39,491 nt of DNA from Nitrospira sp. (GTDB lineage: Bacteria > Nitrospirota > Thermodesulfovibrionia > Thermodesulfovibrionales > SM23-35), in NCBI GenBank assembly GCA_016873615.1, contig VGWX01000016.1:1-39491 (forward strand), read 5' to 3'. A model generated the notes under the pieces. That model was not told the origin of the DNA, searched no databases, and saw nothing but the letters and a program-made list of their open reading frames with translations. A program made the translations under genes and the position numbers. This document shows positions 1-39,491 of this stretch, in pieces (position 1 is the first letter of the stretch; each line of letters begins with the position of its first letter).

Positions 1-51
1 GACGTCAGTTTTGTGGAGAGATTGGAGAGTGTTTCGGGCAGACCGTTACGG

Positions 52-193
52 CGTCGAAAACCCGGCCCAAAGACAAAAGGCAAGGAGAATTAAGTATGGT
101 GTCCCCGGAACTCCGGAACTCACGTCGAAAACCCGGCCCAAAGACAAAAGGCAAGGAGAATTAAGTATGGTGTCCCCGGAACTCCGGAACTCA
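52..193. repeat. Two tandem copies of a 71-bp unit
   Basis: The segment 52-122 is repeated without visible change at 123-193. Each copy starts cgtcgaaaacccggcccaaa and ends with a short internal repetition (ccggaactccggaactca). The unit contains agtatggtgtc, which resembles the agtatggggtc repeats at the left edge of the RAYT element near 36.28 kb. That resemblance suggests, but does not prove, a mobile-element origin. No coding function is evident. Confidence 0.9.
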
Positions 194-363
194 CGAACTC
201 TCTCTGCAACGGACCAAGAACATCCAACATGCGAAGTAGATGAAAAAATAACAAATATCTTCAGCTTTTGAAAACGTTTAATTGTAAGTAAAGTTCGGAG
301 AGTAAAGCGATCTCGAAGGATTAAAAATTCAATCAGAATTAATGTGCAACAACCTTCGCTATC

Positions 364-391
364 TTGTTTTTTCAAAAGTAATGATTATAAT
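364..391 (+). promoter_or_regulatory. Putative sigma70-type promoter of asd
   Basis: TTGTTT at 364-369 and a perfect TATAAT at 386-391 are separated by 16 bases. Transcription would begin near 398, shortly before the GGAGG ribosome binding site of asd. The -10 box is strong and the -35 box is only partly consensus. Confidence 0.45.
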
Positions 392-428
392 AGATTAATA
401 AAGAAAATAGAATGGAGGTTCTGGTGAG

Positions 429-1448
429 ATGCTGAAGAAGAAGGACAAATACATTGTTGCAGTTGTCGGAGCAACAGGAGCAGTAGGCAACGAGATGATA
501 AAAACCCTTGAAGACAGGGATTTTCCTGTAGAAAAGATAAGACTCTTTGCATCAGAGCGATCCGAGGGAAAATATCTGGAATTTAAAGGTAAAAATATAA
601 AGGTTGAATCTATAAATGATAATTCTTTTAAAGGAATAGATATCGCCTTGTTTTCAGCAGGCGCAGAAAGATCAAAAATCTGGGCGCCGGTGGCTGCAAG
701 GTCAGGATGCGTTGTTGTGGATAATTCAAGCCAGTGGAGAATGGACCCTGAAATCCCTCTTGTTGTGCCCGAGGTTAATCCGTACGACCTGAAATGGCAT
801 AAAGGGATCATAGCAAACCCAAACTGTTCAACAATACAGATGGTAGTTGTCCTCAAGCCTATACACGATGCTGCAAAGATAAAGAGAGTCGTGGTTACGA
901 CGTTCCAGTCTGTCTCAGGCACCGGCCAGAAGGCTATTGATGAGCTCTTGCAGCAGACAACCGACCTGTTAAATTTCAAGGAGATCAAATGTAATGTGTA
1001 TCCGTATCAGATAGCATTTAATGTTCTTCCGCATATCGACAAGTTTCTTGAAAACGGATATACGAAGGAAGAGATGAAGATGGTGAACGAGACAAGGAAG
1101 ATTTTAGGAGATAGTTCAATAAAGATAACAGCTACAACTGTTCGTGTGCCTGTATTCAGGTGTCATTCAGAGAGCCTGAATATCGAGACAGAGAAAAAAC
1201 TTCTTCCTGATGAGGTGAGGGCAATTTTATCAGTGGCGCCGGGAGTAATTGTTTATGATGCGCCTGACAAAAATCTTTATCCCATACCGACCGATGTTGC
1301 AGGCAGGGATGAGACATATGTCGGAAGGATCAGGGATGATGAATCCATAGAAAATGGAATAAATATGTGGATAGTTGCCGACAACCTCAGGAAAGGCGCT
1401 GCCCTGAATGCTGTGCAGATAGCCGAGACACTGATAGAGACAGCTTGA
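429..1448 (+). CDS. asd: Aspartate-semialdehyde dehydrogenase
   Basis: This enzyme reduces aspartyl phosphate to aspartate semialdehyde with NADPH, the branch point to lysine/diaminopimelate, threonine and methionine. The 339-residue length is normal for the bacterial family. The N-terminal Rossmann fold shows the nucleotide loop GATGAVG at residues 14-20. The catalytic cysteine is Cys133 in NPNCSTIQM, and the dimerisation/catalytic half continues to the end, including a histidine-bearing VPVFRCHSE segment. The ATG start follows GGAGG by about 11 bases. The next gene on the same strand begins about 100 bp downstream and belongs to a methylthioadenosine/SAH deaminase family, loosely connected through methionine metabolism. 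Identification is firm. Confidence 0.96.
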   Translation: MLKKKDKYIVAVVGATGAVGNEMIKTLEDRDFPVEKIRLFASERSEGKYLEFKGKNIKVESINDNSFKGIDIALFSAGAERSKIWAPVAARSGCVVVDNSSQWRMDPEIPLVVPEVNPYDLKWHKGIIANPNCSTIQMVVVLKPIHDAAKIKRVVVTTFQSVSGTGQKAIDELLQQTTDLLNFKEIKCNVYPYQIAFNVLPHIDKFLENGYTKEEMKMVNETRKILGDSSIKITATTVRVPVFRCHSESLNIETEKKLLPDEVRAILSVAPGVIVYDAPDKNLYPIPTDVAGRDETYVGRIRDDESIENGINMWIVADNLRKGAALNAVQIAETLIETA

Positions 1449-1490
1449 GAAAAAGGGTTTAGCGGTCAAGGATTCCAGCCGAAAGATTAT

Positions 1491-1527
1491 TCTTGAATCC
1501 TTGGACCCTTGAATCCTTGAACCCCTT
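1491..1527. repeat. Short direct repeat between asd and the amidohydrolase
   Basis: The motif ttgaatcctt occurs twice here (at about 1493 and 1509), followed each time by a ggaccc or gaaccc tail. It has the look of a small intergenic repeat. Function is unknown. Confidence 0.6.
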
Positions 1528-1552
1528 ACAACTTCAAAAATTATAAGGAAAA

Positions 1553-2869
1553 ATGATATCTGTAGATTACATCATAAGCGCTGATTATGTTCTTCCGATG
1601 GATGAAGCGCTTACTGTTATCAATAATGGCGCAATCGCCATAAGGGGCGCTGATATCATAGAAGTCGGGCATTCAGACGATATATTTAAAAAGTATACTG
1701 CCGGTAATGTCATTAAAGAGGGATCGAGTGTAATAATGCCCGGACTGATCAATACCCATACTCATGCAGCAATGGTATATTTCAGGGGCATAGCAGACGA
1801 TTTGCCTTTAACTGACTGGCTCAATAATCATATATGGCCTGCAGAGAATGCCTGGTTAAGCCCTGAATTTGTTTCTGATGCGATTGAACTTGCATGTCTT
1901 GAAATGCTGAAGGGCGGGATCACAACATATAACGATATGTACTTCTATGAAGATGCCGCCGGCAGGACCGCAAAAAGAATGGGAATGAGGGCTGTTTTAG
2001 GCGCCGGTATACTGGATTTTCCATCTAAGTCTGCCTCTACCGCAGATCAATATTTTGACAATGCAGAATTCTTTATCAGAGACTGGAAGGGTGATGAACT
2101 GATTACTCCATGTATAGCGCCGCACGCGCTTTACACATGCGGTCCGGATACATTAAAGAGAGCAAAGGCAATAGCTGAAAAATACGATATTCCCCTGCAC
2201 ATCCATATTTCTGAGACAGAATGGGAGGTCAGAGATGTGCTGGCCCGTTATAAAAAAAGACCTGTTGAATATCTTGAATCCCTGAGTTTTCTGGATAAAA
2301 ATGTTTTGGCTGCTCATTGCATATGGGTGGAAGATAATGAGATTGAATTGCTTGCAAAGAGGAGGGTCAGCGTATCTCATTGCATGGAAAGCAACCTCAA
2401 GCTTGCTTCGGGATTTGCGCCTGTTGCAACAATGCTTGCAGAAGGAGTAAAGGTAACCTTTGGTACAGACGGCGCAGCAAGCAATAATGATCTGAACATC
2501 TTCAGCGAAATGTCTACTACAGCAAAAATTCATAAGGCGCTTTCGGGCAATCCGACAGTCCTTGATGCAAAAACAGTTCTATGTATGGCAACCAGATGGG
2601 GAGCAGAAGCATTGGGTCTCGGTGATAAGACCGGTACCCTTGAAAAGGATAAAAGGGCGGATATTATTATGATTAATCTGAACAAACCTCATCTGCTGCC
2701 GCTCTATGATGTTTACTCCCACATAGTCTATGCAGCAATGGCTTCTGATGTTGAAACAGTCATGGTGAACGGGAAGCTTATTGTGAATAACAGAACACTT
2801 ATGACTGCTGATGAATCAGAGATTCTCTATAAAGCCAGGGAGTGGTGCGGGAGAATAAGAGGCAAGTAA
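1553..2869 (+). CDS. mtaD: Amidohydrolase, MtaD/SsnA type (probable 5'-methylthioadenosine/S-adenosylhomocysteine deaminase)
   Basis: This is a 438-residue metal-dependent hydrolase of the amidohydrolase superfamily. The metal-binding HTH lies in NTHTHAAM near residues 67-74. Other family landmarks follow in order: a histidine in APHALYTCG, HIHISETEWEV, AAHCIW, HCMESNLKLASG and FGTDGAASNN with the catalytic aspartate. This set fits the MtaD/SAH deaminase branch, which deaminates methylthioadenosine or SAH to the inosine form; related members act on guanine or atrazine-like substrates. The HCxESN motif usually has proline as its third residue, and here it is methionine. Placement after asd suits a role in methionine/SAM salvage. 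The family call is firm and the substrate is inferred. Confidence 0.85.
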   Translation: MISVDYIISADYVLPMDEALTVINNGAIAIRGADIIEVGHSDDIFKKYTAGNVIKEGSSVIMPGLINTHTHAAMVYFRGIADDLPLTDWLNNHIWPAENAWLSPEFVSDAIELACLEMLKGGITTYNDMYFYEDAAGRTAKRMGMRAVLGAGILDFPSKSASTADQYFDNAEFFIRDWKGDELITPCIAPHALYTCGPDTLKRAKAIAEKYDIPLHIHISETEWEVRDVLARYKKRPVEYLESLSFLDKNVLAAHCIWVEDNEIELLAKRRVSVSHCMESNLKLASGFAPVATMLAEGVKVTFGTDGAASNNDLNIFSEMSTTAKIHKALSGNPTVLDAKTVLCMATRWGAEALGLGDKTGTLEKDKRADIIMINLNKPHLLPLYDVYSHIVYAAMASDVETVMVNGKLIVNNRTLMTADESEILYKAREWCGRIRGK

Positions 2870-2906
2870 AAAGTGATAAAACAGAAAGACGCCAAAGGTT
2901 GCAGAT

Positions 2907-3233
2907 CTAATGCAGGGCTTTTACGAATTCAATATACTGTTTGGGCGGGTCTATTATTTCCAGGCCTATACAATCTGTCAGACCATTCGGCGGGACTTTT
3001 AAATATGACCATTTCACCTTGCAGCGGAGATTGAGCGTTTCTCCTGAAGATAGCCGGAATTTCAGATCAACGTCTGTTCCAGGAGCATATTTCTTGTGGG
3101 TACTTGAGGGTGTGGTCAACATATAAATACCATTTTCAGAAATATTCTCTATAAACACTCCATTTTTTTCATTACCTGAAATGCGTTCTGCCTTCAAACT
3201 GACCTGCAATCTTCTTGAACGCCTTTTTTCCAT
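2907..3233 (-). CDS. PilZ-domain protein
   Basis: This small single-domain protein has about 108 residues. It carries both c-di-GMP-binding signatures of PilZ: an RxxxR motif (RRSRR) at residues 4-8 and NISENG, matching the (D/N)xSxxG motif, about 25 residues later. It probably acts as a cytoplasmic c-di-GMP receptor, with an unknown output partner. I start it at the ATG giving MEKRRSRR, because the open frame can extend only to a TTG at 3290 and nothing in the extra 19 residues resembles PilZ. Neither start has a clear ribosome binding site. A diguanylate cyclase that could supply its ligand is encoded at 28053-29447. Confidence 0.85.
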   Translation of the reverse strand: MEKRRSRRLQVSLKAERISGNEKNGVFIENISENGIYMLTTPSSTHKKYAPGTDVDLKFRLSSGETLNLRCKVKWSYLKVPPNGLTDCIGLEIIDPPKQYIEFVKALH

Positions 3234-3375
3234 GGCGCTATTGTAATTATTTTTATCAAAGAGTGCAATAGAAATTAAGAGCATGTTCAAAAAAGTGCAT
3301 GATGATACATAATCCTTTCATTCAGTCTCTTAAAGAGCTTTGTTCATTCCTTAATATCGCATATGAGCAAATATA

Positions 3376-4191
3376 TTACCAGTCATGAGCTGCCAGAGGG
3401 ACGGCGCTTCTGTCAGATAAGCTGAGAGCATTATTTTTGCAGACAGCCCTGCATATACCGCATCCGTAGCAGTTCAATAATTTTACGGAACATTTTATAT
3501 TTGACCTGTCATAGGTTATTGCGCCGAAATAACATCTTTTCATGCATTCCCTGCAGCCATTGCACTGTGAAGAGTCGATATTCGCAACATATTCACCCTT
3601 CCACATGACCTTGCCAAGCTCCATTTTCATCTGAACACGGTATGCCATACAATCCCTGTCGCAATTACACAAAGCTGCAATAAACGGCGTATTAAACGTC
3701 CATACACTGTGTGTCTGGCCTTCTTTATCAAGATGCCTTATGTATTCTTTTGCCTCATCTATCGATAACCTGTCAAAATCACTGAAATCAGGCAGATCCT
3801 GAAATATCGGCGTCAGATCCATGCCAATACCAAAACAATACCTCTTGTTTTGCCCTGTTGTAACTTTACGGCATATGCAGGGCAGTCTTACGACAGATGA
3901 AAAATGAGTCAGGATATTTTCAATGTCTTCAAGAGGGACGATCTGCCCGAAATGAGTTTTCTTTGAATGCTTTGTAACAATAGGATAAGCAAGAAGACGG
4001 TAAATATGCGGCAGACGTTTTTTCCATGTATAAGCCTTCCGGATATCCACACTCAGGGAATGATAAAAATTTGCAAGATATGACTTGAAGTTCTGTTCTG
4101 AGTTGACCTGATGAAAGACTTCTAAGGTATAATTGCTGATATTCTCATACCATTTTTTCCCTTCCCCGTGCTTGGTGCAAAATTCACACAC
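3376..4191 (-). CDS. Uncharacterised double [4Fe-4S] ferredoxin-type protein
   Basis: This is a 271-residue cytoplasmic-looking protein with no signal peptide. The C-terminal 60 residues hold two canonical CxxCxxCxxxC clusters, CNGCRECMKRC and CYGCGICRAVC, typical of an 8Fe ferredoxin domain. The N-terminal 200 residues are not a family I recognise. They contain further cysteine groups (CEFC at residues 2-5, CICRK near residue 105, CNCDRDC near residue 174) that could bind another metal. The start is a GTG preceded by AGGG. It lies 12 nt downstream of recR and is probably co-transcribed with it, which may be incidental. An electron-transfer role is likely, but the partner is unknown. Confidence 0.75.
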   Translation of the reverse strand: MCEFCTKHGEGKKWYENISNYTLEVFHQVNSEQNFKSYLANFYHSLSVDIRKAYTWKKRLPHIYRLLAYPIVTKHSKKTHFGQIVPLEDIENILTHFSSVVRLPCICRKVTTGQNKRYCFGIGMDLTPIFQDLPDFSDFDRLSIDEAKEYIRHLDKEGQTHSVWTFNTPFIAALCNCDRDCMAYRVQMKMELGKVMWKGEYVANIDSSQCNGCRECMKRCYFGAITYDRSNIKCSVKLLNCYGCGICRAVCKNNALSLSDRSAVPLAAHDW

Positions 4192-4203
4192 GATAAAACC
4201 CTG

Positions 4204-4797
4204 TTAAATCTCTCTCCTGCCTTCAAGCGCCTTGCTGAGGGTAACCTCGTCAGCAAACTCTATGTCCCCGCCAATCGGAAGGCCATATGCAATCCGTGTC
4301 ACTTTAACGCTGAATGGCTTCAGCATCTCTCTTATATACTGGGCAGTCATTTCTCCTTTGGTATTCGGATTTGTTGCTATGATGACCTCCTGTATTGAAT
4401 CCTTTCTTACTCTTTCGATAAGTTCATGTATCTTGAGCCTGTCAGGAGTGTAACCATCAATCGGGGAGAGGGCTCCGAGTAGGACATGGTAAAGGCCGTC
4501 AAAGCTCTTTGACCTTTCTATTACCATTATATTGCTTGGTTCTTCGACAACACACAGTTTGTTCCTGTCTCTCGATGGATTACTGCATATATGGCATAAT
4601 TCGTTATCCGTGACATTAAAGCAGACTTTGCAAAAATGCGCTTTTTCTTTCACCTCAATGATCGCCCTTGCAATGCCTTTTGCATCTTCCGCAGGCATAG
4701 AGAGGATAAAAAATGCGAGCCTCTGGGCGGTTTTCCTGCCTATCCCGGGAAGTTTCGTTAGTTCGGTTATAAGATTTTCAATAATGCCCTGTTCCAT
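4204..4797 (-). CDS. recR: Recombination protein RecR
   Basis: RecR acts with RecO (and RecF) to load RecA at single-strand gaps. The 197-residue length is standard. In order, the protein shows the helix-hairpin-helix LPGIGRKTAQRL near residues 15-26, a four-cysteine zinc finger (CKVC, then CHIC) near residues 57-71, and a Toprim domain opening at CVVEEPSNIM. The C-terminal segment GLPIGGDIEFADEVTL is the usual Walker B-like RecR ending. recR often sits downstream of dnaX, but here no dnaX is present on the upstream side. The upstream 108 bp to the redoxin gene are non-coding. Confidence 0.96.
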   Translation of the reverse strand: MEQGIIENLITELTKLPGIGRKTAQRLAFFILSMPAEDAKGIARAIIEVKEKAHFCKVCFNVTDNELCHICSNPSRDRNKLCVVEEPSNIMVIERSKSFDGLYHVLLGALSPIDGYTPDRLKIHELIERVRKDSIQEVIIATNPNTKGEMTAQYIREMLKPFSVKVTRIAYGLPIGGDIEFADEVTLSKALEGRREI

Positions 4798-4905
4798 AAA
4801 ATATTATTAAGTATAAAAGAATAGAAAAAACACTGACAAGAAGATTTTCATAATCATTATGACTTTAGCATGAAAGCGCATGATATTTCTGCGCCAGAAA
4901 TGTGC

Positions 4906-5478
4906 TTATATTAAAATAGCTCTGAGCATTTTCATAACTTCATCGTATGAATCAAATATGCCCGAATGTGTATCTACGACAATGTCTTTTCCCTTAGCGC
5001 TTCTTTTAACAAAAATAGCATATGGAACTCTGGGACTTCCTAAAGTCTTATGAACAGAAAAGTCTAAATCGGTTAGTACAGTGTAAAGAACTTTATGCAG
5101 ATTTCTGTAATCTTTAACTTCGTTCTGGTTATTTCCAACCGCAATACTGATTAATTTTACTTTTCCCTTAAGCTTCGGATCATTTTCGATAGCGTAGTTA
5201 AGCTTATTGAGTACAGGAACATTCCTCGGGCAGCTTACACAATAGGTGTTGAATACCTCTATTATGATAAGATTGCCTGGTATTTCCCTGAATGAGAAAT
5301 TAGATTTTTGTGATATACCAAGAGTCTTTCGTTCTTGTTTTGATACAATATCTTTAAAAGTGATACTAGGGAAAGTAGCGCCTTTCTCTATTGGCTTTGT
5401 TTCAGCACATACAGTTGCGATCAATATAAGTTCAAGGCAAAGGACAAAAGACAGGAAGCTTATTCCCCTATTTCTCAA
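4906..5478 (-). CDS. Exported thioredoxin-fold protein (redoxin A)
   Basis: This 190-residue protein has an N-terminal signal segment (hydrophobic from about residues 7-24, probable cleavage near VCA-ET) and a TlpA/ResA-like thioredoxin fold. The redox motif is Cys80-Val-Ser-Cys83 in NTYCVSCPRNVP. The cis-proline region is SPRVPYAIFV. The start is a TTG with GGAG about six bases upstream; no ATG is available near the N-terminus. It overlaps the end of the peroxiredoxin gene by 11 bp, so translation is probably coupled. It is clearly paralogous to the product at 6088-6657 (shared blocks GNN, VHK and R-P-Y/V-P-Y). It likely supplies or receives electrons in the periplasm, but the substrate is unknown. 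Confidence 0.8.
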   Translation of the reverse strand: MRNRGISFLSFVLCLELILIATVCAETKPIEKGATFPSITFKDIVSKQERKTLGISQKSNFSFREIPGNLIIIEVFNTYCVSCPRNVPVLNKLNYAIENDPKLKGKVKLISIAVGNNQNEVKDYRNLHKVLYTVLTDLDFSVHKTLGSPRVPYAIFVKRSAKGKDIVVDTHSGIFDSYDEVMKMLRAILI

Positions 5479-6076
5479 GCTTCTCCAGTTCCTTCATTAA
5501 GGTCTCTAACCCCGGCCTTTTGTTGATGTCGTGAACATCAATATAGCGGATAATCCCCTTTTTGTCTATAACAAACAAGGCCCTCTCAGTGGTTCCGCTG
5601 GAACGTAAAACGCCGTATTTCTTGGCTACTGAACCATGCGGATAGAAATCTGAAAGCACCGGGAACCAGAGTTCCCCCATTTCTTTAGTCCATGTAAATA
5701 ACGTTGGAATATTATCCACAGTAATTCCTATCAATACTGCAGCATTCTTCTCAAATAGGCTTTTCGCTATATTGTATCCAGGCCATTGATCAGAACACAC
5801 AGGAGTCCATGCCGCCGGAACAAAAGAAATTACCACATTCTTTTTGCCAAGGAAATTACTAAGAGATATTTTTTCTCCGGATACTGAAGGAAGGGTAAAA
5901 TCAGGAGCCTTCATACCGGGTTTAAGCTTTGTTTTGCTGTCGACTGGTTTAAGCATCCCAGTGTTGTAGATTTTTCCCTTAAATTGCTCTGATGCGCCGT
6001 AGGCTATTGTTGAAGAATACAGCAAAGCTAAGATTCCTGCGAGAACATAAAAATAAAAATGATTTTTACTGAACAT
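5468..6076 (-). CDS. Exported peroxiredoxin (AhpC/TSA family, apparently 1-Cys)
   Basis: This 202-residue thiol peroxidase has a signal peptide (hydrophobic stretch roughly residues 7-25, likely cleavage after AYG-A). The AhpC/TSA domain starts near residue 50 (PGMKAPDFTLPSVSGE). The peroxidatic cysteine is Cys94 in WTPVCSDQ; the usual P-x3-T/S-x2-C geometry is slightly altered because a tryptophan precedes the threonine. I find no second cysteine, so it should be regenerated by an external thiol partner, and the two flanking redoxins are the obvious candidates. The ATG is preceded by AGGAGGAATAGCC. It reads as the middle gene of a three-gene redox operon. Confidence 0.87.
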   Translation of the reverse strand: MFSKNHFYFYVLAGILALLYSSTIAYGASEQFKGKIYNTGMLKPVDSKTKLKPGMKAPDFTLPSVSGEKISLSNFLGKKNVVISFVPAAWTPVCSDQWPGYNIAKSLFEKNAAVLIGITVDNIPTLFTWTKEMGELWFPVLSDFYPHGSVAKKYGVLRSSGTTERALFVIDKKGIIRYIDVHDINKRPGLETLMKELEKLEK

Positions 6077-6087
6077 GGCTATTCCTC

Positions 6088-6657
6088 CTATTTCAGACCG
6101 GATTCTTCTGATATCATATCTAAAAATTGTTTTGGATCCTGTATGCTTCCGACTTTAGAATAAATTATTGTATTCTTCTTGTCCCCGGTTTTTTTTATCA
6201 CAAAAAAATATGGTGTCCGGACTTCTCCGACAGACTTATGAACAGAATATGACTCATCAGAGAATAAGGGGAATTGAATGTTATACTGGTTTCTGAAGAT
6301 ATCGACTTCGAAAGGATTGTTGCCGGCGCCGACACCTATTATCCTGATTTTATTCTTAAGATCCTCTCTTTTGTTGATTAACTGGTAGAGTTCGTTGACA
6401 ATAGGCGCCTCTTTCTGGCAATACGGACAATACATGCTGAAAATCTCAAGTATCAACAGTTCAGCCTTAATCTGTGAAATCCTGAAAGAACCTTTTCCTG
6501 ACAGTCCGAGATATTCCTTTTCACTTGCTTTTTCAGTCATGGAGAGAGTTATATCCGGAAATGTATCTCCTTTGGCTGGTGTAAGTTCTGCAGCATGGCT
6601 TGATCCTGCAAAAAACATAAAAGCAAGAACTATTAACCCGATTTTAATAATTTTCAT
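6088..6657 (-). CDS. Exported thioredoxin-fold protein (redoxin B)
   Basis: This 189-residue protein has a clear signal peptide (MKIIKIGLIVLAFMFFAGSS, then HA-A) and a thioredoxin-like fold with Cys77-Pro-Tyr-Cys80. The CPYC motif resembles glutaredoxin or DsbA-type active sites more than classic CGPC. It is the first gene of the redoxin-peroxiredoxin-redoxin operon, and 11 nt separate it from the peroxiredoxin start. I chose the ATG at 6657 because GGAGGT lies four bases before it; an in-frame ATG four codons upstream would overlap that site. It is a paralogue of redoxin A at 4906-5478. Confidence 0.82.
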   Translation of the reverse strand: MKIIKIGLIVLAFMFFAGSSHAAELTPAKGDTFPDITLSMTEKASEKEYLGLSGKGSFRISQIKAELLILEIFSMYCPYCQKEAPIVNELYQLINKREDLKNKIRIIGVGAGNNPFEVDIFRNQYNIQFPLFSDESYSVHKSVGEVRTPYFFVIKKTGDKKNTIIYSKVGSIQDPKQFLDMISEESGLK

Positions 6658-6728
6658 CTCTACCTCCATTGAGTTATTTGGATTATTAACAATAGCTTTT
6701 CAATTAACCTATATACCAATTATCTTAT

Positions 6729-6755
6729 ATTTTATCGTAGGAAAGGATTTGTCAA
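6729..6755 (-). promoter_or_regulatory. Putative promoter of the redoxin/peroxiredoxin operon
   Basis: On the minus strand a perfect TTGACA (6755-6750) is followed after 15 bases by TAAAAT (6734-6729). The spacing is shorter than the ideal 17. The site lies about 70 bp upstream of the redoxin B start. Confidence 0.4.
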
Positions 6756-6918
6756 GTAATTCTTTATATATGCCGAAATAGCAGAGTGCAAAATACATGT
6801 TAAATATTCTTGAAAATATACGCCGGGAATGATTTTCTGATTATATTTGTTATAAAAGAATTCTCATTTTTTTAAAAAAGAGCGTCGGATATGAGAATCA
6901 TGAGAATAGTCAGTAATG

Positions 6919-6947
6919 TTGAATTTCTTGTTATTCTAAGGTATTCT
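6919..6947 (+). promoter_or_regulatory. Putative promoter of ppdK
   Basis: TTGAAT at 6919-6924 and TATTCT at 6942-6947 are separated by exactly 17 bases. The ppdK ATG follows 31 bp after the -10 box, with GGAGGG between them. Both hexamers match consensus only partly. Confidence 0.35.
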
Positions 6948-6978
6948 ATTTACAAAAATCGTTTCTGGAGGGTACCCA

Positions 6979-9648
6979 ATGGCAAAGAAGGCAGTCAAAA
7001 AATATGTTTACTATTTCGGTGGTGGAAAGGCTGACGGAAGAGGAAATATGAAAGACCTTCTCGGCGGTAAAGGCGCCGGTCTCGCAGAAATGACCAATTT
7101 GAAGATCCCTGTGCCTGCCGGTTTTAGTATCACGACAGAAGGATGTAATGAATATTTCAAGGCCGGGAAGAAATACCCGCCCGGTATGTGGGAACAGGTT
7201 ATAGAAAACTTAAAGAAAGTTGAAAAGGCGATGGGGACGAAACTTGGCGATTCTGTTAATCCCCTTCTGGTTTCTGTACGATCCGGAGCAAAGTTTTCAA
7301 TGCCCGGCATGATGGACACGGTGTTAAACCTCGGGCTGAATGACACAACAATAAATGCGCTGATAAAAAAGACAGGTAATGAACGGTTTGTATACGACGC
7401 TTACAGAAGGCTTATCACGATGTTTGGAAGCATTGTAATGGGGATTGACAGGCAGAGGTTCGAAAAAGCACTGGAGGAAATGAAAGAAAAAAAGGACGTT
7501 CGTCTTGATACAGACCTTACAGCTGAAGACCTCAGGAATCTTGTTGGAGAATTTAAGATTATTTATAAAAGAAATACCGGAGAAGAGTTCCCCGTTGACC
7601 CGCTTGAACAGCTTAAAAAGGCGATTAATGCCGTATTTGGTTCATGGTTTGGGGACAGGGCAGTGAAATACAGGAAATTGAACGATATCCCGGACAATCT
7701 CGGAACTGCCTGCAATATTCAATCAATGGTCTTTGGAAACCTGGGTGATAATTCCGGAACAGGCGTCGGTTTTACAAGAGATCCCTCTACCGGTCAGAAG
7801 AAATTTTTTGCTGAATGTCTTATCAATGCACAGGGTGAAGATGTTGTTGCAGGAATCAGGACTCCTTTGAGGATAGAAGAACTCAGGAAACGTCTTCCGA
7901 AAGCTTACAAAGAACTTTATGTCATATACAAAAAACTCGAAAAACACTATAAAGATATGCTGGACATAGAATTCACTGTCCAGGAAGGCAAACTATACAT
8001 GCTTCAAACCAGGGTAGGGAAAAGGACTGCTGCTGCTGCCCTCAGGATAGCCATTGATATGGTCAAGGAGAAGTTAATAGACAAAAAGACAGCAATATTA
8101 AGAATCGACCCCCAGCAGCTTGACCAACTGCTTCATCCCATGATAGACCCGAAATCTCAGGTAAAGATCATTGCAAAGGGTCTTCCTGCATCGCCCGGCG
8201 CTGCGGTAGGGAAGGTAGTATTGACGGCAGAGGACGCAGAGAGGGCAGCTGATAAAGGAGAAAAGGTTATTCTTGTCAGGGCAGAAACATCACCTGAAGA
8301 TATCGGTGGAATGAATGCTGCTCAGGGAATTCTGACTGCAAGGGGAGGCATGACATCTCATGCAGCTGTTGTTGCAAGAGGAATGGGAAAATGCTGTGTT
8401 GCCGGTTGTGGCGCAATAAATGTAAATGAAGTACAGAAGTATTTTACCGTAAATGACCTTGTTGTAAAGGAAGGTGAATATATAACGCTCAATGGCACAA
8501 CAGGAGAGGTAATGCTTGGACAGGCGCCTTTAGTAACTCCTGAACTGACAGGTGATTTCGGCATATTTATGAAATGGGTTGATGAATACCGTAAACTTGG
8601 CGTAAGGACAAATGCCGATACCTCCCATGATTCAGAGGTTGCAAGGAAGTTCGGTGCAGAAGGAATCGGGCTCTGCAGGACAGAACATATGTTTTTTGCG
8701 CCCGAAAGAATCAGCGCTGTCAGAGAGATGATTCTTGCAGATGACACTGAGGGAAGGAAAAAGGCGTTGGTAAAACTCCTTCCAATGCAGAAGAGCGATT
8801 TCATTGAAATTTTCAGGGTTATGAAAGGTCTTCCTGTAACCATTCGTCTTCTTGATCCGCCTTTGCATGAATTCCTCCCCCATGCAGAGGAAGATATACG
8901 GGCGCTGGCGGCTTCTACGGAAGTTCCTGTTGAAAAATTAAAGGCAAGAAACAAGGCATTGGAGGAGTTTAATCCAATGCTCGGGCACAGGGGCTGCAGG
9001 CTCGGCGTGACATATCCTGAAATATATGAGATGCAGGTCAGGGCAATCATGGAGGCAGCATGTGAGCTTTCGAAACAGAAAATTAAGATAATACCTGAAA
9101 TAATGATACCTCTGATCGGGCATGTCAATGAGCTCAGGATGATGAGGGAGCTTACTGTTAAGACAGCAGATGAGGTTCAGAAACGCTATAATACTAAGGT
9201 CAGCTATACTGTCGGCACAATGATAGAGCTTCCAAGGGCTGCCATAACAGCAGACGAGATAGCAGCCTATGCAGATTTTTATTCCTTTGGAACAAATGAC
9301 CTAACACAAACCGCATTCGGTCTTTCAAGAGATGATGCCGGGAGATTCCTCCCTTACTATATTGAAAAGGGGATACTTGAAAATGATCCGTTCGTAACCC
9401 TTGACCAGAAAGGCATAGGCGTCCTCATGAAGATAGGTGTGGAAAAGGGCAGGAAAGTAAAAAAGCACATGAAAATGGGGATCTGCGGTGAACATGGAGG
9501 TGATCCGCAATCTGTTGAGTTCTGCCATAAGATTGGCCTGGACTATGTGAGCTGTTCGCCATACAGGGTTCCTATAGCCAGACTTGCAGCAGCACAGTCT
9601 TCGCTCAAGGAAAAATCAAAGAAAGATTTAAGCAGAACGACTGTATAG
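6979..9648 (+). CDS. ppdK: Pyruvate, phosphate dikinase
   Basis: PPDK interconverts pyruvate, ATP and Pi with PEP, AMP and PPi. In anaerobes it can run in either the glycolytic or the gluconeogenic direction. The 889-residue length is typical. The N-terminal nucleotide-binding half starts with FGGGKADG and LLGGKGAGLAEM and includes SVRSGAKFSMPGMMDTVLNLG. The swivelling phosphohistidine domain has GGMTSHAAVVARGMG with the catalytic histidine near residue 461. The C-terminal PEP/pyruvate barrel includes GLCRTEHMFF and the catalytic cysteine in CGEHGGDP near residue 836. GGAGGG precedes the ATG. It appears to be transcribed alone. Identification is firm. Confidence 0.97.
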   Translation: MAKKAVKKYVYYFGGGKADGRGNMKDLLGGKGAGLAEMTNLKIPVPAGFSITTEGCNEYFKAGKKYPPGMWEQVIENLKKVEKAMGTKLGDSVNPLLVSVRSGAKFSMPGMMDTVLNLGLNDTTINALIKKTGNERFVYDAYRRLITMFGSIVMGIDRQRFEKALEEMKEKKDVRLDTDLTAEDLRNLVGEFKIIYKRNTGEEFPVDPLEQLKKAINAVFGSWFGDRAVKYRKLNDIPDNLGTACNIQSMVFGNLGDNSGTGVGFTRDPSTGQKKFFAECLINAQGEDVVAGIRTPLRIEELRKRLPKAYKELYVIYKKLEKHYKDMLDIEFTVQEGKLYMLQTRVGKRTAAAALRIAIDMVKEKLIDKKTAILRIDPQQLDQLLHPMIDPKSQVKIIAKGLPASPGAAVGKVVLTAEDAERAADKGEKVILVRAETSPEDIGGMNAAQGILTARGGMTSHAAVVARGMGKCCVAGCGAINVNEVQKYFTVNDLVVKEGEYITLNGTTGEVMLGQAPLVTPELTGDFGIFMKWVDEYRKLGVRTNADTSHDSEVARKFGAEGIGLCRTEHMFFAPERISAVREMILADDTEGRKKALVKLLPMQKSDFIEIFRVMKGLPVTIRLLDPPLHEFLPHAEEDIRALAASTEVPVEKLKARNKALEEFNPMLGHRGCRLGVTYPEIYEMQVRAIMEAACELSKQKIKIIPEIMIPLIGHVNELRMMRELTVKTADEVQKRYNTKVSYTVGTMIELPRAAITADEIAAYADFYSFGTNDLTQTAFGLSRDDAGRFLPYYIEKGILENDPFVTLDQKGIGVLMKIGVEKGRKVKKHMKMGICGEHGGDPQSVEFCHKIGLDYVSCSPYRVPIARLAAAQSSLKEKSKKDLSRTTV

Positions 9649-9721
9649 AAATTCCTCCATCATTTAATAGAGGATAAAGCTGGTACAGAATCCATAAGCA
9701 TTCTTGAATTCATCGATAATC

Positions 9722-9751
9722 TTTACAGAATAAAGGATTATATGGTATTAT
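9722..9751 (+). promoter_or_regulatory. Putative promoter of rpsO-pnp
   Basis: TTTACA at 9722-9727 and TATTAT at 9746-9751 are 18 bases apart. The ribosome binding site and ATG of rpsO lie just downstream at 9771-9786, giving a short leader. Confidence 0.35.
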
Positions 9752-9785
9752 AAAACTTACGCAAATTTTGAAAGGTGGTGAATGG

Positions 9786-10055
9786 ATGGCGATTGACAAA
9801 TCAAAAAAACAGACTATCATAAATGACTACAGGACTCATGACAGCGATACAGGTTCACCTGAGGTTCAGATAGCTCTGTTAAGCACAAGGATTAATTATC
9901 TTACCGAACACTTCAAGGCTCATAAAAAAGATCATCACTCCAGGAGAGGCCTTCTAAAGCTTGTCAGTCAAAGAAGAACATTGCTCGATTACCTTAAAAC
10001 TTCCGATAAGGGGCGTTACGAAAAAGTTATAGAACGTCTGGAAATCAGGAAATAA
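9786..10055 (+). CDS. rpsO: 30S ribosomal protein S15
   Basis: S15 binds the central domain of 16S rRNA early in small-subunit assembly. The 89 residues are the standard length, with family landmarks [40 protein letters not shown] and LLDYL. I chose the ATG at 9786 (MAIDKSKKQ) because AAAGGTGGTG at 9771-9780 is its ribosome binding site; an ATG six codons earlier would lie upstream of that site. The TAA stop shares its last base with the pnp start codon, so the classic rpsO-pnp operon is preserved and translationally coupled. Confidence 0.97.
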
Positions 10056-12148
10056 TGAAGAAGGTCGAAATTGAAATCCGTGGTAAAAAGCTTACCTTAG
10101 AGACAGGCAAAATAGCAAAGCAGGCTGATGGAGCAGTTGTTGCACAGTTCGGTGATACAGTTGTTCTTGCTACGGCGGTTGCAGACAAGAATCCAAGGGA
10201 AGGTTTGGATTTTTTCCCGCTCACAGTAGACTATCAGGAGAAGGCATATTCTGCCGGTAAAATCCCGGGAGGGTTTTTTAAGAGAGAAGGCAGGCCAAGC
10301 GAGAAGGAAATTTTAACCTCGCGTCTGATAGATAGACCAATAAGGCCACTTTTCCCCAAAGGGTTTTACTGCGAGACGCAATGCATTGTGAATGTGCTAT
10401 CTTATGGCGACGAAAACATCGCTGATATACTCGGCATAATCAGTATGTCAGCCGCCCTTACAATATCCAACATACCTTTTAAAGCCCCGATTGCCGCAGT
10501 CAGAATCGGGAGAATTGCCGGCTCTTTTGTTATTAATCCTGACCTCAGAGAGGTTGTGGAATGCGATATGAATCTTATTGTTGCAGGCACTGAAGATGCT
10601 GTAGTTATGGTCGAGGGCGAAGCCCAGGAAATATCAGAGACTGATCTCCTTGAAGCCCTTGATGTAGCTCACCAAGAAATAAAACGTATATGTGCCGTAC
10701 AAAATGAATTAAGGACTCTTGCAGGCAATGAAAAAAGGCCGGTAACAGCGCCTGTTATAGATGAAGCGCTGAAGAATGTAATTGCTGAAAATGCATTGAA
10801 AAAAATAGAAGCTGCCATTACCATATCTGATAAATTGAGGAGGCAGAATACCCTTGATGAAGTACTCAAAGAGTTAATTGAGAAGGTAAATACAGGCGAA
10901 GAGGACAGGAAAATGGATATCATTAACATATTCAATGATATCGAGAAAAATCTTGTGAGAGACATGATTCTCAACGAAAACAAAAGGGCAGACGGAAGAG
11001 CCCCTGATGAGATAAGGCAGATCAGTTCCGAGATTGGCATTCTTCCAAGGACTCATGGCTCGGCGCTCTTTATAAGGGGCGAGACGCAGTGTCTTACAGT
11101 TGTTACCCTTGGCACTTCGGAAGATGAACAAAGGATAGATTCGCTTGACGGAGAGTCTTTCAAGACCTTTATGCTTCATTATAATTTTCCGCCTTTCAGT
11201 GTAGGAGAGGTAAAACCTTTAAGATCGCCGGGCAGACGCGAGATAGGGCATGGTATGCTTGCCGAGAGAGCATTGAAGGCTGTTATACCACCCAAATCGG
11301 CATTCCCGTACACAATACGAATAGTTTCGGACATCCTGGAATCCAACGGGTCGTCTTCAATGGCAACAGTCTGCGGAGGCTCCCTTGCATTAATGGATGC
11401 AGGTGCGCCTATTAAATCTCATGTTGCAGGCATTGCAATGGGCCTTATAAAGGAAAACGAAAAGGTTGTTGTTCTGACGGATATCCTTGGGCTTGAAGAT
11501 CACCTTGGTGATATGGATTTTAAGGTTACCGGAACAGAAAAGGGCGTCACCGCATTCCAGCTTGATACAAAGATCGGCGGCATATCACGCGAGATTATGG
11601 AAAATGCCCTTGAGCGGGCGCGTAAGGGGAGACTTCATATCCTCGATAAAATGAAGGAGACGATAAGTTTGCCGCACGAAAATCTTGCCACTTATGCTCC
11701 TAGGATCTACACGATGCAGATAAGGCAGGAAAAGATACGTGATGTCATAGGGTCCGGCGGGAAGGTTATACGCGGCATAGTGGAACAGACAGGCGTAAAA
11801 ATAGATATAGAAGATAGCGGTCTTATCAATATAGCCTCTCCTGACGGAGAGGCTGCAAAAAAGGCTATTGATATAATAAACAGCATTATAGCAGAGGCTG
11901 AACTCGGCAAGATATACCTTGGAAAAGTTAAAAGAATCCTTGATTTTGGCGCATTTGTGGAAATATTTCAGGGAACGGAAGGATTGTTGCATATATCTCA
12001 GATATCAGAAAAAAGAATTGATAAGGTGACAGACGAGCTTCGTGAAGGTGAGGATGTGCTTGTGAAGGTGATAGAAATAGACAAGATGGGCAGGATACGC
12101 TTATCCAGGAAAGAAGCGTTAAGAGAAAAAGAAACAGAAAAAAAGTAA
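10055..12148 (+). CDS. pnp: Polyribonucleotide nucleotidyltransferase (PNPase)
   Basis: PNPase is the 3'-to-5' phosphorolytic exoribonuclease of mRNA turnover and forms a trimer. The 697-residue protein has the full domain set. First come an RNase PH-like domain (from about residue 10, with GKIPGGFFKREGRPSEKE) and an all-helical linker. The second, catalytic RNase PH domain follows (RADGR near residue 309, then RREIGHGMLAERAL and later GLEDHLGDMDFKVTGTEKG). A KH domain (VIGSGGKVIRGI, about residues 562-573) and an S1 domain (LGKVKRILDFGAFVEI onwards, about residues 620-690) complete it. The ATG overlaps the rpsO stop by one base. A hairpin with a T-run follows the stop codon. Confidence 0.97.
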   Translation: MKKVEIEIRGKKLTLETGKIAKQADGAVVAQFGDTVVLATAVADKNPREGLDFFPLTVDYQEKAYSAGKIPGGFFKREGRPSEKEILTSRLIDRPIRPLFPKGFYCETQCIVNVLSYGDENIADILGIISMSAALTISNIPFKAPIAAVRIGRIAGSFVINPDLREVVECDMNLIVAGTEDAVVMVEGEAQEISETDLLEALDVAHQEIKRICAVQNELRTLAGNEKRPVTAPVIDEALKNVIAENALKKIEAAITISDKLRRQNTLDEVLKELIEKVNTGEEDRKMDIINIFNDIEKNLVRDMILNENKRADGRAPDEIRQISSEIGILPRTHGSALFIRGETQCLTVVTLGTSEDEQRIDSLDGESFKTFMLHYNFPPFSVGEVKPLRSPGRREIGHGMLAERALKAVIPPKSAFPYTIRIVSDILESNGSSSMATVCGGSLALMDAGAPIKSHVAGIAMGLIKENEKVVVLTDILGLEDHLGDMDFKVTGTEKGVTAFQLDTKIGGISREIMENALERARKGRLHILDKMKETISLPHENLATYAPRIYTMQIRQEKIRDVIGSGGKVIRGIVEQTGVKIDIEDSGLINIASPDGEAAKKAIDIINSIIAEAELGKIYLGKVKRILDFGAFVEIFQGTEGLLHISQISEKRIDKVTDELREGEDVLVKVIEIDKMGRIRLSRKEALREKETEKK

Positions 12149-12173
12149 CAGCGTATTGCAATAAAAGGGAAGG

Positions 12174-12203
12174 GGGGATAGATGGCATATTTATCCCCTT
12201 TTT
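12174..12203 (+). terminator. Terminator-like hairpin after pnp
   Basis: GGGGATA (12174-12180) pairs with TATCCCC (12192-12198), and the arms can extend through G-U pairs. Five T residues follow directly (12199-12203). The hairpin lies between pnp and the M16 peptidase gene, only 11 bases before that gene's start, so it may end or attenuate transcription from rpsO-pnp. Confidence 0.6.
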
Positions 12204-12214
12204 GATTTTCGGTT

Positions 12215-13462
12215 ATGTTTAGAAAAGAACATCTCATAAATGGTCTTCCGGTAGTTATGGAGCCGATCAGAAATATGCGTTCTGTTGTCATAGGCATATG
12301 GGTAAAGGTTGGCTCAAGGAATGAGCCGCCTGAAAAGAACGGCATATCACATTTTCTTGAACACATGTTTTTTAAGGGGACTAAGAAGAGGAGCGCAAAG
12401 GATATTGCTTTTGAGATGGATTCTCTCGGAGGAGAACTTAATGCATTTACTTCGCGTGAAAACACTACTTTTTACGTCAAAGTCCTTGATGAATTCCTTG
12501 AAAAGGGGCTTGAACTCTTGTCGGATATTTTCCTTAATTCAACTTTTCCGGAAGAAGATATAGGAAAAGAGAAGAAGATAATCAAAGAAGAAATAAAGAT
12601 GGTCGAAGATATACCGGATGACTATATTCACGACCTCTCAAACCAGACGATCTGGGGGAACTCCGGTCTCGGACAGCCTGTTCTCGGGCGCAGGGATACA
12701 ATAAAACTGTTCTCAAAAGATGATCTTATATCACATATAAGAAAATATTACGGGACTAAGGATATTGTTGTATCCTGTGCAGGAAACTTTGAAACTGAAC
12801 ATCTCCTTTCGCTTCTCAATAAGAATCTCGGCCACTTGCGCAGAGGTTCAGAGCCCTGGAGAGGGGCGCCGCCGGATTTTGCAAATAAAGTCGAGGTATT
12901 CAGCAAACAACTTTCCGAGGCTCATATATGTTTAGGTATAAAGGGGATGCCACAGGCGAGTGACGAACGATACAGTCTTTTTACCATCAATACTATTTTG
13001 GGTGCAGGGGTAAGCTCTCGGCTCTTTCAGGAGATAAGAGAAAAGAGGGGCCTTGCATATTCGATCTATTCATTTATTGCATCATATATTGACACCGGGG
13101 TTTGGGGTGTTTATGCCGGGGTGAGCAGGAAAAAGGTTAGGGAAGTAATAGAATTGATCCTTGCAGAAATATATAATTTAAAGGATACCGTCAATGAAAC
13201 AGAACTTCAGCGGGCAAAGAATCAGCTAAAAGGCAATATAATTCTCGGCCTTGAATCTACAAGCAGCCGGATGAATAATATCGCGCGCCAGGAAATATAT
13301 TACGGCAAATATTATTCTCCCAGGGAAATTATGAATGAAATAGATTCAATAACGGTAAGGCAGATTAAAGAACTTACTGAACAGCTTGTTCAAAAAGAGT
13401 GTTTTTCTCTTACAATTTATGGCCCGGTGGTAGCGGATGATTTGAAAGGGATACTTAATTAA
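12215..13462 (+). CDS. M16-family zinc peptidase (processing-peptidase-like)
   Basis: This 415-residue protein belongs to the single-module, YmxG/PqqL-related branch of M16. The inverted zinc motif HxxEH is intact as His46-Phe-Leu-Glu49-His50 in SHFLEHMFFKGT, and the third zinc ligand is expected in the KEEIKMVED region near residue 125. The C-terminal half carries the RGLAYSIYSF segment typical of the family's substrate-clamping lobe. There is no signal peptide. Genes of this type commonly follow pnp in bacteria, so the neighbourhood supports the call. No good ribosome binding site precedes the ATG. The physiological substrate of these bacterial homologues is generally not established. Confidence 0.9.
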   Translation: MFRKEHLINGLPVVMEPIRNMRSVVIGIWVKVGSRNEPPEKNGISHFLEHMFFKGTKKRSAKDIAFEMDSLGGELNAFTSRENTTFYVKVLDEFLEKGLELLSDIFLNSTFPEEDIGKEKKIIKEEIKMVEDIPDDYIHDLSNQTIWGNSGLGQPVLGRRDTIKLFSKDDLISHIRKYYGTKDIVVSCAGNFETEHLLSLLNKNLGHLRRGSEPWRGAPPDFANKVEVFSKQLSEAHICLGIKGMPQASDERYSLFTINTILGAGVSSRLFQEIREKRGLAYSIYSFIASYIDTGVWGVYAGVSRKKVREVIELILAEIYNLKDTVNETELQRAKNQLKGNIILGLESTSSRMNNIARQEIYYGKYYSPREIMNEIDSITVRQIKELTEQLVQKECFSLTIYGPVVADDLKGILN

Positions 13463-13518
13463 GATTATTCCCTGAATTTAACAACTTCTTATGATATATT
13501 AAAACAAAGGAGGCAATC

Positions 13519-13686
13519 ATGCCGGTATATGAATATGCATGCAAAGCATGCCTGAAAGATTTTACTGTTTTCTTGTCTCTGAAGGAATTTGAGACAAATC
13601 CAAAGATCAGATGCACTCATTGCCAGAGCGATAATATAACAAAGAAACTCGGCTCTTTTTTTACGAAAACAAGTAAAAAATCCTGA
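13519..13686 (+). CDS. Small FmdB-family zinc ribbon protein
   Basis: This 55-residue protein starts MPVYEYACKACLKDF and has the putative regulatory zinc ribbon of the FmdB family: CKAC near residues 8-11 and CTHC near residues 32-35, about 20 residues apart. The tail ends in a lysine/serine-rich stretch. A strong AAAGGAGGC ribosome binding site lies six bases before the ATG. The function of FmdB-like proteins is mostly unknown; the name comes from a gene near formamidase, and regulation by that protein is only proposed. It lies 56 bp after the M16 gene, on the same strand. Confidence 0.85.
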   Translation: MPVYEYACKACLKDFTVFLSLKEFETNPKIRCTHCQSDNITKKLGSFFTKTSKKS

Positions 13687-13711
13687 AAATGAATAATTTT
13701 GAATGAATTAG

Positions 13712-13735
13712 ATGAGAAATGGTTCAGGGTCTCAT
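13712..13735. terminator. Weak hairpin between convergent genes
   Basis: ATGAGA (13712-13717) and TCTCAT (13730-13735) form a six-base stem with a 12-base loop between the FmdB gene and the response-regulator gene, which converge here. No T-run follows on either side, so terminator function is doubtful. Confidence 0.25.
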
Positions 13736-13742
13736 GCCAATA

Positions 13743-14126
13743 TCAGGATAAATTTATATTTAAAAGCTCGCTGACCTTCCTGATAATTTCGTTGATATTG
13801 AAAGGCTTAGTGACGTAAAAATCCGCTCCCATACCCACAGCCTTCTGTTTGTCCAGTTCCTGTCCTTTTGCAGTAAGCATAATAATATAAATATTTTTCA
13901 TATCGAGATCGTTCTTAAGAATATTGCAAACCTCGAATCCGTTCATCTTGGGCATCATCACATCAAGAAAAACAATATCAGGTTTTTCGCTCTTAACTTT
14001 ATCAATAGCAACAATTCCGTTATCAGCTACGAACAATTTGACCCCTTTTTCCTCAAAAGGTTCCAATATCTGTTTCAAAAGGTTTCTAATAAGAAAGTCA
14101 TCATCAACAATCAATATTTTCGGCAT
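13743..14126 (-). CDS. Single-domain response regulator (CheY-like)
   Basis: This 127-residue receiver domain has no output domain. The acidic pocket is Asp8-Asp9-Asp10 in ILIVDDDFLIR, the phospho-acceptor is Asp55 in FLDVMMPKMNG, and the conserved Thr85 and Lys107 (LTAKG and VTKPF) are present. It follows the histidine kinase gene by five bases and has AGGAG upstream, so it is the likely phosphate acceptor. With no DNA-binding or enzymatic domain it must act by protein contact or relay phosphate onward. Confidence 0.93.
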   Translation of the reverse strand: MPKILIVDDDFLIRNLLKQILEPFEEKGVKLFVADNGIVAIDKVKSEKPDIVFLDVMMPKMNGFEVCNILKNDLDMKNIYIIMLTAKGQELDKQKAVGMGADFYVTKPFNINEIIRKVSELLNINLS

Positions 14127-14131
14127 ATGTT

Positions 14132-16039
14132 TTATTTCTCCTGTGATGATTGCTCAGAAAGTGAATGAATATAGGTTTTCTCCAATGTGACATTATCTTT
14201 TAAAATAACAGGAAGACTAAAGGTAAATATACTCCCTTTTCCCAGTTCGCTATCAACCCAGATTTTTCCGCCATGAAATTCCACGATCTGCTTGCAGATA
14301 GAGAGACCAAGTCCTGTTCCAGTGGGTTTTTCCGTCAGGGTATCTCCCGCCTGTCTGAATTTTTCGAAAACCTTCATATTATCAGCATCAGATATGCCGA
14401 TACCTGTATCGATTATGCTTACCAGAATCTCATGTGCAGTTCTCTTAACTCTGCAGGTTACAAACCCTTTGTCTGTAAACTTCACGGAATTCGACAGGAG
14501 ATTGATCACAACCTGTATTAACCTGTCTTTATCACCAATAATTTCCGGCAATCCTTCTTCAATAACCTTTATAAATTCAAGTTTTTTCTGTTCAAATAAG
14601 GCAGATGTTGCACTCAATGCGCGATCGATGATATCAGATATATGAATTTTTTCCGTCTTCCATTCGACTTTTCCTGCCTCCAGCTTGGATATATCAAGCA
14701 CGTCATTGATCAATGCAGTCAATCTCTCGCCTTCGGATAAGATAATTTCGAGGTTGTCCTTTACTCGTTTTATAGCCTTTTCAGTCTTTCTGTGTGAATT
14801 CGTCTCAAACTGAGGGAATATGTCTTCCTCAAGTTTTTTCTTTATTATCTCCGTGAAGCCTCGCACTGAAGTCAGAGGAGTCCTCAGTTCATGTGATACC
14901 GTTGAAATAAAATCAGTCTTCATACGGTCAACTTCCTTTTCTGATGTTATATCCCTAACAAGGATAACAGAACCGACCCCCTTATCATCCGACTGAAAAG
15001 AATCCTTATGTATGCCTGTTGTGACTGCTTTCCCAACCCTGTTACCCGCAAGTCCAATTTCCGTTGTAAATATCTCATTTGTAAATTGTCTCGTTTTCTC
15101 GACAAGCTCTGCCAATACAGGATCAAATATGTCTTTGCAGTTCTTTCCGATCATATCGGTTTCCCTGAGCGCAAACATGGATGAAAGTGCAGGATTGACA
15201 TGGGTAATTGTGCCATCGATATCAGTAACAAGAAGACCGTCTGCCATATTGTCTATGACAGCCGTAAGATAGGCGAGGGTGTTCTGCAGTTCAACTATTG
15301 CGTCATTTAGTGCCTGCTCATACCTGTCAAAAACTTCATGCAGGTCTGTAGCCATCGATTTCATTGTGGTTGCGAGAAGACCTATCTCATCGTTAGATCT
15401 GATATCAACTGCAGATGAAAAGTCATGAGAGGCAAGTTTCTTAGAGTATTCTGTGAGTTTATTCAAAGGCTGTGAAATTTTATTGACGAAGATATATGCC
15501 ATTGAAATGCTTATCAGAAAGATTATAAGGAGAAGGTAGAGCTGTCTGATCATTGCAGACTGCATCTGTGACATGATAATCCCCTTATCCATTCCGACAT
15601 GAACAAACCCTATCGCTCCTTCTAATATCGGGGCGGATATATCTATAAAGTCTCCCTTCCCTTCGATATGTACATCATGAATATTCTCTGCGATTTTCAT
15701 TTTTTCGCTCTTAATGTTCATTATCTCATGGGGGATGCTGGGTATAAAGGTATGTGATATGATTTCGCCCTGGGCATCAACAACAAAGACGTAGGAAACG
15801 CCGACTATTTCAAGAAACTGGTCTATCATTGCCTGAACGGTTGATGCGTCTCTGTTTAGCAATGTTTCAACGCTTGAGCCCGCTATGCTTTTTGCAATAA
15901 CCGTCCCTTTACTTTTATATTCCTCTGTGAGATCATTATAGATGTTCCAGCCTGAAGAGATGGCAATCGTAAGCGCTATGACTCCAAAGAGAACGATAAT
16001 GATGAAAAGGGTCTTCTTAAAAAGTTTCGACATGATCAT
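14132..16039 (-). CDS. Membrane sensor histidine kinase with periplasmic domain, HAMP and PAS
   Basis: This kinase has about 635 residues. An N-terminal membrane helix is followed by a periplasmic sensor region of roughly 120 residues, a second membrane helix ([19 protein letters not shown]), HAMP, a short coiled coil, PAS ([19 protein letters not shown]), HisKA and the HATPase. The phospho-accepting histidine is about residue 383 in SHELRTPL. The N box is [11 protein letters not shown], with DTGIGI and GTGLGLSIC as G boxes. I start it at 16039: the ATG overlaps the upstream stop as ATGA and has AGGTGG five bases before it. An upstream ATG at 16057 lies inside the previous gene. It is coupled to the binding-protein gene and so probably senses through it. 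Confidence 0.92.
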
Positions 16040-17334
16040 AATCGCCACCTGTTCCATTCTTTAATAGGAACAAATCTTCCTTTTTCATATGTAGTGAAAT
16101 AGACCGTATTCAAGCCTTGATGTTTGTTTGGGCCGAATGAAACTTTTTCATCGATGCCGATATCAAGATTTTTAATATTTTCAACACTCTCTTTGATACG
16201 GAGTTTTCCAGGGTTATTCCCCATCTTCCTGAGGATTTCGACAAGGACTTTTGCATTTAAAAACCCCTCAAAACTGACAAAGCTGTATCGTAAAGGTCTG
16301 TAGCCATCTTCCATGAGACCATGAGGAGGCATTGGATTATATTTATCCATTAATTCTCTATACTCTCTGACAGCCTTAAGAGATGTATCTTCATAACTTG
16401 GGACAACCTGTGAATTTATCAGGTTGTACGTGTAATCTTTCCTATTTTCATTGCCGGACTGCAGAAGAAGGTTGATCATGAACTCGCTTCCCACAAAGGA
16501 TACATTTGCGATCGGGACATCCCATCCCGCATCCCTTGCATCCCGGATAAATGCAGCACATGCAGCATACGCGCCAATCGATATGACTGCATTAGCGCCT
16601 GACTTCATGAGGATATCAACTTGCTTTTTCATGCTCTCTGAATATTTTGTTCCGCGTTTGTATGTTGCCTCGCCAACGATATTGAGACCGTACTTTGCCA
16701 GTGTCATCCTTACACCGTTCCATCCACTTCTTCCGTAGGCATCTATCTGATAGAATACGGCAATCTTCTTTCTGCCTATACCCACTAAATGATTGACTAA
16801 GCCCTCAGCTTCCTGATGGTAGGAAGTCCGCAAATTGAATACAAACTCGTCGTAAGGAGGTTGTCTGTGAGGTTGGGCGCCGGTAAAGGGGAAAAACAGC
16901 AGCACATGTTTCTCACTGTGTCTTTTCAGGAGGGGCAGCATTCTTGTAACCGTTGGGGTGCCGACATAATCGAAAAGGAGAAAGACGTCATCCTTTTCAA
17001 TCAGACGGACAGTATTTTCAAAACAAGGAATAGGGGAATATCCATCATCATATGCCTTTATTATTATTTTTTTACCGTTAATGCCCCCTGAATTATTTAT
17101 ATGCTGAATATAGGCCATGGAGCCTCTGTAAAGCTCGGTTCCAAGGCCTCCTGTCGGTCCTTTGAAAGCTGCAGACATGCCGATATTTATACCATCAGCA
17201 TTTGTTTTTCCAGAAAGGAGAAATATGAAGGAGATACAAAGACAGGACATTAGAAAATAGTATTTTTTTGCCTGTAGACTCAAAAACAAAAACCTTTTCA
17301 TAAAGTTTATAGTTAATTTAAAAGACTGATTCAT
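16036..17334 (-). CDS. LivJ-like periplasmic binding protein (type 1 fold, Peripla_BP_6)
   Basis: This 432-residue exported protein resembles branched-chain amino-acid/amide ABC binding proteins. The mature part begins near [23 protein letters not shown], the usual first strand and ligand loop, followed by [11 protein letters not shown] and the repeated Rossmann-like lobes. The signal region is long, with a hydrophobic core at about residues 26-42 and probable cleavage near TNA-D; an internal ATG at 17301 is an alternative start. The gene directly abuts tusA (no gap) and overlaps the kinase gene by four bases. There are no permease or ATPase genes nearby. That supports a sensory role as the ligand-binding partner of the kinase rather than transport; the ligand is unknown. 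Confidence 0.87.
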
Positions 17335-17559
17335 TTAGAATTGCACCTGACAGCGTTTAACACTTTCTCCTTCATTATTTATCCATAGAAGGGTTTTATT
17401 ATTCCTACGGCACCAGTTCTTTACGTCGTTTTCGAACGTAGAGCAGTCTGCAACTACTTCGAGTACATCACCCTTTTTTAATTTTAGAGCCTTAATCGTC
17501 ATCTGAATAGTTGGCTGAGGACATTTCAGGCCTTTAGCATCAAGTAAAGTAATCGGCAT
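17335..17559 (-). CDS. TusA-family sulfur-carrier protein
   Basis: This 74-residue protein has the TusA/SirA/YeeD fold. The sulfur-carrying motif CPxP is Cys13-Pro-Gln-Pro16 in LDAKGLKCPQPTIQM. The second half has the usual GDVLEVVADCSTFENDVKNWCRR block, with two more cysteines. Known members relay persulfide sulfur for tRNA thiolation, molybdopterin synthesis or dissimilatory sulfur metabolism. AAGGAGG lies seven bases before the ATG. It is the first gene of the tusA-binding protein-kinase-regulator run, and its stop codon touches the next start. That linkage is unusual, so its real role here is open. Confidence 0.9.
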   Translation of the reverse strand: MPITLLDAKGLKCPQPTIQMTIKALKLKKGDVLEVVADCSTFENDVKNWCRRNNKTLLWINNEGESVKRCQVQF

Positions 17560-17587
17560 ATAAGAACCTCCTTAAAATTATTTTTTT

Positions 17588-17616
17588 ATTATAGAATATT
17601 ATCAATAGGTTATGAA
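17588..17616 (-). promoter_or_regulatory. Putative promoter of the tusA-sensor operon
   Basis: On the minus strand TTCATA (17616-17611) and a perfect TATAAT (17593-17588) are 17 bases apart. It lies about 30 bp upstream of the tusA start, just before its ribosome binding site. Confidence 0.35.
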
Positions 17617-17753
17617 ATGCTAAATAATTTTAATGAACAAGGCTGCTTCACAAATTATACTCGATATATTGCAATAAATATGCCACTTTTTAGATATTAT
17701 AGGACATGGATTGTTCAGACACTAAGATTATCTCTAATAAAAATATCGTTCCC

Positions 17754-17781
17754 TTGACAGTATAGTGAATATGAATATAAA
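17754..17781 (+). promoter_or_regulatory. Putative sigma70-type promoter of purC
   Basis: A perfect TTGACA (17754-17759) and TATAAA (17776-17781) are separated by 16 bases. The purC ATG follows about 53 bp later, behind AAGGGG. Confidence 0.5.
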
Positions 17782-17834
17782 ATCATCTGCTTTTTAAAAG
17801 CGCCTTTTATTTTAAAAATCAATTAAGGGGTTTT

Positions 17835-18719
17835 ATGGATAAACTAATTTTAACGACAGAGTTCCCTGATGTAACTTTCCTAAAACGCGGCAAGGTAAGG
17901 GATATTTATGACGTCGGTGATCATCTCCTCCTTATCGCTACTGACAGGATATCTGCATTTGATGTTGTTCTGCCGGTTGGGATACCTGGAAAGGGGAGGG
18001 TGCTTACGCAAATATCCATCTACTGGTTTGAACAGATGAAAGACATAATTTCAAATCATATCGAAGCTACGGATTTGAAGGATTTTCCGAAGAGTCTTCA
18101 GAAATACGCTGATATTCTCGAAGGAAGGAGCATGCTTGTTAAGAAGACGGAAACCTTGCCGGTAGAATGTGTGGTAAGAGGTTATCTTTCAGGAAGCGGA
18201 TGGAAGTCATATCAGAAATCCGCAGAAGTATGCGGGATTACACTACCTCCGGGCCTCATAGAATCATCAAGACTTTCAGAGCCAATTTTTACCCCGAGCA
18301 CCAAAGAAGAACAGGGACATGATATTAACATTTCATTCGATGAAGCAACGAAAATAGTAGGCAATGAACTTGCTGAAAAACTCAGGGATATAAGCCTGAA
18401 AATATATTCACAGGCAAGAGAAATAGCAGAAAAGAAGGGCATTATTATAGCGGACACAAAATTCGAATTCGGTTTGTTCAATGGTCAGCTTATGCTTATA
18501 GATGAGCTGTTGACCCCTGACTCATCACGTTTCTGGTCGTTCAAAGACTATTCACCTGGAAAGAGTCAGAACAGCTATGATAAACAGATTGTGCGGGATT
18601 ATCTGCTGACCCTTGATTGGGACAAGACATATCCAGGGCCTGAGTTGCCTGTTGAAATCGTCAATAAGACAGTCGCAAGGTATAAAGAAATACTCAGGAT
18701 CATTACCGGACAGGAATAA
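17835..18719 (+). CDS. purC: SAICAR synthetase (phosphoribosylaminoimidazole-succinocarboxamide synthase)
   Basis: PurC joins aspartate to CAIR using ATP in de novo purine synthesis. The 294-residue length matches the longer PurC type. Recognisable segments are [31 protein letters not shown] near residues 15-46 (a long family block), [17 protein letters not shown], the [11 protein letters not shown] loop, ADTKFEFGL, and the metal-binding [12 protein letters not shown]. It stands alone on the plus strand, with its own likely promoter, and converges on mutS. Identification is firm. Confidence 0.96.
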
Positions 18720-18754
18720 GGCTCTTTGCCTTTCTGCGGAATCATTCTTTTTCC

Positions 18755-18816
18755 TGTCATTCCGACTTGTTCGGAATCCTTCTTTTAAGAAAGATTCTCG
18801 ACAAGCGAGAATGACA
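18755..18816. repeat. Nested palindrome (REP/MITE-like) between purC and mutS
   Basis: Two arms, 18755-18778 and 18793-18816, are imperfect reverse complements. Each arm is itself a hairpin: TTCCGA-CTTGT-TCGGAA on the left and ATTCTCG-ACAAG-CGAGAAT on the right. The loops CTTGT and ACAAG are exact complements. The middle contains TTCTTTTAAGAA, also palindromic. The arms differ mainly at stem positions that are compensated within each hairpin, which suggests selection for structure or copying of a structured element. It may also terminate the two convergent genes. Confidence 0.8.
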
Positions 18817-18854
18817 ATGAGTCATTTCCGGATTGTTTTGGCAACTCTTTTTAT

Positions 18855-21431
18855 CTATAGTCCGATCTTCTTTTTGATCTCCGTGAGTTTGCTAAGGGCT
18901 GCTTCCGGAGTCAGTCGTTTCAAATCAAGATTCCTTATTTCTGCAATCACAGAGTCTGCCACAGATGAGAAAAGGTCGAGCTGAACTGTCCCTTTTTTTG
19001 TTTTTCTGTCAGCAAACCTTGGTATTCCTGTCTCATCCAGTTCCTGCTTTTCAAGGTTTGCAAGCACCTCTTTTGCCCTGTTGATAATGCTTTCAGGAAG
19101 TCCTGCGAGTCTCGCAACCTGTATGCCGTAACTCTTGTCGGCAGGTCCTTTTTCGATCTTCCTTAGAAAAATTATCTCGTCGCCCCATTCTTTGACTGAA
19201 ATATTGTAATTCCTGACACCATCATTCGTAAGGGCAAGTTCTGTGAGTTCATTGTAATGAGTTGCAAAGAGCGTTCTTGCTTTTATCTCAGTCAGAATAT
19301 ATTCTGCAACCGCCCATGCTATGCTGATACCGTCAAAGGTGCTTGTGCCTCTGCCTACCTCGTCAAGGAGTATCAGACTCTTTTCAGTCGCATTGTGTGT
19401 AATGTTTGCCACCTCTATCATTTCTACCATGAAAGTGCTTTGTCCTTTTGTGAGAAAATCAGATGCTCCTATCCTTGTGAATATTCGGTCGGCAATGCCT
19501 ATATGTGCGCCTGATGCCGGCACAAAGCTGCCAATCTGGGACATGATGACTATGAGTGCAACCTGTCTCATAAATGTGGATTTCCCGGCCATATTCGGTC
19601 CTGTAATGATAAGGATACGATGATCTTCGGTATCCATATGAATACTGTTAGGGATGAACCTTTCGTTCGAAGATATCCTCTCCAGGACAGGATGTCTTGC
19701 ATCTTCTATGTCTATGATTCCATTGCTGTCAACAGTTGGTTTTACATAGTTATGTCTCTTTGCAACAACAGCAAGGGAGGCAAGGAAATCGACAATGCTG
19801 ATGGCAGACGCTGTTTTAGACAGCAGCGCTGAATCTTCCTGAATTATGTTCAGGATGTCCTGAAAAAGCTGGCATTCAAGATTTTTCAGCCTCTCCTCTG
19901 ATCCAAGGATCTTTGTTTCATATTCCTTGAGTTCAGGAGTTAAAAAACGTTCTCCGCCGACAAGTGTCTGTTTCCTTATATAATGATCAGGCACCATGTG
20001 GAGATTTGTTTTCGTAACTTCGATATAGTAACCATAGACTCTGTTATAACTGACTTTTAATGACGAAATACCGGTTTTCTGCTTTTCTCTCTGCTCCAGC
20101 TCAGTTAGAAAATCCTTGCCCTTCCTTGAAATATTTCGGAGCTCATCAACGTCAGGATTGTATTTATCCTTTATAATCCCGCCATCCCGGATGCTTATCG
20201 GCGGTGAATCAACAATGCTGTTTTCGATTAATTCCCTGATTTCAGGTAATTCGGCAATCGATTCTGAAAGATCACTTAGATAGGGATTTCTGGAGGCTTT
20301 GAGGGCTTTCCTGATTTTCGGCATATTTGCTATAGAGGTCTTTATTGAAATAAGGTCCCTCGCATTTGCGATTTTCGTAAGCACCCTTGAAGAAAGCCTC
20401 TCGATATCCTGTATTTTTCTGAGAGACGTCCTGAGTTCTTCAAGCAGCTCATAATCATCAAGGAGATATTCCACCGCGTCCAACCTCTTCTTTATTTCAT
20501 TAATGTGAATAAGGGGCTTTGCGATAGACGAACGCAGAAATCTTCCACCCATTGGAGTGATGGTTTCATCGAGAATTGAAAGGAGTGAGCCCTCGCCTGA
20601 CCTGTCATTGAGATTATGGGTCAGTTCAAGGTTGCGCTGTGTTGTCGCGTCTAGAAACATGTGCGAATCCTGTCTTAATGTTGCTATCCTTTTAAGAACG
20701 AATGAATTTTTTTGTGTAGCTTCGAGGTAACTGACAAGGGCGCCTGCAGCAGATATTGCAGCATTCATTCCATCACATCCAAACCCGTCAAGGGATGATA
20801 CCTTCAGATGGCGCAATAGAGTCTTGTATGCTTCTGAGTAATCAAAATACCAGTCTTCGTAAGGAGATATATAAAAACTGTTCAGAGCTTCTTTGTAGTG
20901 GATATTATCCCTGATACTCTGAGGTATCAGTATTTCTCTCGGTTCAAACCGGCACATCTCATCCTCAATATTTTCATCTGTCTCATAAATTATGAACTCT
21001 CCGGTGGAGATATCCGCTGCTGCTATGCCATACCTGTTTCCTGATGGGAAAAAGCTGATGATATAGGAATTTTCCTTTGGATTTTCAGGCGCAAACGTTC
21101 CGGGTGTGATTACCCTCACAACATCTCTTTCAACAATACCCTTTGCTTCTTTGGGATCTTCAAGCTGCTCGCATATTGCAACCTTATGGCCGGCCTTGAT
21201 CAGCTTTGCTATGTAAGATTCTGAAGCAAAATACGGGATGCCGCACATCGGCACCGGATCGTCCTTTGATTTATCCCTTGTTGTGAGGGCTATCTGCAGG
21301 ATCCTGGAGGCCTTTTCAGCATCCTCCCCGAACATCTCATAAAAATCACCAAGTCTGAAAAATACGATTGCATCTTTATATTTTTCTTTGACGCCTAAAT
21401 ATTGTTTCATTAAAGGAGTAAGTTCAGACAT
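18855..21431 (-). CDS. mutS: DNA mismatch repair protein MutS
   Basis: MutS recognises mismatches and small loops and starts repair with MutL. The protein has about 858 residues, normal for MutS1. The N-terminal mismatch-binding domain includes FFRLGDFYEMFGEDA, with the Phe-x-Glu mismatch wedge. The connector, lever and clamp domains follow. The C-terminal ATPase has Walker A GPNMAGKSTFMRQ near residue 610, the signature STFMVEM, Walker B LLDEVGRGTSTFDG and ATHYNELTEL. I prefer the ATG giving MSELTPLMKQYL; an ATG seven codons upstream (21452) is possible. Neither has an obvious ribosome binding site. No mutL is in the window. Confidence 0.96.
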   Translation of the reverse strand: MSELTPLMKQYLGVKEKYKDAIVFFRLGDFYEMFGEDAEKASRILQIALTTRDKSKDDPVPMCGIPYFASESYIAKLIKAGHKVAICEQLEDPKEAKGIVERDVVRVITPGTFAPENPKENSYIISFFPSGNRYGIAAADISTGEFIIYETDENIEDEMCRFEPREILIPQSIRDNIHYKEALNSFYISPYEDWYFDYSEAYKTLLRHLKVSSLDGFGCDGMNAAISAAGALVSYLEATQKNSFVLKRIATLRQDSHMFLDATTQRNLELTHNLNDRSGEGSLLSILDETITPMGGRFLRSSIAKPLIHINEIKKRLDAVEYLLDDYELLEELRTSLRKIQDIERLSSRVLTKIANARDLISIKTSIANMPKIRKALKASRNPYLSDLSESIAELPEIRELIENSIVDSPPISIRDGGIIKDKYNPDVDELRNISRKGKDFLTELEQREKQKTGISSLKVSYNRVYGYYIEVTKTNLHMVPDHYIRKQTLVGGERFLTPELKEYETKILGSEERLKNLECQLFQDILNIIQEDSALLSKTASAISIVDFLASLAVVAKRHNYVKPTVDSNGIIDIEDARHPVLERISSNERFIPNSIHMDTEDHRILIITGPNMAGKSTFMRQVALIVIMSQIGSFVPASGAHIGIADRIFTRIGASDFLTKGQSTFMVEMIEVANITHNATEKSLILLDEVGRGTSTFDGISIAWAVAEYILTEIKARTLFATHYNELTELALTNDGVRNYNISVKEWGDEIIFLRKIEKGPADKSYGIQVARLAGLPESIINRAKEVLANLEKQELDETGIPRFADRKTKKGTVQLDLFSSVADSVIAEIRNLDLKRLTPEAALSKLTEIKKKIGL

Positions 21432-21452
21432 AAGACTATTATTTAATATCAT

Positions 21453-21783
21453 CAGTCAATGAAAGTGCAATATGGAAAATCATACTTTTCCAACAGGCCT
21501 TGCAGTTGGCCATTCAGTTCAGTGTCCTTACTCTATTGATGCTTACACAAAATCATGCCTGACAGAGAGGGACTCTTTGGCAGAGAACGCTCCATCATAA
21601 AGGCTTCGCCTGAGACTGTTTATCTAAACGTTGCATAAAAATAGCTTAAAATCGTCGAGGCTGACTGGGCAGGTTAACAGGTTTAAAACCCCCGGAATAT
21701 TGCAGAACCGGATTGCATTATTGTTTTGAAATTAATGAGGGGAGGGTGATGGCAATATTCCCTCCCCTATAGGAAGGAAATAT
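21453..21783. other. Intergenic region upstream of mutS
   Basis: These 331 bp carry no convincing gene. Near 21738-21768 there is a strong hairpin at the end of the rhodanese gene. The rest should hold the mutS promoter, but I cannot point to clear hexamers. Confidence 0.5.
21738..21768 (-). terminator. Terminator-like hairpin after the rhodanese gene
   Basis: AGGGGAGGG (21738-21746) and CCCTCCCCT (21760-21768) form a perfect nine-base GC-rich stem with a 13-base loop, 15 bases after the rhodanese stop. The downstream side is AT-rich rather than a pure T-run, so it may be a moderate terminator or a transcript-stabilising hairpin. Confidence 0.55.
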
Positions 21784-22299
21784 CTATTTTGCTTTCTCTA
21801 CCGTATAATCAGCTTCTCCCCATGCTTTAATGCCGCCGGGATATCTGTAAACGTTCTTATAGCCCATTTTGGTAGCCCACATAGCGCCGTTATGACTCCT
21901 GCCGCATTTTGTGAAACCACAGTAAATTACAATGAGCCGGTCTTTGTTTGACCCGAGCATTTCCTGAAAAGCAGCCTTTGTCTTATCATCGAGATTTGCA
22001 ACCTCTTTTATCGGAAATTCAAACTGGACTGCGCCGGGAATATGCTCTTTTTTGTAACTGTCTTCATAAGGCATGGTATCAATGATGAGCATATCTTTCT
22101 TTGAATCTATCCAGCCCTTCAGTTCCTCAGTAGATACGATTTTGTAGCCACCCTTCATAACTTCTTTTGTAAGATTCACAGCGGTCTTTTCTGTTTCCAG
22201 TTCCTTACCTCCCCATGCAGCCATACCGTTATCGGCTATTGTTACAAGTAAAGCACAGCATAAACACAAAACCCATAGAAAATTCTTACTGCATTTCAT
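21784..22299 (-). CDS. Exported rhodanese-domain protein
   Basis: This 171-residue protein has a signal peptide (hydrophobic stretch about residues 6-22, cleavage probably near GMA-A) and a single rhodanese domain. The domain begins near STEELKGWID and includes LIIDTMPYEDSYKKEHIPGA. The active-site loop is YCGFTKCGRS, with the catalytic cysteine probably Cys127 and a second Cys132 able to form a disulfide. It may handle sulfane sulfur in the periplasm. I start it at the ATG preceded by AGGAGG; the open frame extends 17 codons further upstream without that support. It lies 25 nt downstream of the MauE/DoxX-like gene, suggesting a two-gene operon. Confidence 0.87.
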   Translation of the reverse strand: MKCSKNFLWVLCLCCALLVTIADNGMAAWGGKELETEKTAVNLTKEVMKGGYKIVSTEELKGWIDSKKDMLIIDTMPYEDSYKKEHIPGAVQFEFPIKEVANLDDKTKAAFQEMLGSNKDRLIVIYCGFTKCGRSHNGAMWATKMGYKNVYRYPGGIKAWGEADYTVEKAK

Positions 22300-22324
22300 A
22301 AAAATTCCTCCTTTTATTTTTTTA

Positions 22325-22804
22325 TTATGAACGACCTGGATTTGTTTCATATTTGATACGCTTATATACGTAAAGATAGCATGCTGCCAATATCATGAAG
22401 AGATCACGGAACAATGCCTGTTTCAGACTATTGCGAGCGCTAATCTCATCAGTGCTGAAACAACCGCAATCTATATCCATATCATTGAAGATTCCGTACC
22501 CCAGGACCATGACAAAAAATACGAGAAGGTTGAAGATAACCATAAGGCTGCCTCTGATATTCAGCACAAGGCCCAGGCCGGCAAGGAATTCTACGGCAGG
22601 CAATCCGATAGCAACAACAGGCAGCAGGCTATCGGGCACTATATCATATTGGGAAATAACCTTTGCAAAAGCCTTGGGGTCAATCAGCTTTATAAAGCCC
22701 GCATAGATAAAAATAGAACCTATTACAAACCTTATAGTGAGATCAAGCTTTGATGAAAGAAGAACTTTTTTTATGGTATTGAGCATATTTTTGTGCAAGA
22801 TCAT
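22325..22804 (-). CDS. MauE/DoxX-like integral membrane protein
   Basis: This 159-residue protein has about four membrane helices: roughly residues 24-42, 58-80 (including AVEFLAGLGLVLNI), 86-105 and 130-148. A DMDIDCGCF motif near residue 112 is the hallmark of the MauE branch of the DoxX/DoxD superfamily, whose paired cysteines are thought to pass electrons between the membrane and periplasmic thiol proteins. The adjacent exported rhodanese is a plausible partner. The start is uncertain between ATGs at 22804 and 22786, and no strong ribosome binding site is seen. Confidence 0.8.
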   Translation of the reverse strand: MILHKNMLNTIKKVLLSSKLDLTIRFVIGSIFIYAGFIKLIDPKAFAKVISQYDIVPDSLLPVVAIGLPAVEFLAGLGLVLNIRGSLMVIFNLLVFFVMVLGYGIFNDMDIDCGCFSTDEISARNSLKQALFRDLFMILAACYLYVYKRIKYETNPGRS

Positions 22805-22936
22805 AATATCTTATCGTAACATGCTATCTCTCTTGAATTAATTATCTATTGAATCAAAACTATAAATCCAATAGTTAATTTAAATGTAAAGAAACGGTCG
22901 GATAGATTTTACCTATATTCAGATTCCATTGATTAA

Positions 22937-22965
22937 TTGAAATTATATTTTGTAAGAATTATGAT
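22937..22965 (+). promoter_or_regulatory. Putative promoter of hypC
   Basis: TTGAAA (22937-22942) and TATGAT (22960-22965) are 17 bases apart, 36 bp before the hypC start. A second -10-like TATAAT overlaps at 22965-22970. Confidence 0.4.
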
Positions 22966-23001
22966 ATAATTAATTATGAATAATAAGTGAAGGAGTGTAT
23001 T

Positions 23002-23292
23002 ATGTGTCTTGGGATACCGTCAAAGATTATCAGCATCGAAAATTTAAAGGCGACTATTGATGTTTATGGCGCACGGCGCGATATAAGCCTTATGCTTTTG
23101 GAAAATGAAGTCCAGGTCGGGGACTATGTTATAGTACACGCCGGGTTTGCGATTCAAAAGCTGCAGGAGGATGTCGCAAAGGAAACGCTTGGATATTTCA
23201 ATCAATACCTCGAAGCGCTTGACGCTGAAGGATTCTCTCAGCAACCTGCAACAAAGACTAAGAAAAAAACGAAAAAAAGAGTTAACGCTTAA
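23002..23292 (+). CDS. hypC: HypC/HybG/HupF-family hydrogenase maturation chaperone
   Basis: The product has 96 residues and starts MCLGIPSKI, the family N-terminus in which Cys2 binds the iron-cyanide precursor of the [NiFe]-hydrogenase site. The fold continues with VGDYVIVHAGFAIQKL. I chose the ATG at 23002 because the MCLGIP start is invariant and AAGGAG lies seven bases before it; an earlier in-frame ATG is inside that region. The C-terminus has an unusual lysine-rich tail (KTKKKTKKR). No hydrogenase, hypD or hypE genes are in the window, so its partners must be encoded elsewhere. Confidence 0.9.
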   Translation: MCLGIPSKIISIENLKATIDVYGARRDISLMLLENEVQVGDYVIVHAGFAIQKLQEDVAKETLGYFNQYLEALDAEGFSQQPATKTKKKTKKRVNA

Positions 23293-23425
23293 AAATATTC
23301 TTCTTAATATCTGTTTTTTTCAGATCTGCCAAAAGCTCTTTTCAAATATCCCTGTCTTGTAATGGATCATTTTTTTATGGTAATCTCCTTTACGATAATC
23401 ATCCTGAAAAAGAAAAGGTTTATGC

Positions 23426-23977
23426 ATGGTAAAGAATGACCGCTGGATAAAAGAAATGTCACGCAAGGGTATGATAAAACCCTTTAATAAAGATCAGATC
23501 AGAAAAGGTGTTATTTCATATGGCGTGAGCTCATACGGATATGATATGAGAATTGCCAATGAGTTCAAGATTTTTACGAGTGCAAATAACACTGTTATAG
23601 ATCCAAAAAGTTTTGATACGAACAGTTTTGTTGATTTCAGAGGCGATGCCTGTTTTGTGCCCCCAAATTCCTTTGTGCTTGGAAGGTCTGTTGAATATTT
23701 CAGGATACCCAGAGATGTGCTTGTTATATGTCTCGGAAAATCTACATATGCACGATGCGGGATAGTGGTTAATGTAACACCGCTTGAACCTGAATGGGAA
23801 GGATATGTGACAATAGAAATATCAAATACAGGCCCATTGCCTGCCAAGATTTATTCAAACGAAGGAATAGCGCAATTAATTTTCATTCAGGGTTCAGAAG
23901 GTTGTGAAAAATCCTATGCTGATAAAAAGGGTAAATATCAGGCCCAGAAAAAAATTACTTTGGCCAGGATCAAGTGA
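23426..23977 (+). CDS. dcd: dCTP deaminase
   Basis: Dcd deaminates dCTP to dUTP for thymidylate synthesis; some homologues also hydrolyse dUTP. The 183-residue protein has the trimeric dUTPase-like fold. Landmarks are [14 protein letters not shown] near residue 30, the [10 protein letters not shown] motif near residue 104, and [20 protein letters not shown] with the catalytic glutamate. The C-terminus has [10 protein letters not shown] and a YQAQK tail. It is coupled to pyrF: the stop overlaps the GTG that opens pyrF. Confidence 0.95.
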
Positions 23978-24702
23978 ATGTCATGTCAGTGAGCGACAGA
24001 TTAATACTTGCCCTTGATGTTCATGAACATAATTATGCCTTGGAACTTGTCGATAAATTCAGCGATTACATTAATATATATAAAGTAGGACTTGAGCTTT
24101 TTAGTTCATGTGGACCTCAGATAGTTGAGGATATACACAGAAAAGGGAAGAAGGTTTTTCTTGATCTGAAATTTCATGATATTCCAAATACTGTTTCAAA
24201 AGCTGCAGTTGCTCTAACGAGACTTGGAGTGCATATGTTTAATGTACATGCTTCAGGCGGCCTTGAGATGATGAAAAAATGTAAAGACAGCATTGTTGAG
24301 GTATGTCTTAAAGAAAACATGGAAAGGCCAAAAATACTTGGGGTTACAGTCCTTACAAGCCTGTCGAGGGAGATTCTCAGAGATGAACTCGGTATCCAGT
24401 ACGGACTCAGGACTCACGTCAGACATTTATCAGCGCTTGCCCTGAAAGCCGGCCTTGACGGCGTTGTCGCATCTGCCCGTGAAGTTGAAGTTATAAGAAA
24501 TCATTGCGGAAAGGGATTCTTAATAGTAACCCCCGGCATCAGACCTTCATGGACTCCGCCCGATGACCAGAAGAGAACAATGACTCCTAAAGAGGCGATT
24601 AGGGAAGGGTCGGATTATCTTGTGCTGGGGCGTGCCGTAATGCAGCAGCCTGACCCATTAAAGGCTATCGAGTTAATATCGCTTGAAATGCTTTCAGCCT
24701 GA
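23974..24702 (+). CDS. pyrF: Orotidine 5'-phosphate decarboxylase
   Basis: PyrF makes UMP from OMP, the last step of de novo pyrimidine synthesis. The 242-residue TIM barrel shows LALDVHEH at the N-terminus, the catalytic [10 protein letters not shown] (Lys near residue 66 with its aspartates), VHASGG, VTPGIRP and the phosphate-binding YLVLGRAV. The start is either the GTG at 23974, overlapping the dcd stop as GTGA, or the ATG at 23983. Pairing with dcd gives a small pyrimidine operon. Confidence 0.95.
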
Positions 24703-24715
24703 TATAAGAAAACAA

Positions 24716-25111
24716 TCACAGCATACCGAGCAAATTGAGTTTTCCGTCCAGTATTTTGAGTCCTGCCAAGGTTGCAGGCGCATCTGTTTTATTCTTGACC
24801 CACATAACCTGAGCTTTGATAAGGGTGTTCTTTACTGCAAAGTTAAAAGTATCACCAACAGGCAGTAATGCATTTTCAAATATCTGTAACCGAATGCCTT
24901 TTTGAGAAAAATCTGCTGTACTTGCGTTCAATGCTCTTTTTCCATAAGTTAACGCGACAGGCAGTTCCTTTTTTATACGAACTCCGTCCCTTTTTTCAAC
25001 CCCATATCTTCCGCTGAATATAATCCCGCAGTAAGGACATGGCCTGAAATCATTAACTGCAGCGCTGTATGAATCCCTTTTGCAGGCAGGACAATCAAGT
25101 CTTAATATCAC
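24716..25111 (-). CDS. PilZ-domain protein with N-terminal zinc ribbon
   Basis: The protein has 131 residues. The first 30 hold CPAC and CPYC pairs (a zinc ribbon), and the rest is a PilZ domain. The c-di-GMP signatures are RDGVR (RxxxR) near residues 41-45 and DFSQKG, the (D/N)xSxxG motif, about 22 residues later. The start is a GTG four bases after GAGGAGG. The zinc ribbon fusion is unusual for PilZ and could mediate nucleic-acid or protein contact. It converges with pyrF, leaving 13 bp between stops. Confidence 0.85.
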   Translation of the reverse strand: MILRLDCPACKRDSYSAAVNDFRPCPYCGIIFSGRYGVEKRDGVRIKKELPVALTYGKRALNASTADFSQKGIRLQIFENALLPVGDTFNFAVKNTLIKAQVMWVKNKTDAPATLAGLKILDGKLNLLGML

Positions 25112-25187
25112 GGTTCCTCCTCATATAGATTATTGATTACTGAGATTATCATAAAATAGAAATAATTGGTATCAGTAAAAATACATA

Positions 25188-25213
25188 TTTCTGTAGTATT
25201 TTTCCTACAGAAA
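25188..25213. promoter_or_regulatory. Perfect 9-bp inverted repeat upstream of trpE
   Basis: TTTCTGTAG (25188-25196) and CTACAGAAA (25205-25213) are exact complements with an eight-base spacer. It lies between the divergent zinc-ribbon PilZ gene and trpE, 92 bp before trpE. It could be a repressor operator or an RNA hairpin; nothing ties it to a named regulator. Confidence 0.35.
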
Positions 25214-25304
25214 TTGCCTGAAAAATAAAGGAAAAAATGATGGTTTGCCAATTATGCTATAGTATCTTTTATTGCTGAATTTGTATTGGCATTAACCTTA
25301 ATAA

Positions 25305-26807
25305 ATGATCATAACACCTTCTAAAAAGACTTTTTTGGAACTCGTGCGGTATGGAAATATTCCTCCTTTGCATGCAGAAATATCGTATTTGCCTCCATGC
25401 CCGATATTTGAATCTATAGTTTCAGCAAACAGCTTTCTTCTTGAAAGCGTTAAAGGCCCGGAAGAAATTGCACGCTATTCTTTCCTGGGGTTTGATCCCT
25501 GTGTCATATTTAAGACGAAAAACAGTTTTGTTGAAATAAGATCATCAGATGTAAGAAATATGTTTACTGAGAGTCCATTGTCTATAATCAAGGACCTTCT
25601 GAATACGTATAAGCAGATTTCCTGCGAATATCTGCCTCCTTTTCAGGGCGGTATGGTAGGGATCTTCAGTTATGATTTTGTACATTATCTCGAACGGTTG
25701 CCAAAGACCACCCTTGATGATCTTCTTCTGCCGGATGCACATTTTCTGATGATAGATAAAGTAATATCGTTTGACCATTTGCTGAAAAAATGCTGGATTT
25801 TAGTATGTCCGGGACTAAGATATTATATTCAAGGCATATCATCAAACAGACAGATAGATTGGTCAGTAATGTATGATGAAGCAGAAGAGGAGATCAGGAG
25901 TGCAAAAAAGACTATTACAGGCTGCACGTTTCAGGCTGCCGGTAAAATATCAGAGCTCAGAACTTCAGGATACGATCAAAAAATAGATATTATCTATGAA
26001 ATGAAAAAACATGAATACATGGATATTGTTAAGAGGGCAAAAAAATATATAGCAGCAGGAGATATTTTTCAGGCTAACCTTTCTCAAAGGGTATCCGGCC
26101 ATATAAAAGGCAAAAGGCCCTGGGACTTATATAAGATGCTGAGGTCTATCAATCCTTCGCCTTTTGCAGCTTTTATTGATTTTGGCGATTACCAGATAGT
26201 CAGTTCTTCTCCTGAAAGGCTCATAAGGGTTCAAGGAAAAAGAGTTGATACAAGGCCGATTGCCGGTACAAGGCCGAGAGGAAAAGATCATATAGAAGAC
26301 GAACTCATGCGAGCCGAACTTCTGTTAAATGAGAAGGAGAGGGCAGAACATATCATGCTGATAGATCTGGAGAGAAATGACCTTGGAAGGGTTTCAGAGT
26401 ATGGCTCTGTGAGAGTTGACGAAATGATGACTACAGAAGATTACTCACATGTCATGCATATTGTATCTAATGTAGAAGGAAATCTTGCAAAAGGCAGAGA
26501 CTGTTTTGATGCTGTTCAGGCAGCATTCCCCGGAGGCACTATAACAGGAGTCCCAAAAGTGAGGTGTATGGAAATTATCGATGAACTCGAACCAATAAGG
26601 CGTGGTCCGTACACCGGTTCAATAGGCTATCTGGGTTTTTCAGGCAATGCTGATCTGAATATAGTGATCAGGACGTTTGTAATAAAGGACAACATGGCCT
26701 ATGTTCAGGCAGGCGCCGGAATTGTCGCTGATTCAGACCCTGAAAAGGAATATTTCGAGACACTGAAAAAGGCAGAGGCACTAATAAAAACCCTGGAGAG
26801 GGTCTAA
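25305..26807 (+). CDS. trpE: Anthranilate synthase component I
   Basis: TrpE converts chorismate to anthranilate, with ammonia from the TrpG partner. The 500-residue length is normal. The N-terminal LLESVKG segment near residue 46 is the tryptophan feedback-binding motif, which favours TrpE over PabB. The chorismate-binding domain includes AAGDIFQANLSQR, SSSPERLIR, IAGTRPRG, LIDLERNDLGR, YSHVMHIVS and FPGGTITGVPKVR. No trpG or other trp gene follows; the next gene is convergent. The ATG has no clear ribosome binding site, but the N-terminal alignment fits the family. A 9-bp hairpin lies upstream. Confidence 0.92.
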   Translation: MIITPSKKTFLELVRYGNIPPLHAEISYLPPCPIFESIVSANSFLLESVKGPEEIARYSFLGFDPCVIFKTKNSFVEIRSSDVRNMFTESPLSIIKDLLNTYKQISCEYLPPFQGGMVGIFSYDFVHYLERLPKTTLDDLLLPDAHFLMIDKVISFDHLLKKCWILVCPGLRYYIQGISSNRQIDWSVMYDEAEEEIRSAKKTITGCTFQAAGKISELRTSGYDQKIDIIYEMKKHEYMDIVKRAKKYIAAGDIFQANLSQRVSGHIKGKRPWDLYKMLRSINPSPFAAFIDFGDYQIVSSSPERLIRVQGKRVDTRPIAGTRPRGKDHIEDELMRAELLLNEKERAEHIMLIDLERNDLGRVSEYGSVRVDEMMTTEDYSHVMHIVSNVEGNLAKGRDCFDAVQAAFPGGTITGVPKVRCMEIIDELEPIRRGPYTGSIGYLGFSGNADLNIVIRTFVIKDNMAYVQAGAGIVADSDPEKEYFETLKKAEALIKTLERV

Positions 26808-26816
26808 CCTAAAAAA

Positions 26817-26964
26817 TGCAATTAACCACAGAGTACACAGAGGAATGTAATTATTAAGTAAAAAAAACAGATTTTAGGCTCTTTCTCTGTGAACTTTTTC
26901 AAGCAGAAAAGGAAGTTTTAAATTTATTATATTTATTTCTGTGACCTCTGTGGTTTTTTAAATG
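26817..26964. repeat. 148-bp imperfect inverted-repeat element between trpE and the GTPase gene
   Basis: The left arm (26817-26844) begins tgcaattaaccacagag and the right arm (26937-26964) ends ctctgtggttttttaaatgc(a), so the ends are inverted copies with small differences. A third related piece, ctctgtgaac, lies inside near 26886. It looks like a dispersed MITE-like or fold-back element, and may double as a terminator for the two convergent genes. Confidence 0.6.
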
Positions 26965-26984
26965 CAGTTTCCGGATTAAACAGA

Positions 26985-28049
26985 TTATGAAAACCGGAAC
27001 CAGCTTTTCTTTGTTTCCAGATTATCGAAAGTTTTTAACATCTCCCTTAGCAGACCGGTCATTTCTTTTTGTTCTTTCCTTGCATCCTTGAAATCAGAGT
27101 GAATGCCTGAGGCTGTATTCTGTAATTCTTTCAGCGCCTGTGTCATTTCTATTAAGCTATTTATTAGTTTGTCGAGCTTCTCAGCAGGAATTGCCGGTAT
27201 CTCCCTTATCTCTTTTATAATAACCTCTTTGGGGAAAGCAATATCTTCCCTGAGAACCGGCGGTGCAGGTTCTTCTATCGCTTCCGGAATATCATAAGTT
27301 GCTTGTGCTATCTTGTCCTGGGGATCATAACGTGACGATTCAAAAACCGGAATGTCTGCAACATGCTCAACAGGTGGCGTTTTACCTGGGATCAGTTTTT
27401 CTTCTAATATATCCGGGGTAGCAATTTGCTTGGGTTCTGCAACAGGTTGTATCTCGATCTTATGCTTTGCCTTTATCCCCTGAATAACAAGTTTGGTTAT
27501 CTGCTGAAAGGTCTCTTCCACACCTGTTCCATCTATGGCAATCGCTGTTTTGTACTCATATTTATTATTTTCATTCAGGTCTTTATTCAATTCATCGATG
27601 GAAAGAATATTATTCAGATCCCTTTTATTGAATTGCAATAAGACAGGTATATCGTCGGGGTTGATGTTATTGGCGATCAGATTTTCCCACATATTTTTAA
27701 GGCTTTCCCTGTTCTGTTCTCTCATCTCCTGCTGTGAGTCTGCCACAAAAACTACAGCGTCTGCCCCTTTCAGAACGAGTTTTCGCGTTGCGTTATATCT
27801 TACCTGTCCAGGCACGGTATAGAGTTGAAACCGTATCGAAAAATCGCTGATCTTTCCCAGCTCTATAGGCAGGAAATCAAAAAATAGCGTGCGGTCAGCT
27901 TCTGTTGCAAGAGATAAGAGTTTTCCTCTCTTGCTGGAATCAAAGATTGAATGCAGATACTGAAGATTAGTCGTCTTGCCGCTCAGTCCTGGTCCGTAAT
28001 AGACGATCTTGATGGTGATTTCCTTTGTTGCGTAGTTAAATAGCGCCAT
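26985..28049 (-). CDS. MglA-like small GTPase with long C-terminal extension
   Basis: The first 195 residues form a Ras-like GTPase of the MglA type. The P-loop is GPGLSGKT at residues 19-26, the switch II region is TVPGQVRY (no DxxG aspartate, as in MglA), and the base motif is NKRD. MglA homologues control polarity and motility machinery. The remaining 155 residues are an extension not found in standard MglA, rich in Pro, Glu and Ile at first, then a heptad-like helix (about residues 295-345) resembling a coiled coil. It follows the diguanylate cyclase gene by only three bases. No MglB/roadblock partner is in the window. Confidence 0.88.
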   Translation of the reverse strand: MALFNYATKEITIKIVYYGPGLSGKTTNLQYLHSIFDSSKRGKLLSLATEADRTLFFDFLPIELGKISDFSIRFQLYTVPGQVRYNATRKLVLKGADAVVFVADSQQEMREQNRESLKNMWENLIANNINPDDIPVLLQFNKRDLNNILSIDELNKDLNENNKYEYKTAIAIDGTGVEETFQQITKLVIQGIKAKHKIEIQPVAEPKQIATPDILEEKLIPGKTPPVEHVADIPVFESSRYDPQDKIAQATYDIPEAIEEPAPPVLREDIAFPKEVIIKEIREIPAIPAEKLDKLINSLIEMTQALKELQNTASGIHSDFKDARKEQKEMTGLLREMLKTFDNLETKKSWFRFS

Positions 28050-28052
28050 GGA

Positions 28053-29447
28053 TTATACTATAGCATATACGGCATTTCGAGTCTGATTCTTTACCCTGTA
28101 CATCGCATCATCAGCAAGCCTTATAAGATCGTCTTTGGATGACGCGCTTTCAGGATATGAGGCAACCCCGAAGCTTGCAGTTAATTTTAGTGCATACCCT
28201 TCTTTTTTAAGGAAGGTATTCTGTTCAATTGATTTTCTCATCCTTTCAGCAATCTTAGTAGCTGCTTTTGGGGGTGTCTGAGGCAGCACAATCACAAATT
28301 CATCCCCACCATATCTGGCAACGATATCAACTGTCCTGAGACTTTTTAAAAGAAGCTGTCCCATTTCTACCAGCACTTTGCTTCCAATCAGATGACCAAA
28401 TCCGTCGTTTATACGTTTAAAGTAATCAACATCCATAAAAATGAGTGAAACTGAAGTATTGTATCTGCTTGATCTCTGAATCTCAATCTCGATAGTTCTG
28501 TTCAGATATCTTGTATTGAAGAGTTTTGTAAGGTCATCTGTTATAGCGAGTTCCGTCATCTTCTGATAAAGCGATGTTCTTTCTATGGCGATTGCTGTGA
28601 GGTCAACAAGCCTCATTAGAAGATCAAGGTCTTCTTTCCTGAAAGGCTCTCCTGTTGTTTTATTTACCAGTTCAAGCACACCTATTACTTCTTCATTAAT
28701 TCTAACAGGTATGCACATGAGAGATTTTGTTTTGAAATGAATGGCATTGTCTATCTTCCCTAAAAAGCGTTCATCTTTTGAAACATCCGGCACAACAACC
28801 GGAATGCCTTCACGTGCAACCCATCCGGCAATGCCTTCACCCATCTTTAGCCTGATTTTCTGTATTTCTTTTGTCTTTTTTGCGCCGGTTTTTTCAAAAA
28901 CCAGGTCACCTGTTTCCTGGTCTACCAGGAGGACTGACCAGGTCTCAGCTTTCGTCATCACTTTCATTTTCCCCATGATTTTTGTAAGTATATCACTCAG
29001 CTCTGATGAAGAAGTAAGAGTCCTGCTCACCTCTTCAAAGAAGTTCAGTTCGTTCTTTGCAAGAGACAGGTCGTATTTCAATCTGTTATTTTCAGAAAAT
29101 ATCTTATTTTCTCTGACTAATCTTTTTACAAAATATAACAGCTCCTTACTATTTGGCGCAAAAAGGGGATAAGCCAGAGATTCTTTCATCCATGGTGTAA
29201 ATCCCCTGAAAGTGTGAGTATCTGAGATGATCATCTTTGGAATGTTTTTTGATATCTTCAGGAACTCTTTAAAAAGGGTGGAAGTATTGAGTCTCTTGTC
29301 CACCAGGATAATATCTGTCTTGTCATGGAGCACCGGGAAAGCCTTTTCAAAAGAATCGAATTTACTGACGCTGTATCCGGATGAAGTTAGCGCATCTTCG
29401 CAATCAGCGCCAACTGCATTGCTGCCTATTAAAGTTACTTTAAGCAT
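28053..29447 (-). CDS. Diguanylate cyclase with GAF domain
   Basis: The protein has 464 residues in three parts. The first 110 resemble a receiver domain, with a plausible acceptor aspartate in IILVDKRL, but lack a convincing acidic pocket near the N-terminus. A GAF domain follows (roughly residues 135-300, with [12 protein letters not shown]). The GGDEF domain has an intact catalytic GGDEF at 380-384 and a canonical product-inhibition I-site, Arg371-Thr-Val-Asp374, five residues upstream. It should make c-di-GMP, possibly for the PilZ proteins in this window. Its start overlaps the secA stop by eight bases. Confidence 0.92.
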
Positions 29448-32109
29448 TTATGCCACAACATTTTTTGTATTTTTTCCCGCTCCCGCAAGGACATGGGTCA
29501 TTCCTGCCGATTTTTCTTCCGTGTCTTGCCGTATGCGCAGAAGAATCCGCGCCCCTGTTGTAATTTAATTTCATCTGTCTTACAGGTTCTTTTATAACAG
29601 CCTCCTGTTTTTGTACCTGAATTTTATAGAGTCTGCCAATGATCTCTGTAGATAGCCTCGACGTCATGTCTGCGAATACATCAAATGCCTCTTTCTTGTA
29701 TTCAACCAGTGGATCTTTCTGGCCATAACCCCTGAGCCCAATGCCTTCCTTAAGATGATCCATCCCAAGCAAATGATCTTTCCATTGCGTGTCAATAACC
29801 TGGAGCATAACAACTTTTTCAAGATATCTCATTACTTCGCTTCCAATTTCTGCTTCCTTGGTTTCGTATGCCCCTTTCATCACTGAAAGCAGGGTCTCCC
29901 TTAAAGCGTCCAGATTCATGGGGCTGATGTCCGGCGCAAGAGAAAATACTCCGTATAAAGCATCTCTGAGTCCTTTTATGTCCCAATCGTCAAAATGTTT
30001 TTCTTCAGGACAGTATATGGACAGCAGTTCATCAATTACATCTTCGAGCATGTCCATTATGCGATCTGTGAGATTCTGACCCTTCAGTATCTCTTTCCTG
30101 AAAGAGTATATCTCTGAGCGCTGTTTATTCATTACGTCATCATATTCAAGGAGGTGTTTTCTTATATCAAAGTGATGGGTTTCAACGCGTTTCTGTGCGT
30201 TTTCGATCGCCTTTGAGACCATTTTGTTTTCTATCGGCATTTCTTCATCCATGCCGAGTTTGTCCATAAGCCCCGAAATCCTGTCTGAACCGAAGATTCT
30301 CATTAGATCATCTTCGAGTGAAAGATAAAACCTTGATGAGCCCGGGTCGCCCTGTCTTCCTGAACGTCCCCTTAACTGGTTATCAATACGTCTCGCCTCA
30401 TGTCTTTCTGTGCCGAGTATATGAAGACCACCGGCAGATAGAACCTTTTCCCTGTCGGTTCTGCAAATATCTTCAGCTTTTGCAAAAGTTGTTTTCCATT
30501 CTTCATCTGTATAATCTTTTTTGTCTTTTAAAATATCTCTTGCAAGGCCTTCCGGATTACCGCCAAGCACTATGTCTGTTCCTCTGCCTGCCATGTTTGT
30601 GGCTATTGTAACAGCCTTGCTTCTGCCTGCCTGGGCTATAATCTCAGCTTCCCTTTCGTGGTATTTTGCGTTCAGGACTGCGTGCGGTATCCCTTTTTTC
30701 TTTAAGAGGTGACTCAATAGTTCTGATTTCTCAATCGAAATTGTACCAACAAGCACAGGTTGTCCCTTATCATATGATTCTTCTATTTCTTTTAATGCTG
30801 AAATAAATTTCCCTTTTTCCGACTTGTAAATCATATCAGGATGATCAATACGAATCATTGGTTTATTTGTTGGAACAACTACTACTTCAAGGTTATATAT
30901 CTTTGCAAATTCCTCAGCTTCTGTATCAGCTGTTCCGGTCATGCCTGCAAGCTTTTTGTACATCCTGAAATAATTCTGAAATGTTATTGTAGCGAGCGTC
31001 TGATTTTCGCTCTCTATCTTAACACCTTCCTTAGCTTCCACTGCCTGATGGAGTCCGTCCGACCAGCGTCTGCCGGGCATAAGCCTTCCGGTAAATTCAT
31101 CTACGATAATTACTTCACCGTCCTTAACAACATAATCAACGTCCCTTTTGAAAAGTGTATGCGCCTTTAATGCCTGGAGCACATGGTGAACGAGCTCAAT
31201 GTTTGCAGGATCGTAGAGATTGCCTGTGCCGAGAAGTCTTTCTACCTTAATATTGCCATCTTCAGTGAGGATGGCTGTCTTTGCCTTTTCATCAATAGTG
31301 TAGTCGGTATCTTTCTGCAGCCTTGGAATAATTTTGTCTATTTTATAATATTTGTCCGTAGATTCTTCCGATGGGCCCGAAATAATCAAAGGTGTTCTTG
31401 CCTCATCGACCAGGATACTGTCGACCTCATCAACTATGGCATAATGCAGTTCCCTCTGAGAGTAGTCAGATATATCATATTTCATATTATCCCTGAGGTA
31501 ATCGAAACCAAATTCATTGTTCGTGCCGTATGTTATGTCTGCTGAATAGGCCTCCTGGCGCGAACATGGTCTGAGAAAATCCAATCTTTTATCGTTAGAC
31601 AAATACGTCGGATCATAAAAGAAAGAGATATCGTGCTGTATAACACCCACAGAAAGACCAAGAAAATGATAAATAGGACCCATCCACTGGCTATCCCTCT
31701 TTGCAAGATAATCATTTACGGTGACTATATGGACGCCTTTCCCTTCAATTGCATTGAGATAGACCGGAAGAGTGGCAACAAGGGTTTTCCCTTCGCCTGT
31801 CTTCATCTCTGCGATCCTGCCTTCATGGAGTGCAATCCCGCCGAGTATCTGCATATCAAAGTGCCTCATGTTCATTTTTCGCTTAGACACTTCACGCACT
31901 AATGCAAACGCTTCAGGGAGTAAGTCATCAACGGTTTCACCACCTTCAAGTCTTCTTTTGAATTCTTCTGTCTTTTCCTGAAGCTGGGAATCCGAAAGGC
32001 CTGCTATGCTGGATTCAAGCGAGTTAACCTTTTCCATAGTTGGCCATAATCTTTTGAGTTCACGCTCATTCTTTGTGCCAAAAACCCTGCTAAGTAATGT
32101 TCCAATCAT
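29440..32109 (-). CDS. secA: Preprotein translocase ATPase SecA
   Basis: SecA drives secreted proteins through SecYEG. The 889-residue protein has Walker [10 protein letters not shown] near residue 103, the [19 protein letters not shown] helicase block, and the [15 protein letters not shown] and [13 protein letters not shown] segments typical of SecA. The second nucleotide-binding fold contains [10 protein letters not shown], and the C-terminal half has [17 protein letters not shown]. The last residues hold the zinc site ([13 protein letters not shown]) that binds SecB and membrane phospholipid. It heads the secA-cyclase-GTPase run. No clear ribosome binding site precedes the ATG. Confidence 0.97.
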
Positions 32110-32274
32110 AGTTTATATAATAAATTAAGGGGGTTATTATTTCAAGAATTCAGAAAGAATAAAAATAGTCAGAAGGCGGTTGGACATATCTAATATGACT
32201 GTCAATTATATTTTTTTATCATATCTCAGGAATGAGCCTTGCCAGAAAAAGAAAATACATGTTACATTGTGTTT

Positions 32275-33567
32275 ATGAAAAAGACTGTATTTATATACAC
32301 CTTTGGATGCCAGATGAATGTCCATGACACTGAAAAAATGTTTGGGATTCTGAAAAAAGGAGACTATTGCAAGACTGATAACCCAAAGAAGGCTGACCTG
32401 ATTATATTTAATACTTGCAGTATCAGGCAAAAAGCTGAACAGAAATTTTACAGTGAACTCGGCAGGATCAAATCGTACAAAAAAAACAGGCCTGATCTTA
32501 AAATAGCTGTTGCAGGATGCATTGCGCAGCAGGAAGGGAAAAGAATATTTAAAAAGGCGCCCTATGTGGATTTTGTATTCGGTCCTCAAAATATTTATAA
32601 GCTTAGAGACTTTATATCAAGTTCAAATGGACCTGTTGCTGTGAGTGATAATCCCGATTTAGCCTTAATCGACCTTCCGGTTCAGAGAGAAACCGGTGTT
32701 AAGGCATGGGTTACTATTATGTACGGATGCAATAATTTCTGCAGTTACTGTGTAGTCCCCTATACAAGAGGCAGTGAAAAATCCAGACCAAGTGAACATA
32801 TCTATGCAGAAGTATCGGAAATTGCTGAAAAGGGGTATAAGGAAATTACCCTGCTTGGCCAGAATGTTAATTCTTATCAGAGCGATGTAAATTTTCCCGG
32901 ACTTTTAAAAAAGCTGAACAGAGTAGGGGGGATAGAGAGAATAAGATTTGTGACCTCTCATCCCAAAGACCTTTCCCTTGATCTTGCAGATGCAATTGCA
33001 GAATTGCCTAAGGTATGCGAACATATTCATCTTCCTTTACAATCCGGTTCAGACAATGTCCTGAAACTCATGAACAGGGTATATTCATATGATATATACA
33101 GAAATAAAGTTGTATTACTGAGGGAAAAAGTTCCTGGCATAACAATAACTTCTGACATAATAGCAGGCTTTCCCGGTGAAACAGAAGAGGATCATATCAG
33201 AACAATAGAGGCAATGAAGGAAATGGAATTTGACGGCATATTTGCATTCAAGTTTTCTTCAAGACCGCGTACAGCAGCTGCCAGGATTGAAGGCCATCTC
33301 CCGGAGAATATTAAATCTGAGCGTCTCGCTGAAATATTAAGCCTGCAGGACGAGATAACATTACGAAAAAATCTGCTTTTTGAGAATACACGCCAGGAGA
33401 TACTTATTGAAGGCATAAGCGATACAGATAAAGGCAGACTTGCCGGTAGGACAAGGACAAATAAAATTGTAACAATTCCTGAAAAAGATATAATAAAGGG
33501 ATCAATCATAAAAGTCGAAATAAAAAAGGCCAGAAAACATTCTCTTGAAGGAATGCCTCTAAAATAA
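32275..33567 (+). CDS. miaB: tRNA-2-methylthio-N6-dimethylallyladenosine synthase
   Basis: MiaB adds a methylthio group to i6A37 in tRNAs reading U-initial codons. It is a radical-SAM enzyme with two [4Fe-4S] clusters. The N-terminal domain has cysteines in FGCQMN, FNTCSIR and AGCIAQQ. The radical SAM site is CNNFCSYC near residue 145, the QNVNSY and HLPLQSGSDNVL motifs follow, and a TRAM domain closes the protein. I start at the ATG giving MKKTVFIYTFG; the frame also opens at a TTG 12 codons upstream. Two bases separate it from mtaB. Confidence 0.95.
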   Translation: MKKTVFIYTFGCQMNVHDTEKMFGILKKGDYCKTDNPKKADLIIFNTCSIRQKAEQKFYSELGRIKSYKKNRPDLKIAVAGCIAQQEGKRIFKKAPYVDFVFGPQNIYKLRDFISSSNGPVAVSDNPDLALIDLPVQRETGVKAWVTIMYGCNNFCSYCVVPYTRGSEKSRPSEHIYAEVSEIAEKGYKEITLLGQNVNSYQSDVNFPGLLKKLNRVGGIERIRFVTSHPKDLSLDLADAIAELPKVCEHIHLPLQSGSDNVLKLMNRVYSYDIYRNKVVLLREKVPGITITSDIIAGFPGETEEDHIRTIEAMKEMEFDGIFAFKFSSRPRTAAARIEGHLPENIKSERLAEILSLQDEITLRKNLLFENTRQEILIEGISDTDKGRLAGRTRTNKIVTIPEKDIIKGSIIKVEIKKARKHSLEGMPLK

Positions 33568-33569
33568 TA

Positions 33570-34808
33570 ATGAAAGTCTCTATCCTGACACTTGGATGCA
33601 AAGTTAACCAGGCAGAAAGTTCATTTATAGAAAGCAACCTCATTAATCTCGGATTTTCTATAGTAAACTTATCAGAGGAACCAAATTACTGTATTGTAAA
33701 TACCTGCACAGTAACATCAAAGAGTGATTACCAATCAAGACAGCTTATAAGAAGGGCTGTTAGGTCAGGCGCAAAGGTAATAGCAACGGGCTGTTATTCC
33801 CAGTTGAATCCTGATGAAATAAAAAAGATTGACCGGACAATAGAAATTATACAGCATAGTGATAAATACAGTATTATCAAGTTATTAACCGGCCATAATG
33901 CAAGCGCTAATTTAAGTTATTCAAGCAGGTCCAGGCCATACGTTAAAGTTCAGGATGGATGCAATGGTTCATGTTCATACTGTATTGTCCCAAAAGTGAG
34001 AGGAAAATCACATAGTATGACTATTTCTGATATAGTAGAAAAAGTTGCTGAGTTCTCGCTGAACGGCTACAAAGAGGTTATCCTTACAGGAATTCATCTT
34101 GGATCATATGGTTATGATTTAAAACATAAATTAAAACTTTCAAATCTGCTTATAACCCTCTTAGAAAAAACAACTATTGAAAGGATAAGACTCAGTTCAA
34201 TCGAAGCAAACGAGGTAGATAATGACCTAATTGCATTATTTAAGGAAAAACGAATATGTTGTCATGTACATATCCCTCTTCAAAGCGGTGATGATGGAAT
34301 CCTGAAAATCATGAATAGAATGTATAAGGCAAAGGATTTCCATCATATAATAGAGAAAATTCTAAAAAATGTCCCAGGTATTGCCATTGGAACTGATGTT
34401 ATAGTTGGATTTCCGGGTGAAGGGGAGAAAGAATTCTCAAATACCAGGCATCTGCTTGATATGTTACCGATAACATATATGCATATATTCCCTTTTTCAG
34501 CGAGACCAAATACATTAGCTTCCAAAATGGGCAACCAGATTCATTCTATGATAAAGAAAAAGAGATTTAACGAGCTGAACATACTTAACATAAAGAAAAA
34601 GAAAGCCTATATGAATCTGCAGGAAGGTAAAACCCTTGGTGTCATTATTGAAGGACATGGTCCGGAAAACACATCTATCGGTACATCGGGCAATTACCTG
34701 AGGGTGAGGGTTCTTTCAGACATTCATCCAGTTAAATCCCTTGTGCGAGTAAGGATTACTGACATAGATAAAAATATGGTGCAGGGGATTCCTATAGAGA
34801 ACCTATAA
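33570..34808 (+). CDS. mtaB: tRNA t6A37-methylthiotransferase (MtaB)
   Basis: MtaB makes ms2t6A37 in tRNAs reading A-initial codons. The 412-residue protein has the same layout as MiaB but is diverged: cysteines in LGCKVNQ, NTCTVTS and TGCYSQL, a radical-SAM CNGSCSYC, HIPLQSGDDGILK, and a TRAM-like tail. The LGCKVNQAES start and the GKSHS segment mark the MtaB subfamily. It begins two bases after miaB ends, so both are probably co-transcribed and paralogous. Confidence 0.92.
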   Translation: MKVSILTLGCKVNQAESSFIESNLINLGFSIVNLSEEPNYCIVNTCTVTSKSDYQSRQLIRRAVRSGAKVIATGCYSQLNPDEIKKIDRTIEIIQHSDKYSIIKLLTGHNASANLSYSSRSRPYVKVQDGCNGSCSYCIVPKVRGKSHSMTISDIVEKVAEFSLNGYKEVILTGIHLGSYGYDLKHKLKLSNLLITLLEKTTIERIRLSSIEANEVDNDLIALFKEKRICCHVHIPLQSGDDGILKIMNRMYKAKDFHHIIEKILKNVPGIAIGTDVIVGFPGEGEKEFSNTRHLLDMLPITYMHIFPFSARPNTLASKMGNQIHSMIKKKRFNELNILNIKKKKAYMNLQEGKTLGVIIEGHGPENTSIGTSGNYLRVRVLSDIHPVKSLVRVRITDIDKNMVQGIPIENL

Positions 34809-34967
34809 CATATTATAAAAATAGAATATTTTCTGTGCCTAAAACCTAATCAAAGTTGCTTGATCCTATAATTTTCAAGGAAAGACACTCTTTTTAAACA
34901 GAAATAATAACATGTTATAAACAATGCCTGTTAATACATAGTGTCTGATAAGATATATTATGTTAAA

Positions 34968-36173
34968 TTATAATAATGCATTTATATATTTAATGGCGTG
35001 TTTTTTTGTTCGTATTCTTTTTCCAAATTGAGCTTTTTTTAGTTCGTAAATCATTCGCCCTATTTCAGGGCCTGATTCTATACCTAAAATATCAATAACC
35101 TCTCTTGAATTCATCAATCCTGCCCTCCAAATCAATTTAAATCGCTTGTAATCATTAAGGAGGTCCAACCTGTCTGTCAGAATCAGAACGTCTGTTATCG
35201 CTTCTTTGCAACACATGAAGAGATCAAATAATTCTCCTTGCAGAATATCTCTGTTTCCAATTAAATGTATTCCCTTGTGAGCCAGTATTATCCTCTTTTG
35301 TACGATATTGCTTAATCGTAGCTGTTTTATACTTATATTTGAAACGGTTTTATTCCCTTTCAGCAGAAGCTCAAGGCATAATAATCCTTTGTATGTAAGG
35401 TTTTGAGAAAATATCCTGTTAAGGATAACTTTAATTTTTAAAGGAAGAACCTTAAGTATTCCCTTTTCGAGCTTAGAAACTTCTCTAATATTATGCTCTA
35501 ACTGGCTTGATTGAATAGATAAAATTGAAGATAGAACACCATCGTGAAATGCTATTTTTAAATACTTTGAAGCCTTCTCAGAGTTTAACAAATGACTAAA
35601 TTCTAAAGTGATTCTTTCAGGTGAGACTTTAATTATATTATTTTGCAGTGTTTTTATATAGTTATGAGTACTGGTATCTATCGAACCATTGAACTGAGCT
35701 GCAAAGCGATATGCCCTTAAAATTCTTAGTGGATCAGCAATAAGATTGTCTTTCGAGATACAACGAATTATTTTCCTTGTTATGTCTGCTGCACCATTGT
35801 ATATATCTATCATTCCTTCTTCAGGTGACCACGCTATTGCGTTTATGGTAAAGTCTCTTTTTGACAAATCTTCTGTTAAAGATCCCTGGGGTTCTGAAAA
35901 ATCGAATGTTAAACCTTCTCTGAAACCAAGTCTTATAAATCCTTCTCTTTTGAATTCAATTATAGTGCCACCAAAAATATCTCTTATTTCATTAACGAAT
36001 GTTTTCAGGTCTCTATCTACGATATAATCCCGGTCTGATGAACGTAATCCCATTAATGCATCTCTGATATATCCACCGACAAGGTAAACTCCTATCGCCC
36101 TTCCCTTCTTAAATATGATGGAATTGTACCTGTCTTTTAGAAGCTTTTTATTAACTTGCTGGTCTGTAATCAT
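34968..36173 (-). CDS. tRNA nucleotidyltransferase / poly(A) polymerase, class II
   Basis: The protein has 401 residues and belongs to the class II CCA-adding enzyme and poly(A) polymerase family. The nucleotidyltransferase head has YLVGGYIRDALMG near residue 30, the catalytic DxD in SDRDYIV, and KRDFTINAIAW. The neck/body follows with DPLRILRAYRFAAQF and SPERITLEF. No HD phosphohydrolase domain is seen. Whether it adds CCA, only A or CC, or polyadenylates RNA cannot be told from sequence; the tRNA-Gly in this window already encodes its own CCA. The tail has few acidic residues and is rich in lysine. Confidence 0.88.
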   Translation of the reverse strand: MITDQQVNKKLLKDRYNSIIFKKGRAIGVYLVGGYIRDALMGLRSSDRDYIVDRDLKTFVNEIRDIFGGTIIEFKREGFIRLGFREGLTFDFSEPQGSLTEDLSKRDFTINAIAWSPEEGMIDIYNGAADITRKIIRCISKDNLIADPLRILRAYRFAAQFNGSIDTSTHNYIKTLQNNIIKVSPERITLEFSHLLNSEKASKYLKIAFHDGVLSSILSIQSSQLEHNIREVSKLEKGILKVLPLKIKVILNRIFSQNLTYKGLLCLELLLKGNKTVSNISIKQLRLSNIVQKRIILAHKGIHLIGNRDILQGELFDLFMCCKEAITDVLILTDRLDLLNDYKRFKLIWRAGLMNSREVIDILGIESGPEIGRMIYELKKAQFGKRIRTKKHAIKYINALL

Positions 36174-36281
36174 TATTTAATAAATAATATCACATCAATC
36201 AGATGCTTGATATCAATGATTGTATCAAGTTTGGTTTAAAATGTGGTTATGCTCAGATAATAGTGGTTGTTCTAAAGCAAT

Positions 36282-36311
36282 AGTATGGGGTCAATGAGTA
36301 TGGGGTCAAGG
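36282..36311. repeat. Two 15-bp direct repeats at the RAYT left edge
   Basis: agtatggggtcaatg (36282-36296) and agtatggggtcaagg (36297-36311) are tandem and differ at one base. The second overlaps the left inverted repeat of the RAYT element. The core ggggtca occurs a third time at 36310-36316. These may be REP-like targets or a product of past insertions. Confidence 0.75.
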
Positions 36312-37231
36312 GGTCAGGTCTTTCTATATCAGTTCCTGGTTTCATATATGTTTACGGCTCTACTGACCGTGGTGTAGTGAAGCCCGAGATAATCGGCAAT
36401 CTCTTTCAATGTGTACCCAAACCTCACGTGCGCACGGTGCATTAATTCTTTCTCCCTGCGTTGATCCTGACCCTCAAATATCGCCTTCATTCCCGGACGT
36501 CCAATATATCTTTGCCGCCGCGGGATTTCTCTTATCAGTTCCTTATCTGAAAGTAATTCCTTAAACTTACCCACAAACCCTTCGTCCCCCAACAGAATTT
36601 GCCCCTTGAGGCTTTTCCATGGAGAATCTTCTTTCAACCCAGCCAGGACAAATTCCTTATAGCTTCGCGTTGCCCTCTTTTTGTCCGAACCAAACTGTCC
36701 GAGTATCCAATCGACTGTAAGACAGGGGACTGCCCTAAGCATGCCAGCTGTTGCCCGATAGCTGCTCCATTTCCAATCCCCGGGGCTTTCCACTGACTTG
36801 GCCCGCACCGGATTCAAAACAACATACCGGCAGAGTTCCAGCAGATACTCTTCCTTTTCCACCAGTATCGCCTTGAATCGCCCCTGGAAGATATGGCCAA
36901 CCTTCCTGTGACGCCTGTTATACGTCTGCGTGTATACACCATTAAGTTGCCTCATCCCGTGAGACAGGTTTCCATCGGGCGTTTCAATCAGAAGATGATA
37001 ATGATTGTCCATCAGGCAATAGGCATGGCAGAGCCAGTTATATTTCTTGACAACAGAGCAAAGGACATCAAGAAAGCCAGCCCTGTCCGTATCGTCTTTA
37101 TATATCCTCTTTCGGGCGTTCCCTCTGCTTGTTATATGATAGACCGCTCCCGGATATTCTATCCTCAATGGCCGTGCCATGCCCTCAATCATAACAGATC
37201 ATATGTTATATTACAAGACCTGACCCCTTGA
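36306..37231. mobile_element. RAYT (IS200/IS605-like) element with perfect 17-bp inverted ends
   Basis: tcaaggggtcaggtctt (36306-36322) and its exact reverse complement aagacctgaccccttga (37215-37231) bracket the transposase gene, with 926 bp in total. RAYT genes usually lie between inverted REP-like sequences; the core GACCTGACCCC fits this. The right end abuts, and slightly overlaps in frame, the truncated integrase, so the element probably sits at the break in that gene. Confidence 0.8.
36329..37180 (-). CDS. REP-associated tyrosine transposase (RAYT, Y1_Tnp family)
   Basis: This 283-residue transposase starts MARPLRIEYPGAVYHITSRG, the usual RAYT opening. The HUH nuclease motif is the His-x-His of DNHYHLL near residues 58-64, and the single catalytic tyrosine is likely in the TQTYNRRHRKVGHIFQGRF region. 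A C-terminal helix-turn-helix (LKEIADYLGLHYTTVSRAV) resembles a DnaA-type DNA-binding extension. RAYTs nick single-stranded REP hairpins and can move or domesticate them. I start at the second ATG; one four codons earlier (37192) is possible. The reading frame is intact, so it may be functional. Confidence 0.9.
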   Translation of the reverse strand: MARPLRIEYPGAVYHITSRGNARKRIYKDDTDRAGFLDVLCSVVKKYNWLCHAYCLMDNHYHLLIETPDGNLSHGMRQLNGVYTQTYNRRHRKVGHIFQGRFKAILVEKEEYLLELCRYVVLNPVRAKSVESPGDWKWSSYRATAGMLRAVPCLTVDWILGQFGSDKKRATRSYKEFVLAGLKEDSPWKSLKGQILLGDEGFVGKFKELLSDKELIREIPRRQRYIGRPGMKAIFEGQDQRREKELMHRAHVRFGYTLKEIADYLGLHYTTVSRAVNIYETRN

Positions 37232-37547
37232 ACTTGTACAAAACGGCACGCGGATACTTAGCGCCAACCTGCAAAGGGAGTTCTGGAAGGTTATAGAAAA
37301 AGCGAAGATGACAAACTTCCGTTTCCATGATCTCAGACATACCTTTGCGACCAGGTTAGTGCAGTCCGGGGTTGACCTTTATTCAGTCGCAAAGCTTTTA
37401 GGACATAAGGACATCAAAATCACCCAGAGATACGCCCACCACCACATCGACAGCCTGAGACAATCTGTAAGAGTTCTGGACAGTTTTTTTGCCAAAAAAG
37501 AGGCTGAAACCGGAGTCATGAATGAGAAAATTCTTACAGTTTTCTGA
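37224..37547 (+). pseudogene. C-terminal remnant of a phage-type tyrosine recombinase
   Basis: The frame is open from 37224 (just inside the RAYT end) to a TGA at 37547, and no matching 5' part lies on the other side of the element. The retained catalytic part is clear: the second arginine box HDLRHTFATRLVQSG, then LLGHKDIKITQRYAHH with the histidine and the nucleophilic tyrosine. The N-terminal DNA-binding domain and the first catalytic arginine are missing, so it cannot be active. It probably belonged to an integrated element that used the neighbouring tRNA gene. Confidence 0.87.
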
Positions 37548-37557
37548 CAGTCGATGT

Positions 37558-37563
37558 TATACT
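37558..37563 (+). promoter_or_regulatory. Putative -10 box of tRNA-Gly
   Basis: TATACT lies 20 bases before the tRNA 5' end, with a weak -35 candidate TTACAG 18 bases further upstream (37534-37539). It overlaps the 3' end of the integrase remnant region. Confidence 0.35.
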
Positions 37564-37583
37564 ATCCCGTAAGTCCTTGATTT

Positions 37584-37658
<75 letters not shown>

Positions 37659-38237
37659 TTTTTCCTATAAAAATCAATAAGTTATACCATATTTTGAGAA
37701 TCGGCTATTATCAAGGCTTTACAAGCATCAATTGTTTTTTTCTATTTTATTTCAATAGGTTAGCAAACTGTCACCAGACCGTACAATGCCTTGTACAACC
37801 GCTGTGCATGGGCGAAGAAGTCTATTACATAAGGAATGACTATAAACCCATGCCTCACATAGGACAAAATAGTGCGCCCTATTCTTCTCAACCATCAAGA
37901 AAGAACCTCAGTTTGAAAAGCTGCCACCGGATTCCATCGGGAAAAATCCGAATACTTCATCGACATCACTTTGAGTCCGAACTCTTCAGAGATAAGTCCT
38001 TCATCCAATTCACACCGTCGCTTTATTGCCATAGCATTAAGTTTCTATTGGGAAAAAATACTCTCTCCTCCAGTCGTGTGCAATATTCGTCTCCACTAAC
38101 CCTACTGCAAACAGCAGGGGATACGTTCGCTGCCCGTTTCAGGCACCTGAACTCGCTGCGGGATTTCACCCATAACGAGTATGCCCCCCTCTGGAGCATG
38201 TTCTTCGGACGCGGCTTCTTATCATGAAAAAAACAGT
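37659..38237. other. Unassigned region between tRNA-Gly and the AbiE toxin
   Basis: About 580 bp hold no recognisable gene. A plus-strand frame runs through it but starts inside the tRNA gene, so I do not accept it. Some minus-strand stretches read like decayed coding sequence. A short minus-strand frame at 37895-38032 is listed separately at low confidence. This may be the scar of a recombination event. Confidence 0.5.
37895..38032 (-). CDS. Possible small protein or gene fragment, unknown
   Basis: This 45-residue frame (MAIKRRCELDEGL start, ending in TEVLS) has protein-like composition, with many charged and hydrophobic residues. I recognise no family and see no ribosome binding site. It lies in the unassigned stretch beside tRNA-Gly and may be the remnant of a lost gene rather than a real small gene. 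Confidence 0.2.
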   Translation of the reverse strand: MAIKRRCELDEGLISEEFGLKVMSMKYSDFSRWNPVAAFQTEVLS

Positions 38238-39170
38238 TCACCTTTTTTCATGATGAGCTTCGATTTTCCATGGGCCAGGAGCGATCCACCGGGTTGGGAC
38301 TGTTGCTCCGGCGGAGAGAGCAGCAACTATTGGACCGAGGAAACTACTCACTCCTGTAACGATATCCGCAAATGATGAGGGAATGCGATCTTGTTTCAGC
38401 TTCTTTATAAATGCTTTCCACTGATTCTGTTTAGCATCAATGAATTCTTCTGAAAAAGCCACGACTTCATTCGGCAGCGCGGTGCCGCGATGTTCAAAGG
38501 TAAGCCTGATTGCTTCAGCAAGCTTTATTCCGTCGAAATCAAACTGCCTCGATAGCAGCCAGATGTCATAGAAGTCCTTCATTCGGCTATTCAGCTCACG
38601 CAGTTTCACCATGGCCTCGAACATTTCGGCTATAGTGCTTTCGCGGCTGTAACATAAGAGCCGTGGGGCCGGCAAATCGAGGATTGTCGGCAAATCGGAC
38701 TCTTCCGGTCCCGGGAAAACAATGTCTCCGAATCCGATGTCAACCTGCATGTTGACTCTGGCGGAACCAAGTGTGCCCCGGAATCGAATCCGTATGCCCT
38801 CATAGTCGGCATCTTCTGTAATTTTCTCAGCCTGAACGGAGTCCGGATCGAAGGTCAGCCCGTCCGTGTCTACCTTTACAGAAATGATATCGCGAATCTG
38901 TGCCACAATACCGGCTGCCTCATTGCTCGTTCTGCCCAGCATATCGATGTCTACGGTGGAGCGGAATTCAGGTGAGCGCCATGCTCTCAGCATCAAAGCG
39001 CCCTTGAGGATGAACCGCCCGGCGTGAGTCGATTTGGACAGTCGATAGAGAAACCGCTCCATGGCATAATATTGAAGCAATTCGCTGAACGGCCGCTGAT
39101 CTTTCCTGGCGCGGTTGAGGAGGCGTTGACGAACAGATGCGGCAATATTCCCGCGTGATTTCTCGTTCAT
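38238..39170 (-). CDS. AbiEii-type nucleotidyltransferase toxin
   Basis: The 310-residue protein belongs to the AbiEii/AbiGii family, whose nucleotidyltransferase fold targets nucleic acid or nucleotides and stops growth during phage infection. Landmarks are FILKGALMLRAW near residue 52, STVDIDML near residue 72 (the catalytic DxD region), VDIGFGD near residue 142, and the AEMFEAMVKLRELNSRMKDFYDIWLL block near residue 182. The last 25 residues diverge from the family and may be a frameshifted or extended end. Its ATG overlaps the antitoxin stop as ATGA, as expected for the AbiE operon. The base composition looks richer in G and C than the core genes, consistent with transfer. Confidence 0.88.
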   Translation of the reverse strand: MNEKSRGNIAASVRQRLLNRARKDQRPFSELLQYYAMERFLYRLSKSTHAGRFILKGALMLRAWRSPEFRSTVDIDMLGRTSNEAAGIVAQIRDIISVKVDTDGLTFDPDSVQAEKITEDADYEGIRIRFRGTLGSARVNMQVDIGFGDIVFPGPEESDLPTILDLPAPRLLCYSRESTIAEMFEAMVKLRELNSRMKDFYDIWLLSRQFDFDGIKLAEAIRLTFEHRGTALPNEVVAFSEEFIDAKQNQWKAFIKKLKQDRIPSSFADIVTGVSSFLGPIVAALSAGATVPTRWIAPGPWKIEAHHEKR

Positions 39171-39491
39171 ACTGTGGCCTCCAGATAAGGCCTCATCACT
39201 TTTTCGACACGGCAGATTCCGGCATACTTGAGCAGTCCCTCAAGATTGAATTTCCTGCGCTCCTTATAGAGCTTAAGCGCTTCCAGAACCACGTCCATCC
39301 CTATCTTGTTGCGGAACTTGAAGCAGTCCGCCAGTGTTTTCTCCGGACTGTATATCCTGACGGTTACTCCGTCTATGCGATGTTCTTCTATCCCGGCCTC
39401 GAAGCTTTCAGGCGCAAACTTATGTACGGCAACAGGCGGATAATGGATTCGAGGAATCCGGAAGTTCTGGGGAATGGCGATTGAGACCTCG
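39167..39491 (-). CDS. AbiEi-type antitoxin, C-terminal part (runs off the right edge)
   Basis: The stop codon at 39167-39169 overlaps the toxin start. Reading from the window edge gives 107 residues of the AbiEi C-terminal domain: IPRIHYPPVAVHKF, then VTVRIYSPEKTLADCFKFRN and VVLEALKLYKERR, and the end MRPYLEATV. This domain usually follows an N-terminal winged helix that represses the operon promoter. The 5' part, with that winged helix and its promoter, lies beyond the window. Confidence 0.88.
   Translation of the reverse strand, partial: EVSIAIPQNFRIPRIHYPPVAVHKFAPESFEAGIEEHRIDGVTVRIYSPEKTLADCFKFRNKIGMDVVLEALKLYKERRKFNLEGLLKYAGICRVEKVMRPYLEATV

Follow-up and report, generated by a model that had tools for sequence, protein, structure and literature searches.

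The closest described parallel to the locus presented here is the ScsB-TlpA-PprX peroxide relay of the Caulobacter cell envelope (Cho et al. 2012, as outlined in excerpts of the review PMC5403849), in which electrons from the cytosol pass through a membrane transporter to an exported thioredoxin-like protein, and from there to an exported peroxiredoxin. A second point of reference is AhpE of Mycobacterium tuberculosis, a 1-Cys peroxiredoxin that, according to excerpted text of PMC8945050, uses mycothiol/mycoredoxin. The thiol-disulfide oxidoreductases of the ResA/StoA/TlpA type, among which TlpA-like proteins carry a WCxxC motif, represent a third, and the Prx-like thiol:disulfide oxidoreductase selenoproteins with UxxC (pfam00578), listed in tables excerpted from PMC13188914 and PMC9312934, represent a fourth.

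Within the stretch of DNA analyzed in this work (the window, 39,491 nucleotides), which comes from a bacterium of an oxygen-avoiding lineage, three open reading frames on the minus strand encode, in order of transcription, redoxin A (CPYC), a peroxiredoxin (Prx), and redoxin B (CVSC). The likeness to the Caulobacter relay, drawn from its description, lies in the combination of an exported redoxin with an exported peroxiredoxin, here encoded together and predicted to be exported; the differences are that no ScsB-type gene lies beside the operon, that the Prx is of a 1-Cys, AhpE-like type, and that a second redoxin, B, is present. AhpE (Rv2238c) is the closest solved sequence to the Prx and shares with it PxxxTxxC and a single Cys, but the Prx of the window differs in its putative export signal at the N-terminus and in its genetic linkage to a redoxin. 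Redoxins A and B are modeled with the fold of the ResA/StoA/TlpA proteins, but both score under the curated ResA cut-off and are coupled to a Prx gene, and A has YCPYC where TlpA-like proteins have WCxxC. Relatives of A resemble the tabulated selenoproteins, again by description, in being UxxC redoxins of the AhpC/TSA or Redoxin type, whereas A of the window itself has Cys at this position. No description of the A-Prx pair was found in the literature searched, which lay mostly outside subscription papers; new to us are how widely the A-Prx unit occurs, that it has selenocysteine (Sec) forms, and that the two redoxins have separate ancestries, in an account that is otherwise ordinary in kind. 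We consider it likely that the operon encodes a peroxide-reducing relay of the cell envelope (periplasm).

Organization of the locus and features of its products

The initial annotation described a peroxiredoxin with a single cysteine, Cys94, between two redoxin genes, in a set of three genes that overlap or nearly touch and of which the last uses a TTG start. All of these points were confirmed: the gap between the A and Prx genes is 11 bp, the Prx and B genes overlap by 11 bp (Table 1), and TTG is the first available start also in 4 of 7 other B genes checked. Ribosome-site-like letters precede the A and Prx genes and, since GGAGGT lies five bases ahead of it, the second in-frame ATG of redoxin A, at 6657, is a better start than the ATG at 6669. 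On one side, the operon is neighbored by recR (identified by eye) and a 4Fe-4S protein (by its Pfam domain) and, on the other, by a divergent gene for pyruvate phosphate dikinase (by eye); no peroxide-defence genes adjoin it in the window or in its family. A PerR box upstream of the operon was considered and rejected, the 11 PerR-box-like matches in the window (≤3 mismatches) being near the 7.1 expected by chance; two of them fall in 6600-6900 and were not used as evidence. Promoter and terminator scans of the window gave results near shuffled levels.

Table 1. Positions, within the window, of the genes and motifs of the redoxin-peroxiredoxin operon
Feature	Position	Strand	Basis
Redoxin A (predicted exported, modeled ResA/TlpA fold, CPYC; first operon gene)	6088..6657	-	ORF open to ATG at 6669
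CPYC codons, redoxin A active site (Cys81, Cys84, numbered from 6669)	6418..6429	-	sequence
AGGAGG, ribosome-binding-like site ahead of Prx ATG	6084..6089	-	sequence
1-Cys peroxiredoxin (predicted exported, AhpC/TSA type; nearest solved structures AhpE)	5468..6076	-	Pfam, PDB sequence search
Peroxidatic Cys94 codon of Prx	5795..5797	-	sequence
Redoxin B (predicted exported, modeled ResA/TlpA fold, CVSC, TTG start)	4906..5478	-	ORF and structure model
CVSC codons, redoxin B active site	5230..5241	-	sequence

The only Cys of the Prx lies within PAAWTPVC and, together with P87 and T91, is invariant in 12 sequences, conforming to the PxxxT/SxxC motif of 1-Cys peroxiredoxins. The protein belongs to Pfam AhpC-TSA (115.8 bits), and its nearest solved relatives are AhpE structures (E 6.5e-23 across residues 51-181); each of the first seven PDB matches is AhpE (Rv2238c/MT2298) or an AhpC/TSA family protein. 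Sixteen NCBIfam models matched the Prx and none scored above its cut-off, such that no curated peroxiredoxin equivalog was assigned; A and B likewise have no NCBIfam model above cut-off. Among the best 80 of 436 relatives, Prx is mostly 1-Cys outside of the signal region. One clade of five loci (L134, L154, L160, L178, L184), two of which carry Sec forms of A, has an additional Cys in a short, QMCMG-like insert, which could act as a resolving Cys.

Both Cys residues of redoxin A, which has no others, are invariant in 54 A-type sequences, while redoxin B has the CVSC motif at residues 80/83 and two further Cys in its signal-like N-terminus. The proposal that the two redoxins are paralogous despite their differing motifs was upheld, and with 33% identity in a genome search (E 4e-29) and 31% over 174 aa in a pairwise comparison (E 1e-34), A and B are, as judged from these alignments, related beyond chance. 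In pairwise comparisons, A also showed a weak kinship to Prx (26%, E 2e-6), and B gave no match to it. Redoxin A matches the Pfam families Redoxin (50 bits) and AhpC-TSA (43.8 bits), and B matches Thioredoxin_8 only, below the cut-off; a Glu located three residues past the second Cys of A is invariant in 14 sequences, and is replaced by Asn in the window's B. Comparison of structure models, suggested in the initial annotation, points to a ResA/TlpA fold for both redoxins: the models are confident (mean pLDDT 93.3 for A and 92.7 for B), their top Foldseek matches are ResA-, DsbE-, and TlpA-type structures, and the two share nearly the same succession of helices and strands. Export of A, Prx, and B is suggested by an N-terminal hydrophobic helix with A-x-A-like ends, modeled at residues 2-23 in both redoxins.

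Conservation of the A-Prx pair and its genomic contexts

The set of loci used for comparison, collected with two peptide patterns, consists of the best 80 of 436 confirmed Prx relatives in named genomes, and favors close relatives; pairs were counted from matches above 120 bits for A and above 200 bits for Prx. These 80 loci are mostly from Desulfobacterota (Syntrophaceae, Syntrophobacteraceae, Desulfobacteraceae, and unplaced deltaproteobacteria) and Nitrospirota, with one Omnitrophota record. Redoxin A is present in 79 of them and in 77 precedes Prx by no more than 300 bp, the exceptions being two loci with other genes in between (L165, L176) and one in which A is absent from the upstream stretch examined (L145). 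In the window's own GTDB family, of which 20 genomes were searched, 15 carry Prx and all 15 have A directly upstream, the pair being split over two contig ends in one case (G017). Searches of the remaining 21 genomes in the order yielded no more than weak Prx-like matches, and among 245 genomes of the phylum a Prx profile at 1e-40 matched eight, all from this family. Among 23 genomes from the class to which one Desulfobacterota relative belongs, 13 carry Prx and in 11 of these A adjoins it; the two remaining Prx are a fragment and a copy that begins at the edge of its contig. A also occurs without Prx in some genomes (e.g. G048, G058), which suggests that it can have other partners. Further A-related sequences were noted away from the operon, namely solitary, putatively exported CPIC/CPVC redoxins in three family genomes (L104:2168-2749, L105:8444-9073, L106:3183-3761), and A-type redoxins with no Prx nearby that adjoin a conserved 428-aa protein (L195:2246-2836, L196:2208-2792).

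The distribution of redoxin B is much narrower. It was found in 7 of the best 80 of 436 loci, all from the window's own family, and is absent from 73; within the family it lies downstream of Prx in 11 of the 15 genomes and is absent from 4, and across the 245 genomes of the phylum a B profile at 1e-20 matched eight, one of them (G003) through its A only. The conserved unit is thus the A-Prx pair and not the trio, and B is a later, lineage-specific addition. Conservation of gene order had been set out as a test that could refute the initial proposal; the pair withstood it, but the trio did not beyond its own family, and was rejected as the ancestral unit.

The contexts in which the pair is found vary between loci. 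A same-strand gene of the Fur/PerR-like or rubrerythrin families lies within 6 kb in 18 of the best 80 of 436 loci, a count that has no chance baseline, and 62 loci have no peroxide-defence cluster; in the three main clusters of this kind, 25 of 25 genes are on the Prx strand. Five loci (L137, L144, L150, L152, L159) display the order Fur-rubrerythrin-Tpx-A-Prx, with two extra genes in between in L144, the identities of the first three genes being taken from L150. In the latter, the regulator scores 108.5 bits for FUR and has as its best NCBIfam match a PerR model (133.9, under the cut-off of 180), the rubrerythrin has a rubredoxin-like domain, and the thiol peroxidase is above its cut-off (206.5 vs 123). 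Another locus (L186) presents a rubrerythrin, a Prx-like gene with an in-frame TGA, a desulfoferrodoxin (above cut-off), and a rubrerythrin-like gene ahead of A-Prx, while in L177 a rubrerythrin-cluster gene, a ferritin, and a flavodoxin-like gene follow Prx. Two of the A-Prx loci also carry further Prx-like ORFs in which the peroxidatic position is occupied by an in-frame TGA (TPVU/TPLU; L144:11386-11778, L152:9181-9600).

Other contexts evoke a different role. Neighbor clusters contain second copies (e.g. L098/L122, L100/L147), such that the 16 loci with a gene of the formate dehydrogenase beta-subunit cluster reduce to 14 distinct ones among the best 80 of 436, on mixed strands, and in seven loci of the same set a multihaem cytochrome c is encoded directly upstream of A on the same strand; in such contexts, the role of the pair could be tied to those enzymes. 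A and B might then be general disulfide reductases (ResA/CcmG-like) that serve exported cytochromes or formate dehydrogenase, with Prx protecting the process, a possibility with which ResA as the nearest solved fold, the seven cytochromes, and formate dehydrogenase genes near at least 14 loci would agree. We regard it as very unlikely, given that A (50.7 bits) and B (32.8 bits) fall far under the ResA cut-off of 170 bits, that no cytochrome c maturation (ccm/ccs) genes were seen, by eye, among the window neighbors or the 25 most frequent neighbor clusters, and that Prx is a near-constant partner of A, in some loci within peroxide-defence operons. The cofactor-assembly system offered as an alternative in the initial annotation is, on the same ResA scores and with no cytochrome-maturation gene beside the redoxins in the window, not favored.

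Selenocysteine forms of redoxin A

In five of the best 80 of 436 loci (L153, L160, L175, L184, L185), an in-frame TGA replaces the codon for the first Cys of A, generating the motifs YUPFC, YUPYC, and YUPHC in a frame that is otherwise open. Bacterial SECIS elements place their loop approximately 13-37 bases after the UGA, with an early G in the loop, and this rule was applied to A matches above 120 bits. A Watson-Crick stem of at least 5 pairs in the SECIS place was found in 5 of 5 Sec forms vs 6 of 75 Cys forms, although four of the five Sec forms have the same hairpin letters and are not independent. These four share CGTTC-CGGGT-GAACG, with the loop 24 bases past the UGA and the usual Pro replaced by Phe (GCG TTC CGG), and L175 has a different hairpin of 7 pairs. 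The folding energy of the 48 nt after the UGA was not distinct from that of shuffled sequences, and the count of placed hairpins alone stood out. In L178, which is a Cys form, the hairpin persists with a paired change (CATTC/GAATG), as a nearby exchange between Sec and Cys would predict, and the hairpin is lost in its relatives L134 and L154.

SelB is above cut-off in four of the five Sec-form genomes and tRNA-Sec also in four, a different genome lacking each. Relatives of A thus combine a UGA at the catalytic Cys, a SECIS-like hairpin, and the Sec machinery that define selenoproteins. The window genome itself has SelB and tRNA-Sec above cut-off although its A is a Cys form; it displays two SelB (G000:C135, G000:C13) and two tRNA-Sec (G000:C84, G000:C13), which may be a real pair or contamination (3.3%). 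Positions at which Cys and Sec replace each other are catalytic nucleophiles, and the presence of UGA and a SECIS-like hairpin at this position in five loci indicates that the first Cys of A is the nucleophile.

These observations also bear on the possibility that Prx is recharged by another donor, a low-molecular-weight thiol or sulfide, with A being separate and merely co-expressed. Sulfide is plentiful in many of the habitats of these bacteria. The use of mycothiol/mycoredoxin by the 1-Cys AhpE, as given in the excerpted PMC8945050, would provide a precedent, but the A-Prx adjacency is kept across phyla while the remaining neighbors vary, and some relatives have Sec at the first active-site position of A, both of which make a separate donor quite improbable.

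Ancestry of redoxin B and the proposed peroxide relay

The A-Prx pair has probably crossed from one phylum to another at least twice. This conclusion has moderate support from a rapidly built tree with 83 Prx rows, made after removal of 11 loci that duplicate family contigs, in which at least two changes under starred branches are required to place the 14 rows of the family. Ten family rows lie near Syntrophobacteraceae, and four, which lack B, lie among other Desulfobacterota. In a more careful tree of redoxins, A (21 rows) forms one clade with support of 100/100 and B (11 rows) another with 95/84, and B groups, apart from A, with four fused redoxins (99/96); a recent tandem duplication of A as the origin of B was rejected on these grounds. 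In the fused proteins (L190:1486-2592, L191:1303-2436, L192:1367-2521, L193:1165-2358), a redoxin domain of the B clade is followed by a C-terminal tail with a conserved CxxCH (CDICHD/CDVCHD), SGAT-like letters, and a weak match to FMN_bind. The flavin motif [S/T]GA[S/T] and the function of ApbE are described in the excerpted text of PMC8238504, in which no redoxin-FMN_bind fusion was noticed.

This kinship suggests a periplasmic thiol-flavin link, and evokes the possibility of two electron entries, in which A would be fed by DsbD/CcdA, B by a periplasmic flavin/haem carrier, and Prx recharged from two pools. In addition to the shared clade, the B profile gives the fused proteins higher scores than the A profile does (e.g. 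211 vs 135 bits), and an ApbE-type gene adjoins the fusion in two of four loci (L190 and, by eye, L193). Conversely, the FMN_bind matches are at or under the Pfam cut-off, with none for one of the four proteins, B itself has no tail, and a search of 20 family genomes at E 0.001, run without a positive control, recovered no copy of the tail; two entries are thus unlikely. The fuller version, an anaerobe peroxide relay with a cytosolic thiol line through A (Sec in several lineages) and a periplasmic flavin/haem redoxin line through B, is more doubtful still, but if it were true, the removal of peroxide could be driven by respiratory electrons from outside the cytosol.

The preferred reading remains an envelope relay centered on A and Prx, in which we infer peroxide as the substrate, A as the direct reductant, export, a membrane donor, and all of the role of B. 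Cys94 of Prx would reduce peroxide and become a sulfenic acid which, Prx having no second Cys, would be attacked by the first Cys of A (Cys81; Sec in some relatives), and Cys84 of A would resolve the resulting A-Prx mixed disulfide. Oxidized A could then receive electrons from the cytosol via a membrane protein of the DsbD/CcdA type; the window genome has three DsbD_TM genes above cut-off, on other contigs, of which one encodes a thioredoxin domain at the C-terminus and another is of CcdA size. B may be an accessory, lineage-specific redoxin that shares the work of A or links the relay to another electron source. A function in peroxide defence is supported by the Fur/PerR-rubrerythrin neighbors (18/80), the UGA at the nucleophile of A, and the ResA/TlpA folds. 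Of the dedicated exported redoxin-Prx relay proposed initially, the part played by A is well supported by gene order, peroxide-defence neighbors, and the Cys/Sec exchange, but that of B, which is not part of the conserved unit (absent from 4/15 and 73/80), is hypothetical.

Anaerobes meet oxygen at the borders of sediments and biofilms, and the clearance of peroxide outside the cytosol has been little studied. The A-Prx pair provides a defined two-gene unit that recurs in sulfate reducers, syntrophs, and one Nitrospirota family, and that offers natural Sec forms at the position of the proposed nucleophile.
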